Assembly: GCA_903913215.1 (NCBI GenBank)
Contig: CAIWKE010000010.1
Location: forward strand, 1-64,000
Source: an uncultured Holophagaceae bacterium
Lineage (GTDB): Bacteria > Acidobacteriota > Holophagae > Holophagales > Holophagaceae
DNA length: 64,000 nucleotides
Direction of reading: 5' to 3'
The notes beneath the pieces are model-generated. The model was not told the origin of the DNA and made no database searches. It saw only the letters and a program-made list of their open reading frames with translations. Shown in pieces: positions 1 to 64,000 of the stretch; the first letter of the stretch is position 1; each line of letters begins with the position of its first letter. Both the position numbers and the translations under genes were made by a program.

Positions 1-69
1 AACCTCGCGTGCGTCCAACACCTCGGCCCCCAGTTGTCTGGGATCCAGCGTCCTCCACTCCCTATCCAA
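1..69 (-). CDS. 5' end of a gene running off the left edge, possibly a transposase
   Basis: A minus-strand frame starts at a TTG (67-69) with a GGAGG ribosome-binding site 5 bases upstream (complement at 74-78) and stays open to the window edge, coding about 23 residues beginning MDREWRTLDPRQL. The product cannot be named from so little. The tandem repeats just upstream (88-135) resemble multiple end repeats of IS21-like elements, so a transposase is a reasonable guess. What is seen is the start and the ribosome-binding site; the transposase identity is inference. Confidence 0.4.
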   Translation of the reverse strand, partial: MDREWRTLDPRQLGAEVLDAREV

Positions 70-87
70 GCCGCCTCCTCGGCGACT

Positions 88-135
88 CAGGGGGTCAATA
101 GTTCTGTCGCCAGGGGGTCAGTTTTGGCTGTCGCC
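88..135. repeat. Two tandem 24-bp repeats, possible insertion-sequence end
   Basis: The block CAGGGGGTCA followed 7-8 bases later by TGTCGCC occurs twice in direct orientation (88-111 and 111-135, sharing one base). A reverse-complement relative (GGCGAC) sits at 81-86. Closely spaced end repeats of this kind, directly upstream of the first transposase gene, are typical of IS21-like insertion sequences. The outer end of the element would be near 135-140. Confidence 0.4.
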
Positions 136-224
136 CGATAATCACGGATGGGCCAAGGGTTTCCGCTGAGCCTTTGGCGTTCAAATCTGATCGTATTTCA
201 CAGCCAGTTTTCGAATTGATGAGC

Positions 225-347
225 CTACTCAGACAGGCCCATCTCCAAGAGGAATCGGTCTGAAAGTTCGTCCAGACATTGCAGTGTCCATTTGCTCGGA
301 CTTTGGCCCATTCTGGCCATGTCCTTGAGGTCCTTGTATACCGACAT
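225..347 (-). CDS. Small hypothetical ORF (40 aa), possibly a gene remnant
   Basis: ATG at 345-347 to TAG at 225-227 encodes 40 residues starting MSVYKDLKDMARMG and ending LLEMGLSE, with ordinary protein-like composition. The open frame reaches back to a stop about ten codons before the ATG, and no clear ribosome-binding site precedes it. It lies one frameshift away from the HTH-like fragment at 412-525, so both may be halves of one broken regulator or antitoxin-like gene. No family was recognised. Confidence 0.3.
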   Translation of the reverse strand: MSVYKDLKDMARMGQSPSKWTLQCLDELSDRFLLEMGLSE

Positions 348-354
348 CAGCGCC

Positions 355-378
355 CTGAAAACACGATCCTGTTTTCAG
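355..378. repeat. Perfect 9-bp hairpin upstream of the small ORF
   Basis: CTGAAAACA (355-363) and TGTTTTCAG (370-378) are exact inverted copies around a 6-base loop. It lies just upstream of the minus-strand start at 347, so it could be an operator of the (former) small gene. It has no following T tract, which argues against a terminator. Confidence 0.45.
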
Positions 379-411
379 ATCATCGCATTGCCCTCCCCCA
401 AAAGGGAGGCA

Positions 412-525
412 TCACGCTCTGACCGGTGGGGACTTCAAAACTACGCTTCCGGCAGCCCTACCCATGTCGGCCTTGGAAACGCCAGCCACCTGGGCGAGAT
501 TCATGGCCCAATGTGGTAGTTGGTG
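412..525 (-). pseudogene. Fragment with helix-turn-helix-like sequence
   Basis: The minus-strand frame reads LPHWAMNLAQVAGVSKADMG and then RAAG before a stop at 412-414. The stretch NLAQVAGVSKADMG has the spacing of a DNA-binding helix-turn-helix (NLA..AGVSKA). The frame opens right after a stop and is far too short for a regulator, so it is read as a remnant. It may join the 225-347 ORF through a frameshift. The HTH assignment is by eye only. Confidence 0.3.
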
Positions 526-727
526 AGGTTAAGGCAGCGGCCAAGCTTCCTTGCTGAGCCTACGCAGCGCCCCGCCAGTGCGCCGAAGGTCTGGCACGGC
601 CCCTTTTTCATTGAAACCTAATGTTCTCTATGAGACCCGTTTTACCTGTTACTTAAAGCAAGTTAGATTATATATAATTATTAATATAAATATTGTTATA
701 GTTATTAAAATGAACGATAATTGATAT

Positions 728-1852
728 TTAGTTTAAATCTATCCCCATTAATTCAACAAGATGATCAACAATTTGTTCAGCAAATGGAAGCAATTTAGCT
801 GTCTCCCATTGTTGATAGGCCTGAACAAGCTTGCTTCCTTTATGATTCACCAAGGAGTCAACAATATTAGGGTGAATCTCTAACATGACGCCATGTGATG
901 TGAATGTTTTACGAAATATGTGGGTTCCAACTGGCCCTTTGATCTTGGCGAGTGATATCAAAGAATCTACTGAATTACCAATATGATCCGTAGTTTCTGG
1001 GGTAACAAGATGAGGCAATAAACATTGCACTTGTTTCGGCAGTAAAATATACCTAGCGTGTTTGACCCATTTGGTGCCCTTTTTGATCTTTAGGGAACCA
1101 TTTTGAATCCATGCCGGATCCCATTTATGAAATATTCCTGCTCTTGATCCCGTCAACAAACAGAACATAACATTATATTTAAGTCGACTTTTGCTTTTTA
1201 TCCATGCTGCCCCAAAGGCCCTAAGTTCCTCATCACTCAGGAAGCGCTCCTTAACATCTGTAGCTTGATGCTTTCTACCGCTTACCCAATTTTTAGTCAT
1301 TGCATCCGGATATCTTATATCACACCACTTGTACAATACTGATAAGTGGCTTCTCAGATGATTAAAAGTAGTTTTACAGCCACGATTTAACAGGGGGTCT
1401 AAAATATCTCCGGCCCGAGCGGAATTAACTCGATCCAACCGCAGGTGTCCGATCTTGGGCTGGATATGTAGGTTCCACTGCTCCTCAAAGCTCGTTGCAT
1501 AGGCTTCGGACAGGTTGAACTCGCGAAAGTAGCTGCTTTTGAAACTGGGCCAAATCTCATCCAGGGTAGGAAGGGTGGACGGCCTCTCTTCAGGAAGCCG
1601 TGGATCTTCACCCCGCTTTAGTAGCCCAGCCAGCCGTGCCGCCTCAGCCTCAATCTGGCTCAGGTTCCACTGCCCGTAGGGGGCCATCGTGATCCAGCAA
1701 TCCTTCTTCTTGTATTGGCACCTCCAAATCCAGGATTTCGCCCCAGTAGGCAGGACCCGAAGGGAGACTCTTCGAACTCCTTGCAGCCCCACTGTGAGCG
1801 TTTTGGAAGGATCAGGAGGCAGTCCCTCCATCTGGCGCATAGTCATTTTCAC
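728..1852 (-). CDS. P4-type tyrosine recombinase / integrase
   Basis: The 374-residue protein has the integrase plan: an N-terminal DUF4102-like domain (about 15-90, with LPTGAKSWIWRCQYKK), a SAM-like core-binding domain (about 95-190) and a catalytic domain (about 200-365). Visible catalytic residues are Arg237 in LLTGSRAG, His311 and Arg314 in HIFRKTF, His337 in VNHKGS, and the probable nucleophile Tyr346 in VQAYQQW. It would catalyse site-specific insertion or excision of a mobile element. The gene is clearly AT-richer than its surroundings and has different codon use, so it was probably acquired. No tRNA or obvious attachment repeat lies beside it, and the body of the island must lie to the left of the window or be lost. 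The 132 bases between its start and acs are also AT-rich and probably hold its promoter. Confidence 0.88.
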   Translation of the reverse strand: MKMTMRQMEGLPPDPSKTLTVGLQGVRRVSLRVLPTGAKSWIWRCQYKKKDCWITMAPYGQWNLSQIEAEAARLAGLLKRGEDPRLPEERPSTLPTLDEIWPSFKSSYFREFNLSEAYATSFEEQWNLHIQPKIGHLRLDRVNSARAGDILDPLLNRGCKTTFNHLRSHLSVLYKWCDIRYPDAMTKNWVSGRKHQATDVKERFLSDEELRAFGAAWIKSKSRLKYNVMFCLLTGSRAGIFHKWDPAWIQNGSLKIKKGTKWVKHARYILLPKQVQCLLPHLVTPETTDHIGNSVDSLISLAKIKGPVGTHIFRKTFTSHGVMLEIHPNIVDSLVNHKGSKLVQAYQQWETAKLLPFAEQIVDHLVELMGIDLN

Positions 1853-1984
1853 AGAGCCACCCCTCGTGAGAGGATAGGCCTGTTACATCTATGCTACAAA
1901 CATTTTCTACACCAGGGTTACAAACCCCCGCTAGCACCAGACATTAGACCTACTTCAGAATTATGCTAAATGCTGATAATAGAG

Positions 1985-3916
<1,932 letters not shown>

Positions 3917-4040
3917 GAGGCGCTCCAGAGAACGGGGTGAGGTGGTTGGAATGAATTTGGGTTTGCAGGGAAGGTAGCACAGCCCGCCCCCCCGGGTCGA
4001 GGAACCATGTCAGGACGGCAATCAATCGAGTTAGGACCCC

Positions 4041-4670
4041 ATGGCCAAGTCCCGCAGCCCCTACGACCTCCACCCCAGCGTGGCCTACCTCCAGGCCATC
4101 CTCGCCAATTTCGCAGCTCGCACCGGCCTCAGTCCGGAAGCCTGGACCGCCTTGCTCATGGCCCAGGGCCCCGGCGAACCCACGGCGCGGCTGGCTTGGC
4201 TGAAGGCCCAGGGCCTCGGCACCCAACAGGCCCAGCTGGTGCTCAAGCGCCTCGCGCCGGCAGGCCCCGGAGCCTTTGATGACACCCCCGAAGGCTACCT
4301 GGCCGCTGCCCCCGGCTACGTGGACAGCCAATATGGCGGGACCAAGGCGGCCCTCCGTCCCCTCTTCGAGCAGGTGGTGCTGGCGGCCCGGGGCCTGGGC
4401 GTGGACGTGAAAGTCTGCCCCTGTCAGACCATGGTCCCCTTCTACCGGAACCACGTCTTCGCCGAAGTGAAGCCCTTCGCCAGCCGCCTGGACCTGGGCC
4501 TGGCCCTGGGCGATCCCGCTAACATAAAAGACCCCAAAGGCCTCCTCAAGGAGACCGGCGGCTTCACAAAGAAGGACCGCCTCACCCACAAGCTGGAGCT
4601 GCGCAGCGAAGCCGACCTGGGCTCCGCGCTCCCCTGGTTGCAGCGGGCCTATGAGGGGGATGGGAAGTAG
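4041..4670 (+). CDS. DUF4287/DUF5655 domain protein
   Basis: The 209-residue protein begins MAKSRSPYDLHPSVAYLQ and matches the DUF4287 N-terminal helical region (about 10-75), followed by a DUF5655-type domain (about 95-205) with KVCPCQTMVPFYRNHVFAEV and a C-terminal TKKDRLTHKLEL. No enzymatic role is established for the family. It is a single gene between the divergent acs gene and the convergent YbaK gene, with no signal peptide or membrane segment. Confidence 0.8.
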   Translation: MAKSRSPYDLHPSVAYLQAILANFAARTGLSPEAWTALLMAQGPGEPTARLAWLKAQGLGTQQAQLVLKRLAPAGPGAFDDTPEGYLAAAPGYVDSQYGGTKAALRPLFEQVVLAARGLGVDVKVCPCQTMVPFYRNHVFAEVKPFASRLDLGLALGDPANIKDPKGLLKETGGFTKKDRLTHKLELRSEADLGSALPWLQRAYEGDGK

Positions 4671-4706
4671 ATCATCTGCCGCAGGGGACCCAATGGAAAA
4701 GCACGG

Positions 4707-4783
4707 TGGCCAGAAAGAGCACAAAGGGCACAAGGCATGCTGATGAGCCCATTCCAACCTTGGCTTTGTGTTCTTTGTGGCCA
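4707..4783. repeat. Imperfect inverted repeat between convergent genes (CACAAAG type)
   Basis: The left arm (4707-4734, TGGCCAGAAAGAGCACAAAG) pairs with the right arm (4759-4783, containing CTTTGTGTTCTTTGTGGCCA) with a few mismatches. The arms have a short-period purine-rich pattern. It sits in the 3'-to-3' gap between the DUF5655 and YbaK genes. It is one of five long inverted repeats of related style located at gene ends in this window. Confidence 0.6.
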
Positions 4784-4852
4784 GTTCTTATGTTTTAAAT
4801 CTGTGTAAATCAATGAAATCTGTGGACCCCAATTTTCAGGTCCTTTGCGGCG

Positions 4853-5332
4853 TCAGGGGATCGCTACGTTCACGCGCTGCACGGTGAGCAGTTTGTCGAG
4901 GTCCCTGGGATCGAGCCCCACCAGGAAGCCCCGGCTGCCGCCGTTGATGAGGATGTGAACCAGGTCGAAGATCGTGGCCTCGACATGGACGGGCATGGCC
5001 TTCCGGGTGCCGAAGGGGCTAGTGCCGCCCACCTGGTAACCGCTGTGGCGCTGGGCCACCTCGGGCTTGCAGGGCTGCACGGTCTTGGCGCCAATCTGGC
5101 GCGCGAGTTCCTTGGTGCTGACCTCACGATCCCCGTGCATGAGCATGATGAAGGGCGCACCCGTCTCATCCTCCATGACCAGGGTCTTGATGACCGCATG
5201 CTCGTCCACGCCCAGCTCCCGGGCACTCACGGCCGTGCCCCCGTGCTCCTCGTAACGGTATAGGTGTTCCGTGAAGGAGACCCCCGCCTGCTTCAGTAGC
5301 CGAGTGGCATTGGTGGAGGGCGCCTTGGACAT
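4853..5332 (-). CDS. ybaK: YbaK/EbsC-type Cys-tRNA(Pro) deacylase
   Basis: This 159-residue YbaK-family protein hydrolyses cysteinyl-tRNA(Pro), removing a mischarging error of prolyl-tRNA synthetase. Family features are TNATRLLKQAGVSF at the N terminus, the central EDETGAPFIMLMHGDREVS with KTL upstream, and KPEVAQRHSGYQVGGTSPFG with the GGTSPFG loop. A longer open frame reaches 5419, but the extra 29 residues fall in the spacer beside the 5421-5491 hairpin and do not match the family, so the ATG at 5332 is chosen. A shorter TTG/GTG start is less likely. Confidence 0.88.
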   Translation of the reverse strand: MSKAPSTNATRLLKQAGVSFTEHLYRYEEHGGTAVSARELGVDEHAVIKTLVMEDETGAPFIMLMHGDREVSTKELARQIGAKTVQPCKPEVAQRHSGYQVGGTSPFGTRKAMPVHVEATIFDLVHILINGGSRGFLVGLDPRDLDKLLTVQRVNVAIP

Positions 5333-5420
5333 GGCTTCATCATCCCATACCCCACACCACCAGGGATTCGGCGATTCACCGCGAACCGTCAGCCGCTGAA
5401 TGCGCTGATAAAAAAACAAT

Positions 5421-5491
5421 TAACCGCAGAGGACGCAGAGGGCGCAGAGAGATCTGGTCTTTCTCTGCGCCCTCTGCGTCCTCTGCGGTTA
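5421..5491. repeat. Perfect 30-bp inverted repeat (GCAGAGGACGC type)
   Basis: Bases 5421-5450 and 5462-5491 are exact reverse complements, TAACCGCAGAGGACGCAGAG at the outer left, with an 11-base loop. It follows the 3' end of the NAT operon and precedes the YbaK gene, both on the minus strand. A diverged copy with a similar loop (CTGGTC) lies at 56659-56729. It could act as a transcript 3'-end stabiliser or terminator. Equally it could be a REP-like mobile repeat. Confidence 0.85.
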
Positions 5492-5525
5492 AACAATCCC
5501 CAAATGATGTTGCCCCCCACGCAGA

Positions 5526-6314
5526 TCAGTCTGCGAGCGCCCGGAACCTAGCCCCCTCAGGCACGTCGATGCCGAACTGCTCGCGCAGAATGGGGATGAC
5601 TTCCTCATGTCGCAGCTCGCGACCCTCCACTTGGTCGCCGTGCAGCTCGGCATAGGCGCGGTTGCGGAGGATGCGCCGCACGTCGGGGCCTGGCAGCTGG
5701 GCCGTGAGGGTCTTCAGGAACCGGGACTCCGGGTGGCTGCTGGTGTAGTGGTTGGCCACCTCGAAGTCGATGGGGAAGACCGGCTCCGGCTCCACGGCGT
5801 AGAGGTCCACCCAGGCCCCGTTCTGGAAGGACTGCAGCACCTGCTGGTGCCCCTCCGGCAGGAACCGATAGGGTCGAAGGAACTGCGGGTGGGCCTCACC
5901 GTCCAGGGGCAGCGGCTCCAGCAGGCCCTCACCGCCGAAGCCCACATCGCAGTGCCAGGTTTCCCCGCCCAGATCCACGCGCAGCACCATGTGGGTGCGC
6001 GGCAGCTGCTCCAGCGCCCCCAGGCGCACTCGGGCCTCACAGGTGGAGGTCTGGAAACCGAGCTGCCGTAGAACGGCGTTGAAGAGGGTGTTGTGCTCGA
6101 AACAATAGCCGCCCCGCCGCCGGGCCACCAGCTTGGCCTGGAGGGAGGCCAGGTCGAGACGGATGGGCAGGCCCATCTGGATATCCAGGTTCTCGAAGGG
6201 GATGTGGGTGGCGTGAGCAAAGTGGAGCGCCTTGAGGCCCGGGAGGTCCGCCGCAGGGGCAACGTCCAGGCCGATGCGGCGAAGGTAGGCTCCCAGGTCC
6301 AGCTCAGCGGACAT
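5526..6314 (-). CDS. nat: Arylamine N-acetyltransferase
   Basis: The 262-residue enzyme transfers acetyl (or a related acyl) from CoA to arylamines and hydrazines. The Cys-His-Asp triad is visible: Cys71 in RRGGYCFEHN, His108 in RTHMVL and Asp123 in CDVGFGG, at the positions usual for the family. IPFENLDI near the start is also characteristic. A longer frame (to 6410) adds 32 non-homologous residues, so the ATG at 6314 is used. It overlaps the end of the tautomerase gene by 11 bases, indicating co-transcription and probably coupled translation. Confidence 0.95.
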   Translation of the reverse strand: MSAELDLGAYLRRIGLDVAPAADLPGLKALHFAHATHIPFENLDIQMGLPIRLDLASLQAKLVARRRGGYCFEHNTLFNAVLRQLGFQTSTCEARVRLGALEQLPRTHMVLRVDLGGETWHCDVGFGGEGLLEPLPLDGEAHPQFLRPYRFLPEGHQQVLQSFQNGAWVDLYAVEPEPVFPIDFEVANHYTSSHPESRFLKTLTAQLPGPDVRRILRNRAYAELHGDQVEGRELRHEEVIPILREQFGIDVPEGARFRALAD

Positions 6315-6684
6315 ACTGCGCTTCGCCGTTGCCGAAGGACCAGTCCGGGAGATCGTTCTCAAGCAGGCAGATGAGCACGTCCTCGGGGCGCAGACCGGGG
6401 CTGGCCGCAAGGTTCTCCACGATGCGGCGGTAGAGGGCCTGCTTCATCTCCACCGTGCGGCCCTTCCGCAGGGTGATCTGGATGGCCACCCAGTCCTGGG
6501 AGCGCTCGATGCCCAGGTAGTGGGCGTCGAAGATGCGCCCGCTGCCGTGCTCCGCGAGGAGGTGGAAGCGGTCTTCCGCAGGTACGTTCACCGTGGCGGC
6601 CATGGCTTCCTGCACGCCGTCCGACAGGGCCTGCTGGTACTCCGGGCTGACCCCGGAGCGGTGGGAGATGCGGACGAGGGGCAT
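6304..6684 (-). CDS. Tautomerase family protein
   Basis: This 126-residue protein begins MPLVRIS, giving the N-terminal proline that serves as the general base in the tautomerase (4-oxalocrotonate tautomerase) superfamily. The length and internal sequence (VPAEDRFHLLAEH, ITLRKGRTVEMKQALY) fit the longer, two-unit tautomerase branch. The natural substrate is unknown. It lies between a DinB gene and nat in a tight minus-strand run, so it may work on the same class of aromatic or electrophilic compounds. Confidence 0.85.
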   Translation of the reverse strand: MPLVRISHRSGVSPEYQQALSDGVQEAMAATVNVPAEDRFHLLAEHGSGRIFDAHYLGIERSQDWVAIQITLRKGRTVEMKQALYRRIVENLAASPGLRPEDVLICLLENDLPDWSFGNGEAQYVR

Positions 6685-6707
6685 GGGGACTCCGTGTGGA
6701 ATGGGAA

Positions 6708-7199
6708 TTATGGCCGGGCCCTCTTCCAGGCCGCCAGATTACGCCGGATCTGCGCGGCGTGGACCTCCAGGTGCTCACCATAGCTGCGCAGCCAGTCGTC
6801 GGTGCCGTAGGGGCCGCTGTGGCTGTGGCGGCCCACGCGGCCCCAGGCGCTGTCAGGCACGCGCTCCAGGGTGGCCAGCGTGTGCGCTCGCACCACCTCC
6901 ACCAAGTGCAGGGCCAATTCGGGATCGGTGGCCTGATAGTCGAAGCGCTGGGCCCAGACGTTCTCGTCGTAGCCCACGATGAGGGGCTCCGGCTCCGCCA
7001 GCAGGAGGCGGATGCGGGTGGCCGCGTAGGTCTCGGAGTCCGCACAGTGGACAACCACCTCGTGGGCACTCCACTTGCCCTCGCCGGGCCGCCAGCTGCG
7101 CGCCTCCGCAGGCAGCTCCGCCCAGGCCTGGCGCAGCAGGGACGGGCCCGAACGGTAGCGCTCTAGGTAGGTGGCTCGTGTGGCAGCATCGAAGGGCAT
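6708..7199 (-). CDS. DinB family protein
   Basis: This 163-residue four-helix DinB-type protein has the family's metal-site histidines in plausible places: HEVVVHCADSE, HLVEVVRAHT and HLEVHAAQIRRNL. DinB proteins are metal-binding thiol-dependent enzymes or stress proteins, and the exact role here is unknown. The frame extends to 7274, but the ATG at 7199 has a GAGGTG site 8 bases upstream and starts where the family starts (MPFDAATRATYLERY). It heads the DinB-tautomerase-nat run and is divergent from the GGT gene. Confidence 0.85.
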   Translation of the reverse strand: MPFDAATRATYLERYRSGPSLLRQAWAELPAEARSWRPGEGKWSAHEVVVHCADSETYAATRIRLLLAEPEPLIVGYDENVWAQRFDYQATDPELALHLVEVVRAHTLATLERVPDSAWGRVGRHSHSGPYGTDDWLRSYGEHLEVHAAQIRRNLAAWKRARP

Positions 7200-7294
7200 G
7201 GGACACCTCGACCCCAGCATGGATCCTTGGCGGGAAATTTGAAGCCTCAGCATGTGATGCAATCGTGCTTTCATGGATCCCGTTCGGAGGTTCC

Positions 7295-8992
7295 ATGCGC
7301 CTTGGTCTGGTCTGCCTCACCCTCGGCCTCGCGGCCCTCGCCCTGCAGGGCGGGGACCGGGTCACGGGCCGCGCCTTCGCCACCCGCTCGGAAGTGGGCG
7401 CCCAGCACGGCATGGCCTGCACCAGCCAGGCCCTGGTCACCCAGATCGCCTTGGACATCCTGAAGCAGGGCGGCTCAGCCGTGGATGCAGCCATCGCTGC
7501 AGACGCGGCCCTGGGCCTCATAGAACCCACGGGCAGCGGCATGGGCGGGGATCTCTACGCCATGGTCTGGGATGCCAAAAGCCAGAAGCTGCATGGCCTC
7601 AATGCCAGCGGCCGCTCGCCAAAATCGCTCCGCCTGGAGCACTTCCAGAAGCTGGGTCTGAAGCACATCCCCGCCCTGGGCCCGCTACCTGTCAGCGTGC
7701 CCGGCTGCGTGGACGGCTGGTTCGCGCTGCACAGCAAGTTCGGCAAGCTGCCCATGAGCCAGATCCTGGCTCCGGCCATCCGCTACGCCCGGGAGGGCTT
7801 CCCCGTGAGCGAGCTGGTGGCCTACTACTGGGACCGCAGCGTGCCGGCCCTGGGCAAGTTCCCGGGCTTCCTGGAAACCTACACCGTGGACGGCAAGCGG
7901 GCGCCCCGCAGCGGCGAGGTCTTCCGCAACCCACGCCTCGCGAAGACCCTGGAGCAGGTGGCCCAGGGCGGCCGGGACGCCTTCTACAATGGCGACATCG
8001 CCCGCCGCATCGATGCCTACATGAAAGCCCAGGGCGGCTTCCTCAGCTACGAGGACCTGGCCACCCACCGCTCTACCTGGGTGGAGCCCGTCAGTGTGAA
8101 CTACCGGGGTTACGACGTCTGGGAGCTGCCTCCCAATGGCCAGGGCATCGCCGCCCTGCAGATGCTGAACATCCTCGAGGGCTATGATTTCTCGAAGGCC
8201 CCCTTCGGCAGCCCCCAGCATGTGCACCTCTTCACCGAGGCCAAGAAGCTGGCCTTCGAGGACCGGGCCAAGTTCTACGCGGACGCAGAGTTCATGAAGG
8301 TGCCCCTGGCCTGGCTGCTCTCCAAGGAATACGCGGCCCAGCGGCGGGCCCTCATCAACGAGCAGCGCGCTTCTCGGCGCTTGGAGGCGGGGCACCCGCC
8401 CCTGAAGGAGGGCGACACCATCTACCTCACCACGGCCGATGCCGAAGGCAACATGGTGAGCCTCATCCAGAGCAACTACCGGGGCATGGGCAGCGGTATG
8501 ACCCCGGGCGACCTGGGCTTCTGCCTCCAGGACCGGGGCGAGCTGTTCAACCTGCAGGAGGGCAACGCCAACACCTACGCCCCCGGCAAGCGCCCTTTCC
8601 ACACCATCATCCCGGGCTTCATCACCAAGGGCGGCGAGCCCTTCCTCAGCTACGGGGTCATGGGTGGCGAATTCCAGCCCATCGGCCACGCCCAGATCGT
8701 CATGGACCTTGTGGACTTCGGCATGAACGCCCAGGAGGCAGGAGATGCCCCCCGCATGAGCCACGACGGCTCACCGGAACCCACGGGTGAACCCGGCAAG
8801 CTGCCGGGGACCATCCAGCTGGAGAGCGGCTTCCCCTATGAGACCGTGCGAGAGCTGATGAACCGCGGCCACGGAGTGGCCTGGATGTTGGGGGGCTACG
8901 GCGGCTACCAGGCCATCCGCTGGGATCCCAAACAGAAAGTCTTCTTCGGGGCCTCAGAGTCCCGCAAGGACGGCCAGGCGGCAGGGTTCTAG
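7295..8992 (+). CDS. ggt: Gamma-glutamyltransferase family protein
   Basis: The 565-residue precursor starts with a signal peptide (MRLGLVCLTLGLAALALQGG) and is probably periplasmic. It shows the family's large-subunit sequence (ILKQGGSAVDAAIAADAALG, GSGMGGDLYAMVWD) and a candidate autoprocessing threonine, Thr375 in GDTIYLTTADAEGN, which aligns with the cleavage Thr that becomes the nucleophile. The usual TTH/TTHF motif is replaced by DTIYLTT, so activity on glutathione is not assured. Related GGT-fold hydrolases such as cephalosporin acylases are possible. CGGAGG lies 4 bases before the ATG, which is why the longer frame from 7178 is rejected. Confidence 0.9.
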   Translation: MRLGLVCLTLGLAALALQGGDRVTGRAFATRSEVGAQHGMACTSQALVTQIALDILKQGGSAVDAAIAADAALGLIEPTGSGMGGDLYAMVWDAKSQKLHGLNASGRSPKSLRLEHFQKLGLKHIPALGPLPVSVPGCVDGWFALHSKFGKLPMSQILAPAIRYAREGFPVSELVAYYWDRSVPALGKFPGFLETYTVDGKRAPRSGEVFRNPRLAKTLEQVAQGGRDAFYNGDIARRIDAYMKAQGGFLSYEDLATHRSTWVEPVSVNYRGYDVWELPPNGQGIAALQMLNILEGYDFSKAPFGSPQHVHLFTEAKKLAFEDRAKFYADAEFMKVPLAWLLSKEYAAQRRALINEQRASRRLEAGHPPLKEGDTIYLTTADAEGNMVSLIQSNYRGMGSGMTPGDLGFCLQDRGELFNLQEGNANTYAPGKRPFHTIIPGFITKGGEPFLSYGVMGGEFQPIGHAQIVMDLVDFGMNAQEAGDAPRMSHDGSPEPTGEPGKLPGTIQLESGFPYETVRELMNRGHGVAWMLGGYGGYQAIRWDPKQKVFFGASESRKDGQAAGF

Positions 8993-9116
8993 CAATTTGT
9001 GACCAGCGCACACCGGATTCCAAGCACCCTGGAAGCTGCCAAATCCCCGGGACCTCTGTGCTCACACGCTTCACCCAGCGCCATCCGGCCTCGGCTTCCC
9101 CTTGTCGGTGGAGCCG

Positions 9117-11372
9117 ATGACGCCGCTTCGACGCCTCCTGGCCCGCCACCTGCTCAGCATCCAACTGCCCCTCCTGGCCCTGCTGGCGGGCCTGCTCTGG
9201 TGGGGCGCCCGGTCCCTGCTACTGAGCCAAGCTCAGCGTGATGGTGAGACCCGCCTGCACATGGCCGTCCAGGCCCTGGACCAGCGCCTCACCACCGTGG
9301 AGCAGGCAGGTCTCGCCATGGCCGACTACTCCGCCCAGGGCCGCCTGCCCTTCACCGACCTGCCCGGCAATGCCCGGCTGCTCATGCCCTGGCTCTACCA
9401 CCAGAATGAGTTGCGTCTGGTGAACTTCGTGGACGAGGAGGGCCGCTCGCTCATCCTGGTCAACATCACAGACGGCTGGCACACCCGGGAGATCCAGCGC
9501 AACGCCAAGGGCATCCTGGGTGTGCGCTGGCAGAAGGCTGACGCCAGCGGCATTCTGTTCGACGGCCAGCCCCTCCATGAACCCCTGGGCTTCGATGTGC
9601 GCCAGCGCCCCTGGTACCGGGAGGCCCGCCAGCTGGAAACGCCCCGCTGGTCCGTGCCCTACCGGCTGGACCCCCCCCAGAACCGCCTGGTCATGACCTG
9701 GCTGGTGCCTCTAAAGGCCCCGGACGGCGGCCGAGGCGGGGCCCTGGGCATCGACCTCCTGGCCACGGACCTCAACACCTTCTTTCAAGTGCTGCGGCCC
9801 ACCCCGGGCAGCCGGCTCTGGCTCCTGGACCAGAATCGGCAACTGCTCGCCGAGGCGCACGGAGCCCAGGCGGCGCTGCCCGTGCCCCCCGGCGGGGACC
9901 GGCTCAGCCTGGAGGGCCTGCCCTGTCGGGTGCTGCGCAGCGATGTGCCCACCCGGGCCGGTTCCCAGTGGCACATGGTGCTGGCCATTCCCGAACGGGA
10001 CCTGTTGGCCGCCGCCCGGGGCAAGCTCCTGGCCATCACCGCCGCCGCCTTCGCCCTCCTACTGCTGCCCATCATCTGGGGCCTCTGGGAGGGGCGACGC
10101 CTGTCCCGGGAGATCCAGGCCCTGGCCCGGGCCGCAGATCAGGTGGGGGCGGGCATCGCGCCCCAGCTCGCCAAGTCCCAGGTGGCCGAGTTCGCCACCC
10201 TGGGCCAGGCCCTGCACCAGGCCCATGCGGACATCCAGAAGCGGAACGCCCTGGAGCAGCACCTACAGCACAGCCAGCGCCTGGAGACTCTGGGGACCCT
10301 GGCCGGGGGCATCGCCCACGACGTGAACAACCACCTCAGCGCCATCCTGGGGCAGATCTTCCTGGTCCGGGACACCCTGCCTGAGGGTCACGCCTCCATC
10401 GAGCGCCTGCTCCAGGCCGAGGTCGCCGCCGACAACTGCGCCCGCACCACCCGCACCCTGCTGGCCTTCAGCCGCCACGGCAACTCGGACCTGAAGGCCA
10501 TGGACTTGAACGAGCTGCTGACGGAAATGGCGGACCTGCTGAACTGCGTGCTGGGGGGGCTGGTCCGGGTGGACCTGGACCTCGATCCCGCGCCCCTCTG
10601 CCTGCAGGGGGACCGAGTCCAGCTGGAGCAGGTCATCATGAACCTGGCCGTGAACGCACGGGATGCGATGCCGGACGGGGGGAACCTCAGCTTCCAGACC
10701 CGGCGCCTCGCCTCGGGTGAGCTGACCTTGAAGGTGAAGGACACCGGCACGGGCATGTCGCCGGAGACCCTGGCCCGCATCTTCGAGCCTTTCTACACCA
10801 CCAAGGCCGTGGGCCAGGGCACGGGCCTTGGCTTGGCCCTGGTCCACGGCATCGTCCACAGCCACCATGGCCGCCTGGGGGTCGAAAGCCAGGAGGGCTT
10901 CGGCACCACCTTCTCCCTCAGTTTCCCCCTGGACCCCAGCGGGGTGCCGCTACCCACCCAGCCAGAGGCGGCGGTGGAAGTCGTGGGAGACCTGGCCCAC
11001 CTTCGCATCCTGGTGGTCGAGGACGAGACCTACCTGCGGGAGACACTGGAGGCGGCCTTGAGCACCGTGGGCGCCTCGGTGGTCGCGGCCGCCAATGGCA
11101 CCGAGGCCTGGGAGCACTTCCAGGCCCAGCCCTTCGACTGCATCCTCAGCGATCAACGGATGCCCGGCTGCACGGGCATGGAGCTGCGCTCGCGGGTCCG
11201 GGGCACCGGCGCGGGCTTGCCCTTCATCCTCTCCAGCGGCCAGGACCTGGAGCCCTTCCGCTCTGAATTGACCCACGATCCCGCCTTCCGCCTCCTGGCC
11301 AAGCCCTTTTCCATCAGGGAGCTGGTGGAGCTGGTGCGGAACGCCTGCCCCGCGACCGAGGGTGGGCTTTAG
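9117..11372 (+). CDS. Hybrid sensor histidine kinase / response regulator
   Basis: The 751-residue membrane protein has TM1 (about 14-34), a large periplasmic Cache-like sensor domain (about 40-300, with QRPWYREA), TM2 (about 303-324), a short linker, a HisKA region with phospho-acceptor His401 in GGIAHDVNN, an HATPase domain (about 505-620, with NARDAMPDGG, DTGTGMS and GTGLGLA) and a C-terminal receiver with acceptor Asp679 in LSDQRMPG. A TTG 15 bases upstream also starts the frame, but GGTGGAG lies correctly spaced before the ATG at 9117. The periplasmic ligand is unknown. It converges on the HD-GYP gene. Confidence 0.92.
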   Translation: MTPLRRLLARHLLSIQLPLLALLAGLLWWGARSLLLSQAQRDGETRLHMAVQALDQRLTTVEQAGLAMADYSAQGRLPFTDLPGNARLLMPWLYHQNELRLVNFVDEEGRSLILVNITDGWHTREIQRNAKGILGVRWQKADASGILFDGQPLHEPLGFDVRQRPWYREARQLETPRWSVPYRLDPPQNRLVMTWLVPLKAPDGGRGGALGIDLLATDLNTFFQVLRPTPGSRLWLLDQNRQLLAEAHGAQAALPVPPGGDRLSLEGLPCRVLRSDVPTRAGSQWHMVLAIPERDLLAAARGKLLAITAAAFALLLLPIIWGLWEGRRLSREIQALARAADQVGAGIAPQLAKSQVAEFATLGQALHQAHADIQKRNALEQHLQHSQRLETLGTLAGGIAHDVNNHLSAILGQIFLVRDTLPEGHASIERLLQAEVAADNCARTTRTLLAFSRHGNSDLKAMDLNELLTEMADLLNCVLGGLVRVDLDLDPAPLCLQGDRVQLEQVIMNLAVNARDAMPDGGNLSFQTRRLASGELTLKVKDTGTGMSPETLARIFEPFYTTKAVGQGTGLGLALVHGIVHSHHGRLGVESQEGFGTTFSLSFPLDPSGVPLPTQPEAAVEVVGDLAHLRILVVEDETYLRETLEAALSTVGASVVAAANGTEAWEHFQAQPFDCILSDQRMPGCTGMELRSRVRGTGAGLPFILSSGQDLEPFRSELTHDPAFRLLAKPFSIRELVELVRNACPATEGGL

Positions 11373-11413
11373 TCAGTGGGAACGGCTTTCACCTCAGAGC
11401 CCACGACGAGACC

Positions 11414-12616
11414 CTAGAGGTATTCCATCGGGTCGATGCCCCAGGTCTCGGGTTCCTCGTAGTCCACGATCTGGTCGCTGGAATGGGCCAAGTGCAGATC
11501 CCGGGGCTGGAGGCGGAGCTTGCGTCCCGTGTCGTAGACCACCCGCACCGTGGGCCGCAGCAGGTCCTCACCCTGCTCCACCACCACCGCCAGGCGGCCG
11601 CCGCTGAGGCGCACCAGAGAACCCACGGGGTAGATGCCCAGGGCCTGGATGTAGTGCTGAACCAGGTCCCCGTCCAGGTGGGGGCCGCTCCACTCCAGCA
11701 GGCGCTTCAGCACCTCGCTGGGCTCCTTGGCCGTGTGGTAGACCCGGTTGGACGTGAGGGCATCGTAGACATCCACGATGGCAGTCATGCGCCCCACCTG
11801 GGAGATCTGGTCACCGGAGATGCCCCGGGGGTAGCCACCCCCGCCCATCTTTTCGTGGTGCTCGCTGGCGATCTGAATGACCATCTCGGACACCCCGGCC
11901 ACGCCCACCAGGAGGTCGCGACTGGCGGAGGCGTGGGACTTCATGACCGTGAACTCATCGTCCGTAAGCTTCCCGGGCTTGTTGAGGATTTCGTTGGGCA
12001 CCTTCATCTTCCCCACGTCGTGCAGCAGGCCGCCGAGGCCCGCCTCCTCCACGGAGGAGGCATCCAGACCCATGGCCGCGGCAAAGGACATGAGCAGGGC
12101 GCAGATGCTCACGGAGTGCTGGAAGGTGTACGTGTCCGCGGCCTTGATGCGGGAAAGGCTGATGAGGGCCCCGGGGTTGCGGAGCATGGAGGCGTGCATG
12201 GCCTTCACCAGGGGCCGGGCCTTGGCGGGGTCCAGCTGCTTGCCGAGCCGGACATCGTGCAGGAGGCCATCCACCACCCCGGCGGCCTCGCCCAGGATGC
12301 GCTTGGCGGCGGCAGATTCCTCCTTCTGGGAGACCCGGGCCGGAGCCAGGGCCGCCCCCACCTCTGCGGCCTCGTGCAACTTCCGGTTCAGGGCCTGCTC
12401 GATCTCGGCCTGGGTGGGTGCGCCCGGCACGTCCAGACCCCGGTCCGTGTCGATGTAGATCTCATCCAACCCCTGGGCCTGCATCTTCTGGATCTGGGTC
12501 TGGCCCTTCAGGAGGAACTGCTGGCGCAGGAAGCCGTGCTGGAGCCAGCCGCAGTTCAGGTCGTGGACGTACATGCCCTCCTGCAGATCCTTCACCTTCA
12601 CCCGCTTGATGGTCAT
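11414..12616 (-). CDS. HD-GYP domain phosphodiesterase with DUF3391 domain
   Basis: The 400-residue cytoplasmic protein has an N-terminal DUF3391-type domain ([20 protein letters not shown], about 1-125) and an HD-GYP domain (about 150-340). Metal and signature residues are intact: [22 protein letters not shown] and [13 protein letters not shown]. This predicts hydrolysis of cyclic-di-GMP. The ATG at 12616 is where the family begins; the frame to 12700 adds unrelated residues. It is divergent from acnB. Confidence 0.92.
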
Positions 12617-12768
12617 CCAGCCCCCGTCCCCTATGGATCGGCCCATCTGGCCTCGGGGGTGAGCCTGGACCGTTCTGGTCCGGCAAAACCCGCCCTCCAT
12701 CCCGCCTGGATCGAGATGTAGTATGGAGGTTCGGATCGCGCCCAGCGGCGCTCTCAGGGAGGTTGACC

Positions 12769-15345
12769 GTGCTTCAATCCTATCGCCAACAAGTCGCTGA
12801 ACGTGCCGCTCTGGGCATTCCCCCCCTCCCGCTCACTGAGGCCCAGACCACGGATCTGACTCAGCTGCTGGCCAACCCGCCTGCGGGCGAAGAGGCTTTC
12901 CTCCTGGACCTGCTCACGCACCGTGTCCCTGCAGGCGTGGATGACGCCGCCCGGGTAAAGGCGGCCTTCCTGGCCGCCGTCGCCAAGGGCGCCGAGAAGG
13001 TGCCTCTTGTCTCCCGCGAGATGGCCACGGAGCTGCTCGGGACCATGCTTGGCGGCTTCAACGTCAAGCCCATGGTGGACCTGCTGGAGGATGCCCAGGT
13101 GGGAGCCCTGGCCGCCGAAGGCTTGAAGCGGACCCTCCTCGTCTTCGACGCCTTTGCGGAAGTGAAGGCCAAGGCCGACGCGGGCAACGCCTACGCCAAG
13201 GCCGTGCTGCTGTCCTGGGCCGAGGCCGAGTGGTTCACCAGCCGCCCCGAGGTGCCCCAGAGCCTCACCCTCACGGTGTTCAAGGTCACGGGCGAAACCA
13301 ACACCGATGACCTCTCCCCTGCCCCGGACGCCTGGAGCCGCCCCGACATCCCGCTCCACGCCCTGGCCATGCTGAAGAATGCCCGGCCCGGCATTGAACC
13401 CGACGAGCCCGGCAAGATCGGGCCCCTGAAGCAGCTGGCGGCCCTCCAGGCCAAGGGCCACCTCATCGCCTATGTGGGCGACGTGGTCGGCACGGGCTCC
13501 AGCCGCAAATCCGCCACCAACTCGGTGCTCTGGTTCACGGGCGAGGACATCCCCTGTGTCCCCAACAAGCGCTTTGGCGGCGTCTGCCTGGGCGCCAAGA
13601 TCGCCCCCATCTTCTACAACACCATGGAAGATGCTGGCGCCCTGCCCATCGAGCTGGACGTGAACGGCATGGACATGGGCGACGTCATCGAGCTGCGCCC
13701 CTACGAAGGCAAGGCCATGAAGAACGGCCAGGTCATCGCCCAGTTCAAGGTGAAGTCCGACGTGATCTTCGACGAGGTCCGGGCCGGCGGCCGCATCCCC
13801 CTCATCGTGGGCCGGGGCCTCACCTCCAAGGCCCGGGCGGCGCTGGGCCTGCCCCCGTCCACCATCTTCCGTTTCCCCGCCATCCCCGCCGATACCGGCA
13901 AGGGCTACTCCCTGGCCCAGAAGATGGTCGGTCGCGCCTGCGGCGTGACGGGCATCCGCCCCGGCACCTACTGCGAGCCCCACATGACCACCGTGGGCTC
14001 CCAGGACACCACGGGCCCCATGACGCGCGATGAGCTGAAGGATCTGGCCTGTCTGCAGTTCTCGGCCGACATGGTGATGCAGTCCTTCTGCCACACCGCC
14101 CCCTATCCCAAGCCCGTGGACGTCATCACCCACCGGGAGCTGCCGCCCTTCATCACCAACCGCGGCGGTGTGTCCCTGAAACCCGGCGACGGGGTCATCC
14201 ACAGCTGGCTGAACCGCCTGCTCCTGCCGGACACCGTCGGCACCGGCGGCGACTCCCACACCCGCTTCCCCATTGGCATCTCCTTCCCGGCCGGCTCGGG
14301 TCTGGTGGCCTTCGCCGCCGCCACGGGCGTCATGCCCCTGGACATGCCGGAGTCCGTGCTGGTGCGCTTCAAGGGCGAGATGCAGCCCGGCATCACCCTG
14401 CGCGACCTGGTGAATGCCATCCCCTACTACGCCATCCAGCAGGGCCTGCTCACGGTCGAGAAGAAGGGGAAGAAGAACCTCTTCAGTGGCCGGATCCTGG
14501 AGATTGAAGGCCTGCCGAATCTCAAGGTGGAACAGGCCTTCGAGCTTTCCGACGCCTCTGCCGAGCGCTCCGCTGCCGGCTGCACCGTGCACCTGGACAA
14601 GGCACCGATCATCGAATACATGACGTCCAACATCACCCTCATGAAGTGGATGATCGCCAACGGCTACGAGCACCGGGAGACCCTGGAGAACCGGATCCGC
14701 GCCATGCAGGCCTGGATCGCCAAGCCCGAGCTGCTGGCCCCGGACGCGGATGCGGACTACGCCGCCGTCATCGAGATCAACCTGGCCGACATCAAGGAGC
14801 CCATCCTGGCCTGCCCCAATGATCCCGACGATGTGAAGCTGTTGTCGGCGGTAGCCGGCGACACGATCGACGAGGTCTTCATCGGCTCCTGCATGACCAA
14901 CATCGGCCACTTCCGGGCGGCCGGGAAGCTGCTCGACGGCAAGACCGATCTCGCCACGCGCCTCTGGATCGCTCCGCCCACCAAGATGGACGCCTACGTG
15001 TTGACCCAGGAGGGCTACTACGGCATCCTCGGCCGCACCGGCGCCCGCATGGAGATGCCCGGCTGCTCGCTCTGCATGGGCAACCAGGCCTCCATCCGCA
15101 AGGGCAGCACGGCCATGTCGACCTCCACCCGGAACTTCCCCAACCGCCTGGGCCTCGACACCCGCGTCTACCTGGGCTCCGCCGAGCTGGCCGCGGTCTG
15201 CGCCCTCATCGGCAAGATCCCCACCATGGACGAATACATGGCCCAGGTGGGCATCGTGGCCAAGAAGTCCGCGGACATCTACCGCTACATGAACTTCGAC
15301 CAGATCCCGGACTTCCGCGAGCTGGCCGATACGGTCACCGTTTAG
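12769..15345 (+). CDS. acnB: Aconitate hydratase B
   Basis: The 858-residue [4Fe-4S] enzyme interconverts citrate and isocitrate in the TCA cycle and can also act on 2-methylisocitrate. AcnB architecture is clear: an N-terminal HEAT-like domain ([15 protein letters not shown] onward), the swivel domain placed before the catalytic domains, and the cluster cysteines in [10 protein letters not shown] and [10 protein letters not shown] near residues 700 and 765. GGGAGG (12757-12762) is 6 bases before the GTG at 12769 but directly abuts the TTG at 12763, so GTG is chosen. Confidence 0.96.
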
Positions 15346-15354
15346 CGCTTTTTC

Positions 15355-15402
15355 CACTCGGAAATGGGCCAGGGGGCTTGCCTCCTGGCCCATTTCCGAG
15401 TG
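15355..15402. terminator. 19-bp perfect inverted repeat after acnB
   Basis: CACTCGGAAATGGGCCAGG (15355-15373) is exactly repeated in reverse complement at 15384-15402 around a 10-base loop, starting 9 bases after the acnB stop. There is no T run on its 3' side; the TTTTT lies on the 5' side. It is therefore not a classical intrinsic terminator and may instead protect the acnB mRNA 3' end or attenuate read-through to ribH. Confidence 0.55.
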
Positions 15403-15461
15403 ACCACCCTGGTGGGGTGTGGTAGCCTCATCAGTTCTTGACCACCTTTCGGGGGGTTCCC

Positions 15462-15947
15462 ATGGGGATCTTTGAGGGCCACATTCGCGTGCACGCGGGC
15501 GATCGCTTCGCCCTGGTGGCATCGCGCTGGAACGACTTCATCGTCGAGCGTCTCATCGAGGGCGCTAAAGACTGCATTCTCCGCCACGGTGGCAGCGAGG
15601 AGCAGATGGACCTCATTCGCGTCCCGGGCTGCTTTGAGCTGCCCCAGGCGGCCAAGCTGGCCGCCACCAGCGGCCGCTATTCGGGCGTCATCGTGCTGGG
15701 CACCGTGATCCGCGGGGGCACACCCCACTTCGACCTGATTGCCGGGGAAGTCACCAAGGGCGCCGCCCAGGTGGCCCTGGACACGGGCCTTCCCCTGGCC
15801 TTCGGTGTGCTCACCACGGACAGCGTGGAGCAGGCCATCGACCGGGCCGGTGCCAAGATGGGCAACAAGGGCTGGGAAGCCGCCCAGAGCGTCATCGAGA
15901 TGATCGATCTGGCGCACCTTTTAAGTGGAAAGAAGGGACGTAAATAG
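15462..15947 (+). CDS. ribH: 6,7-dimethyl-8-ribityllumazine synthase
   Basis: The 161-residue enzyme condenses the pyrimidine dione and dihydroxybutanone phosphate in the penultimate riboflavin step. Signature stretches are [43 protein letters not shown] with the catalytic His, and [11 protein letters not shown]. The ATG at 15462 follows a GGGGGG stretch and fits family length; a TTG 24 bases upstream is less likely. No FMN riboswitch is visible upstream. The stop codon directly abuts the nusB start. Confidence 0.96.
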
Positions 15948-16415
15948 ATGGGTGTTCGTCGCAGGGGGCGCGAGTACGCCCTCCAAATGCTGTACGCCAT
16001 GGATCTGACCGGCTATGCGCCGGACCAGGTCTTTGCTGGTTTCTACGCCATCCAGGATCTGAACCGCGACGCCTTCTACTACGCCCGCCGCCTGGTGGAC
16101 GGGGTGCACGGCCAGCTGGATGAGATCGACAGCGTGCTGACCAAGTACGCCGAGCACTGGAAGATCCATCGCATGGCCGCCGTGGACCGGAACCTCCTGC
16201 GACTGGGACTCTATGAGCTGATGTACGTGAAGGAAGTGCCCTTCCCCATCGTCATCAACGAGGCCTTGGAGATCGTCAAGGAATTCAGCGACCAGGAAGG
16301 GACACAATTCCTCAATGGCATCCTGGATGCCGCACGGAAAGAATTTCGCCCAGAAGAAACCGGCCCACGCAGCAAGAAGAAGGCTGTCCTGGCAGAGCCT
16401 GGCGAGGAAACCTGA
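15948..16415 (+). CDS. nusB: Transcription antitermination factor NusB
   Basis: The 155-residue RNA-binding protein joins NusE (S10) on boxA RNA in rRNA antitermination. Family sequence includes RRRGREYALQMLYAMD, AAVDRNLLRLGLYEL, PFPIVINEALEIVKEFSD and FLNGILDA. It starts on the base following the ribH stop, the common ribH-nusB arrangement. The last 20 residues are a charged, poorly conserved tail. Confidence 0.96.
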   Translation: MGVRRRGREYALQMLYAMDLTGYAPDQVFAGFYAIQDLNRDAFYYARRLVDGVHGQLDEIDSVLTKYAEHWKIHRMAAVDRNLLRLGLYELMYVKEVPFPIVINEALEIVKEFSDQEGTQFLNGILDAARKEFRPEETGPRSKKKAVLAEPGEET

Positions 16416-16484
16416 CCTGACGGGTTGCCCCCGCTTTGCTATGCTCGATCCCTTCCCCAGACTGAACCGATCGTTGGAGTCTTG

Positions 16485-17129
16485 ATGAGCACCTCCCGCA
16501 AGAAGTCCGTGGCCGTGAAGAAGACCCCCGCAGCCGCCAAGCCCGCCCCCAAGACCAGCCCCAAGGCACCGACCCCCAAGCCTGTGGCAAAGGCGGCCGC
16601 GAAGGTTCCGGCCAAGGTGGCAGTCAAAGCTGTCGGCCAGCCCCTGGGTCTCGAGGAGATCAAGGCCCTCATCGCCCTGGTGGGCCGCGAGCCCTTCCAG
16701 GAATTCGAGTTCGAAGCCGGTGATATGCGCTTCCGCATCCGCAAGGACGGCCCCGCTCAGCCCCCCGCCCCGGCTCCCGCGCCCATGATGATGGCCGCGC
16801 CCATGATGCAGGCCCCTCAGCAGGTCTACCAGGCAGCGCCTCTCGCACCTGCACCCGCCGCCGCGCCCGTGCCGGTGGAGGATCCCAACATCCACTACGT
16901 CACCAGCCCCATCGTTGGAACCTTCTATCGGTCCTCCAACCCCGCCGCCACGCCCTACGCCTCCCCCGGCGACTTCGTGAAGCCCGGCCAGACCCTCTGC
17001 ATCATAGAAGCCATGAAGCTCATGAACGAGATCGAGTGTGACGTGGCCGGCGAGGTCGTGAAAGTGCTGGTGGAGAACGGCACCCCGGTCGAGTACGGCG
17101 AGCGCCTCTTCGCGGTCCGGGTCGGCTAG
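16485..17129 (+). CDS. accB: Biotin carboxyl carrier protein of acetyl-CoA carboxylase
   Basis: The 214-residue protein carries biotin between biotin carboxylase and carboxyltransferase for malonyl-CoA synthesis. The C-terminal biotinyl domain (about 135-214) has Lys178 in [10 protein letters not shown] as the attachment site, preceded by an Ala/Pro-rich flexible linker. The first 45 residues are a Lys/Ala/Pro-rich, histone-H1-like extension ([18 protein letters not shown]) longer than in typical AccB. TTGGAG lies 5 bases before the ATG at 16485. accC follows after 2 bases. Confidence 0.95.
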
Positions 17130-17131
17130 CC

Positions 17132-18565
<1,434 letters not shown>

Positions 18566-18582
18566 TTCGAGTGCCCGTTCTG

Positions 18583-18613
18583 CTCAGGACACGCCCTGCG
18601 GGCCTGTCCTGAG
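18583..18613. terminator. Hairpin downstream of accC
   Basis: CTCAGGACA (18583-18591) pairs with TGTCCTGAG (18605-18613), with an inner GCCC/GGGC pair and a 3-base loop. It begins 18 bases after the accC stop and lies before the tRNA gene. No strong T tract follows, so termination would be imperfect or Rho-assisted. Confidence 0.5.
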
Positions 18614-18694
18614 TTAGGGTTTGCTGCGCGAATCGAAGTGCTGGTGAGTACGGGCATTTTTGGAATGCCGGGGATTCAGTTAGACTGGAAGCGT

Positions 18695-18770
18695 GCCGCT
18701 ATAGCTCAGTTGGTAGAGCGCCCGCCTTGTAAGCGGATGGTCGCTGGTTCAATTCCGGCTAGCGGCTCCA
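18695..18770 (+). tRNA. tRNA-Thr, anticodon TGT
   Basis: This is a 76-base cloverleaf with acceptor arms GCCGCTA / TAGCGGC, D-arm AGCTCAGTTGGTAGAGC, anticodon loop CTTGTAA giving TGT (reads ACA/ACG), T-arm GGTTCAATTCC and an encoded CCA end (18768-18770). There is no integrase next to it. A weak promoter-like TTGGAA...TAGACT pair lies at 18660-18686, with short spacing. Confidence 0.96.
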
Positions 18771-18804
18771 ACCTTTTCAGGTCCTGTGACGCCTCGGCCT
18801 CGCC

Positions 18805-19146
18805 TCAGTCCCAGTGCCCCTCGACCCAGTACCAGCCTCGCTCGTGCCGGGCCCAGTGGCCATCCACCCAGCCATGGCCGGGCCGACTCCTGACCTGATA
18901 GTAGCCCGGCACCCAGGCGTAGGCGTTGCCAGTCCACTGCCAGTGCCCTGCCACCCAGATGTGCTCCCGGGACGGGGGTTCTGGCAAGCGTTCGTAGCGC
19001 ACCGGGGGCGGCTCGCGCTCTACGTAGGCCACGTGAATCACTGGAACTGGGGCGATGATGCCGACCCGACCCCGGGGGCCCACCACGCAGGCGGTGCTGG
19101 CCAGAGCCAGGACAGACAGGATCATGATTGCGGGTCGAACCTTCAT
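18805..19146 (-). CDS. YXWGXW-repeat exported protein
   Basis: The 113-residue protein begins with a signal sequence (MKVRPAIMILSVLALAST) followed by Cys in a weak lipobox-like STAC context, then repeats of the YXWGXW type: HIWVAGHWQWTGNAYAWVPG, HGWVDGHWARHERGWYW and VEGHWD. The family is exported or outer-membrane associated with no assigned function. It lies downstream of the two-component cluster on the same strand (80-base gap) and could be its last gene. Confidence 0.8.
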   Translation of the reverse strand: MKVRPAIMILSVLALASTACVVGPRGRVGIIAPVPVIHVAYVEREPPPVRYERLPEPPSREHIWVAGHWQWTGNAYAWVPGYYQVRSRPGHGWVDGHWARHERGWYWVEGHWD

Positions 19147-19226
19147 GGGAGCCTCCTGGGGCCCAGGGGCCCTACCGCCTTAGAGGCCTGGAGCGGCGAA
19201 GGGTTGAACCGGCTGGAGGAATTTAC

Positions 19227-20405
19227 TCAGGCCCTCGCCCCGACCCCAACGCCCTCTTCAGGGGACAGGATCAGCAGATTGCTCTCGATGACGGCCAGCG
19301 ACGAGGCCGTTCGCAGCTTCTCGATGAGGATGCCCGAGAGCCTGGTACCCGCCGAAAGCAGGACCAGACCTTCGGCTGTGTTGACATCCACCGCCAGCAA
19401 CATGCCGATGCGGAGCTTGTCCACAGCCACCAGGCTCCGGTGCTGGTCCGTGCCAAGATCGGAGGCCTCGACGACCACCCGTTCCAGAGCCTCCAGCACC
19501 TTGGGATCGTACTTGCCCGTGTCCAGCATCAACTGGGCCACCACCACCGCCGGAGCCTTGCGGATGCTGAGCATGGCCACGAAGTCATCCACCACCCTCA
19601 GGATCCTCGATTCAATCGGCAGATCCTCCCCGGCGACGCCGTCATAGGGATACCCACTGCCGTTGTAGTCCTTGGCCGAGTAGTAGATGAACTTGGCCAC
19701 AGACTGCAGGCGCGGGATGTTGGCGATCATGCGGCTGCCGATCTCCGGCACCTTCCGGAAGAGATCCTGCTGCTGCACGGTGAGCCGCTCTTTGTGGGCT
19801 GCCTTCAGCTGCACTTCCATGGGGATGGCCAGGCGGCCCATCTTGGACAGCAGGGCCGCCACGCCCAGGTCCCAGGGGGCCTGCAGGCCCAGCTTCGACG
19901 CCACCTGCAGGGCGTATTCCCGCACCCGCCGGGTCTCGCCGAAGGACCTGGGGTCGAATTCCGTCAGCAGCTCCACCATCGTCTGAATGCTGCCCGCCAA
20001 CGTGTCCTCCAGCAGCATGCGCTCCGCCGTCACCAACTGGTACTGGGTGATGCCCGCCTCGATCACCACACCCAGGGACTCCTCGGTGCAGGGCTTGTTA
20101 AGGAACCGGAAGACCGAACCGCGGTTCACCGCCTCCACGGCCGTGTCCTGGTCCACCTGGCCCGTGAGCATGATGCGGCTGGATTCCCGCTGGATCTTGG
20201 CGAATTCCTGAAGGAACTCCACACCGTTCATCCCCGGCATCTGCATGTCCGCCACCACGGTCGCGAAGGGCGCAGAGTTGCGGGCCAGATCGAGAGCCTC
20301 CCGCCCGGACTGGCAGGTGGTCAAGTCGAAGCGCCCGCGGAAGGCGCGTTTGAAGGAAGCGAGGATGAGGGGATCGTCATCGACAAACAGGACGCGAGAC
20401 AGCAT
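19227..20405 (-). CDS. Response regulator with degenerate HD-GYP output domain
   Basis: The 392-residue protein has a receiver (1-120; acceptor Asp53 in VADMQMPG, Lys in FLNKPC) followed by an HD-GYP-like domain (about 140-300). The metal-binding residues are gone: the HD motif reads LLSKMGRLAIP, the next histidine is replaced in VPEIGSRMI, and the HHExxDGxGYP block is KDYNGSGYP without the histidines. It should therefore not cleave cyclic-di-GMP and may instead bind partners. The C-terminal 90 residues are a separate small domain. It starts 9 bases after the RR-HDOD gene in the same operon. Confidence 0.9.
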   Translation of the reverse strand: MLSRVLFVDDDPLILASFKRAFRGRFDLTTCQSGREALDLARNSAPFATVVADMQMPGMNGVEFLQEFAKIQRESSRIMLTGQVDQDTAVEAVNRGSVFRFLNKPCTEESLGVVIEAGITQYQLVTAERMLLEDTLAGSIQTMVELLTEFDPRSFGETRRVREYALQVASKLGLQAPWDLGVAALLSKMGRLAIPMEVQLKAAHKERLTVQQQDLFRKVPEIGSRMIANIPRLQSVAKFIYYSAKDYNGSGYPYDGVAGEDLPIESRILRVVDDFVAMLSIRKAPAVVVAQLMLDTGKYDPKVLEALERVVVEASDLGTDQHRSLVAVDKLRIGMLLAVDVNTAEGLVLLSAGTRLSGILIEKLRTASSLAVIESNLLILSPEEGVGVGARA

Positions 20406-20414
20406 GGCGGCTCC

Positions 20415-21611
20415 TTACAAGTGGGAAGGCAGGGGGTTCAGATGGGCGCCATCCAGGATGGCGGCCCAGCGCTGGAAGGAGTTGCTGGGGTTCGGTAGAT
20501 CCACCCCGAGACCATCCGAGAAGGGATTGCCCTGGAGACTCTGGGAGCACCAGGCGTCCCCCATCTGCACAGCCTGGGAGAGGAAGTCTCCGTTGGTAGC
20601 GGACTGGGGGCCGTGGTGGGAGGCCACAGCCCGGCAGAGGGCGGGGTCCAGCCCCCAGAGGTGCAGAAGCTCCGCGCCCACGGCCGCGTGATCCGTACCA
20701 TAGGCCTCCAGCTCCACCAGGGGGAGGGGCCGATGCTCAGCTTGCACCAGGTCCAGGCAGCCCTGGTAGGCCAGCTCAGATTCCCCGGCCAGCACGGCCC
20801 GGCCGAGGTCGTGCAGCAGGCCTGCCGAGTAGCAAGCCGATGCGACCCCCAGGCCCTGCCCTTCGGCCTCCGCCAGGGTAGCCGCAGCCCGCCCCACGGC
20901 CGCAGAGTGCTCCCACAGCCCCGCCAGGTCCAGGCCCGAGGGGTGGAGGTCCTGAGCCACTTCCAGCGCTCCGTGGACCTGAATCGCCTGCTTCAGGACA
21001 TCCAGGCTGAGCAGATCCAGGGCCTGGCGAAGGTTGTTCACCTTCCGCTCCGAGCTGATGTAGCAGGAGTTCGCCAGCTTCAGCACCTTCGAGGCCATGC
21101 CCAGATCCCGCTGGACGATCTGGCATACGACCTCCAGGGACGGGTCAGGCTCCGTCAGCAGGTGGGCCAGCTCCGCATAAAGGCTGGGCAGGCTGGGCAC
21201 CTGCTCCAGGCCGGCCACCAGGCGCCGGGCATTGACGGTCTTCAGATCCTCCGGGGCGACCTCGAAGGTTCCGAGGAGCTGGATGAAGGCGTCCGGATCC
21301 ACGGGCTTGCCCAGGAACTGGTGGAAGGAGGCCTCGCAGGACTGGATGAGGTCTCGGCCCGCGTGCCCCGAAAGAATGAGCCGCACGGTGCCGGGACTGA
21401 GCTGGCGGACCCGTCGGAGCAGGGCGGCCCCGTCCATGCCCGGCATGAGCATATCGGTCACCAACACGTCGATCTCACGGTCCTGGAGCACCTGGAGGGC
21501 CTCCTCGCCGCCGCAGGCCGTGAAGACCGCCCACCCGGGACGTTCCACCCGGATAGCCCGGCGGGTGCTGTCCAACAGGCGTGATTCATCATCCACCAGG
21601 AGGATTCTCAT
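20415..21611 (-). CDS. Response regulator with HDOD output domain
   Basis: The 398-residue protein has a receiver (1-120; acidic DDE near 7-9, acceptor Asp53 in VTDMLMPGMDG, Lys in FLGKPVD) and an HDOD domain (about 130-330; VPSLPSLYAELAHLL, RDLGMASKVLKLANS, LLHDLGRAVLA). HDOD proteins are non-catalytic HD-fold signalling modules. Its ATG overlaps the stop of the upstream histidine kinase by 4 bases (ATGA), strong evidence that it is that kinase's partner. Confidence 0.93.
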   Translation of the reverse strand: MRILLVDDESRLLDSTRRAIRVERPGWAVFTACGGEEALQVLQDREIDVLVTDMLMPGMDGAALLRRVRQLSPGTVRLILSGHAGRDLIQSCEASFHQFLGKPVDPDAFIQLLGTFEVAPEDLKTVNARRLVAGLEQVPSLPSLYAELAHLLTEPDPSLEVVCQIVQRDLGMASKVLKLANSCYISSERKVNNLRQALDLLSLDVLKQAIQVHGALEVAQDLHPSGLDLAGLWEHSAAVGRAAATLAEAEGQGLGVASACYSAGLLHDLGRAVLAGESELAYQGCLDLVQAEHRPLPLVELEAYGTDHAAVGAELLHLWGLDPALCRAVASHHGPQSATNGDFLSQAVQMGDAWCSQSLQGNPFSDGLGVDLPNPSNSFQRWAAILDGAHLNPLPSHL

Positions 21612-24600
21612 GCGGCACCATCCTTCCGGCCCCAGCCCTTGGCCGGGGTTGCCCGCATGGGGAGTTGGACCACGAAGGTCGTCCCCTCACCGGGTGTGGA
21701 CTCGAAGGAGATCTGGCCACCGTGCATGTGGACCACGGTCTGGTAGCAGACCGTGAGGCCCTGCCCCGTGCCGATCCCCACGTCCTTGGTGGTGAAGAAG
21801 GGATCAAACACCTTGGCCTGATGCTCGGGCGCGATGCCCGTGCCTGTGTCCTGGACACGGATCTCCACGCCTGTGGGGATCGGGATCGTGCTGATGCGGA
21901 TGGTGCCAAGGCTGCCGGGCTCCCGCTCCTTGGCGGCAATGGCGTGGCCCGCATTGACCACGAGGTTCAGGAAGACCTGGTTCAACTCCGCAGGGAACCC
22001 CTGGATCAAGGGCAGCTCGGCGGCCAGATCCAGCACCAGCTCCGCTGAATACTTCCACTCGTTCCGGGATACCGTGGCCGCGGACTCCAGGCAACGGTTC
22101 AGGTCCACGGCCACAGGCTCAGGACTCCCCGGATGGCTGAACTCTTTCATGGCCCGTACGATCTTGGCCACGCGGTCGATGCCCTCCATGGAATCCAGCA
22201 ATACCTTGGGCGTCTCCTCCTCGATCCACTCCAGATCAATGGAGCCATCAGAGGGCAGGCTCTCCCGGGGCACCTTGGCCAGGACCAGCTGGATCTGGGC
22301 GTAGGTCCGCTGCAGGAAGCGCAGGTTCATGCTGAGAAACTGGATGGGTGTGTTGATCTCGTGGGCGATGCCGGCCGCCAGGCGCCCCACCGACTCCAGC
22401 TTCTGGGCTTGGTGCAGCTGCATCTGGGCCAGCTGGTTCCGCTCTTCCGCCCGGCGCCGGGTGGTCATCTCTTCCTTGAGGTCGAGGTTGGCCTGGAGCA
22501 ACTCCCGGGTGCGGTGGTCCACGCGCTCCTCCAGTTCCACCCGGGCCAACTCCAGCTTGTTGTGGGAGTTCTGGCGCTCGATGACGATGCCCAGGGCTCG
22601 CGCGGAGAGGCGCAGGATATCCTCTTCTGCCCGGGACCAGATGCGGCCGCTGAGGCACTCGTCGAAGCCGACCAGGCCCCAGAGCTGCCCGTCCACGAAG
22701 ATGGGCGTCACCAGCAGGGCCTCGACGCCCATGCTGGCCAGGTAGCGCTGCTCCGCCTCGGGGAAGGTGCTGATGTCCCCGGCAATCATCTGCCCATTCA
22801 CCAGCTCCTCCACCCAGCGGCCGAAGCCGACCTGGAGCATGGGGATGCGCTGCCGGTCCGCGTTGCCCCGCTGGGGCCCCACCCCATCCATGCACCATTC
22901 GTGGGTGAGGCTGAGGTAGACATCCTCGTCTGCGGGATCCGTGGGCAGGAACTGGTAGATGTAGGTACGGCTGGCCTTGGCACCCTTGCCCAGGAGGGCC
23001 AGGAAATCCTCCAGAGCCGCCTGCCAATCTACGGCATCCAGGAGGCTCACCAGAGCCCAGTTCAGGGCGTCCAGCAGCTGGTCCTTCTCCAGCAGCCCCT
23101 GCTCCGCCAGCTTGCGGGAGGTGATGTCGCGGCTGATGCCCAGCAAACCCACGAGGTCGCCCGCAGGGCCACGCAGCGGGGTCTTGAGGGTGTCAAGCAG
23201 GGCTCGGCTACCATCGGGGTAGCGCACCCACTCGTCGTTGTGGCGCGGGGAGCCCTCCGCCAGCATGAGCCGGTCCTGTTCCTGGAAGAAGGTCGCCACC
23301 GTGGGGCCGAAGAGGTCGAAGTCGGTGGCGCCGATGATGGCCTCGCGGGGCTTGCCCACAAAGGCGGCAAAGGGTGGATTGCAGCCGTGGTACACCCCCT
23401 CCAGATCCTTGAAGAAGATCAGGTCGGGGATGGAGTCCAGCAGGTTCTGGACCATGGTCTGCTGGCGGCGCACTTCGCCCTCGGCCCGCAGCCGCTGCGT
23501 GATCTCGATGAAGGTGACGACGGCCCCGATGACCTGGCCATCCTTGCGCTGGGGGAAGGACCAGTACTCCACGGACAGGCAGGTGCCATCAGCCCGCCAC
23601 ACCACTTCGTCATCGGCGTGTGTTTCCACCCCCTCCCGGAAGGCCTGGAAGAGGCGGCAGTCGACCACAGGGAAGGCGCTGCCATCGGCCTTGGTGTGGT
23701 GGATGAGTTCGTGCATGTTCCGGCCAATGAGTTCCTCGGGGCTGTCATAGCCCAGCATCCGCAGCAGGGCCTGGTTGCAGAAGGTGCAGCAACCCTGGAG
23801 GTCCAGCCCGTAGATGGCCTCCGCCGTGGAATCCAGCAGGAGCCGCAGGTCGTACTCGCGGGAGCCCAGACGTGACAGGCTCTCCTTCAGGGCCTGGGTG
23901 CGGGCCTCCACCAGCCGGTCGGCCCGCTGCTTCTGCAGATACACCAGCTGGAAGAGAAAGGTCAGTAGCCCCGTGAGCAGGAATCCCACAGGAAGTACGA
24001 ACCAGTGGGACTTCTGGAGGTGGGTCTCAATGAACGCAGGGCCGGGCTCCAGGGAGATCTCCCAGGTGCGGCCGGCAACCTGCAGGTGAGTCCGCATCAC
24101 GGGCAGCTTCGAGAGTAAGAGGCGGCTCAGCAGCGGGATGCGCTGGGGCTCACCGAGGTTGCCTGGCCCCCAGATATGGAATGGCTTGGGATCGTCCAGG
24201 AGGCCCAGGTCCCGGAAGGAGCCGCGCAGGCCCTGGCGCTGGGGCTCAGCCAGGGCCGCCGACAGCAGGTCGCCCGTGCGGAATACGCCCAGCACTACGC
24301 CCTTGAAAGCCTGGCGGCGATGTTCCACATCCCCCTTATAGGCGGTTCCCCGATAGACGGGCACGAAGATCAGGAAGCCTGCCTGGGAGCGTGTCTCTTG
24401 CACGAGGGTCAGGGGTCCTGTGGCGGAAGGCAGGCCCAAATCCCGGGCATTTTCGATGGCCTTCAGGCGCAGCGGGTTGGAGCCCAGATCGAAGCCCAGT
24501 GCGGATTCATTGCCCTTCAGTGGCTCGATCAGGGTGACGGGGAAATAGGTGGGCCGAGAACCCGCCGGCCGTAGCCGCCCGTCCGGGCCCTTTTCCCTCA

Positions 24601-24988
24601 GGCCCCCGGATTCGAGAAACCACTGGCGCAGCTGGGCCTCGTTCTGGCGGCGTCGGCCCTGGGTCACCAGGGGCGCCCACTCCAGGGCCTGGATGCCATC
24701 CACCCGGGCCCGCTCCGTGGCCACAAAGGCCCGGAAGGCCTCAGGCCGGGGCTCAGCGCCCAGCTCCAGATGCCGGGCCAGGTCATCCAGGAAGAGGAGC
24801 CGAGCCTCCAGGTACGAGCTGATGTGGGCTGTCTGGTTGGCGCTTTCCAGCGCGAAGCTGCGGGCGAAGTCCCGGTCCCCTTCTCGGCGGGCGACGAGGA
24901 AGACCAGGACCGTAAGGACCACACCGACCCAGGCCAGGGCACTGACCACGACCTTGGCTCGCATTGCTTTCCCGCCTGGACTCCGCAT
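21608..24988 (-). CDS. Membrane histidine kinase with CHASE, two PAS and GAF domains
   Basis: The 1126-residue kinase has TM1 (about 10-33), a periplasmic CHASE domain (about 45-320; VDGIQALEWAPLV, TYFPVTLIEP), TM2 (about 328-350), PAS domains (about 370-490 and 508-630), a GAF domain (about 638-800), a helical linker, HisKA with His876 in AAGIAHEINTPIQF and an HATPase domain (about 985-1120; DTGTGIAPEH, GIGTGQGLTV). It probably senses an extracellular ligand plus cytoplasmic cues. GAAGG lies 7 bases before the ATG at 24988; a second ATG 8 codons on is possible. It is followed by overlapping RR-HDOD. Confidence 0.93.
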   Translation of the reverse strand: MRSPGGKAMRAKVVVSALAWVGVVLTVLVFLVARREGDRDFARSFALESANQTAHISSYLEARLLFLDDLARHLELGAEPRPEAFRAFVATERARVDGIQALEWAPLVTQGRRRQNEAQLRQWFLESGGLREKGPDGRLRPAGSRPTYFPVTLIEPLKGNESALGFDLGSNPLRLKAIENARDLGLPSATGPLTLVQETRSQAGFLIFVPVYRGTAYKGDVEHRRQAFKGVVLGVFRTGDLLSAALAEPQRQGLRGSFRDLGLLDDPKPFHIWGPGNLGEPQRIPLLSRLLLSKLPVMRTHLQVAGRTWEISLEPGPAFIETHLQKSHWFVLPVGFLLTGLLTFLFQLVYLQKQRADRLVEARTQALKESLSRLGSREYDLRLLLDSTAEAIYGLDLQGCCTFCNQALLRMLGYDSPEELIGRNMHELIHHTKADGSAFPVVDCRLFQAFREGVETHADDEVVWRADGTCLSVEYWSFPQRKDGQVIGAVVTFIEITQRLRAEGEVRRQQTMVQNLLDSIPDLIFFKDLEGVYHGCNPPFAAFVGKPREAIIGATDFDLFGPTVATFFQEQDRLMLAEGSPRHNDEWVRYPDGSRALLDTLKTPLRGPAGDLVGLLGISRDITSRKLAEQGLLEKDQLLDALNWALVSLLDAVDWQAALEDFLALLGKGAKASRTYIYQFLPTDPADEDVYLSLTHEWCMDGVGPQRGNADRQRIPMLQVGFGRWVEELVNGQMIAGDISTFPEAEQRYLASMGVEALLVTPIFVDGQLWGLVGFDECLSGRIWSRAEEDILRLSARALGIVIERQNSHNKLELARVELEERVDHRTRELLQANLDLKEEMTTRRRAEERNQLAQMQLHQAQKLESVGRLAAGIAHEINTPIQFLSMNLRFLQRTYAQIQLVLAKVPRESLPSDGSIDLEWIEEETPKVLLDSMEGIDRVAKIVRAMKEFSHPGSPEPVAVDLNRCLESAATVSRNEWKYSAELVLDLAAELPLIQGFPAELNQVFLNLVVNAGHAIAAKEREPGSLGTIRISTIPIPTGVEIRVQDTGTGIAPEHQAKVFDPFFTTKDVGIGTGQGLTVCYQTVVHMHGGQISFESTPGEGTTFVVQLPMRATPAKGWGRKDGAA

Positions 24989-25098
24989 GACTGACCTTCA
25001 ACGGGGCGCTTGGGCCCCTTCCCATCTCAACGGTTTTCACCGCTGGAGGAACATATGCTTGATTACCTATGGCCATACATTGCGAGGGCGGAGGCCCC

Positions 25099-25713
25099 TC
25101 AGGTGATGCTTGCCCGGATAGCCAGGGCCGCCAGGGCTGCAGCATTGTGCAGATCCAGCTTGCCCATGATGTTTTGGCGGTGGACGCTGACGGTCTTGGG
25201 GCTCAGCTTCAGGGTGGCGGCGATGTCCTTGGTCACCAGCCCCAGCCCGATCTGGGCCAGCACCTCCCACTCGCGCTCCGTGAGCACTTCCTTCAGCTCG
25301 GCCCGCAGGGCCACGGCCTGGGCGGAGTTGTCCACGCCGGGCTCCAGGCGCCGGAGGCGGCTCTCCACCGCGAGGATCAGCTCCTCCGTGGAGAAGGGCT
25401 TGGTGAGGTAATCGTCGGCCCCGGAGGCCATGCCTGTACGGATGGCCGAGCGGTCGTCCCGCGCGCTGATGAGAATCAGAGGCAGCTTGGCCAGCTCGGG
25501 ATCCAGGCGCACCGCCCGCAGCAGGGCCATGCCGTCCATAGCGGGCATCTGGACATCGGAGATAAGCAGATCCACCTGCGTCGAGCGAAGGAGCCGCAGG
25601 GCCTCGATGCCATCCGGGGCCGTGGCCACAATCCAGTCCGGTCGCTCCAGACGGAGCGCGCGAGTCACTGAAGCCAGGAGCAGCCGCTCGTCATCCACCA
25701 GAAGCAGTCGCAT
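25099..25713 (-). CDS. NarL/FixJ-type response regulator
   Basis: The 204-residue protein has a receiver (1-120; Asp53 in ISDVQMPAMDG, Lys in YLTKPF) and a LuxR-type DNA-binding domain (about 140-200; LTEREWEVLAQIGLGL, TVSVHRQNIMGKL). It is the only DNA-binding member of the local signalling block, 110 bases upstream of the kinase gene on the same strand, so it may be the transcriptional output of that kinase. It is divergent from murJ. Confidence 0.94.
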   Translation of the reverse strand: MRLLLVDDERLLLASVTRALRLERPDWIVATAPDGIEALRLLRSTQVDLLISDVQMPAMDGMALLRAVRLDPELAKLPLILISARDDRSAIRTGMASGADDYLTKPFSTEELILAVESRLRRLEPGVDNSAQAVALRAELKEVLTEREWEVLAQIGLGLVTKDIAATLKLSPKTVSVHRQNIMGKLDLHNAAALAALAIRASIT

Positions 25714-25896
25714 GGGTGCCGGGTTCCTCCTACGTCATCATAGCTACGCCAGTGGGCCAATTCTGGGAACCGGTGACCACTGACACTCTCGCGGGCTCCT
25801 CGGCTATCCTCAGCGGATGCGCCTATCCACCCAAATGGCCCCCCGCCTGGACCTGCCGTCCACCCCAGGGCCCTTGGACCCCTCCCAGGCCCGAGC

Positions 25897-27495
25897 ATGA
25901 GCCAGCCGCGCCCTCCCAGCCTGCTGCGCTCCGCCGCCGTGGTGTCCTTCATGACCCTGCTGAGCCGGCTGACGGGCTTCGCCCAGACCTTCTTCCTCAG
26001 CCACATCCTGGGCGCCGGGCCTGCCGCCGACGCCTACTACGTGGCGGTTCGCCTGCCCAACCTCCTGCGCCGCTTCACGGCCGAGGGCACCATGACTGCC
26101 GCCTTCCTGCCCACCTTGGCCGAGGTGGAGGCTGCCGAAGGCGAGGCCGCCATGAGGGCATCAGCGGCCCGCTTCCTGGGCACCCTGCTCACGATCCTGC
26201 TGGCGGGCGTGGCCCTGGTACTGCTGCTCATGGGCCCCCTGGCCTCCCTGCTCATGGGCGGGCGCCCCGAGGCCCAGATCCGCCTCACGGCCCTCCTAGG
26301 CCGCATCATGTTCCCCTATCTGGCCCTGGTGAGTCTCACGGCAGGCTTCACGGCCCTCCTGAACCTGCGTCACCGCTTCGCCCTGGCGGCCGCCGTCTCG
26401 ATCTTCTGGAACCTGGGCTTCATCGGCTTCGGCTGGGCTGCTCTGCGCGTCATAGAGCGCCAGGGCCCCGCCCCCTATGAGACCGTGGCCGTCGTCTGCG
26501 CCGGGGCCGTGCTGGCCGGGGGCGTACTCCAGCTCCTGGTGCTCCTGCCCACAGTGCGGAAAGAGGGCTTCAGTCTCTCTCCAGGACTCCACCTGAGGGA
26601 TCCCTACGTGCGCAGCGCCCTGCGGCGCATGGGGCCCGGCATGCTGGCGGCGGGCATCTACCCCATCAACGTCGTGATCAGCGCTGCCCTTGCCTCCCAT
26701 CTGGCCGTGGGGGCCCAGACCGTGCTCTTCAACAGCGGCATGATGACCGAGATGGTCATGGGGCTCTTTGCCATGGGCCTCGCCACCGCTGGCCTGCCCC
26801 TGCTGGCCCGGCAGGCCGAGGCCCAGGACTGGCCTGGCATGAACCAGACCCTCAACCAGACCCTCTCGGCCTCGGCCCTGCTGGTGCTGCCCGCCTCCCT
26901 GGGCCTGATGGTGCTGGCGCGCCCAGTCTGCGCCCTGCTCTTCCGCACCGGGGCCTACACCGTGGCCGCTTCGGACTGGACGGCGCTCACCATGGTCTAT
27001 GGCTGCGTGGGTCTCGTCTTCGTGGCGGGACAGCGCCTGGGCAACCAGGCCCTTTACGCCCTCAAGGACTACCGCGGCCCCGCGGCCCTGGCGGCGGGCA
27101 CCCTGGTGCTGAACGTGGCCCTGAGTCTGGCCCTGCTGAGGCCCCTGGGCACCAGCGGCCTGGCCCTGGCCAATGGCCTCGCCAGCCTGGCGGGGCTGGC
27201 AGGCGTGCTGCTGCGTCTGCGCCCGCGCCTGCCGGGCCTCAACCTGCGGCCCCTGCTGAAAGACATCGCCAAGGCTCTGGCCGCCACCCTGTGCATCGGC
27301 CTCCTGGCCTGGGCCGGCTCGCGCCTCATTGGCCTGGACTCCCCCCACGCCTTCCGCCGCTGGGCCCTGGGCCTGCGCCTCTTCCCTCTCATCGCCCTCT
27401 GCGCCTTGGCCTACGCCGCCCTCGCCACCGCCTTCGGCCATCCCCAGGGGCGGGAACTGGTCAGCAAGGTCAGGCGGAAACTCAGGAAGAACTGA
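25897..27495 (+). CDS. murJ: Lipid II flippase MurJ
   Basis: The 532-residue membrane protein of the MATE/MOP superfamily flips lipid II across the inner membrane for peptidoglycan synthesis. The N terminus (LLRSAAVVSFMTLLSRLTGF, GAGPAADAYYVAVRLPNLLR, FTAEGTMTAAFLPTL) is highly characteristic, and about 14 hydrophobic segments follow. A single-gene unit; the convergent acyl-CoA ligase gene is separated by an inverted repeat. Confidence 0.96.
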   Translation: MSQPRPPSLLRSAAVVSFMTLLSRLTGFAQTFFLSHILGAGPAADAYYVAVRLPNLLRRFTAEGTMTAAFLPTLAEVEAAEGEAAMRASAARFLGTLLTILLAGVALVLLLMGPLASLLMGGRPEAQIRLTALLGRIMFPYLALVSLTAGFTALLNLRHRFALAAAVSIFWNLGFIGFGWAALRVIERQGPAPYETVAVVCAGAVLAGGVLQLLVLLPTVRKEGFSLSPGLHLRDPYVRSALRRMGPGMLAAGIYPINVVISAALASHLAVGAQTVLFNSGMMTEMVMGLFAMGLATAGLPLLARQAEAQDWPGMNQTLNQTLSASALLVLPASLGLMVLARPVCALLFRTGAYTVAASDWTALTMVYGCVGLVFVAGQRLGNQALYALKDYRGPAALAAGTLVLNVALSLALLRPLGTSGLALANGLASLAGLAGVLLRLRPRLPGLNLRPLLKDIAKALAATLCIGLLAWAGSRLIGLDSPHAFRRWALGLRLFPLIALCALAYAALATAFGHPQGRELVSKVRRKLRKN

Positions 27496-27502
27496 AAAGA
27501 CG

Positions 27503-27536
27503 AACCACGAAGTTGTGCCCTTTATTCTTCGTGGTT
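27503..27536. repeat. Inverted repeat between convergent genes (CCACGAAG type)
   Basis: AACCACGAAG (27503-27512) pairs exactly with CTTCGTGGTT (27527-27536). It starts 8 bases after the murJ stop and is followed by T-rich sequence, so it may end the murJ transcript. The CCACGAAG core also forms the outer arms of the larger element at 46240-46459. Confidence 0.65.
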
Positions 27537-27588
27537 TCTGTTCTTGGTGTCTTGGTGGTGATCTTTAATCACTCGGCGTAAACCCGCC

Positions 27589-29310
<1,722 letters not shown>

Positions 29311-29344
29311 GAAACCATCCTTGTTCCACCAGTCTAACGTCCCA

Positions 29345-29379
29345 CACAGAAAAGCCGGGCTAAGCCCGGCTTTTCTGTG
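29345..29379 (-). terminator. Intrinsic terminator of the S9 peptidase gene
   Basis: A perfect 16-bp stem, CACAGAAAAGCCGGGC (29345-29360) with its complement at 29364-29379, has a 3-base loop and TTTT inside the 3' arm. It lies 12 bases beyond the peptidase stop (29392) and upstream of the acyl-CoA ligase. It reads as a terminator on either strand. Confidence 0.85.
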
Positions 29380-29391
29380 GAGAAGAAAAAC

Positions 29392-32115
29392 TTACTTCTG
29401 CAACTCGACCGTGAGCGAACCCCCACCCAGCTGGGGTCCGGTCATGGTGGTCTTCAACACTTTGCGGCTGGCCTGATCTACCCACAGAGTGAGCAGCCCG
29501 GGGTCACCGGCAGCCGAAGAGATCTCCACCTTCCAGGCCTTGAAGTTACCTGCAGGTACCTTCACCTCTTCCACAGCCACCACCTTGGCCTGCTTCAACT
29601 CGGCCTTCTGACGCATGAGATCCAGGTTGCGGAAGGTGGTCGTGAAGCCCTCCGCGAGGGGCAGGCAGGCGATGGAGTCCTGGGAGGCGGCACCATCGGC
29701 GAAGGCCTGACCGCCGAGGTCAACGTTCAGGGGCTTGGGCTCGCCCCCCATGGCCATGGTGCCGCTGACCTTGGTGCCCTCATAGGCCAGGACAATGGTC
29801 ATGGGACCCTGCTTCACGTCCCGCTTCAGGGGCACCTGCGTGCCCTTGGCGATGGTGGTCGTATCGACCGCTTCACCCATGGGCATCTTGGTGGTGTCCG
29901 TCACCACCAAGGTCGCGCCCTCTTCCTTCACCGTGTGCGTCATGGAGATGGGGAAGCTCTGTCCGCCCGCAGCCAGATTCCCCGCGTAGACGTAGGTGCC
30001 CGCCGTGGGCTGGGCCACAGGCTTGGGCAGGCCCACGCTGGCGGCATCGGCCTTCTTGGCCAGCACGACCGTCTTGGGATCGACGGTAATCTCCGGCAGG
30101 CGGGCCATGACGTCGGCCTTGCCGCCCTCCTGGTAGCGGGCCTTCAGATACTTGGCCAGGAACTTCTCAGCGGCGGCGAACATGGCCTGGTTGTTCACGG
30201 GGCGCTGGAAGCCGTGGCCTTCGTCAGGCGCGACGAGGTATTCCACTGGATAGTTGCGATCCCGCAGCGCGATGACGATCTGGTCCGCCTCGGCCTTCTT
30301 CACGCGGGGGTCGTTGGCGCCCTGGATCACGAGGAGCGGGGTCTTGATCTTGGCGGCGCTGTTCAGGGGGGACTGGCGCTCAAGCTGCTGCTTGCCTTCG
30401 GGCGTGTTGGGGTTGCCCATGCGCTCGTGGAAGATGATGCGGCCCGCCTCCCAATAGGGGGGGATGGTCTCCAGCAGGGTGATGAGGTTGGAGGGGCCCA
30501 CGATGTCCACGGCGGCGGCGTAGAGGTCCGGGGTGAAGGTCACGCCAGCCAGGGTGGCGTAGCCGCCGTAGGAGCCGCCCATGATGGCCACCCGCTTGGC
30601 ATCCACGATGCCCTGGGCCACCAGGTGCTTCACGCCCCAGGTGAGGTCATCCTGCATCTTGTCGCCCCACTGCTTGTTGCCCGCATTGAGGAACGTCTTG
30701 CCATAGCCCGTGGAGCCCCGGAAGTTGGGCGCCAGCACCGCGTAGCCGCGGTTGGCCAGGAACTGGGCGGCGCTGTTGAAGCCCCAGAAATCCCGGGCCC
30801 AGGGGCCGCCGTGGGGGAATAGGACCAGAGGCAGGCCCTTGGCGGGCACGCCCTTGGGCAGGCTGAGGTAGGCGGGAATCTCAAGCCCGTCGCTGGACTT
30901 GTATCGGATGGGCTGCATGGCCACCAGGTCCTGCCTGGGCAGCTCCTCCCGGGACACGTATTCCAGGCTCAGCTTCTTTGTGCGGCGGTTGAAGATGTAG
31001 CTAGTTCCTGGATCACGGTCGCTGTACGACGTGAGCATTAGGACCTGCTCATCGGCGGTGCTGGAAGTCATCGCCAGTTCCTTGCCGGGCAGTTTTGTCT
31101 GTAGCAGCTTGAAGTCCGCTGCCCAGGCCTTGTCCTTCCAGTAGCGCCGAGTCCGGTCATCCCGGTAAGTGGTGGCGATGAGGTCATCAGTGATCTCGGA
31201 GAATACGGCGCTGCCGAAGTCCACACGCTTTTCGGGATCGGATTCGACCTTCTCCTCCTTGCCCGTGGTGGGATCGAACAGCACCAGCTCCGTGAGGTCC
31301 CGGTTGCCCTTGTTGGTCTCCAGGTAGACGCGCTTGCCGTCCCTATGGAACTGCACCGGGTCTGCGGACTCGAAGACGCTGCACTCATAGATCTTGGTGA
31401 AGCCCTCGGGATCCACGCGAAGGATCTCTGTGTCGCCCTTGTCCGTGGTGCGCAGGGCCAGGCGCAGGTTGGCCTGCTTGTCGAAGATCCAGCCAGCGAT
31501 GTGCTCGGTGTTCTTGCGAAGGAGCGTCCGTTCGCCCGTGGAGATCTTGACCTTGTAGACGTCGTGCCAGGCAGCGTCACGGTCGTTGAGACCCACGTAG
31601 ATCGTGTCGGGGTCGGCCTTGGGCACGGACAGGATCTGGGCCCGGACGCCCTTGGCGGCCGTGAGGTTGCGGGCTTCGGGGACGTCCTTGCCTGCGGCGG
31701 CGGGGGCCGCCGGGTCCACGGCGTAGACGTTGTAGTTCTCGTCGCCGTCATGGTCCTGCACAAAGAGGATCTGCTTGCTGTCGCGGCTCCAGAAGAAGCC
31801 GGGGATAGGCCGCTTGGGATCCGCCGTGATGAGGCGGCCCTTCTCGTAGGGCTCGCCGGTCTTCTTCACCCAGACGTTCCGCGTCTCCTTGTAGGGCTTC
31901 AGGAAGGCAATCCACTTCCCGTCCGGCGACAGCTGAGCCCCGGCAATCTGGGGATTGCCAAAGAACTTGTCCCGGTCGATAAGGGGCGGCAACTGCCCCT
32001 TGGCCGTGGGTGCCTTCGGGGCTTTGGCAGCACCCAGGGGCACCGTCAGGGGCAAGGTCAAGGCCAGGACCAGGACTGGTCGCAGCAGGCCTGGCAGGAT
32101 GTCATGCGGTCTCAT
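29392..32115 (-). CDS. Secreted S9 prolyl-oligopeptidase-family peptidase with extra C-terminal domain
   Basis: The 907-residue protein has a signal peptide (about 1-31), an N-terminal beta-propeller region (about 45-400; LSPDGKWIAFLKPYKETRNV) and an alpha/beta-hydrolase domain with Ser515 in GGSYGGYAT, Asp602 in GANDPRVKK and His634 in DEGHGF. Beyond the usual end (about residue 665) lie about 240 further residues containing a beta-rich domain (MTHTVKEEGATLVVTD ... VPAGNFKAWKVEISS) that resembles DUF3108/LolA-like beta sheets. This extension is unusual for S9 enzymes. The protein is likely periplasmic and degrades peptides. Confidence 0.93.
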   Translation of the reverse strand: MRPHDILPGLLRPVLVLALTLPLTVPLGAAKAPKAPTAKGQLPPLIDRDKFFGNPQIAGAQLSPDGKWIAFLKPYKETRNVWVKKTGEPYEKGRLITADPKRPIPGFFWSRDSKQILFVQDHDGDENYNVYAVDPAAPAAAGKDVPEARNLTAAKGVRAQILSVPKADPDTIYVGLNDRDAAWHDVYKVKISTGERTLLRKNTEHIAGWIFDKQANLRLALRTTDKGDTEILRVDPEGFTKIYECSVFESADPVQFHRDGKRVYLETNKGNRDLTELVLFDPTTGKEEKVESDPEKRVDFGSAVFSEITDDLIATTYRDDRTRRYWKDKAWAADFKLLQTKLPGKELAMTSSTADEQVLMLTSYSDRDPGTSYIFNRRTKKLSLEYVSREELPRQDLVAMQPIRYKSSDGLEIPAYLSLPKGVPAKGLPLVLFPHGGPWARDFWGFNSAAQFLANRGYAVLAPNFRGSTGYGKTFLNAGNKQWGDKMQDDLTWGVKHLVAQGIVDAKRVAIMGGSYGGYATLAGVTFTPDLYAAAVDIVGPSNLITLLETIPPYWEAGRIIFHERMGNPNTPEGKQQLERQSPLNSAAKIKTPLLVIQGANDPRVKKAEADQIVIALRDRNYPVEYLVAPDEGHGFQRPVNNQAMFAAAEKFLAKYLKARYQEGGKADVMARLPEITVDPKTVVLAKKADAASVGLPKPVAQPTAGTYVYAGNLAAGGQSFPISMTHTVKEEGATLVVTDTTKMPMGEAVDTTTIAKGTQVPLKRDVKQGPMTIVLAYEGTKVSGTMAMGGEPKPLNVDLGGQAFADGAASQDSIACLPLAEGFTTTFRNLDLMRQKAELKQAKVVAVEEVKVPAGNFKAWKVEISSAAGDPGLLTLWVDQASRKVLKTTMTGPQLGGGSLTVELQK

Positions 32116-32248
32116 GGGGGCTCCTCGGGCTGAACCGATGCGGGCAGTGTAGGCCCAACCCAGGTGCGGCGAACCTTACACTTTCAGTGGTCACCCCCGG
32201 GGCTCTGAGTGGGCGGTTTCCGGGATCCAACGGCAGACGGAGGCGGGC

Positions 32249-32683
32249 ATGAAGGCTGTGATCCAGCGTGTGAAACAGGCCACGGTGCGCTGCGGGGCGC
32301 AGGAGGCCACCATCGGTCGGGGCCTCCTGGTCCTGGCGGGTCTGGAGACCGGAGATACGGAGGCGACCTGCGCCTGGGCTGCCGCCAAAATTGCGGGCTT
32401 GCGCATCTTCGAGGACCCTGCCGGCAAGCTGAACCTGGGCCTCCAGGAGGTGGGCGGGGAGATCCTGGCCGTGAGCCAGTTCACCCTGGCCGGCAGCCTC
32501 GCCAAGGGCCGCCGCCCCTCCTTCGACCTCGCCATGGCCCCGGATGCCGCACGCCTGCTGTTCCAGACCTTTCTAGAGCAGCTGCAGGCCCACCACCCCG
32601 GGGTGAAGTCCGGCTTCTTCCAGGAGCACATGGAGCTCGAGCTGGTGAATGACGGCCCCGTGACCTTCATCCTCGAACGCTAA
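32249..32683 (+). CDS. dtd: D-aminoacyl-tRNA deacylase
   Basis: The 144-residue DTD protein hydrolyses D-aminoacyl-tRNA (and glycyl-tRNA(Ala)). Signatures: MKAVIQRVKQATV at the start, AVSQFTLAGSLAKGRRPSFD with the SQFTL active-site motif, and the C-terminal NDGPVTFIL cross-subunit motif. Length matches the family. GGAGGCGGGC precedes the ATG. It is divergent from the S9 peptidase. Confidence 0.95.
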   Translation: MKAVIQRVKQATVRCGAQEATIGRGLLVLAGLETGDTEATCAWAAAKIAGLRIFEDPAGKLNLGLQEVGGEILAVSQFTLAGSLAKGRRPSFDLAMAPDAARLLFQTFLEQLQAHHPGVKSGFFQEHMELELVNDGPVTFILER

Positions 32684-32799
32684 ATCCAGCCGCTGGACCT
32701 ATTCGGATGACGAACTCGTATTTTGTCGAATTTTTACGTATTGTTTCTTAGTCAGACTGACTTCAGTGTCGATAAAGCAATTCTCTACCTGGAGTCAGC
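32684..32799 (+). promoter_or_regulatory. AT-rich leader with small operator-like palindrome
   Basis: The spacer before the outer-membrane barrel gene is much richer in A+T than its surroundings (TTTTGTCGAATTTTTACG). It contains AGTCAGACTGACT (32750-32762), a 6-bp-arm inverted repeat. This suggests a regulated promoter for the barrel-lipoprotein pair, but no consensus -35/-10 pair was convincing. Confidence 0.3.
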
Positions 32800-34773
32800 A
32801 TGTTCTGCCGCCTCTCTTCCCGGCCATGGGTCTGCCTGATGGTATCCGGCGTCTCCCTGACTTTGGCCGCCCAAGAAGCGCCTGCCCTGCCCCACCCTGG
32901 GCCCAAGCCCGCCGAGTCCTGGGCCGCCGAGGCCCAGATCGTGCCCCTGAGCCGCACGCCGGGCCAGGTGCTGGTCTTCGATGAGGAGGACATCCAGCGC
33001 TACGGCTCCCGCACCCTGGGCGATTTCCTCATGCGCGAGCTGCCAGGCCAAGTGCAGAGCCAGGGTGGCCCGGGGCTGCCCACCCACATCTACCTGGGGG
33101 GCACCCGCCCCCAGGACACGGTCATTCTGCTGGACGGCATGCCCCTCATGGATCCCAGCCGACTGGGCCAGGATCTCAGTGAGCTCCCCCTGCTGGGCAT
33201 CACCCGCATCGAAGTCATCACGGGCTCGCCCGGCTCGGGGCCCAGCGGCCGGGGCGGCACCATCGCCCTCTTCACGGGCCGCCCCAACAAGCCAGGCGCC
33301 ACGGGCGAGTTGGCTGGCCTTGGCGGCAACAACGGCCAGGGCCAGAGCGTCGCGGCGCCGGGCTACGCCTGGGCGGGCGGCTACCTGAGGGGCGGCAACC
33401 TCAGCGCCGAGGAGAAGCAGACCACGCCCACGGAACGCCCCTACCGGCTGGTGACGAACTTCCTGGGCGTGGGACAAAGCTGGGGTGCCGCCAAGTGGAG
33501 CCTGGGCTGGCGCAGCACCTTCCTGGGCGTGCCCCAGCCCTACCAGGACGTCACGGACTTCTCCCGCATCTACAACCCGGGCCGGGAGAGCCGCCAGCGG
33601 GGCGACAGCGGCCAGCTGCGTGTGGACTGGGGCCTGGGGCCCCTGGTCAGCTTGGAAACCTCTCTGGGCCTGGCCCGCTTCCGCCACGATCAGGCGGACG
33701 AGGGCCTGGCCCTGCCCAGCCACTTCGAGGGGCGCCAGACTCGGTTCCAGTCCGCTCTGCACCTGGGCTTCGGTTCCAGCGCAGGCCTGAGCCTGCGCCT
33801 GGAAGCCCAGGACAGCCGCCAGGATGGGGACGAGGATCCCGCCATCAGCGGCGCCGCCAAGGGACGAACGGTGGGCTTCGGCCTGGAGTGGCACCTGGAC
33901 CCGCTGCCGGGCTTCCGCATCCTGGGCCAGGCCCGAGCCACCCAGGACCGCCAGTCCCTGTTGCTAGGCTCGACCGAGCAGGAAGTCCTCAGTGGCACCG
34001 GCCACCTGTTCCGCCTGGCCTTCAACCAGGAGCTGGGCGGCGGCTTCCGCCTCTACGCCGGGGGCGGTGGGGCCCGCATAGCCCCCACCATCATCCAGCA
34101 ACTGCGGAACAGTGACGTGACCGGCGCCGCGCCCTTGCGCATGGAACAGAGCACTTTCCTGCAGCTGGGCCTGGGCTGGGGGAAGGGCAACTGGTACGGC
34201 AAGCTCCAGGGGCAGCAGCAGAACGGCAAGGATCTCATCGGCTCCAACGGCCTCGCCTACCTGAACCAAGACCGGGTGCGGGTGCAGGGCACTGACTTCG
34301 CCTTCGGCTGGCGCACTGCCAAGAAGCTGGGCCTGGAGGCCTTCGCCCGGGTTCAGGAGGCCCGCGACCTGAACGCGCCCGAAGGTCAGCAGTTCAGCAC
34401 CGCCGCCTCCCAGCGGCGCCCCTTCACCTCCCACGGACTGAAGGGCCTCATGGGCGGCAGCATCGTCCAGGTGGAGGTGCACTACACGCTGCAGGGCCAT
34501 CAGTACGCCAGCCTGGGCGACTGCGACTGTGCGGATCCCATCCCCACCATCCGAGCCACCCAGGTGGTCTACCGGGACGTGGGCATGTCCACCACGGTGC
34601 AGGTCGGGCGCCACTGGACGCTCATCTGGCGCGGCGAGCACCTCCTTCAGCCCAAGGTCGATCCCGCCGAGTGGGTGGCCAAGCTCAAGGACGGCCAGAA
34701 CGATGCCTTCGTGGTCTACGGCTACCCCGCCGCCCGGCCCTCGTACACCTTTGAAGCCCGCTTCAAGTTCTAG
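32800..34773 (+). CDS. TonB-dependent-receptor-like outer membrane protein
   Basis: The 657-residue protein has a signal peptide (about 1-25, ending LTLAAQ) and a plug domain (about 50-165; VLVFDEEDIQRYGSRTLGDF, LLDGMPLMD, ITRIEVITGSPGSGPSGRGG). About 450 residues follow with alternating beta-strand pattern, ending in Phe (TFEARFKF), as expected of a 22-strand barrel. It is short for the family, and the substrate is unknown. GGAG lies 5 bases before the ATG. The lipoprotein start follows 9 bases after the stop, suggesting a receptor plus surface lipoprotein pair. Confidence 0.85.
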   Translation: MFCRLSSRPWVCLMVSGVSLTLAAQEAPALPHPGPKPAESWAAEAQIVPLSRTPGQVLVFDEEDIQRYGSRTLGDFLMRELPGQVQSQGGPGLPTHIYLGGTRPQDTVILLDGMPLMDPSRLGQDLSELPLLGITRIEVITGSPGSGPSGRGGTIALFTGRPNKPGATGELAGLGGNNGQGQSVAAPGYAWAGGYLRGGNLSAEEKQTTPTERPYRLVTNFLGVGQSWGAAKWSLGWRSTFLGVPQPYQDVTDFSRIYNPGRESRQRGDSGQLRVDWGLGPLVSLETSLGLARFRHDQADEGLALPSHFEGRQTRFQSALHLGFGSSAGLSLRLEAQDSRQDGDEDPAISGAAKGRTVGFGLEWHLDPLPGFRILGQARATQDRQSLLLGSTEQEVLSGTGHLFRLAFNQELGGGFRLYAGGGGARIAPTIIQQLRNSDVTGAAPLRMEQSTFLQLGLGWGKGNWYGKLQGQQQNGKDLIGSNGLAYLNQDRVRVQGTDFAFGWRTAKKLGLEAFARVQEARDLNAPEGQQFSTAASQRRPFTSHGLKGLMGGSIVQVEVHYTLQGHQYASLGDCDCADPIPTIRATQVVYRDVGMSTTVQVGRHWTLIWRGEHLLQPKVDPAEWVAKLKDGQNDAFVVYGYPAARPSYTFEARFKF

Positions 34774-34782
34774 GTGGGATCC

Positions 34783-37700
34783 ATGCGCAGCCGACTCTTT
34801 CCCCTCTTGATCCTGCTGGTCTCCCTGTTCGGCTGCGGCAGCAGCACGAAGCAGGAGGGCCAAGCCACGCCCCTCATCTACGACTTCCGGCCCGGCCGGG
34901 CCAACCTCAATCCGGGCACCAGCACCCTGCTGCTGGCCAACTTCGTGGGCGGCAGCGCCAGCATCGACCAGGGCGTCGGCGTCATCAGCAGCGGGGTGCC
35001 GGTGAGCATCAGCCCCACCACCAGCACCACATATACCCTGACCGTGAAGGGCACCAGCGGCGATCCGGCCACGGCCAGCACCACCGTCACGGTGGGACCC
35101 ACCGCTGTCGACATCAGCCCCGCCCAGCTCAGCCTGGCCGCGGGCCAGACTCAGACCTTCAGCGCCAATGTCACCGGCCTCACGGACACGCGCGTGGTCT
35201 GGTCCGCCGAGGGCGGCACCATCACCCAGCAGGGTCGCTTCACCGCTGGCGCGATCCCCGGAGCCTACCTCATCAGTGCCCAGAGCCTGGGTCTCTCGAC
35301 CCTCTGCGCCAAAGCCTTCGTGACCGTGGTGGCGGGCGCCCCGCCGCCGCCCGTCTCCGTCAGTGTGAGTGTGCCCACGGCCGTCCTCAGCACCGGCCGC
35401 AGCACCACCTTCAGCGCCCAGGTCACCGGCTCCGCCAATGGCGCCGTCACCTGGACCGCCAGCGCGGGCAGCATCAGCGCGACGGGCGTCTTCACGGCCC
35501 CGGCCAGCCCCGGCGTGGTCATCATCACGGCCACCAGCGTGGCGGACCCCAGCAAGAGCGCCAGCACCAACCTCACCGTGATCGCAGCCCCCGTGGCCAC
35601 AGGCCTTGCCGCTGCCAAAGGTACCCTCACCGTGGGCAGCGCCACCACCCTGACACCCACCTTCGCCAACGGCACCGCCACCCTCGGCACCAGCGGCGTG
35701 GGCTCCAGCCAGCTCAGCGCCGCCGCCACCAGTGGCGTCGCCGTGGCCACGGGTCCGCTCGGCGCCACCACCACCTTCACGCTCACGGTCACCAATGCCG
35801 CGGGGGATACGGCCACGGCGAGCACCACGGTCAGCGCCGTGGCGGCCCCCGTGGCCACAGGCCTCGTCGCCGCCAAGGGCACCCTCACTGTCGGCAGCGC
35901 CACCACCCTGACACCCACCTTCGCCAACGGAACCGCCACCCTCGGCACCAGTGGTGTGGGCTCCAGTCAGCTCAGCGCCGCCGCCAGCAGTGGCCTCGCC
36001 GTGGCCACAGGCCCGCTCGGTGCCACCACCACCTTCACGCTCACGGTCACCAATGCCGCGGGGGATACGGCCACGGCGAGCACCACGGTCAGCGCGGTTC
36101 CCGTGGCCACCGCCAGCCTGGTCGCCAGTTCGGCCTCGCCCCTCTTCGGCGCACCCAACGTCACTGTCACGCCCACGTTCACCAACGGCACTGCCGTCGT
36201 GGGCACCAGCCAAGGCGCCTCGGACGTCTTGGCCAGTGCCACTGCCGGAGTAGCCCTCGCGGTCCAGGCCACCGGCTTCAAGACCGCGACCACCTATTGG
36301 ATCCGGGTCACCAATCCAGCGGGCGACTACGTAGATGCCAGCACCACCATCGCTCCACAGGCCGTGGTGGTCGGGGCGATCAGCCCGGGGACGCCCACCC
36401 GCACTGTGGCCACCAGCACCACCTTCAGCAGCACGGTGACCGGCGGATTCCTGGGTACCATCACCTGGAGCAGCACGGGTGGAACCTGGGTCGGCAGTAG
36501 CTGGACCGCCCCCGCCGTCCCAAGCAGCATCACCCTCACGGCTACGTCGCTGGATGACCCGTCCAAGACGGCGACCACCCTGGTCACCGTTGTCGCCGCC
36601 CCCGTGGCCACGAGCCTGGTGGCTACCAAGGGCACGATCACCGCGGGCACCGGCACCACCGTGACGCCCACCTTCGCCAATGGCACCGGGGAAATTGGCA
36701 CCGCCGGAGCCGGGTCCAGCAACCTGTCCGCCTCCGCCACCAGCGGCGTCGCCCTGTCCACGGGCGCGCTCGCAGCCACGACCACCTTCACCCTCACGGT
36801 CACCAACACTGCCGGAGACACCGCCACGGTGGGTACCACGGTCAGCACCGTGCCAGCCCCGGTGGCCAATCTCACCCCGAGCACCACCTCGCCCCTTTAC
36901 GGTGCCACCAACACCACCATCACGCCCACTTTCACCGGCGGCACAGCGCTGGTGGGCACCAGCCAAGGAGCCTCGGATCTCAGCGCAAGTGCGGTTTCCG
37001 GTAGCCCCATCGTGGTCCAGGCGACCGGCTTCACTGCCGCTGTCACCTTTTGGGTTCGGGTTACCAACCCCGTCGGTGACTTCGCAGATGCCAGTGCCAC
37101 CCTCACGCCCCAGACCGTGGTTGTCGGGGCGGTGACACCTCCAGCTTCGTTCGTCACCGTTTCCACCACCACGACCTTCACCAGCACCGTCACTGGTGGA
37201 GCGCTCGGAACGGTAACCTGGGACAGCGGTGGCGTCGGTAGTTGGTCCAACAACACCTGGACCGCGCCGGCCGCAGCAGGTGGGCCCTACACCATCACCG
37301 CCACCTCTGTGGATGATCCCACCCAATCGGCGAGCACCACCGTCACCGTGGTGGTCGCCCCCAAAATCACAGCCTTCACCCTGATCAACTATTCAACTTT
37401 TTGGGGCCTCAATGCCACTTACACGGGTGGCACAGGCGTGGTGGACCAGAGCGTCGGCGCCCTTGCCAGCGGCAACCAGGCGAATCTGGGCCTTACCCAC
37501 GCCGACGTCTACACCTTGACGGTGACCAATGCCGCGGGCACTGCAGTCACCAGGACGGCCAGTGCCATCACCTTCACACGGGCCGATAGCCTCAACCCTC
37601 CTGTCAAGTTATTGCCCGGCCAAACCTATGATTTTGGAGGTCTGATCACCGTCAACAATGCCGCCAATCAGGGCCTCAACTACGCCACCACTGCGGGCTC

Positions 37701-39165
37701 GATCACCTCCGCAGGCCTCTTCACCGCACCCATGGCCATCGAAGCCTGCACCATGACGGCCACCAGCCAGGCAGACCCGACGAAGAACCTGCCCATCGCC
37801 ATCCAGATCCTTCCGCTGGTACTCCCCCAGACGCAGAGCGTTGTCCCCAGTGCGAGTTTTGTCTTCCAAGCTCCCATACTGGGGCCCAACAAGGCCATCA
37901 CCTGGAACATGCTGAGCGGGAATATCGGAACCATTTCCTCAAACGGGGTGTTCACGTCGAACGGAACCAGCGGAAGCGACACCGTCCAGGCCATCTCGGT
38001 GGCGGACAACACGATCATCGGGACTGCGTATGTCAGCGTTCCAGCCAGCGCCTATTCCAACAGCCTCACAGCGAATGCTGGTGCCATGACTTACATTCGG
38101 ACCGAACATGCCCTCGTCCGCACCTATTTCAATGATGCGGTCCTCGCCATCGGCGGGCTGAGCGGAGGCTCCCCGACCAACACCATGGAGGTTTCCTTCA
38201 GCGGCGGGGGAGGCTGGAGTCTCGAGGCATCCACGCTGGCCACGGCCCGATCGCGGCACACGGCCACCCTGCTCACCACTGGCAACATCCTGATCACTGG
38301 CGGCCGAGACGCCAGTGGAAATCCTCTGGCCAGCGCAGAGCTCTACGATTCGCACAACGATAAGCTGCTGCCGGCACCAGCCAGCATGCAATCGGCCCGG
38401 GAAGACCACATCGCCACCCTGATGCAAGATGGACGAGTGCTCCTCACAGGTGGCCGGGGAGCATCCGGAACCCTCAACACGGCGGAAATCTATGATCCCG
38501 CCACCAACAGCTTCATCCCAGTCGCTACCGCGATGTCGTCCTCCAGAGTGGGCCATTCTGTCGTGGCCCTGCTCGATGGCAGAGTGCTGGTGACTGGTGG
38601 CAGTACAGATGGGACCGATGCCAACCTGACCAATTCAGCCGACCTCTTCGATCCCACCACAGTCACCTTCACGTCTGTTTCGGGAACCATGGCCTTGGGG
38701 CGTCGAAACATGGGGGCGGCCTTGTCTCCGGATGGGAAGGTGGCCCTGATTGGTGGGGTCTACATCAGCGTAGCCAGCGGACTGCCAATCCCTAGTTCCG
38801 CCGCGGAGACTTTTGATCCAACAACAGCAACCTTCGCCACCGTGGGCACCACCCTATCGAACGCCCGGAACCGTCCCCTGGTCTCTATCCTGTCGGATGG
38901 AACCATCCTGGCCCTGGGGGGCAGCGCCAACCTTGGCCTGACGGGGGATCAGAACGGCACCGCCAGTACGGTCACCACACTGGATCGCTATTTACCGAGC
39001 ATCCCGGGGATCCCCAATCCCTACGGGATCACCATCGCCCCAAACCCCGGCGCGGACCTCCTAAGCGGCAGGTGCATCCTCATGTCCAGCGGAGGTGTGT
39101 TGATCGTGGGGGTGGGCGTCGATCCGAACAATGGCGGCCCCGTTTCCTCTGCGACATTCCAATAG
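34783..39165 (+). CDS. Giant lipoprotein of Ig-like repeats with C-terminal kelch repeats
   Basis: The 1460-residue protein has a lipoprotein signal (RLFPLLILLVSLFGC; lipobox LFGC). Several Ig-like (BIG2-like) modules follow: one near 110-190 (VDISPAQLSLAAGQTQTFSA), then A/B/C type modules (A: GTLTVGSATTLTPTFANGTA) arranged A-A-B-C-A-B-C over about 270-860. Residues about 1147-1400 hold at least five kelch-like repeats (DGRVLLTGGRGASG, GNILITGGRDASG), probably a beta-propeller. The GTG at 34774 also opens the frame, but AGGTGGG precedes the ATG at 34783. It is probably surface-exposed and may bind glycans or partner proteins; the function is unknown. The Thr/Ala/Gly/Ser-rich sequence produces long antisense shadow ORFs. 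Confidence 0.85.
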   Translation: MRSRLFPLLILLVSLFGCGSSTKQEGQATPLIYDFRPGRANLNPGTSTLLLANFVGGSASIDQGVGVISSGVPVSISPTTSTTYTLTVKGTSGDPATASTTVTVGPTAVDISPAQLSLAAGQTQTFSANVTGLTDTRVVWSAEGGTITQQGRFTAGAIPGAYLISAQSLGLSTLCAKAFVTVVAGAPPPPVSVSVSVPTAVLSTGRSTTFSAQVTGSANGAVTWTASAGSISATGVFTAPASPGVVIITATSVADPSKSASTNLTVIAAPVATGLAAAKGTLTVGSATTLTPTFANGTATLGTSGVGSSQLSAAATSGVAVATGPLGATTTFTLTVTNAAGDTATASTTVSAVAAPVATGLVAAKGTLTVGSATTLTPTFANGTATLGTSGVGSSQLSAAASSGLAVATGPLGATTTFTLTVTNAAGDTATASTTVSAVPVATASLVASSASPLFGAPNVTVTPTFTNGTAVVGTSQGASDVLASATAGVALAVQATGFKTATTYWIRVTNPAGDYVDASTTIAPQAVVVGAISPGTPTRTVATSTTFSSTVTGGFLGTITWSSTGGTWVGSSWTAPAVPSSITLTATSLDDPSKTATTLVTVVAAPVATSLVATKGTITAGTGTTVTPTFANGTGEIGTAGAGSSNLSASATSGVALSTGALAATTTFTLTVTNTAGDTATVGTTVSTVPAPVANLTPSTTSPLYGATNTTITPTFTGGTALVGTSQGASDLSASAVSGSPIVVQATGFTAAVTFWVRVTNPVGDFADASATLTPQTVVVGAVTPPASFVTVSTTTTFTSTVTGGALGTVTWDSGGVGSWSNNTWTAPAAAGGPYTITATSVDDPTQSASTTVTVVVAPKITAFTLINYSTFWGLNATYTGGTGVVDQSVGALASGNQANLGLTHADVYTLTVTNAAGTAVTRTASAITFTRADSLNPPVKLLPGQTYDFGGLITVNNAANQGLNYATTAGSITSAGLFTAPMAIEACTMTATSQADPTKNLPIAIQILPLVLPQTQSVVPSASFVFQAPILGPNKAITWNMLSGNIGTISSNGVFTSNGTSGSDTVQAISVADNTIIGTAYVSVPASAYSNSLTANAGAMTYIRTEHALVRTYFNDAVLAIGGLSGGSPTNTMEVSFSGGGGWSLEASTLATARSRHTATLLTTGNILITGGRDASGNPLASAELYDSHNDKLLPAPASMQSAREDHIATLMQDGRVLLTGGRGASGTLNTAEIYDPATNSFIPVATAMSSSRVGHSVVALLDGRVLVTGGSTDGTDANLTNSADLFDPTTVTFTSVSGTMALGRRNMGAALSPDGKVALIGGVYISVASGLPIPSSAAETFDPTTATFATVGTTLSNARNRPLVSILSDGTILALGGSANLGLTGDQNGTASTVTTLDRYLPSIPGIPNPYGITIAPNPGADLLSGRCILMSSGGVLIVGVGVDPNNGGPVSSATFQ
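35590..36105 (+). repeat. Tandem 258-bp near-identical Ig-module duplication
   Basis: Two adjacent 258-bp copies (35590-35847 and 35848-36105), each beginning CCCGTGGCCACAGGCCT, differ at only a small fraction of positions. Each encodes one 86-residue Ig-like module of the lipoprotein. The in-frame length and low divergence indicate recent duplication and make the locus prone to copy-number change. Confidence 0.9.
35848..37353 (+). repeat. About 753-bp A-B-C supermodule duplication
   Basis: Matching anchors are 753 bp apart: module A starts at 35848 and 36601, and the C-module phrase GTGGT(G/T)GTCGGGGC occurs at 36364 and 37117. Each unit encodes three Ig-like modules (about 251 residues). 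The second copy is more diverged than the 258-bp tandem, so it is an older duplication. Confidence 0.85.
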
Positions 39166-39250
39166 ACAAATCCAGACCTCCTTGACGCCCTGCTTTAGCC
39201 CTAGGACGCCTCAGGGAAGGCACTTGGTGCAGGGTACCGGCGGCCCTACT

Positions 39251-39388
39251 TGCCGCTTCATATTGCCGCCCGGTGGCCTCGACCCATTCGGCAGGTGGTG
39301 CTTCCTGCTGCTGAATAGCACAGTGCTGATCGTCGGCAATGCCCTGAGCGGCGCCAGTGACCCCATTGAATCTGTGATCTACAAGAAG
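39251..39388 (+). pseudogene. Decayed C-terminal fragment of a kelch lipoprotein paralogue
   Basis: The plus-strand frame reads GRWCFLLLNSTVLIVGNALS and then GASDPIESVIYKK, which parallels the end of the preceding lipoprotein (GRCILMSSGGVLIVGVGVDP). It has no start of its own and runs into the antisense of the next gene. It looks like the tail of a second copy after deletion, or a replaced 3' end. The rest of 39166-39394 shows nothing else. Confidence 0.5.
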
Positions 39389-39394
39389 CGGCCC

Positions 39395-40207
39395 TCAGCG
39401 CCCCAGTCCCGCCTCGAAGGCCCGCAGGGCCAGGAGGAAGGACTCGGGCGCGTCCAGCATCACCCAGTGCTTGGTGCCGGGAAAAGAGAGGCTCTTGAAG
39501 GCGGGCAGATCCTTGAATCCGAACTGGGTCAGAATCGCTGCGGCCCTGGCGGGATCCGTCTCGCGGGGCCCCGAGGCGAACTGCACCACGGGCAGGCGCA
39601 ACTCCCGCTGCCGTCCAAGAAGCGGATCGCGGCTGAGCGCCCGGAGGTAGGCCTGGAGGGCGGGCACCGGTATCCGTCGGGCCTCAGCCACCATGGCGCG
39701 GGTCTGCTCCGGCCCCGTCGTCATGAGGGCAAAGAAGATATTCAGCGCGGTGGCCGGATCCCCCTCCAGGCCCTGGGCCGTGGGCTCCATGTAGGCCTCA
39801 GGCAGGGCTCCCAGGAAGCTGTCCACCAACACCAGCCCCCGGAAGGCGTCGGGAGCTTCCAGCACGGTGCGGGCGGCGATGGGACCGCCCATGGAATGCC
39901 CCACCGCCAGCCAGGGCCCCACGCCCTCCTTGCGGACCAGGGCAGCCAGTTCCTTGGCCAGGGCGCCAAAGTCCGCGCGGCCCTCCACCACGATCGGCCC
40001 AGTCGTTCCCCCACTGCCGGGCAGGTCCACGCAGAGCACCGTGTGGTCCCGGGCGAGGTCTGCGGCAATCCCAACCCAGACATCCTTGTTGCCCCCGAAG
40101 CCGTGGAGGAGGAGCACGCCGGGGCCCGCGCCCACCTTGGTGAAACCCAGAGGCGCCGCCTGCAGGCAGAGGGACAGGAGGGAATACAGGAGGGGACGGC
40201 AGGGCAT
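39395..40207 (-). CDS. Alpha/beta hydrolase, exported
   Basis: The 270-residue protein has a signal-like N terminus (MPCRPLLYSLLSLCLQAAP), the oxyanion-loop GVLLLHGFGGNKDVW, the nucleophile elbow VGHSMGGPIAA and the catalytic His in GTKHWVML near the C terminus. The substrate is not predictable. The ATG at 40207 has GAGG 7 bases upstream; the longer frame to 40252 adds no homologous sequence. Confidence 0.88.
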   Translation of the reverse strand: MPCRPLLYSLLSLCLQAAPLGFTKVGAGPGVLLLHGFGGNKDVWVGIAADLARDHTVLCVDLPGSGGTTGPIVVEGRADFGALAKELAALVRKEGVGPWLAVGHSMGGPIAARTVLEAPDAFRGLVLVDSFLGALPEAYMEPTAQGLEGDPATALNIFFALMTTGPEQTRAMVAEARRIPVPALQAYLRALSRDPLLGRQRELRLPVVQFASGPRETDPARAAAILTQFGFKDLPAFKSLSFPGTKHWVMLDAPESFLLALRAFEAGLGR

Positions 40208-40252
40208 GGCGACCTCGGGACAAGGCCTCCAGCATAGCCCTGCCTGAGCCAC

Positions 40253-40774
40253 TCAGACTTTGGGCGCCTCGACCCCGTATTGGGCCCAGCCCTCCTTGGT
40301 CGGACCGTAGACGCTGGGCACACTCAGTCCGGCCTGCCGCATGAGCACGGTCATCTGGCCCCGGTGGTGGGTCTGATGGCTTACCAACACGTAGAGCGAG
40401 AAGGCGCCGGTCCAGCTCTCACCGTAGAGCGTGAAGGCGCGGCCCAGCTCCGTGTTGCTCCAGCTACCGATGTGATCCAGCAGGGATTCGCTCACGGCTT
40501 GGTAGGCGGCGCAGATCTCCGCCATGGTGGCCGGGGGCGGTGTGGCGATGAACCCATCGGGCCCGAGGCCCACGGGGCCCTTCACTTTCAGGCCCAGGTT
40601 CTGGGGCAGCTCCAGCACGGTCTCCACCAGGTGCCAGGCCATGCGCCGCAGGTCGCGGTGCTGAGCGTCCACGGCCTGATGGGCCGCCGCATCGGGAATG
40701 GCCGCAAAGACCGCCAGGGTCTTCTCAGCTTCCTGTTGCCAGATGGTCTTGAAGTCGTCCACGCGACGGAACAC
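40253..40774 (-). CDS. DinB family protein
   Basis: The 173-residue DinB-type four-helix protein has metal-ligand-like histidines (RRMAWHLVETVLELP, VSHQTHHRGQMTVLM). HHRGQM is a hallmark of the family. The GTG at 40774 is preceded by GGAGG at 4-base spacing; the frame runs back to 40816 with a less likely ATG. It is a second DinB protein, distinct from that at 6708-7199. Function unknown; it is upstream of and co-oriented with the hydrolase gene. Confidence 0.85.
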   Translation of the reverse strand: MFRRVDDFKTIWQQEAEKTLAVFAAIPDAAAHQAVDAQHRDLRRMAWHLVETVLELPQNLGLKVKGPVGLGPDGFIATPPPATMAEICAAYQAVSESLLDHIGSWSNTELGRAFTLYGESWTGAFSLYVLVSHQTHHRGQMTVLMRQAGLSVPSVYGPTKEGWAQYGVEAPKV

Positions 40775-40876
40775 AGAGCCTCCGGGGAATGCCCGGAAGC
40801 ATAGCGCAATGGTCAATCGCTGCCCATGGTTCTAAGCCTGACGCCCTGCCAGAGTGATTCACTGCCCGGAGCCTCC

Positions 40877-42292
40877 ATGCGCCTTGCCCTCCTCGCCCCC
40901 CTGCTGGCCCTCACCCTGGGTGCCCAGGCCCCGGGCCATCATGGCGTGCGCCTGCCCCAGGCCTTCTTCGCGGGGAACCGCGCGCGCCTCTTGGCTGAGT
41001 TGAAGAAGCTGGGCCCCGGAACCCTGGGCGTGCTCAAATCCATGCCCGAGCTGCCCAGGAACGGGGGCGACACCCAGCCCTATCGCCAGGACTCGGACTT
41101 CTACTACCTCACGGGCATCGAAGAGGCCCGCTCCGTGGCCCTCCTGGACGCAGACAGCCCCAAACCTTACACGCTGCTGGTGCAGCCCCGGGATCCCAAG
41201 CGCGAAACCTACGATGGCCCCCTCCTGGGCGCAGAAGGCGCCCTGAAAGCCGGGGCGGATCAGGCCGTGGTGTTCCCCGAGGCAGCCAAGACCCTCAAGG
41301 AAGCGCTGCAGAAGGCCCAGCGGGTGGTGCTGGTCTGCACCTACGACGAGCCCTTCCGCAAGGAGGTCCTGGACGCCGTCTATCCCGTGGGCACCGACAA
41401 CGGCCATGCTTCGTACAAGAAGATCCTGGTGGATGGCCGCAACCTCGTGGGCGAACTGCGCCTCATCAAGCAGCCTGCGGAGCTCGAGATGCTCCAGCGG
41501 GCCGTGGATGCCTCCGTGGCAGGCCACCTGGCAGCCATGCGCGCCTCGGCCCGGGCCAGCAACGAGGGCGAGGTGGCCGGGGCCTTCGAGGGCACCGTCC
41601 GCAGCCTGGGCGCCCGCTTCCTGGGCTACGAGACCATCGCCGGGGCGGGGCCCAACAGCTGCGTCCTGCACTATCCCAACAACGACCAGCCCGTGGCCAA
41701 GGGCGCACTCCTGCTCATGGATGCGGGCGCCGAAGTAGGCTACTACACCGCCGACATCACCCGGGCCTGGCCCACCAGCGGCACCTTCTCCAAGGAGCAG
41801 CGGGCCATCTACGACTTGGTGCTGAAGGCGCAAAACGCGGCCATGGCCTGCATCCGGCCCGGTCGCATCCACCACGAGGGGTATGACGCAGCCATGCGCA
41901 TCCTCAGCGATGGGCTGGTGGACCTGGGCCTGCTGAAGGGCGACAAGGAGCAGGTCTACAAGAGCCGCGACTGGAAGCGCTACAGCATCCACGGCATCAG
42001 CCACTGGCTGGGCCTGGATGTCCACGACACCGGATCCTATGGCGGTTTCACCGAAGACAAGTCCGCGGGCCTGCGGGTGCTGGAGGCCGGCATGGTCCTC
42101 ACCGTGGAGCCCGGGCTCTACATCCCCAAGGACGCCAAGGATGTGGAGCCCCGCTGGCGGGGCATCGGCGTGCGCCTGGAGGATGACCTGGTGGTCACCG
42201 CCGATGGCTATCGCAACCTCAGCGACAAGCTGCCGCGAGGGGCTGAGGAGATCGAAGCCATCGTGAAGTCAGGATTGAAAGCGAAGAAGTAG
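40877..42292 (+). CDS. pepP: Xaa-Pro aminopeptidase (M24B), exported
   Basis: The 471-residue protein has a short signal peptide (MRLALLAPLLALTLGAQA), an N-terminal creatinase-like domain (about 25-200; YRQDSDFYYLTGIEEA) and a pita-bread catalytic domain with the five metal ligands visible in LMDAGAEVGYYTADITR, HGISHWLGLDVHDTG, LTVEPGLYIP and VRLEDDLVV. It removes N-terminal residues before proline. Periplasmic location is inferred from the signal. GGAG precedes the ATG at 40877. Confidence 0.93.
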   Translation: MRLALLAPLLALTLGAQAPGHHGVRLPQAFFAGNRARLLAELKKLGPGTLGVLKSMPELPRNGGDTQPYRQDSDFYYLTGIEEARSVALLDADSPKPYTLLVQPRDPKRETYDGPLLGAEGALKAGADQAVVFPEAAKTLKEALQKAQRVVLVCTYDEPFRKEVLDAVYPVGTDNGHASYKKILVDGRNLVGELRLIKQPAELEMLQRAVDASVAGHLAAMRASARASNEGEVAGAFEGTVRSLGARFLGYETIAGAGPNSCVLHYPNNDQPVAKGALLLMDAGAEVGYYTADITRAWPTSGTFSKEQRAIYDLVLKAQNAAMACIRPGRIHHEGYDAAMRILSDGLVDLGLLKGDKEQVYKSRDWKRYSIHGISHWLGLDVHDTGSYGGFTEDKSAGLRVLEAGMVLTVEPGLYIPKDAKDVEPRWRGIGVRLEDDLVVTADGYRNLSDKLPRGAEEIEAIVKSGLKAKK

Positions 42293-42307
42293 CTGCTGCG
42301 ACTGGGT

Positions 42308-43831
42308 TCACACCGGGGTCACGCTCCGCCGCTTCACGGGCCAGACGTCCCTGCGGCGGGCCCGGCCCAGGCGGGTGCTGAGTTCGCTGCGCAGGTCCGC
42401 CGGATCCACGATGGCGTCCACATGCAGGTCCGCCCCCAGCTTGCGCAGGTCGATATCGGCGTTGTATTCGTCCCGGAGCTGCTGCACGTAGGCGATGCGC
42501 TCTGCCTCGGGCTTGTCCGCGATCTTGTTGGCGAAGACCGCGTTCACGGCGGCCTCAGCCCCCATGACGGCGATGCTGGCCGTGGGCAGGGCCAGGGTGG
42601 CGTCGGGATCGAAGCCCGGCCCACTCATGGCGTAGAGGCCCGCGCCATAGGCCTTCCGCACCACCACACAGAAGCGCGGCGTGGAGCAGGCGGCCATGGC
42701 GCTGATCATCTTGGCGCCATGGCGGATGATGCCCTGCTTCTCCACGGCGCTGCCGATCATGAAGCCGGGCACATCGCTGAGGAAGACCAGGGGGATGCCG
42801 AAGGCGTCGCAGAGGGTGATGAAGCGCGTGGCCTTGTCGGCGCTGTCCACGAAGAGCACGCCGCCCTTCACCCGGGGCTGGTTGGCCAGGATGCCCACAG
42901 GGCGCCCCTCTAGGCGGGCCAGGCCCGTGATGATCTCCCCGGCAAAGAGCTTCTTCACCTCCAGGAAACTGCCCTCGTCCACCAGGCCCTCGATGAAGTC
43001 CTTCATCTGGAAGGGGGCCATGATGTCGGTGGGTACTATGGCTCCCAATGCTTTCGCATTGGGAGTTACCGCCTTCGGCGGGGTCATGGGCAGGGGGGCT
43101 TCGCAGTGCTCCGGGAAGTAGGCAAGATACTGGCGGCATAGTTCGATGGCCTCCTGCTCGGTCTTGCAGAGGAAGTCGCCGCAGCCACTCACGGCGCAGT
43201 GCATGCGGGCGCCGCCCAGGTCCTCCAGGCTGATCTTCTCGCCGATGACCATTTCCGCCATGCGCGGGGAGCCCAGGTACATGCTGGCATTGCCCTCCAC
43301 CATGATCACCACATCGCAGAAGGCGGGGATGTAGGCTCCGCCCGCCGCCGATGGCCCGAAGAGCAGGCAGACCTGGGGCACCAGACCCGAGAGGGCCACC
43401 TCCATGTGGAAAATGGTGCCGGCATGGCGACGCCCCGGGAACATGTCCAGTTGATCCGTGATGCGGGCCCCGGCGCTGTCCACCAGGTAGAGCATGGGCA
43501 CCTTGAGGCGCAGGGCCACCTCCTGGATGCGGATGATCTTCTCCACGGTCCGGGCGCCCCAGCTGCCGGCCTTGATGGTGCTGTCGTTGGCCATGAGGGC
43601 CACCGTGCGGCCGCCCATGGTGGCCGTGCCGGTGATGACGCCATCTGCGGGCAGGTCCTTGTGCAAGGCTTTGGCGAAGAGACCATCCTCGGCAAAGCTG
43701 CCCTCATCCACCAGCAGAGCAATGCGCTCCCGGGCGAAGAGCTTGCCCGCCTCGGCGTTCTTGTCGTGGGCCTTGGGGGCACCGCCCATCTTGATGCGCG
43801 CAACTTCCGCGCGGAAGGCTTCTGGCTGCAT
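42308..43831 (-). CDS. Acyl-CoA carboxylase beta (carboxyltransferase) subunit
   Basis: The 507-residue carboxyltransferase belongs to the propionyl-/methylcrotonyl-CoA carboxylase group. Features: YLVDSAGARITDQLDMFPGR, LFGPSAAGGAYIPAFCD, MYLGSPRMAEMVIGE, and the C-terminal FVDSADKATRFITLCDAFG and YGAGLYAMSG. The acyl-CoA substrate is not certain; no alpha subunit lies beside it, but stand-alone biotinyl carriers lie at 58.5-59 kb and accC at 17 kb. The ATG at 43831 has GAGG upstream; the longer frame to 43936 is spurious. A perfect 10-bp hairpin lies inside the gene (43042-43065). Confidence 0.93.
   Translation of the reverse strand: MQPEAFRAEVARIKMGGAPKAHDKNAEAGKLFARERIALLVDEGSFAEDGLFAKALHKDLPADGVITGTATMGGRTVALMANDSTIKAGSWGARTVEKIIRIQEVALRLKVPMLYLVDSAGARITDQLDMFPGRRHAGTIFHMEVALSGLVPQVCLLFGPSAAGGAYIPAFCDVVIMVEGNASMYLGSPRMAEMVIGEKISLEDLGGARMHCAVSGCGDFLCKTEQEAIELCRQYLAYFPEHCEAPLPMTPPKAVTPNAKALGAIVPTDIMAPFQMKDFIEGLVDEGSFLEVKKLFAGEIITGLARLEGRPVGILANQPRVKGGVLFVDSADKATRFITLCDAFGIPLVFLSDVPGFMIGSAVEKQGIIRHGAKMISAMAACSTPRFCVVVRKAYGAGLYAMSGPGFDPDATLALPTASIAVMGAEAAVNAVFANKIADKPEAERIAYVQQLRDEYNADIDLRKLGADLHVDAIVDPADLRSELSTRLGRARRRDVWPVKRRSVTPV
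43042..43065. repeat. Perfect 10-bp hairpin inside the carboxylase gene
   Basis: CTCCCAATGC (43042-43051) and GCATTGGGAG (43056-43065) flank a TTTC loop. It encodes residues in TPNAKALGA, a spot between the two halves of the enzyme where homologues vary. It may be a coding-tolerated palindromic insertion. Confidence 0.6.
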
Positions 43832-43892
43832 GGTGACCTCGGTTACGGGATGGTGGCTCCAGCATAGCGGCCCCCCGTGCCATCCTGGAGAG

Positions 43893-45092
43893 ATGGACGA
43901 ATGGAACGAGGCATCCGATCGGGCGGGCTTCCTCACCGCGCCCTTCCTGCTGCTCTGGGCCTTCTACTTCCTGGTCTTCGCCGCAGGCTACCAGCTCTTT
44001 CCCGTGGTGCCTCTGCACCTGCGGGACATGGGCGCCAGCCTGGCGGAAAGCGGGCGCTTCCAGATGGCCTTCATGCTGGGCTCGGGCTTCGGCTCCCTGT
44101 TCACGGGCCCCCTGGGGGACCGTCTGGGCCAGCGCCGGGTGCTGCGGGTGGCCTCCCTGGCCCTGGTAGCCATCCTCGTGACCTACGCCTTCGTCCAGGT
44201 GCGGTGGATCTTCTATGTCCTGGCGCCCCTGCATGGCCTGCTCTGGTCCGCCCTGCGCACGGCCTCCATGGCCAAGGTGGGCGGCATCCTCAGCCCCCGG
44301 CACCGGGCCCAGGGCATGTCCCTCTTCGGCCTGGCGGGCCCAGGCGGCGTAGCCATCGGCCCCTTGGCGGGGCTCTGGCTGCTGCCCCATCTGGGCTTCG
44401 CCTGGATGCTGATCATCCTGGCCCTGGTCTTCGCAGTGCTGCACCTGCTCATCGGCTCCCTGCCCCGGGAGTCCGCTTGCGAGATCAGCCCGGGTGCCGC
44501 CTTCAGCCTGCCGGACCGCGCGGTCTGGGGCCCGGTCTCACTCCTGCTCTTTCTGGGCCTCAGCTTCGGCCCCATGCCGCCCTACAGTGCTCAGGAGGCG
44601 AAGGCCCTGGGCATGCTCTGGCCCTCGGCCCTGCTCACCTGTTTCGCCGTGGGCATGATGGGCATGCGGGCCGTGCTGGGGCTCACGGGCATGGGCCGGC
44701 GCCCGGTGGCCCTGCTGCCCCTGATGATGGCCATCGCCGCCCTGGGCTCGTTGTTGCTCACGGTCCTGCCCGGCGGCACGGACCGCCACCTCGCGGCGGG
44801 CCTCATCTACGGCGCAGGCTACGGCATGGTCCACACCCTCGTCTTCATGCACATCATCGAGATCAGTGCGCCAGAGCGCCGCGGCTCCGGCGTGGGCGCC
44901 CTCTTCTTCGCCTTCGATGTGGGCACCGCCCTGGGGGCCTTCAGCCTGGGCTGGGTCATGGACCACTTCGGCTTCCGCTGGGGCTGGGCCGGGGGCGCCC
45001 TTCTGCTGCTGTTCGCCATCCCCTTGGCTCGGCGCATCGGGGGCCAGGTCATGACAAGCGGCACGGCCCCCTCTGGCATCCTGGAGTCATGA
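43893..45092 (+). CDS. Major facilitator superfamily transporter 1
   Basis: The 399-residue MFS protein has about 12 membrane segments and the loop motif TGPLGDRLGQRRVLR (MFS motif A, GxxxDRxGRRxxL). It starts MDEWNEASDRAGFLTAP; GGAG lies only 2 bases before this ATG, so the start is not firm. Substrate is unknown. Its stop overlaps the start of the paralogous second transporter by 4 bases (ATGA). Both share GASLAESGRF near the N terminus, showing tandem duplication. Confidence 0.85.
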   Translation: MDEWNEASDRAGFLTAPFLLLWAFYFLVFAAGYQLFPVVPLHLRDMGASLAESGRFQMAFMLGSGFGSLFTGPLGDRLGQRRVLRVASLALVAILVTYAFVQVRWIFYVLAPLHGLLWSALRTASMAKVGGILSPRHRAQGMSLFGLAGPGGVAIGPLAGLWLLPHLGFAWMLIILALVFAVLHLLIGSLPRESACEISPGAAFSLPDRAVWGPVSLLLFLGLSFGPMPPYSAQEAKALGMLWPSALLTCFAVGMMGMRAVLGLTGMGRRPVALLPLMMAIAALGSLLLTVLPGGTDRHLAAGLIYGAGYGMVHTLVFMHIIEISAPERRGSGVGALFFAFDVGTALGAFSLGWVMDHFGFRWGWAGGALLLLFAIPLARRIGGQVMTSGTAPSGILES

Positions 45093-46234
45093 CGGCTCTT
45101 TCCACCACCAAGCCCCGGCTGCTGACGCGCACCTTCGTGCTGGTGTGGACGCTCACCTTCGTCACCTTTTTTGCAGCTTTCCAGCTCTTTCCCACGATAC
45201 CCCTGCGCCTGCGGGAACTGGGTGCCAGCCTGGCCGAGAGTGGGCGCTTCATGAGCCTCTTCACGGCGGGCAGCGCCCTGGGGGCCCTGGTCACGGGCCC
45301 CCTGGGAGACCGGGTGGGACACCGCCGCCTGGTGGTGGCCTGCGCGGGACTCTACGCGCTGTTCCTGGGCGCCTACGCGCTGCTCACCAGCCGCTGGGGC
45401 TTCTACGCCCTGGCCTTTCCCCACGGCATCGTCTGGTCGGGGCTGCTGACGGCCACCATGGCCTCCCTGGCCCACGTGCTCCCCGAGGACCGCCGCGCCG
45501 ATGGGCTCAGCCTCTACGGCCTGGCCAGCCCCGGTGGGGTCATCGTCGGTCCCCTGCTGGGCCTGTGGATCCAGCAGCACTGGGGCTTTGCACCCATCGG
45601 CTGGTACCTGGCCGCCCTCTTCCTCCTGCTGGCCATCCTGGGCACCACCCTGCCGGCAGACCACCTCCACGGCCGCCCCGAGGGCTTCAAGTGGCCTGAC
45701 GCCTCCGTGCTGGGGCCCTGCCTGGTGCTGTTCTGTACGGCGTTGGGCTACGGCGCTCTGGGCAGCTACACGGCCCAGGAGGGCCTGGCCCTGCACCTGC
45801 CCCTGCCCGCGGCCTTCCTGTCCTGCATGGCCATCGGCATGGTGCTCATGCGCCTGGCCATGCTGCGCCGGGGCTTCGGCCGCCGCCCCATCCGCAAGCT
45901 GCCCGCCATGCTGGTGGGCGCCACCCTGGGCCTAGTCCTGCTGGCGGCCCTGCCCGGCGGCACATGGCGCCACGTGGTCTCGGCGCTGCTCTACGGCGCG
46001 GGCTACAGCATGCTGCACACCCTGCTCAATGCGAAGCTGCTGGAATCTACGGAGCCCTCAAGGCGCGGTTCCGCCTTCGGCGCCCTGCTCTTCGCCTTCG
46101 ACGCCGGCATCGGCCTCGGCAGCTTCACCCTCGGCTGGGTCATCGGCCACCACGGCTACCGCCTCGGCTGGGCCCTCGGCGCCCTCGCCATGGTCGCCGC
46201 CCTGCCCACCGCGTTGAAGCTCAGTCGGGACTGA
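45089..46234 (+). CDS. Major facilitator superfamily transporter 2
   Basis: The 381-residue MFS protein with about 12 membrane segments has motif A as TGPLGDRVGHRRLVV. It is paralogous to the preceding transporter (shared GASLAESGRF, PGGVIVGPLLGL, RRGSAFGALLFAFDAG). Its ATG overlaps the upstream stop, so translation is coupled. Substrate unknown. The two proteins could form a functional pair or be a recent duplication. Confidence 0.88.
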   Translation: MTALSTTKPRLLTRTFVLVWTLTFVTFFAAFQLFPTIPLRLRELGASLAESGRFMSLFTAGSALGALVTGPLGDRVGHRRLVVACAGLYALFLGAYALLTSRWGFYALAFPHGIVWSGLLTATMASLAHVLPEDRRADGLSLYGLASPGGVIVGPLLGLWIQQHWGFAPIGWYLAALFLLLAILGTTLPADHLHGRPEGFKWPDASVLGPCLVLFCTALGYGALGSYTAQEGLALHLPLPAAFLSCMAIGMVLMRLAMLRRGFGRRPIRKLPAMLVGATLGLVLLAALPGGTWRHVVSALLYGAGYSMLHTLLNAKLLESTEPSRRGSAFGALLFAFDAGIGLGSFTLGWVIGHHGYRLGWALGALAMVAALPTALKLSRD

Positions 46235-46239
46235 GGATC

Positions 46240-46459
46240 AACTGATCCACCACGAAGACTCGAAGACTCGAAGAAAAATCAAAGAAAGCAAAAAATCACT
46301 CACTGAGAAAAGACGAGGGAGCGGGGATCACGGAGAAAGAGGGGCCCATTCCTCCGTCTCCTCCGCTCCCTCTGCATTCCTCTGCGTGTGGAGTTCTTAG
46401 TTATTTAATTTTAGTGTTTCGTTGTTCTTATTTCTTCGTGCCTTCGTGGTGGATCAGTT
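46240..46459. repeat. 220-bp composite inverted repeat between convergent genes
   Basis: Outer arms AACTGATCCACCACGAAG (46240-46257 and reverse complement at 46442-46459) are exact. Inner arms GAGGGAGCGG (46315-46324) and CCGCTCCCTC (46363-46372) add a second stem. The middle is A-rich then T-rich (AGAAAAATCAAAG ... TTATTTAATTTTAG). The whole gap between the MFS and SDR stops is filled. It belongs to the same CCACGAAG family as 27503-27536. Confidence 0.85.
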
Positions 46460-46461
46460 TT

Positions 46462-47229
46462 TTAAGCCCGCCGATGCAGTTTGTGCACGCTGGCCTGGTC
46501 GGTGCACTTGACGAGCATCTCGTCGATGTTCACGTGGTCGGGGAGCATGAGGCACCAGCGGACGCACTCGGCGACATCGTAGGCCTTCAGTGGCTGCACA
46601 CCCTGGTAGACGGCCTTGGCCTTGTCGTCGCTCTTGAGGCGCACGTTGGAGAACTCGGTCTCGGCCATGCCGGGGTCCACGGAGGTGACGCGGATCTGCT
46701 CGCCATTCACTTCCAGGCGCAGGCTGTGGGCCATGGCCTTCACGCCGAATTTGGAGGCGCAGTAGACGCTGCCGCCTTCATAGGGCTGGTGGCCGGCGGT
46801 GCTCCCGATGAAGAAGATGTGGCCCCAGCCGGCCTTCCGCAGGTGGGGCAGGCCCGCCCGGATGGTCTTCACGACGCCCTCGACGTTGGTGCGCATCATG
46901 GCTTCGAGGTCCTCGTCCGGCGTCTCCCACATCTTGAAGGTGCCGCTGGCCAGGCCCGCGTTGGCGATGAGCACGTGCAACCCGCCCAGGGAGCCGGCCG
47001 CGGCCGCCACAAAGGCATTCACGCTGGCGGTGTCCCGGGTGTCCACTTGTCCCGCGAAGACCTTCACCCCGTGCGCCTGGGTCAGCTCCGTGGCTAGGGC
47101 CTCCAAACGGTCCAGACGACGGGCCCCCAGCGCCAGGTGGCAGCCCTGGGCCGCCAGCAGTCGTGCCATGGCTTCTCCGAACCCACTGGAGGCGCCGGTG
47201 ATAAGAACGATGGGATGCTCGGGGCGCAT
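46462..47229 (-). CDS. SDR family NAD(P)-dependent oxidoreductase, YdfG-like
   Basis: The 255-residue short-chain dehydrogenase shows the coenzyme loop TGASSGFGEAMA, NAGLA, the catalytic serine region IGSTAG, the YxxxK motif YCASK, and the YdfG-like phrase TEFSNVRLKSDD. YdfG-type enzymes oxidise serine and related 3-hydroxy acids with NADP+. Substrate here is inferred from similarity only. Start has GGAGTC 5 bases upstream. It precedes a gene-end repeat. Confidence 0.92.
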   Translation of the reverse strand: MRPEHPIVLITGASSGFGEAMARLLAAQGCHLALGARRLDRLEALATELTQAHGVKVFAGQVDTRDTASVNAFVAAAAGSLGGLHVLIANAGLASGTFKMWETPDEDLEAMMRTNVEGVVKTIRAGLPHLRKAGWGHIFFIGSTAGHQPYEGGSVYCASKFGVKAMAHSLRLEVNGEQIRVTSVDPGMAETEFSNVRLKSDDKAKAVYQGVQPLKAYDVAECVRWCLMLPDHVNIDEMLVKCTDQASVHKLHRRA

Positions 47230-47245
47230 GCTGACTCCTGGATGA

Positions 47246-48601
47246 TTAACGATAGTTCAGGTGGAACTCGCCCAGCGCCTTGACCATCTTCTCAATCTGC
47301 TCGGTGGGGGGCAGGATGGTGGTGCGGAAGTGAGCGGTGCCGATGGCCTGACCGAAGCCGGAGCCAGGTACCACGCAGATGCCCGTGGTCTCCAGCAGGG
47401 CCATGGCGTACTCCGAATCCGTGCGCCCAGGCGGCAGGGTGATACGGGGGAAGGCGTACATGGCCCCGGCGATGATGTTGCAGGAGATCCCTTCGATCTT
47501 GTTGAGGCCCTCGGCCAGGAAGATGGCGCGGTGCTTCAAGGTGTCCAGGATGTTTTTCCGCTCGGTGGCGTATTGGGGGTAGCTGGGCATGCCGGGCTTG
47601 GGGGGGCGCACCATGGCGTACATGGCGGCCTGGCCCGGGAGGTTGGCGCAGAGGCACACACTCTGCAACTTCAAGATCTGGGCGGCCACATCCTCAGGCA
47701 CGTTGCGGTATTCGAAGTAGCCGCCCCGCACTCCGCACTCGCCCAGGAAGCCCTTGGAGCAGGAGTGGAAGCTGAAGAGCGAGATGTCCTTGACCTCCCG
47801 CTCGTGCAGGACCTTGGCGAAGGAGACGAATTCATCGCCCGCCAGGAAGATGTTCTCCTGGTAGACCTCGTCAGCCAGGATCGAGAGGCCATGAGCCTGG
47901 GCGAAGTCCACGATCATGCCGATGTTGGCCTCGTCCAGCACGGCCCCTGTGGGGTTGCCGGGGTTGATGACGCAGATGGCCCGCACCCTCGTCCCCGCGG
48001 CCTGGGCCTGGGCCAGGGCGTCCTCCAGCATGGGGCGGCTCAGCTTCCAGCCGTTGGCCTCATCCAGGAAGTAGGGCACCATGCGGCCCCCGTAGAGGGT
48101 GATGCTGGCTGAGTAGAGCGGGTACTGCGGAATGGGCACCATCACCCCATCCAGGGGCCCACTGAGCAGCAGCCGCAGGATGGTCTGCACACCCTTGCTG
48201 GCCCCGTCCGTGAGGAAGATCGCGTCGGGATCCACACCGATGTGGTCCCGCTCCAGGATGAATTCCGCCACTGCCTCGCGGATGAAACGAACACCCCGGC
48301 TTTCGCTGTAGGCGCCCAAACCGTGTTTCGTGCCCGCCAGGATGGCCTTGGCGGTCTCGATGGCGTCTGCAGGGAAGAGCTGGGGCGCCAGATCCATGAG
48401 GGCCGGATACTCACAGAGGGCCAGTAGCTGTCGGTTCCAGCTGAGGGGCGCCTGCCCCAGCGACTGGGGGTTGCCGATGTTGCAATAGATGATCTCCCGG
48501 CCCTGTTTTTCCAACTCCGCCGCCCTGGCCACGATGGGGCCCCGCACGGCGTATTCCGTCGCCAGGACGGATCGGCTGATATCGGCAAATTGAATCGTCA
48601 T
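47246..48601 (-). CDS. Alanine aminotransferase, eukaryote-like (GPT) type
   Basis: The 451-residue fold-type I PLP enzyme interconverts alanine and pyruvate with glutamate as partner. It follows the animal/plant ALT pattern closely: YCNIGNPQSLGQAPLSWNRQ, IPQYPLYSASITLYGG, NPGNPTGAV, ADEVYQENIF, the PLP-lysine block FHSCSKGFLGECGVRGGY, and GMYAFPRI-like GAMYAFPRITLP. A GTG 6 bases upstream also opens the frame; GGAG spacing favours the ATG at 48601. It is divergent from the acyl-CoA dehydrogenase. Confidence 0.9.
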   Translation of the reverse strand: MTIQFADISRSVLATEYAVRGPIVARAAELEKQGREIIYCNIGNPQSLGQAPLSWNRQLLALCEYPALMDLAPQLFPADAIETAKAILAGTKHGLGAYSESRGVRFIREAVAEFILERDHIGVDPDAIFLTDGASKGVQTILRLLLSGPLDGVMVPIPQYPLYSASITLYGGRMVPYFLDEANGWKLSRPMLEDALAQAQAAGTRVRAICVINPGNPTGAVLDEANIGMIVDFAQAHGLSILADEVYQENIFLAGDEFVSFAKVLHEREVKDISLFSFHSCSKGFLGECGVRGGYFEYRNVPEDVAAQILKLQSVCLCANLPGQAAMYAMVRPPKPGMPSYPQYATERKNILDTLKHRAIFLAEGLNKIEGISCNIIAGAMYAFPRITLPPGRTDSEYAMALLETTGICVVPGSGFGQAIGTAHFRTTILPPTEQIEKMVKALGEFHLNYR

Positions 48602-48729
48602 GGGCACTCCAACCCCCGAGTTTAACCAGGCCCGCCCCTGTGACCCAGGTCATCCTGCCCCCAAGGCACGGGGACGATAGACTGGACCTTGACCACCGGC
48701 CATTCCACCCCCATCCCCACGAGGCATCT

Positions 48730-49875
48730 ATGTTCGGTTTCACCCTGCCCAAAGAACTCCAGGAACAGAAGGAGCGCGCCCACACCTTCGCCGAGAAGGT
48801 CATGCGCCCCGTGGCCCGGCAGTACGACGAGACCGGCGAATGGGCCGTGGACGTCTATAAGCAGGCCTGGGACATGGGCTACCTGCAGGCCCTGGTGCCT
48901 GAGGACTGCGGCGGCCCCGGCGCCTCCCAGATGGAGGAGACCGTGGTCTGCGAGGAGTTGGCCTGGGGCTGCGCGGGCCTCTACACCTCCATCATGGCCA
49001 ACGGCCTGGCCATGACCCCCCTGCTGGTGGCCGCCAGCCCCGAGCAGAAGAAGAAGTGGCTGGGCATGCTGGCCGAGGAGCCCAAGTTCGCGGCCTTCTC
49101 CCTGTCCGAGCCCAATGCCGGGTCTGACGCGGGCGGCATGAGCTGCCGGGCCGAAAAGAAGGGCGACAAATACATCATCAACGGCACCAAGTGCTACTGC
49201 ACCAATGGCGGCTACGCCGACTGGTACGCCCTCTTTTGCAGCACGGACCCCAGCAAGGGGGCTCGCGGCACCAGCTGCATCGTGGTCCCCCGAGACACCC
49301 CGGGCCTGGTGGTGGGCAAAGCCATGGACAAGATGGGCCAGCGGGCTAGCAACCAGGTGGAGCTCTACTTCAACGACGCCGAGGTGCCCGCCGAGAACAT
49401 CCTGGGCAAGGAGGGCATGGGCTTCATCATCGCCATGAAGACGCTCGACCAGACCCGCGCCGCCGTGGCCGCCGGGGGTGTTGGCGTGGCCCGGGCCGCC
49501 TACGAGATCGCCCTGCAGTACGCCAAGACCCGCATCCAGTTCGGCCAGCCCATTTTCGCCAATCAGGCTATCAGCTTCATGCTGGCGGACATGGCCAAGA
49601 AGATCGAGGCCAGCCGCCTGCTCACCTACCAAGCCGCCTGGATGACCGACAACGGCCTCAAGAACTCCAAGCAGAGCGCCATGGCCAAGACCTTCGCCAC
49701 GGACACTGCCATGGAGGTCACCACCGATGCCGTGCAGATCCTCGGCGGCAATGGCTACAGCCGCGACTATCTGGTGGAGAAGTGCATGCGCGACGCCAAG
49801 CTGCTCCAGATCTACGAAGGGACGAACCAGATCCAGCGCATGGTCATCGCCAAAGAAATCCAGCAGGGCAACTAG
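48730..49875 (+). CDS. Acyl-CoA dehydrogenase
   Basis: The 381-residue flavoprotein oxidises acyl-CoA to enoyl-CoA, passing electrons to ETF. Family regions: FSLSEPNAGSDAGGM for FAD/substrate binding, YCTNGGYADWY, the C-terminal LQGRGGNGY-type QILGGNGYSRDY, and the catalytic base Glu in IYEGTNQIQRMV. CACGAGG lies 5 bases before the ATG at 48730. The acyl chain specificity is not predictable. It would feed the enoyl-CoA hydratase encoded at 57.7 kb. Confidence 0.94.
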   Translation: MFGFTLPKELQEQKERAHTFAEKVMRPVARQYDETGEWAVDVYKQAWDMGYLQALVPEDCGGPGASQMEETVVCEELAWGCAGLYTSIMANGLAMTPLLVAASPEQKKKWLGMLAEEPKFAAFSLSEPNAGSDAGGMSCRAEKKGDKYIINGTKCYCTNGGYADWYALFCSTDPSKGARGTSCIVVPRDTPGLVVGKAMDKMGQRASNQVELYFNDAEVPAENILGKEGMGFIIAMKTLDQTRAAVAAGGVGVARAAYEIALQYAKTRIQFGQPIFANQAISFMLADMAKKIEASRLLTYQAAWMTDNGLKNSKQSAMAKTFATDTAMEVTTDAVQILGGNGYSRDYLVEKCMRDAKLLQIYEGTNQIQRMVIAKEIQQGN

Positions 49876-49939
49876 GATCTGCGCGAAGAATAACTTGCTC
49901 AACCTTGCCGAAATCCAGTGACACCCCTCGACAGTTAAA

Positions 49940-50040
49940 AATAATGGGGGCCCCCGGTTGGTAGCTCCGTCGGAGCCGCCCGTGGCCGTAAAGGCCTGGC
50001 TACCACCCCCGGTGATGGTGGAATTCGCGGGGCTGATCCC
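49940..50040 (-). other. Possible Ig-like (BIG2) gene remnant, or structured RNA on the other strand
   Basis: On the minus strand one frame reads GISPANSTITGGGSQAFTAT, a good match to the first strands of a bacterial Ig-like domain, with no gene around it. On the plus strand the same DNA can fold as a three-way junction: TGGTAGC pairs with GCTACCA, closing CTCC-GTC-GGAG and GGCC-GTAAA-GGCC hairpins, 30-130 bases upstream of the TPR gene. Both readings are speculative. Confidence 0.25.
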
Positions 50041-50074
50041 GGTTTGCTCTGAAGATAAGCTCCATACTGACTCC

Positions 50075-51760
50075 ATGAAGCTGGTCCTCCCCTCCCCGCG
50101 ACTCCTGCTGGGTGCCTTGCTGCTCCTGCTAGTGCTGTCGGTCTCCCTCGTGGGCCTTCGTGAAGGCCCGAAGGCCGCCTGGGCGGTGGTCGGCGCCATG
50201 GGCTTTGGTGTCTGGCTGGGTTGGGCCATCCGCCAGACCTGGATCTACCCGGCCAATTTGGCCCGGGCTGAGGCCCGCTGGGCCGCTGGGGCCTCGGCCG
50301 CAGAGGTGGTGGCGATCCTCGCCGGGGCCCCCCTGGCCACGGGAGAGCTTGGCTATCGGATCCGCCTGCTCCAGGGCACGGCCCACTTGGCCCTGGGAGA
50401 GCGGGACCGCGCCTGGCTCGATGGCCTGGAGGCTCAGCTCGGGCGCCTCCCCTGGTGGAAGCACCTGCTGGTATCCCCCACTTTCCGCAAGGTTCCTGGG
50501 CTCCCTTCGGCCCGGCGCCTCGCCTGGGGCCGGAGCATGATCGGGCTGGCCCCCCGCATGGGCCGATTACGCCACCTGCAGGGCATCCTCCTCCTGCGCA
50601 CGAACAGAGCCGACGCACTGCACGAGGCCTGGATCCACTTCGAAGAAGCCCTGCCCCTTTCCTCCGACGACCCCCTCATCTTGGAAGACCTCCTGCTGGC
50701 AGGGCTCCAGCACGGAAAGGAGGACGTGGCGGAGCAGGCCCTGACGGTGCTCATGACCCGCCACGGAGACTCGCGGCTGCCCTGGGATCGGGGCGCCGCG
50801 GGGCTCTTCCTCCTGCGCCAGCAGCGCTACGTCGAGGCCCTGGCCTTGGTTCAGGGCCTGCCGGTGGATCGGCGGGACCACGCCCTGCTCTGGCTCACGG
50901 AAAGTGTTTCCCGGCGCCAATTGGGCAATCTCCAGGGTGCCTGGGACGTCATCAAGACCGCCATCGACCACCTGCCCGGCTCCTTCCGGCTTTGGATGGA
51001 GCGCTACCAGATCGCCCTCGAGCGACAGCAGCACCAGGACGCGCTCCAGAGCCTGGATCAGGCTTGGCCCACCATCCCCGATGGAGAGGAGGGCGAGTCC
51101 CTGCGCCAGGAGTGGCTGCTGCGACGGGCGGAGTACGCCCTCTGGTGGGAGGACCAGCCTGCCCAGGCCCGGGAGCTGTTGCGATCGGTCCCCAGGGAGA
51201 ACCAGGGCGACCACCACCCTCCGCTGAACCTGCAAATCCAAGTGGCTGAGGGCGACTATGAGGCCGCCTATTCAGAGGTGGTCAGCCTCCTGAAAGCCCA
51301 TCCCGAGGACCCGGATCTGCTCCTGCTCCAGGCGGACTGTCTAGCCGGCATGGAAGCCTGGAAGGCCCTGCTCCCCTACCTGGACGGCCTGGGCGAGGCC
51401 TGCCGGGAGCAGCCCACTTACTGGCACCTACGCGGACTCAGCCGCGCCAACCTCGGAGACCATCTATCAGCCCGCCTGGACCTGGAGCGCGCCGTGCGCA
51501 TGGATCCCCAGGGACTCCGCTACCTGCTGGACGCGGGCCACGCCTGTGCAGAGCTGGGCGACTGGGACCGAGCCGAGGGCCACTGGCGCCAAGCCCTGCA
51601 CTTGGACGCCGAAGGCGAGGAGGCCCTCATCCACTTGGCCGAAGCCCGCCGTGAACTGGCGGACCTGGAAGGGGCCCGCCGCTACCTGCGGGAGTGTCTG
51701 CTGCATCACCCGAACAGCGAGGAGGCCCAGAGCCGACTGGCGGAACTGGAAGCGAACTAG
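50075..51760 (+). CDS. Membrane-anchored TPR-repeat protein
   Basis: The 561-residue protein has two N-terminal hydrophobic segments (LLLGALLLLLVLSVSLVGL and AAWAVVGAMGFGVWLGWA, about 10-55) and then helical tetratricopeptide-like repeats through the C terminus (for example YWHLRGLSRANLGDHLSA, LLDAGHACAELGDWDRAEGH). It should present a protein-interaction solenoid on the inner membrane. Partner unknown. The frame opens at 49958, but the ATG at 50075 begins the hydrophobic segment. Its stop overlaps the stop of the convergent gene. Confidence 0.8.
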   Translation: MKLVLPSPRLLLGALLLLLVLSVSLVGLREGPKAAWAVVGAMGFGVWLGWAIRQTWIYPANLARAEARWAAGASAAEVVAILAGAPLATGELGYRIRLLQGTAHLALGERDRAWLDGLEAQLGRLPWWKHLLVSPTFRKVPGLPSARRLAWGRSMIGLAPRMGRLRHLQGILLLRTNRADALHEAWIHFEEALPLSSDDPLILEDLLLAGLQHGKEDVAEQALTVLMTRHGDSRLPWDRGAAGLFLLRQQRYVEALALVQGLPVDRRDHALLWLTESVSRRQLGNLQGAWDVIKTAIDHLPGSFRLWMERYQIALERQQHQDALQSLDQAWPTIPDGEEGESLRQEWLLRRAEYALWWEDQPAQARELLRSVPRENQGDHHPPLNLQIQVAEGDYEAAYSEVVSLLKAHPEDPDLLLLQADCLAGMEAWKALLPYLDGLGEACREQPTYWHLRGLSRANLGDHLSARLDLERAVRMDPQGLRYLLDAGHACAELGDWDRAEGHWRQALHLDAEGEEALIHLAEARRELADLEGARRYLRECLLHHPNSEEAQSRLAELEAN

Positions 51761-52815
51761 GCCGGAATCTCACCCCGCAGCAGCGCCAGCTTGGTGTCGT
51801 AAAGCGCTTGCATATCCGGAAGTGCCCACTTCCGGGCGTTCTCCAGGGCCTTGATGGCCGCCTTCCGCTGGCCCTGGGCCAGGTTCACCCGAGCCTGCAT
51901 GAGGTAGAAGTCCGATTCCCGGGGCAGCAAGCTGATGGCCTGCTTGATGCGCTTCTGCGCCTCGTCCCAGAGCCCGACCTGCATGGCCTCCTCCGCCAGG
52001 AAGGCGTTGAAGAAGGGATCCTTCTTCCGGGCTTCCATGCCACGGTCCCGGTAGCTCTGGGCCTCAGCCTCACGTCCTTGGGCCCGCAGCAGGTTCTCCA
52101 TGTTGCCGTAGGGGGCGCCGTCCTTGGGATCCTTGGCCAGGGCCTGCAGGAAGGCGTGTTCGGCCTCGGCCTCCTGGCCCAGGCTCCGCTGCACCACGCC
52201 CAGGATGTTCCACCCCACCCCGGTTCCAGGATCCACCGCGATGGCCTGCCGGGCGCTCTGCAGGGCCTCCTCGGAACGATTCTCCGCCAGCAGTTCCACG
52301 GCCCGGTTGCTGTGGAAGAGGGCCCGTACCCGCTCAGGGCTCAGCAAGGCGATCATCTGGGACTGCTGGTGGACCTCCGGCAGGAAGTCCGCGACCAGCT
52401 CCTGTCCCACCAGCCCCACCTGAATCACGGCCACCACGTGGCGTTCATAGCGCACCGTGGTGCCCAGGCGGCGCCAGCGGCTCACCCGCAGGGACTCACC
52501 GTAGCGGGCATTGATGTCCAGCTGCTTGCAGGCGGCCACATAGAGCATGGTGAGAGTGAGGCAGTTGGCTTTCCGGTCCCGCCAGGCCTCCACTGGCGTC
52601 CGGGTGTAGGCATTGTCGTAGGTGATGCCCAGGCCGCCCTCGGACTCCGGGGCGAAGAAGGCCTTGACCAGGTAGTCCAGCTTGGCGCGGACGCCCATCT
52701 GAATGAGGGTGTGCTGGCGTGCGAAGGCCTGGAGTTCCGGAGGCGCCTCAAAAGGATCCTCTCCCGCAGTCAGCAAGGCCGCGCAGCAGAGGAAGGCTAG
52801 GATTCGCAGGCGCAC
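51757..52815 (-). CDS. Exported transglutaminase-like protein with TPR repeats
   Basis: The 352-residue protein has a signal-like N terminus (MRLRILAFLCCAALLTAG), a transglutaminase-like cysteine protease fold (about 60-150; Cys in RKANCLTLTMLYVAAC, His in YERHVVAV, Asp in VADFLPE) and TPR units (about 165-340; GVGWNILGVVQRSLGQEAEA). Enzymatic activity is inferred from the Cys-His-Asp set. The GTG at 52815 has GGGAG 6 bases upstream; an ATG at 52836 lacks a site. It is convergent with the TPR gene. Confidence 0.8.
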   Translation of the reverse strand: MRLRILAFLCCAALLTAGEDPFEAPPELQAFARQHTLIQMGVRAKLDYLVKAFFAPESEGGLGITYDNAYTRTPVEAWRDRKANCLTLTMLYVAACKQLDINARYGESLRVSRWRRLGTTVRYERHVVAVIQVGLVGQELVADFLPEVHQQSQMIALLSPERVRALFHSNRAVELLAENRSEEALQSARQAIAVDPGTGVGWNILGVVQRSLGQEAEAEHAFLQALAKDPKDGAPYGNMENLLRAQGREAEAQSYRDRGMEARKKDPFFNAFLAEEAMQVGLWDEAQKRIKQAISLLPRESDFYLMQARVNLAQGQRKAAIKALENARKWALPDMQALYDTKLALLRGEIPA

Positions 52816-52897
52816 GGATGGCTCCCGATTCAACATAGGTCTACGGACAGGGGTTTCAAGCGATTATGCGATCCTTGAAGGATCCAGGAGGAAAAAC

Positions 52898-53818
52898 ATG
52901 TCAAGTCCCACGGCGGTTGTATGTGCCTATTCCAGCGTGGGAACGGCGGCCCTGGAGGGCCTGCTGGAAGCGGGTGTCGAGGTAAAGGCCCTGTACACCT
53001 ACGCCCAGGGGGCCGACGAGCTGTGGTTCACGCCTCCGGCCACCGTGGCGGAGGCTCACGGCATTCCCGTCCACCTGGCCCCGGCTTTCAACGAGGACTC
53101 GGTTTATGAGGCCATCCGCGCCCAGCAGCCAGACTTCCTCTTCAGCTTCTATTTCCGGGAGATGATCCAGGCGCGCTTCCTGGAACTGCCCCGGCTGGGC
53201 GCCTTCAACCTGCACGGCAGCCTGCTGCCGAGGTACCGTGGCCGGGCCCCCCTCAACTGGGTCCTGGTGAAAGGGGAGACGGAAACCGGCATCAGCCTTC
53301 ACGCCATGACTCCCAAGCCCGATGACGGCCACATCGCAGCTCAAGCGCGGCTGCCCATTGCCTGGGACGAGACGGCCCTGAGCCTCACGGAGAAGGCCGC
53401 CATCGCAGGTCGCAGCCTGGTACGCGATGCCGTTCCGGGCCTCGTGGATGGCAGCACCCAACTCATCAACCAGAAGACACTTGGACCGTCGACCTACTTT
53501 GGGGGCCGCAAGCCCGCGGACTCCCGCCTCGACTTCACCATGACCGCCCTGGAGGCCTTCAATCAGGTCCGGGCCGTGGCCGATCCCTGGCCCAACGCCT
53601 TTCTTGAGACACTCGCGGGCACGGTGAAGGTGGCCTGGGCCCTGCCCAGCGCCGAGCCATGCCCGCCGGGCCGATTCAGGTTGACCCAGGAGGGCCTTCT
53701 GCTGGGCTTCGTGGACGGGGCCCTGCGACTCCACGTCCTTAGGGCCGGGACACGCCGGGTCGAGCGCCCCACTGAGCAGGCGGAGTTGCTCCGGGGCCTG
53801 GGATTGCTAGAAGGCTGA
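52898..53818 (+). CDS. Formyltransferase (ArnA/Fmt-type fold)
   Basis: The 306-residue protein resembles the formyltransferase domain of ArnA and methionyl-tRNA formyltransferase, using 10-formyltetrahydrofolate. Active-site elements: FNLHGSLLPRYRGRAPLNW (Asn-His pair) and the Asp in TPKPDDGHI, followed by a C-terminal OB-like domain. The best guess is formylation of an amino sugar nucleotide or a similar small molecule. No ArnB/ArnC genes lie nearby. CCAGGAGG lies 6 bases before the ATG. Confidence 0.85.
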   Translation: MSSPTAVVCAYSSVGTAALEGLLEAGVEVKALYTYAQGADELWFTPPATVAEAHGIPVHLAPAFNEDSVYEAIRAQQPDFLFSFYFREMIQARFLELPRLGAFNLHGSLLPRYRGRAPLNWVLVKGETETGISLHAMTPKPDDGHIAAQARLPIAWDETALSLTEKAAIAGRSLVRDAVPGLVDGSTQLINQKTLGPSTYFGGRKPADSRLDFTMTALEAFNQVRAVADPWPNAFLETLAGTVKVAWALPSAEPCPPGRFRLTQEGLLLGFVDGALRLHVLRAGTRRVERPTEQAELLRGLGLLEG

Positions 53819-53990
53819 ATCTCGCACCTCCCAAGAGACAACCTGCGGTGTTCGGGGATCCAGGGCTCCGTGCCTTGGGCAACAGAACACCAAAGGAGGC
53901 TTAGGCCAAGGATCCGCCCCTGGGGGAAGCCAAGGACTCGCGTCGGAACCCCGGCTGCGATTATCCTGAGCCTCCGCCCCAGGAGTCTTC

Positions 53991-55046
53991 ATGCAAAGTG
54001 TGATCACCGGAACCGGTATTGGCGTGCCTCCGCATGTCGTTACAAACGAGGCCCTCTCCCGGCTCATGAACACTTCCGACGAGTGGATCCGGGTGCGGAG
54101 CGGCATCCAGGAACGCCGTTATGCGGACACGGGGCAGGGCTCCACAGACCTGGGTGTGCTCGCCTCTCACGCCGCCATCGCCGACGCGGGCCTAGTGCCC
54201 ACAGATATCGATGCGGTGATCTTTGCCACCATGACGCCCGACCACCTCCTGCCAGGCAATGGGCCCCTGCTGCAGACCGCCCTGGGCTTGCGCGACGTCC
54301 CCACCTTCGACATCCGGCAACAGTGCAGCGGCTTCCTATACGGGCTGGAGTTGGCGGACCTGTTCATCCAAAGCGGACGCTACACGCGGGTGCTGTTGGT
54401 GGGCGCCGAAGTCCACTCCCCCTTCATGCCCTGGCACCTGGGATGGGACACCCTCATCGGCAAGGAGACCCGGGAGATCACCGAGGCGGAACGCATCGAG
54501 AACACCGCCAGCCGGGACCGCACGGTCCTCTTTGGTGACGGCGCGGGCGCCGCAGTGATCGAGGCCCGGGACGGCCGCACTGGCCTCGGCCCCATTTGCC
54601 TACACACGGACGGCACCGGTGCGAGCGTGCTGACCATGAAGGGCGTCAGCTTCAAGCAGCGGCCCTTCGTCTCATCGGCCCAGATCAGCGCCGGAGACAC
54701 CCTGCCCACCATGTTCGGCAAGGAGGTCTTCCGCGCCGCCGTGACCCTCATGCCCCAGGCCGTGCGTGAGGTCTGCGAGATGTCCGGCCTGGTCCTGGAG
54801 GACATCGACCTGCTCCTGATCCACCAGGCCAACCTTCGCATCATTGAAGGCGTGCAGAAGGCTCTGGGCCTGCCTGCGGAGAAGGTGCCCCACAACATCG
54901 AACGCTACGGCAACACCACCGCCGCCACCCTGCCCATCCTCTTCCACGAGTGCCGTCAGAACGGCCTGGTGAGGCCCGGCATGAACATCGTGTTCACGGC
55001 CCTGGGCTCAGGCCTGCATTGGGGCGCCGCGCTCTACCGTTCCTGA
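53991..55046 (+). CDS. 3-oxoacyl-ACP synthase III (FabH-like)
   Basis: The 351-residue thiolase-fold condensing enzyme has the Cys-His-Asn triad: Cys112 in RQQCSGFLYG, His278 in LIHQANLRI and Asn308 in RYGNTTAAT. It is longer than housekeeping FabH by about 30 residues, with an insertion around 165-190 (KETREITEAERIENTAS) in the substrate-tunnel region. That points to a FabH-like enzyme with altered acyl preference. No fab cluster surrounds it. Confidence 0.9.
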   Translation: MQSVITGTGIGVPPHVVTNEALSRLMNTSDEWIRVRSGIQERRYADTGQGSTDLGVLASHAAIADAGLVPTDIDAVIFATMTPDHLLPGNGPLLQTALGLRDVPTFDIRQQCSGFLYGLELADLFIQSGRYTRVLLVGAEVHSPFMPWHLGWDTLIGKETREITEAERIENTASRDRTVLFGDGAGAAVIEARDGRTGLGPICLHTDGTGASVLTMKGVSFKQRPFVSSAQISAGDTLPTMFGKEVFRAAVTLMPQAVREVCEMSGLVLEDIDLLLIHQANLRIIEGVQKALGLPAEKVPHNIERYGNTTAATLPILFHECRQNGLVRPGMNIVFTALGSGLHWGAALYRS

Positions 55047-55098
55047 GTGGCCGTCCCGAATAAGTGGGTACAAAATGCCCTATCATTCAGGAGGTTCC

Positions 55099-55458
55099 AT
55101 GCGTTGCCGTTCCCTGGCCCTGGCCCTGTTCCTTCCCGTCCTGGCCCCCACCCTCGCCTGGGCCGCCCCCGCTTCCAAGCCGCGCAAGCAGGCCTCCGGC
55201 CCCGTGAAGAGCGCCAAGGAGGCCAAGGCCATCGCCGAGCAGGAGACGGGCGGCAAAGCCACCTCCGCGCGCCGGGTGGCCCTGGATGGCGCCTCCGGCG
55301 GCTGGGAGGTGGAGGTCCGCATGCCCGGCGAAGCCCGAGGCTGGCGCTGCCTTATCGATGCGGACACGCACCTGGTCCACACCAAGACCCGCATTGACCA
55401 GCCTGGCAGTAGGGCCAAAGGCGAGGGCCCCGTCAGCGTCGTGAAAGGCCGGAACTGA
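55099..55458 (+). CDS. Small exported PepSY-like protein
   Basis: The 119-residue protein has a signal peptide (RSLALALFLPVLAPTLAWA) and a PepSY-like sequence: AKAIAEQETGGKATSARRVA followed by GWEVEVRMPGEARGWRCLID. PepSY proteins are exported inhibitors or regulators of peptidases; here the role is unproven. AGGAGG (55089-55094) is 4 bases before the ATG at 55099. Confidence 0.65.
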   Translation: MRCRSLALALFLPVLAPTLAWAAPASKPRKQASGPVKSAKEAKAIAEQETGGKATSARRVALDGASGGWEVEVRMPGEARGWRCLIDADTHLVHTKTRIDQPGSRAKGEGPVSVVKGRN

Positions 55459-55575
55459 GGGACGGCTGCCCGACGCCCGCCGATCATTCGCCGGTTTTCC
55501 CCCGCAGGAACCCACCCGGTTTGACACTCCGGCCTAGAATCGTATCCGTGGCCAATGCCACAAGGAGAATCACAC

Positions 55576-56619
55576 ATGAGTCTGATGGACTGGGGCAAAG
55601 CCCAATTCCTCGACATTCTCGAATGGCTGGATGACTCCAGCGACACCCTGGCCTGGCGCTTCCCCATGCGCGGGCAGGAGATCCAGAACGGCGGCCAGCT
55701 GGTTGTGCGCGAAAGCCAGGAGGCGGTCTTCGTGAACGAAGGCCAGATGGCGGACGTGTTCAAGCCGGGCACCCACCGGCTGAACACCCAGAACCTGCCA
55801 GTCCTGGCCACGCTCAAAGGCTGGAAGTACGGCTTTGAAAGCCCCTTCAAGAGCGATGTCTACTTCATCTCCACCAAGCTCTACAACGACCTAAAGTGGG
55901 GCACTTCGAATCCCATCATGATGCGCGACGCGGACTTCGGCATGCTGCGCATCCGGGCCTTCGGCATCTACTCGATCAAGGTGGTGGACAGCGGCACCTT
56001 CCTCAAGCAGCTGGTGGGCACCAACGGCGTCTACACCGTGCCCGACATCTCTGAGCAGCTGCGCAAGACCATCATGAGCCGCTTCACGGACGTGCTGGGC
56101 GAGGCCAAGGTGCCCGCCCTGGACCTGGCTTCCAAGTACGACGAGCTGTCGGACCTGGTGAAGCAGAAGCTGGCCGAAGAATTCAAGACCATGGGCCTGG
56201 AACTGTCCAAGTTCTTCGTGGAGAACATCAGCCTCCCCGAGGAAGTGGAAGCGATGATGGACAAGCGCACCGGCGTGGGCATGATGGCCCCCGTCATGGG
56301 CGCCTACACGCAGATGCAGGTGGCCGACAGCATTCCCCTCGCGGCCCAGAACCAGGGCGGCGTCGCAGGCCTGGGCATGGGCATGGGCGTAGGCTTCGGC
56401 ATGGGCAACATGATGGGTCAGCAGATGGCTGGCGCCCAGCAGCAGATGGGCCAGCAGGGCTACCCGGGTGGTGCCGCCCCTGCGGCCCCCGCCGCCCCGG
56501 CCAAGTCCCTCAAGGAAGAGCTGACCGAGCTGAAGGATCTCTTCGACAGTCAGCTCATCAGCCAGGCCGAGTTCGACACCCAGCGCGGCGCCATCATGAA
56601 GAAGCACGGGATGGGTTGA
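55576..56619 (+). CDS. SPFH-domain protein with SHOCT C terminus (YdjI-like)
   Basis: The 347-residue protein has an SPFH-like core (about 35-230; QLVVRESQEAVFVNEGQMAD, FGMLRIRAFGIYSIKV), a Gly/Met/Gln-rich linker (about 255-300) and a C-terminal SHOCT motif (LKDLFDSQLISQAEFDTQRG). This matches the YdjI/YdfA-type virion-core-like proteins found in many bacteria. A possible membrane-stress or scaffold role is from family knowledge. AAGGAGA precedes the ATG at 55576. Confidence 0.88.
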   Translation: MSLMDWGKAQFLDILEWLDDSSDTLAWRFPMRGQEIQNGGQLVVRESQEAVFVNEGQMADVFKPGTHRLNTQNLPVLATLKGWKYGFESPFKSDVYFISTKLYNDLKWGTSNPIMMRDADFGMLRIRAFGIYSIKVVDSGTFLKQLVGTNGVYTVPDISEQLRKTIMSRFTDVLGEAKVPALDLASKYDELSDLVKQKLAEEFKTMGLELSKFFVENISLPEEVEAMMDKRTGVGMMAPVMGAYTQMQVADSIPLAAQNQGGVAGLGMGMGVGFGMGNMMGQQMAGAQQQMGQQGYPGGAAPAAPAAPAKSLKEELTELKDLFDSQLISQAEFDTQRGAIMKKHGMG

Positions 56620-56658
56620 AGAACGACTCACCCCCGAGAACGCGGAAGAAAAGCCATT

Positions 56659-56729
56659 AACCGTAGAGGACGCGGAGAACGCAGAGAGAAGGACCTGGTC
56701 CCTCTGCGCACTCTGCGTCCTCTGCGGTT
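56659..56729. repeat. Imperfect inverted repeat, second copy of the GCAGAGGACGC element
   Basis: The left arm (56659-56685, AACCGTAGAGGACGCGGAG) pairs with the right arm (56703-56729) at 23 of 27 positions, with an intervening ACCTGGTCC. It is homologous to the perfect element at 5421-5491, including the CTGGTC loop. It lies between convergent SPFH and CDF genes. Confidence 0.8.
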
Positions 56730-56752
56730 TGCGCTTTTTGTGCCCAACCACC

Positions 56753-57694
56753 CTAATCGTGATGGTGATGCTCATGCCCTTCAGACTCGTGCTCATGCCG
56801 GAACCGGTGCAGGTGCCGCTGGGCCATGGCCGCGGTCTCGAAGTGCAGGGTCAGGTGGCGGACACCGAAGTGGTCCTCCAATAGGTGCTCGATGCGGTGC
56901 TGGTGTGCTTCCGTGTCCTCCAGGCGCTCCGTCTCCACGATGACGTGGGCCGAGCAGACCGTGAGGTGACTGCAGACCCGCCAGGAGCGCAGATCCTCGA
57001 CGCCGAGGATGCCCGGGAGCAGCAGCAGCTGCCGCTTGGCCTCCTCCTGGTCGAAGGCGGCGCGGTGCATGAGGATGTCCAGGGCATCCCGCAGCAGTAG
57101 GAAAGCCCCTCGCAGGATGAGGGCGGCGATGCCCGCCGCCAGCAGTGGGTCCACCCAGTGCCAGCCCGTGAGGCGGATCACCACCATGCCCACCATGACC
57201 GCCACGTTGGCGAGGCTGTCCCCCAGTGCATGGAGGTAGGCGGACCGGAGGTTCAGGTCCCGCTCCTGGCCTCTGCCCTGGGGCACGAGCACGAAGGTGG
57301 CGGCCAGGTTCAGCAAGAGGCCCAGGGCCGAGAAGGCGATGGCCCAGCCCAGCTGGATCTGGTGCGGATGCCGGAGGCGCTGCCAGGCCTCGTAGAGCAC
57401 GGCCCCCGCCAGCACCACCAGCAGGATGACGCCCAGCAGGGTGTTGAAGATCTCGATGCGGTGCCAACCGTAGGTCCAGCGCTCGCAGGGCTCCCGGCGA
57501 TTGGCCAAGCGGATGCCCGCCAGGGCCAGCAGGTTCACCACGGCGTCGTTGAGGTTCTCCAGGCTGTCCGAGACCAGACCCAGGGAGCCGGTCCAGAGCC
57601 CGCCCAGGCCCTGCGCCAGGAAGTTCAGCCCGAAAATAAGCGAGCTGAGGGCCAGGCGGCCGGTGGTGGTGGGACCGTGGGTGTGCGCCATCAT
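56753..57694 (-). CDS. Cation diffusion facilitator (CDF) family transporter
   Basis: The 313-residue protein has six membrane segments and a C-terminal cytoplasmic domain ending in a His-rich tail (HRHEHESEGHEHHHHD). CDF proteins export Zn2+, Co2+, Fe2+ or Mn2+ against proton flow. In the first metal site the usual histidine or aspartate position of the DxxxD motif reads DSLENLND; the second site is HALGDSLAN. Metal specificity is therefore open. Its start overlaps the stop of the enoyl-CoA hydratase gene. Confidence 0.9.
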   Translation of the reverse strand: MMAHTHGPTTTGRLALSSLIFGLNFLAQGLGGLWTGSLGLVSDSLENLNDAVVNLLALAGIRLANRREPCERWTYGWHRIEIFNTLLGVILLVVLAGAVLYEAWQRLRHPHQIQLGWAIAFSALGLLLNLAATFVLVPQGRGQERDLNLRSAYLHALGDSLANVAVMVGMVVIRLTGWHWVDPLLAAGIAALILRGAFLLLRDALDILMHRAAFDQEEAKRQLLLLPGILGVEDLRSWRVCSHLTVCSAHVIVETERLEDTEAHQHRIEHLLEDHFGVRHLTLHFETAAMAQRHLHRFRHEHESEGHEHHHHD

Positions 57695-58476
57695 TCGCCC
57701 CGATACACCGGCTTGCGCTTGTCCCGGAAGGCGGCCAAACCCTCCAGGCGGTCCTTGGTCGGAATCACCTGCCCATAGCAGACTCCCTCCAGGGCCAGAC
57801 CACCAGCCAGGTCCAGCTCCAGACCTTCGTTTACCGCCTGCTTGGCCATGCGCAGGGCGATGGGACCGTTGGGTAGGATCTCCCGAGCCAGGTCCAAGGC
57901 TGCCTTGAGGGCCTGCCCCGCAGGCACCACTCGATTCAGTAAGCCGAGCCGCTCAGCCTCGACGGCATCAATGCGCCGGGCGCTGAAGATCAGCTCCTTG
58001 GCCCGGGCCGGGCCGATGAGCCGGGGGAGACGCTGGGTGCCCCCGGCGCCGGGGATGATGGCCAGCGCCGTCTCCACCAGGCCCATCCTGGCACCGGCCC
58101 CTGCCACCCGCAGGTCCGCCGCCAGGGCCAGCTCCAGACCGCCCCCGAAGGCGGCTCCCTCCAACACGGCCAGCACGGGCATGGGCAGGGCCTCCAGCTC
58201 TGTGAAGGTGGAGCGGATGCCCTGCACGAAGACCTCAGCTTCCGCAGGCGACATGGTGGCCCGCTCCTTCAGGTCAGCCCCGGCGCAGAAGACCCCAGGC
58301 ACCAGACTGTGCACCACCACTACCCGGACCCCAGGGTCCGAACCCAGCTCCGCCAGGGCCTCCCAAAGCTCCGCCAGCAACTGGCGGCCCAGGGCGTTCC
58401 TGGCCTCTGGCCGGTCCAGTCCCACCAGGACGATGCCCTCGTCAGCTCCCGAAAGGCGCTCGACGCGGACTTCCAT
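57691..58476 (-). CDS. Enoyl-CoA hydratase/isomerase family protein
   Basis: The 261-residue crotonase-fold enzyme has LDRPEARNALGRQLLAEL, CAGADLKERATMSP for the first oxyanion contact, and AFGGGLELALAADLRVAG, LVETALAIIPGAGGTQRLPR carrying the catalytic glutamates. It hydrates trans-2-enoyl-CoA, or acts in a related reaction such as methylglutaconyl-CoA hydration. Start overlaps the biotinyl carrier stop by one base (TGATG). Confidence 0.94.
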   Translation of the reverse strand: MEVRVERLSGADEGIVLVGLDRPEARNALGRQLLAELWEALAELGSDPGVRVVVVHSLVPGVFCAGADLKERATMSPAEAEVFVQGIRSTFTELEALPMPVLAVLEGAAFGGGLELALAADLRVAGAGARMGLVETALAIIPGAGGTQRLPRLIGPARAKELIFSARRIDAVEAERLGLLNRVVPAGQALKAALDLAREILPNGPIALRMAKQAVNEGLELDLAGGLALEGVCYGQVIPTKDRLEGLAAFRDKRKPVYRGE

Positions 58477-58688
58477 CAGGACAGCTCCACGATGGCATCC
58501 CCTTCATTCAGGAACTGCTCAGCGGCCACGAATACTTTTCGGACCGTGCCGCCCTGGGGGGCGCCCACGGGGATCTGCATCTTCATCGAATCGACGATGA
58601 TCAGGTCCTGTTCCTCAGCCACGATCTGGCCCTCGGTGACGCAGACCTCCAGCACTTTCCCGGCCATCTCCGCCTTCACCACTGCCAT
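58476..58688 (-). CDS. Stand-alone biotinyl/lipoyl carrier protein
   Basis: The 70-residue protein consists of just one biotinyl-domain fold: AEMAGKVLEVCVTEGQIV, the attachment lysine in VDSMKMQIP, and GTVRKVFVAAEQFLNEGDAI. It would be biotinylated and serve an acyl-CoA carboxylase such as the beta subunit at 42.3-43.8 kb. The ATG at 58688 follows GAGGTGG; the longer frame is spurious. Enoyl-CoA hydratase is coupled downstream. Confidence 0.9.
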   Translation of the reverse strand: MAVVKAEMAGKVLEVCVTEGQIVAEEQDLIIVDSMKMQIPVGAPQGGTVRKVFVAAEQFLNEGDAIVELS

Positions 58689-58743
58689 GAGCCACCTCGG
58701 GGACGATGGCCAAGTGTAGCGGCGGGTCGGCCGGTTGGGGTGG

Positions 58744-58980
58744 CTACTCGTCCCGGTCAGAGTCCCCGATGACCACCAAATCGTCATCCTCGTAGGCGAA
58801 GTCGCCCTCCTCGATGAGGATCTCCCGCACCTTGCCGCCTTCCGGGGCGTTGATATAGAAGGAGGTGCGGGAGGCGTCCGTGCCCTCGATGATGATCAGG
58901 GGCTCGTCCTCTTCCACTTCCTGGCCGGGGCGGACCAGAACGTCCACCACGTAACCCGGCCATTCCGCCCGCACAATCAT
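58744..58980 (-). CDS. Biotinyl/lipoyl-like domain protein lacking the modified lysine
   Basis: The 78-residue protein has the biotinyl/lipoyl half-repeat pattern (VRPGQEVEEDEPLIIIEG ... GGKVREILIEEGDFAYEDDD) but the hairpin turn where EAMKM-like Lys should stand reads IEGTDASRTSFYIN, with no lysine. It therefore cannot carry biotin or lipoate in the normal way. It is 55 bases upstream of the normal carrier gene in the same operon. Confidence 0.85.
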   Translation of the reverse strand: MIVRAEWPGYVVDVLVRPGQEVEEDEPLIIIEGTDASRTSFYINAPEGGKVREILIEEGDFAYEDDDLVVIGDSDRDE

Positions 58981-59109
58981 GCTGTCCCCCCTTGAGGTTC
59001 ACGAACCTTGGCCGCGAGAGTATGGCGCTATGGGGTCCTGCGCAAGGCCTGGAAGCAGTTCTTTTCGTCACATCTGGTCTCTGAGATACTGGAAGGCTTG
59101 GAGGTTGGA

Positions 59110-60210
59110 ATGGCTGTCGCCTGTGGCATCGTGGGTCTCCCCAACGTGGGAAAGTCCACCCTTTTCAACGCTCTCACCCGCGCTGGGGCGGCTTCGGCCA
59201 ACTACCCCTTCTGCACCATCGAGCCCAATACAGGGGTCGTGGACGTGCCAGATCCCCGTCTGGCGGCCCTGGCGGCCATCGTGAACCCCCAGCGGGTCCT
59301 GCCCGCCGCCCAGGAATTTGTGGACATCGCCGGCCTGGTGCGGGGCGCCAGCAAGGGGGAGGGACTGGGCAATGCCTTCCTGGGCCACATCCGGGAGACG
59401 GATGCCATCGTCCAGGTGGTGCGCTGCTTCGAGGATGACAACGTCACCCACGTCGAGGGTGGCGTGCATCCTGAGCGGGACCTGAGCATCATCGAGACGG
59501 AACTGGTCATCAAGGACCTGGATGGCATCGAGAAGGGCCTGGATCGGCACCGGAAGATCGCCAAGACCGGCAACAAGGAGTCCATCGCCCTGGTGGCCGT
59601 GCTGGAGCGCCTCTTCGCGGCCCTGAACGAGGGCAAGTGGGCCAGCACCGCTGGCCTCTCCGTCGAGGACAAGGCCCTGGTGAAGTCCTACGGCCTGCTC
59701 ACCCTGAAGCCCACCCTCTTCGTGGGCAACATCGGGGAAGAAGATATCCGGAACCCCGAGGGCAATCCCCACTACGTAAAGCTGATGGCCCTGGCCGCCG
59801 AACGCCACGCGCCCTGCATCCCCATCTGCTCGAAGCTGGAGGCCGAAATCCAGGATCTGCCTGAGGAGGACCGCCCCCTCTTCCTGGAAGAGGCGGGCCT
59901 GACCGAGCCGGGCCTGAACGTGCTCATCCACGCCAGCTACGACCTGCTGGGCCTTCAGACCTACTTCACCGCTGGGGTGAAGGAAGTGCGCGCCTGGACC
60001 ATCCACAAGGGCGACACGGCGCCCCAGGCGGCGGGCGTCATCCACACGGATTTTGAGAAGGGCTTCATCCGGGCCCAGGTCATCGCCTACGAGGACTTCC
60101 TCGCCTGCAAGGGTGAGCAGGGCGCCAAGGATGCCGGGAAGATGCGGACCGAAGGCAAGGAATACATTGTCAAAGACGGGGATCTCATGAACTTCCTCTT
60201 CAACGTGTAG
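59110..60210 (+). CDS. ychF: Redox-regulated ATPase YchF
   Basis: The 366-residue Obg-family P-loop protein binds ATP rather than GTP and associates with ribosomes. G1 is [42 protein letters not shown] and the ATP-specifying NIGEED (NxxE-type) follow, ending with the TGS-like domain [18 protein letters not shown]. The frame extends to 59008, but GGAGGTTGGA precedes the ATG at 59110. It is divergent from the carrier operon. Confidence 0.96.
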
Positions 60211-60255
60211 ACTCACCCTGTCATCAACCCATAAAAAACCTGCATGGCTAGGACT

Positions 60256-60273
60256 CATCCGATCATTCGGATG
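60256..60273. terminator. Short hairpin between ychF and the PilZ gene
   Basis: CATCCGA (60256-60262) and TCGGATG (60267-60273) enclose a TCAT loop. It lies 45 bases after the ychF stop, without a T run. A weak terminator or operator is possible. Confidence 0.35.
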
Positions 60274-60305
60274 GCCCGATCCCCTGTTGTGAGGAGTCCT
60301 GGAAC

Positions 60306-61559
60306 ATGGAACCTGGGAAGGGGAACGGGGGAGGAGGACGGGGTGCACCCGTCGAGGACCTCGTGCTCATCCGCCAGGCCATGGAAGACCTCCAGCGGGG
60401 GGAGATCGAGTTCCCCATCAAGGTGGAGGGCACCCACACCCTGCCCTACACCTCCCACATCCAGCTCCTGGACCTGGCCAAGGGCATCGCCCACCTGAAG
60501 CTCATCCGCCCCCTGCCGCATGAAATGGTCGTGGGTGCTTCCTTCGAGATGCTCTTCTCCCTGGGCGACCAGCGCTACGAGGCTCCCACCACCTTCCTGG
60601 GCCGCGAGTCCTACCTGCTCTACCGGTTCACGGTGCCCACGCGGATGGTGCCCTGCGACCGGCGCCGCAACAAGCGCTACCCCTTCCGGCCCCGGGAGAA
60701 GGCCTATGTGTTGGCCCAGGATGGCGGCGTCCCGGGCCACGGCCTGGCTGGCCCCCTGGTGAACCTCTCCCTGGGGGGCCTAGCCTTCCGCGTGGACCGG
60801 ATCCTCCAGCTGGGGGACCAACTGCGCATCACGCCCGGCCTGGGCTTCTTCGACAAGGGGAAGGAACTCCCCATGCTCAAGATCCGGGACCTCCCCAAGG
60901 TGCCCCTCTTCGAAGTGCGGGGCACCGTGGCCAATGCCTGGGAACGGGGCGGCGAGATCATCGTCGGCGTCAAGTTCCCCGAGCTCAAGGACGCGGAGCT
61001 GAAAGTCCTCCAGGACGTCCTCACCATCCGGGAGCAGATGCAGCGGGCCAGCGTGGCTGGAGCCACCCCAGGCCCCACGGTCCGGGAACCCCGCGCCGCC
61101 GCCCGACCCGAAGAGACCAACAGCCCCACCCGCCGCCTCAACCCCGCCGGTGCCAGGACGCCCGATGCCCTCACCCGCCTGGGGCGCCGCTGCACCCTGG
61201 TGGTGCTGGCCATGGCTCCCGGGGCTCCCCGAGAGTTGGTGCGCCAGGCCCTCTGGGATCAGGGCTACCTCCGTGTAGAGGCCGTGGATGCCCTGGAGCA
61301 AGTCCAGGGGCGCTTCCATGAGGAGGTCGTCACTAGCCGCCTGCTCATGCTGGAGGCCCCCGCCGGGAGCGAGGCCCCCATGACCCTCATCCGCAGCCTG
61401 CAGGATGGCCTAGGAGAGTTCCAGGAACTGCCCGTGGCCCTGATCGCCCCCGGAGGCCAGCCCCCGGAGACCGACGATCCCCTGGTCCGCCCCCTGCCCT
61501 GGCCCACCACCGATCCCTCGACCTGGCTGCCCATCCTGGACGAGCTGAGCGGCCTTTAG
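60306..61559 (+). CDS. PilZ domain protein with YcgR-like N terminus and receiver-like C terminus
   Basis: The 417-residue protein has an N-terminal YcgR-like beta domain (about 18-110), a PilZ domain (about 118-235; RRRNKRYPFR with the c-di-GMP-binding arginines and NLSLGGLAF) and a C-terminal domain (about 295-410; TLVVLAMAPGAPRELVRQAL) reminiscent of a degenerate receiver fold without the phospho-acceptor. It is predicted to be a cyclic-di-GMP effector. GAGGAG is 9 bases before the ATG. Its stop overlaps that of the convergent kinase gene. Confidence 0.85.
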   Translation: MEPGKGNGGGGRGAPVEDLVLIRQAMEDLQRGEIEFPIKVEGTHTLPYTSHIQLLDLAKGIAHLKLIRPLPHEMVVGASFEMLFSLGDQRYEAPTTFLGRESYLLYRFTVPTRMVPCDRRRNKRYPFRPREKAYVLAQDGGVPGHGLAGPLVNLSLGGLAFRVDRILQLGDQLRITPGLGFFDKGKELPMLKIRDLPKVPLFEVRGTVANAWERGGEIIVGVKFPELKDAELKVLQDVLTIREQMQRASVAGATPGPTVREPRAAARPEETNSPTRRLNPAGARTPDALTRLGRRCTLVVLAMAPGAPRELVRQALWDQGYLRVEAVDALEQVQGRFHEEVVTSRLLMLEAPAGSEAPMTLIRSLQDGLGEFQELPVALIAPGGQPPETDDPLVRPLPWPTTDPSTWLPILDELSGL

Positions 61560-63715
61560 ACAGGGGTCACTTTCACCAGCTGCCCCATCGCATCCACGCG
61601 GTGGATATCGTCCTCGAGCCGCTGGCCACGCACCACCGGATCCGCCGCGTCGCGGGCCAGGAGAACGCCACCCCGGGCATTCCGGTGCATCACGCACTCC
61701 TCCAGCGTGGCCTGGGAGTCCTCCAGCAGCAGCAGGCCCGTATCGCGGCCGTCCTTGAGGGTACAGCGCACCAGCAGGAGGCTGCCGCCGGGCTCCACCT
61801 GGGCACCGGCACCGGCATTGCCCGACAGCTCGCAGCCATCCAATACGCCCTGACCGCCCTCGGCGCAGTCCACGCCCATGGCCAAGCCTTCACTGAAGGT
61901 ACAGCTCCGGGCCTGCACCGTGGCACCGTGGTTGATGAGCAGTCCCGCGCCGCCATTGCCCTGGACCGTGCAGCCGTCGAGGGTGGCCAGGCCCCGGTCC
62001 ATGACCGAGATCCCGAACCCAGGGTTACCCTCCAGTCGGCACTGCCGGAGCATGACATTGGCCCCCGCCAGCACGTGAGCCCCCGAGCAGGTGTGGTTGC
62101 CCAGCACGCAGGCATCCAGCACCGCATGGCTCCGCTCCAGGGCCAGCAGACCCGCGAAGTGGCTGCTCATGAGGCGGCTGCGGGTGAGGTGGACCCGCCC
62201 TTCGGGCTCGATCTCGACACTGCCCGCCAGGGTCAGGAAGCCACAGGTATCTGCTGTGGCCTGGGCCCGGGCGCCCACCTTCAGGCCCACCCCGTCCCCG
62301 GGGCCGAATTCCACGCCCTGCAGGGTGGCTTGAGCTCCGGCCTCCAGGCGGAGGCCGCATTCACGGAAGCCCCGCAAGGAGCCACCAACCAGGTTCACCT
62401 GGGCCCCCCCGGCCACCACCAGGGCCTCGGCCCCACCCGTGAGCAGCTGGCAGTCCTGGAAGCGGGGCGAGGCGCCACTGGCCACCTCCACGCCCCCCAC
62501 CAGCACACAGCTTTCCAGCCGGGGCGTGCCGCCGGTGATGCGCAGCACCGCGCCCTCCTCTGCCACGCGGAGGGTGAGGTTGCGCAGCACCAGATCCCGG
62601 CCGCCCGAGATGAGGGTGGGGGCCTTCAGGCTCTCCAGGACCACCTCGCCGACCTCGCCCAGACCCGTGATGGTCACATCCTTGTCCAGCACCACGGCTT
62701 CGCGGTAGAGCCCCGGCAGCAGGGTGATCTCGGCGCCGGCCCGCGCCTGGCGCAGGGCCACTTTGAGGCTCAGGCACTGGCCCTGCCCCCCCTTGCCCAC
62801 GCGGATCTGCTGGCCAGCGCTGTCGGCATCCAGGCGGGCGGCCACCAGGGGCGGAGCCAGGATGGTGCCCGCGGAGGCTGGCACGCCCTCCCGGGTACCG
62901 GCGGCGGCATCCCGGATGGCCTGCCCCAGCTCCTCGGCGTCCGCGAATCGGTCCTCGGGCCGCTTTGCCAGGGCCCGCTCCGCTACGGCCAGCAACTGAC
63001 CGGAAATGTCCTTCAGCTCTGCCATCCGGATGGGCTCCGGCGGATGCAGCAGGATGCGGTTCAGCACCGCCGTGGTGGTGTCGCCGCTGAAGGGCTTACG
63101 GCCCCCGGTGAGGATCTCGTAGAGCATCACGCCGAGAGCGAAGATGTCGGAGCTGGTCGAGGACTTCCCCGAATCCAGGTACTCGGGGGCCATGTAGCTC
63201 ACCGTGCCCATCCAGGTGCCGGTCTGGGTGAGGCCCGAGGGGCCCATTTGCGCCACCCCGAAGTCCATGAGCTTGGCGTGCACCTTCCGCCCGTGCCGAG
63301 TGACCAGGACGTTGGCGGGCTTGATGTCCCGGTGGATGACGCCCCGCTGGTGAGCGTAAGCCAGGCCGTCGCAGACCTGGGCCAGGGCCTCCAGCAGGTC
63401 CGCCTTGGGAGTGGTTCCGCTACGGATGAGGACATCCAAGTCCTCGCCCTCCACATACTCCATGGCCAGGTAGTGCAGGCCCTCGTCATCACCGAACTCG
63501 AAGACTGTGACGATGTGCGGATGGTTGAGCATGGCCGCCGCACGGGCCTCCCGCTCGAAGCGGGCCTGAGCCTCGGCGCCGAAGGCCGAGCCCGCGGAGA
63601 TCACCTTGAGGGCCACCTCCCGCCCCAGCTTGGGATCCCGCCCCAGGTAGACCACGCCCATGGAGCCCCTGCCCAGGAGCCGGACGATCTCGAATTTTCC
63701 TAAACGATCCTGCAT
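61556..63715 (-). CDS. Serine/threonine kinase fused to a right-handed beta-helix
   Basis: The 719-residue protein has an N-terminal Hanks-type kinase (about 8-265; LGRGSMGVVYLG, catalytic Lys37 in VALKVI, HRDIKPANVL at 128-137, DFG at 151-153, APE-type MAPEYLD) with all main catalytic residues. The C terminus (about 330-700) is a string of short beta-helix coils of the pectate-lyase/parallel-helix type (LDGCTVQGNGGAGLLINHG, LDGCELSGNAGAGAQVEPGG). No transmembrane segment or signal peptide is apparent. Kinase-beta-helix fusion is unusual; the helix may be a substrate or ligand platform. Confidence 0.9.
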   Translation of the reverse strand: MQDRLGKFEIVRLLGRGSMGVVYLGRDPKLGREVALKVISAGSAFGAEAQARFEREARAAAMLNHPHIVTVFEFGDDEGLHYLAMEYVEGEDLDVLIRSGTTPKADLLEALAQVCDGLAYAHQRGVIHRDIKPANVLVTRHGRKVHAKLMDFGVAQMGPSGLTQTGTWMGTVSYMAPEYLDSGKSSTSSDIFALGVMLYEILTGGRKPFSGDTTTAVLNRILLHPPEPIRMAELKDISGQLLAVAERALAKRPEDRFADAEELGQAIRDAAAGTREGVPASAGTILAPPLVAARLDADSAGQQIRVGKGGQGQCLSLKVALRQARAGAEITLLPGLYREAVVLDKDVTITGLGEVGEVVLESLKAPTLISGGRDLVLRNLTLRVAEEGAVLRITGGTPRLESCVLVGGVEVASGASPRFQDCQLLTGGAEALVVAGGAQVNLVGGSLRGFRECGLRLEAGAQATLQGVEFGPGDGVGLKVGARAQATADTCGFLTLAGSVEIEPEGRVHLTRSRLMSSHFAGLLALERSHAVLDACVLGNHTCSGAHVLAGANVMLRQCRLEGNPGFGISVMDRGLATLDGCTVQGNGGAGLLINHGATVQARSCTFSEGLAMGVDCAEGGQGVLDGCELSGNAGAGAQVEPGGSLLLVRCTLKDGRDTGLLLLEDSQATLEECVMHRNARGGVLLARDAADPVVRGQRLEDDIHRVDAMGQLVKVTPV

Positions 63716-63769
63716 AGAAACCTATCGGCAGGATCCGCTCCGAGATTCAATTCGGACGCGACGGGCCCC

Positions 63770-64000
63770 CTACCGCGCCTCGATGGGCATGTGGCGCAGG
63801 CGCTCCACCCGCGCCGCCATGGGGGGATGGGTGGAGAAAAGGTTCATGAGGCCCCCGCCGCGCAGGGGGTTCACGATCATCATGTGGGCCGTGGCGGGCT
63901 GGGCATCCCGCATGGGCACCTGCTGGTTGTAGGACTCCAGGCGCTCCAGGGCCGAGGCCAGCATGTCCGGGCGTCCAGTCAGGTGGGCGCTGTAGTCGTC
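63770..64000 (-). CDS. C-terminal end of an M48 (HtpX-like) metallopeptidase
   Basis: The visible 76 C-terminal residues read SAHLTGRPDMLASALERLES, then FSTHPPMAARVERLRHM, the closing pattern of M48 peptidases. The HEXXH catalytic motif lies beyond the right edge. In homologues the family degrades misfolded membrane proteins. It is followed by 54 bases before the kinase start on the same strand. Confidence 0.75.
   Translation of the reverse strand, partial: DDYSAHLTGRPDMLASALERLESYNQQVPMRDAQPATAHMMIVNPLRGGGLMNLFSTHPPMAARVERLRHMPIEAR

Follow-up and report, generated by a model that had tools for sequence, protein, structure and literature searches.

A gene in the window (the whole stretch of DNA that was analysed, 64,000 nucleotides long) encodes a 78-residue protein of the biotinyl family that lacks the modification lysine and is kept nearly unchanged across the window's family, even beside decayed copies of the biotin carrier that adjoins it here. 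This protein, which we call the look-alike, probably has a job of its own. In our preferred reading, to which we give a probability of roughly 40%, it mimics a carrier, being very acidic and non-catalytic, and acts on a biotin component shared by these genomes; a job that has nothing to do with biotin is almost as probable. The features discussed are listed in Table 1.

Table 1. Positions of the features discussed, in the window or, where a locus number (L) is given, in loci of related genomes.
Feature	Position	Strand	Remarks
Lysine-less biotinyl-domain protein (look-alike)	58744..58980	-	78 aa; predicted structure m1121c8ff3304
Loop replacing the E-[A/S]-M-K-M site	58855..58887	-	EGTDASRTSFY, codons of residues 32-42; from alignment with the carrier
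Live biotin carrier, VDSMKM	58476..58688	-	70 aa; downstream of the look-alike
Enoyl-CoA hydratase	57691..58476	-	closest to PRK07657; start overlaps carrier stop
Membrane protein, cation-efflux-like	56753..57694	-	named by reading of the sequence
YchF ATPase	59110..60210	+	divergent neighbour; Geothrix-type arrangement
Carboxyltransferase (42-kb gene)	42308..43831	-	Carboxyl_trans, E 5.9e-144
Fused biotin carboxylase-carrier chains, carrier-less Geothrix	L191:4411-6669, L192:6316-8412, L203:1057-3153, L205:2999-5095		
G051 multidomain chains	L193:2838-8519, L194:2050-5577		1,893 aa and 1,175 aa, respectively
Decayed carrier frames	L013:6279-6386, L022:6479-6586, L023:6480-6587, L037:6279-6386, L020 from 6275		
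Hairpin element, examples	L224, L229, L242, L219, L031:6496-6668		hairpin at 1501 in each of the first three; L219 from G000:C39:18000-20500

The look-alike and its conservation

The open reading frame of the look-alike is intact and starts with ATG, and AAGGGGGGA lies directly 5' of it on the same strand. The product scores 39.4 bits against the Pfam Biotin_lipoyl model (PF00364), for which the curated cut-off is 22.1, and all 20 members scanned match the same model (E up to 0.01). It also matches HlyD_3 marginally above the cut-off and HlyD_D23 below it, and obtains 33 bits with the PRK08225 model, compared with 75 bits for the neighbouring carrier. The hairpin reads IEGTDASRTSFYINAPE; the only lysine in the protein, residue 50, is located past it, in agreement with the initial annotation, which had described a biotinyl-family protein without its modification lysine. 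Aligned with the carrier, the lysine-free loop is three residues longer, and its consensus across look-alikes is EGTDxx[R/H]TxFY. The window's protein contains 22 acidic and 6 basic residues, and net charges range from -15 to -19 across 53 distinct look-alikes, against -6 for the window's carrier.

Structure prediction with AlphaFold2 from an alignment of orthologues only was poor (pLDDT 63.2). With carriers in the alignment the best model reached a pLDDT of 86.4, the remaining four staying at 68-73; the best model thus leans on the carriers. The look-alike is predicted to adopt the barrel-sandwich biotinyl fold, the model matching 5gu8 first (TM 0.84), with biotinyl domains of biotin enzymes leading the matches. 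By sequence, the single best match in solved structures is a lipoyl protein, 7b9k, with its three domains summed; biotinyl domains come next and make up most of the matches listed. In a tree, the look-alike groups with the window-type carrier with weak support (64/62), a placement consistent with descent from the neighbouring carrier's lineage. Our best guess is that it belongs to the stand-alone biotin carriers, as an old member that cannot be modified.

Orthologues are present in 72 of the 77 genomes of the window's GTDB family (Geothrix relatives), in 11 of its 11 genera and in all 48 near-complete genomes; the five genomes without one (G025, G058, G067, G068 and G076) are each less than 90% complete. 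When species genomes were scanned, 48 of the 49 loci obtained held lysine-less orthologues, so the objection that the lysine was lost through a sequencing error fails. The remaining locus (L054) encodes an ordinary carrier with AMK and was excluded from the set of 53 distinct sequences. The biotinylation motif [A/S]MK[M/L/V] occurs in none of these 53, which sets them apart from biotin carboxyl carriers. Residues 27-46 contain no lysine in 50 of them, and the other three, from the small-genome genus g2, have ENKSMEG in this region, which is not a biotin site. Lengths, taken from the start codon closest to the alignment, range from 75 to 80 residues.

Purifying selection on the look-alike is strong, with a mean pN of 0.030, a pS of 0.40 and a dN/dS of 0.057 (45 pairs from 10 Geothrix-type loci). 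For the 28 pairs in which both genes could be compared, pN is 0.0315 for the look-alike and 0.0819 for the live carrier.

Across the phylum, sampled with 396 genomes, orthologues are confined to family f1, where they score 107-144 bits. Matches were obtained in 26 genomes outside f1, the best at 53 bits, and none is an orthologue; within this sample, a widespread bacterial family is thereby rejected. In 19 of the 26 the open frame is 135-213 residues long, and we read these frames, as a group rather than singly, as AccB-type proteins. Inspection of the single short frame outside f1 (G213, 78 residues) showed an ordinary carrier with AMKM. Two other families of the same class were represented by eight genomes, of which two have a match, at 43-46 bits and with frames of 177-180 residues, and six have none. 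As far as this sample shows, the look-alike is a family-level invention.

The neighbouring carrier, its enzyme and the loci

The next gene downstream had been described as a complete stand-alone carrier with VDSMKM, and so it is. It scores below the curated cut-offs of the stand-alone carrier families (75 bits for PRK08225, cut-off 95). A live carrier adjoins the look-alike in 46 of the 77 family genomes and is decayed or was not found in the others. Every window-type carrier in the family adjoins a look-alike (46/46, one of them, in G015, truncated by a contig end). Left out of this count were fragments (a continuation on another contig's end in G055, one in G015 and the 3'-half copies described below) and matches fitting other, mostly larger carrier proteins (in G044, G060, G062, G064, G072 and G073).

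The converse does not hold, since in 17 of the 48 near-complete genomes the look-alike is present but a window-type carrier is not. In the Geothrix-type loci L013, L020, L022, L023, L037 and L044 the carrier slot is occupied by an open frame of about 35 codons next to an intact look-alike. The decayed frames have kept both ends of the carrier and lost its lysine-bearing core by internal deletion, L020 being the most diverged. Those of L013, L020, L022, L023 and L037 end in TGATG, the site of the hydratase start, and the remnant is perhaps kept for coupled translation with the hydratase. The carrier-less genomes and the decay beside intact look-alikes rule out an obligate pair. Of the two properties to be checked in homologues, the lysine loss is conserved; the position beside a carrier gene is not constant.

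In the window, 15 kb separate the live carrier from the 42-kb carboxyltransferase. A direct search of 21 near-complete genomes, picked by us, found orthologues of this enzyme, 76-100% identical, in eight of eight carrier-bearing genomes and in none of 13 carrier-less ones, where the best match is at most 41% identical or absent; the lower-scoring carboxyltransferases of G009 and G041, only 37-40% identical, were dismissed as orthologues. This co-occurrence makes it most likely that the carrier belongs to that enzyme, and the 13 carrier-less genomes rule out that the look-alike depends on it. The pairing proposed in the initial annotation thus stands on the carrier's side, as the carrier always adjoins a look-alike and goes with the 42-kb carboxyltransferase; the look-alike is tied to neither.

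A biotin carboxylase domain is present in all 48 near-complete family genomes (15/15 and 33/33). Nine carrier-less Geothrix genomes were checked for fused subunits, leaving out G025, which has no look-alike, and G026, in which a contig ends beside it. Seven of them (G009, G017, G040, G041, G042, G046 and G048) have three biotin carboxylases each, one of which is in a chain with its own carrier domain; G039 has two, both unfused, and G044 has two, one unfused and the other truncated by a contig end. Carrier-bearing Geothrix genomes, 24 in number, mostly have exactly two biotin carboxylase domains (22 genomes); a further genome has a single domain, and the last has three, of which the third is part of a pyruvate-carboxylase-like chain. 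In carrier-less Geothrix, the fused chains apparently stand in for the stand-alone carrier's enzyme. Most simply read, this enzyme was often swapped for the fused type and the carrier then decayed, leaving the look-alike unaffected. In G051, the biotin carboxylase domains found are only in a multidomain chain and a pyruvate-carboxylase-like chain (1,893 and 1,175 residues, in that order), the longer of which also contains the only carboxyltransferase domain matched. The look-alike is intact in this genome, and docking of a free carrier is therefore not its general role.

A biotin ligase domain (PF03099) gave one match in each of the 15 near-complete genomes tested. In G000, the longest ligase frame with a usual start codon has 223 residues. 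A ligase that includes a DNA-binding domain would be expected to be longer, so biotin control by that route may be absent. From these counts, the carboxylase and the ligase are both possible constant partners of the look-alike. As both are near-universal in the genomes tested, their co-occurrence with it discriminates little.

The order look-alike, carrier, hydratase is common to genera g1, g2, g4, g5 and g6. In the majority of the Geothrix loci read, the hydratase is followed by the cation-efflux-like gene, which in L046 and L049 comes directly after the look-alike. A dihydroorotase gene follows the look-alike, directly or a few genes on, in loci of g3, g7, g9 and g10 and in L093 (g11), and in most of these the look-alike is divergent from PNPase. 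In L047, L048, L053, L087, L088, L089 and L090 the look-alike lies 28-61 bases upstream of dihydroorotase; on the opposite side, in all except L088, a divergent PNPase was called. The names of these dihydroorotase, PNPase and cation-efflux-like neighbours were assigned by reading the sequences. The arrangement with dihydroorotase is possibly the older one. Because the neighbours differ among genera (carrier and hydratase, cation-efflux-like gene, dihydroorotase), no consistent pathway is indicated. Elsewhere in the window, positions 61556-63715 of the reverse strand encode a protein of 719 residues which, judged by eye, has a Ser/Thr protein kinase ahead of parallel beta-helix-like repeats.

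As a separate observation, a dispersed hairpin element of the approximate form CTCGCGTATC-stem-loop-stem-GATACCGAGA, with compensatory changes in the stem, is often found directly 5' of a near-copy of the sequence immediately upstream of it, such as the 3' half of the biotin carrier or other gene ends. The window contains none, in a search allowing at most one mismatch in the left arm. Exact sites number 23, in seven of the ten genomes searched (27 sites, 17 of them with copies, became 23 and 13 once four duplicates were removed). A near-copy follows 13 of the 23 sites, and four of the 13 form two pairs of neighbouring elements; at random positions in these loci the figure was 6 of 115. The hairpin looks like a putative mobile element of very small size, whose target duplications are long and vary. 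The 3'-half copies were dismissed as a carrier-specific feature, since copies follow the dispersed element.

Related proteins

Among the literature matches listed, and as far as the excerpts of the source go, plant BADC is the described unmodifiable biotinyl-domain protein with an independent life. In these excerpts (PMC11926652), BADCs are BCCP relatives without the AMKL biotinylation motif that act in heteromeric acetyl-CoA carboxylase; they are kept beside true BCCPs and are reported to be non-catalytic assembly partners or inhibitors, glue or brake being debated. The same excerpts present them as plastid proteins unique to the plant enzyme, report interaction with the thumb and the N-terminal region of BCCP and give the span of a BADC3 construct (A55-Q263) (PMC11926652). 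The statement in the initial annotation that no system of this kind had been described was, on this account, too strong. No bacterial counterpart of the look-alike is among the matches listed in the open-access PMC literature.

Set against the excerpted description of BADC, the bacterial protein is likewise BCCP-like and without the biotinylation motif, and the two may in principle be comparable. Unlike the longer plant proteins, it consists of one domain, with no long extra region, and it occurs without an adjacent carrier. The link of BADC to a heteromeric acetyl-CoA carboxylase was not found for the look-alike of G051, where carboxylase domains were found only in multidomain chains.

Bacillus subtilis BLAP (1z6h) and the PRK08225 carriers, of about 70 residues, are single-domain proteins like the look-alike, and 1z6h is among its fold matches (TM 0.80). 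BLAP is biotinylated in the solved form, whereas the look-alike lacks that lysine and has the longer loop (by three residues). Actinobacterial acyl-CoA carboxylases are described in excerpts as biotin enzymes with a small subunit that is non-catalytic (PMC7835884, PMC13118682). The likeness to these subunits is one of description. They are not known to have a biotinyl fold. HlyD/RND adaptors contain biotinyl-like barrel-sandwich domains related to the look-alike. Those domains are lysine-free parts of larger exported membrane-fusion proteins, unlike the look-alike, which stands alone with its 78 residues.

Candidate roles and their meaning

In the preferred reading, the look-alike would bind at the carrier's place on a component common to all these genomes. 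This component would be the biotin carboxylase domain, whether on its own or within a fused chain; the biotin ligase is a less likely candidate. The bound look-alike would steady, cap or tune its partner, taking no biotin itself. We infer both this partner and the regulatory or assembly role. A carrier mimic is favoured because of the Biotin_lipoyl membership, the matches to biotinyl folds, the strong constraint, the retention in 48 of 48 near-complete genomes, the adjacency of all 46 live carriers and the precedent of BADC. It is possible, if doubtful, that the look-alike is a core regulatory protein, a BADC-like pseudo-carrier of independent bacterial origin, whose target across all carboxylases is the biotin carboxylase domain or the ligase and which outlives the true carrier.

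The strongest competitor, only slightly less probable than the carrier mimic, is that the fold has been re-used outside biotin metabolism, as a small acidic barrel-sandwich adaptor for a core process, with the operon neighbours incidental. The look-alike is kept under any set of carboxylases and its neighbours vary from YchF to PNPase, dihydroorotase and the cation-efflux-like gene, as this would lead one to expect. Its conservation also equals that of a core-gene neighbour (90% identity between the window and L031, against 91.3% for YchF), and its acidity is far from that of the carrier. However, the adjacency of 46 of 46 live carriers is hardly incidental, and the closest matches of the look-alike, in sequence and in fold, are biotin and lipoyl carriers.

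An unlikely alternative makes the look-alike a decoy or sensor of the biotin ligase, filling the ligase's carrier site and so setting the rate at which the carrier is biotinylated. The single ligase match in each genome tested and the 223-residue ligase frame of G000, with which control through a DNA-binding domain may be missing, would suit such a role. The hairpin, which is what the ligase reads in normal carriers, is however the most altered part of the look-alike, and the clustered neighbours in the loci read include no gene recognised as a ligase.

The initial annotation had suggested a dummy or docking subunit, here taken as one dedicated to the adjacent carrier and the 42-kb carboxyltransferase. 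The common gene order of look-alike, carrier and hydratase in five genera and the co-occurrence of carrier and carboxyltransferase (8/8 against 0/13) fit this proposal. As a general role it is contradicted by the 17 of 48 near-complete genomes that keep the look-alike without the carrier, by the lack of a carboxyltransferase orthologue in all 13 carrier-less genomes tested and by carriers decayed next to an intact look-alike, and we consider it very improbable. A decaying duplicate, a recent pseudogene or a sequencing error, for which nothing but the lost lysine speaks, is refuted by orthologues in 72 of 77 genomes and a dN/dS of about 0.06.

The look-alike offers a small system in which these roles can be tested, with a protein of 78 residues, cultured Geothrix hosts and genomes that lack both the carrier and its carboxyltransferase. 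It would show how a carrier mimic acts on biotin enzymes, or else reveal a new use of the fold.
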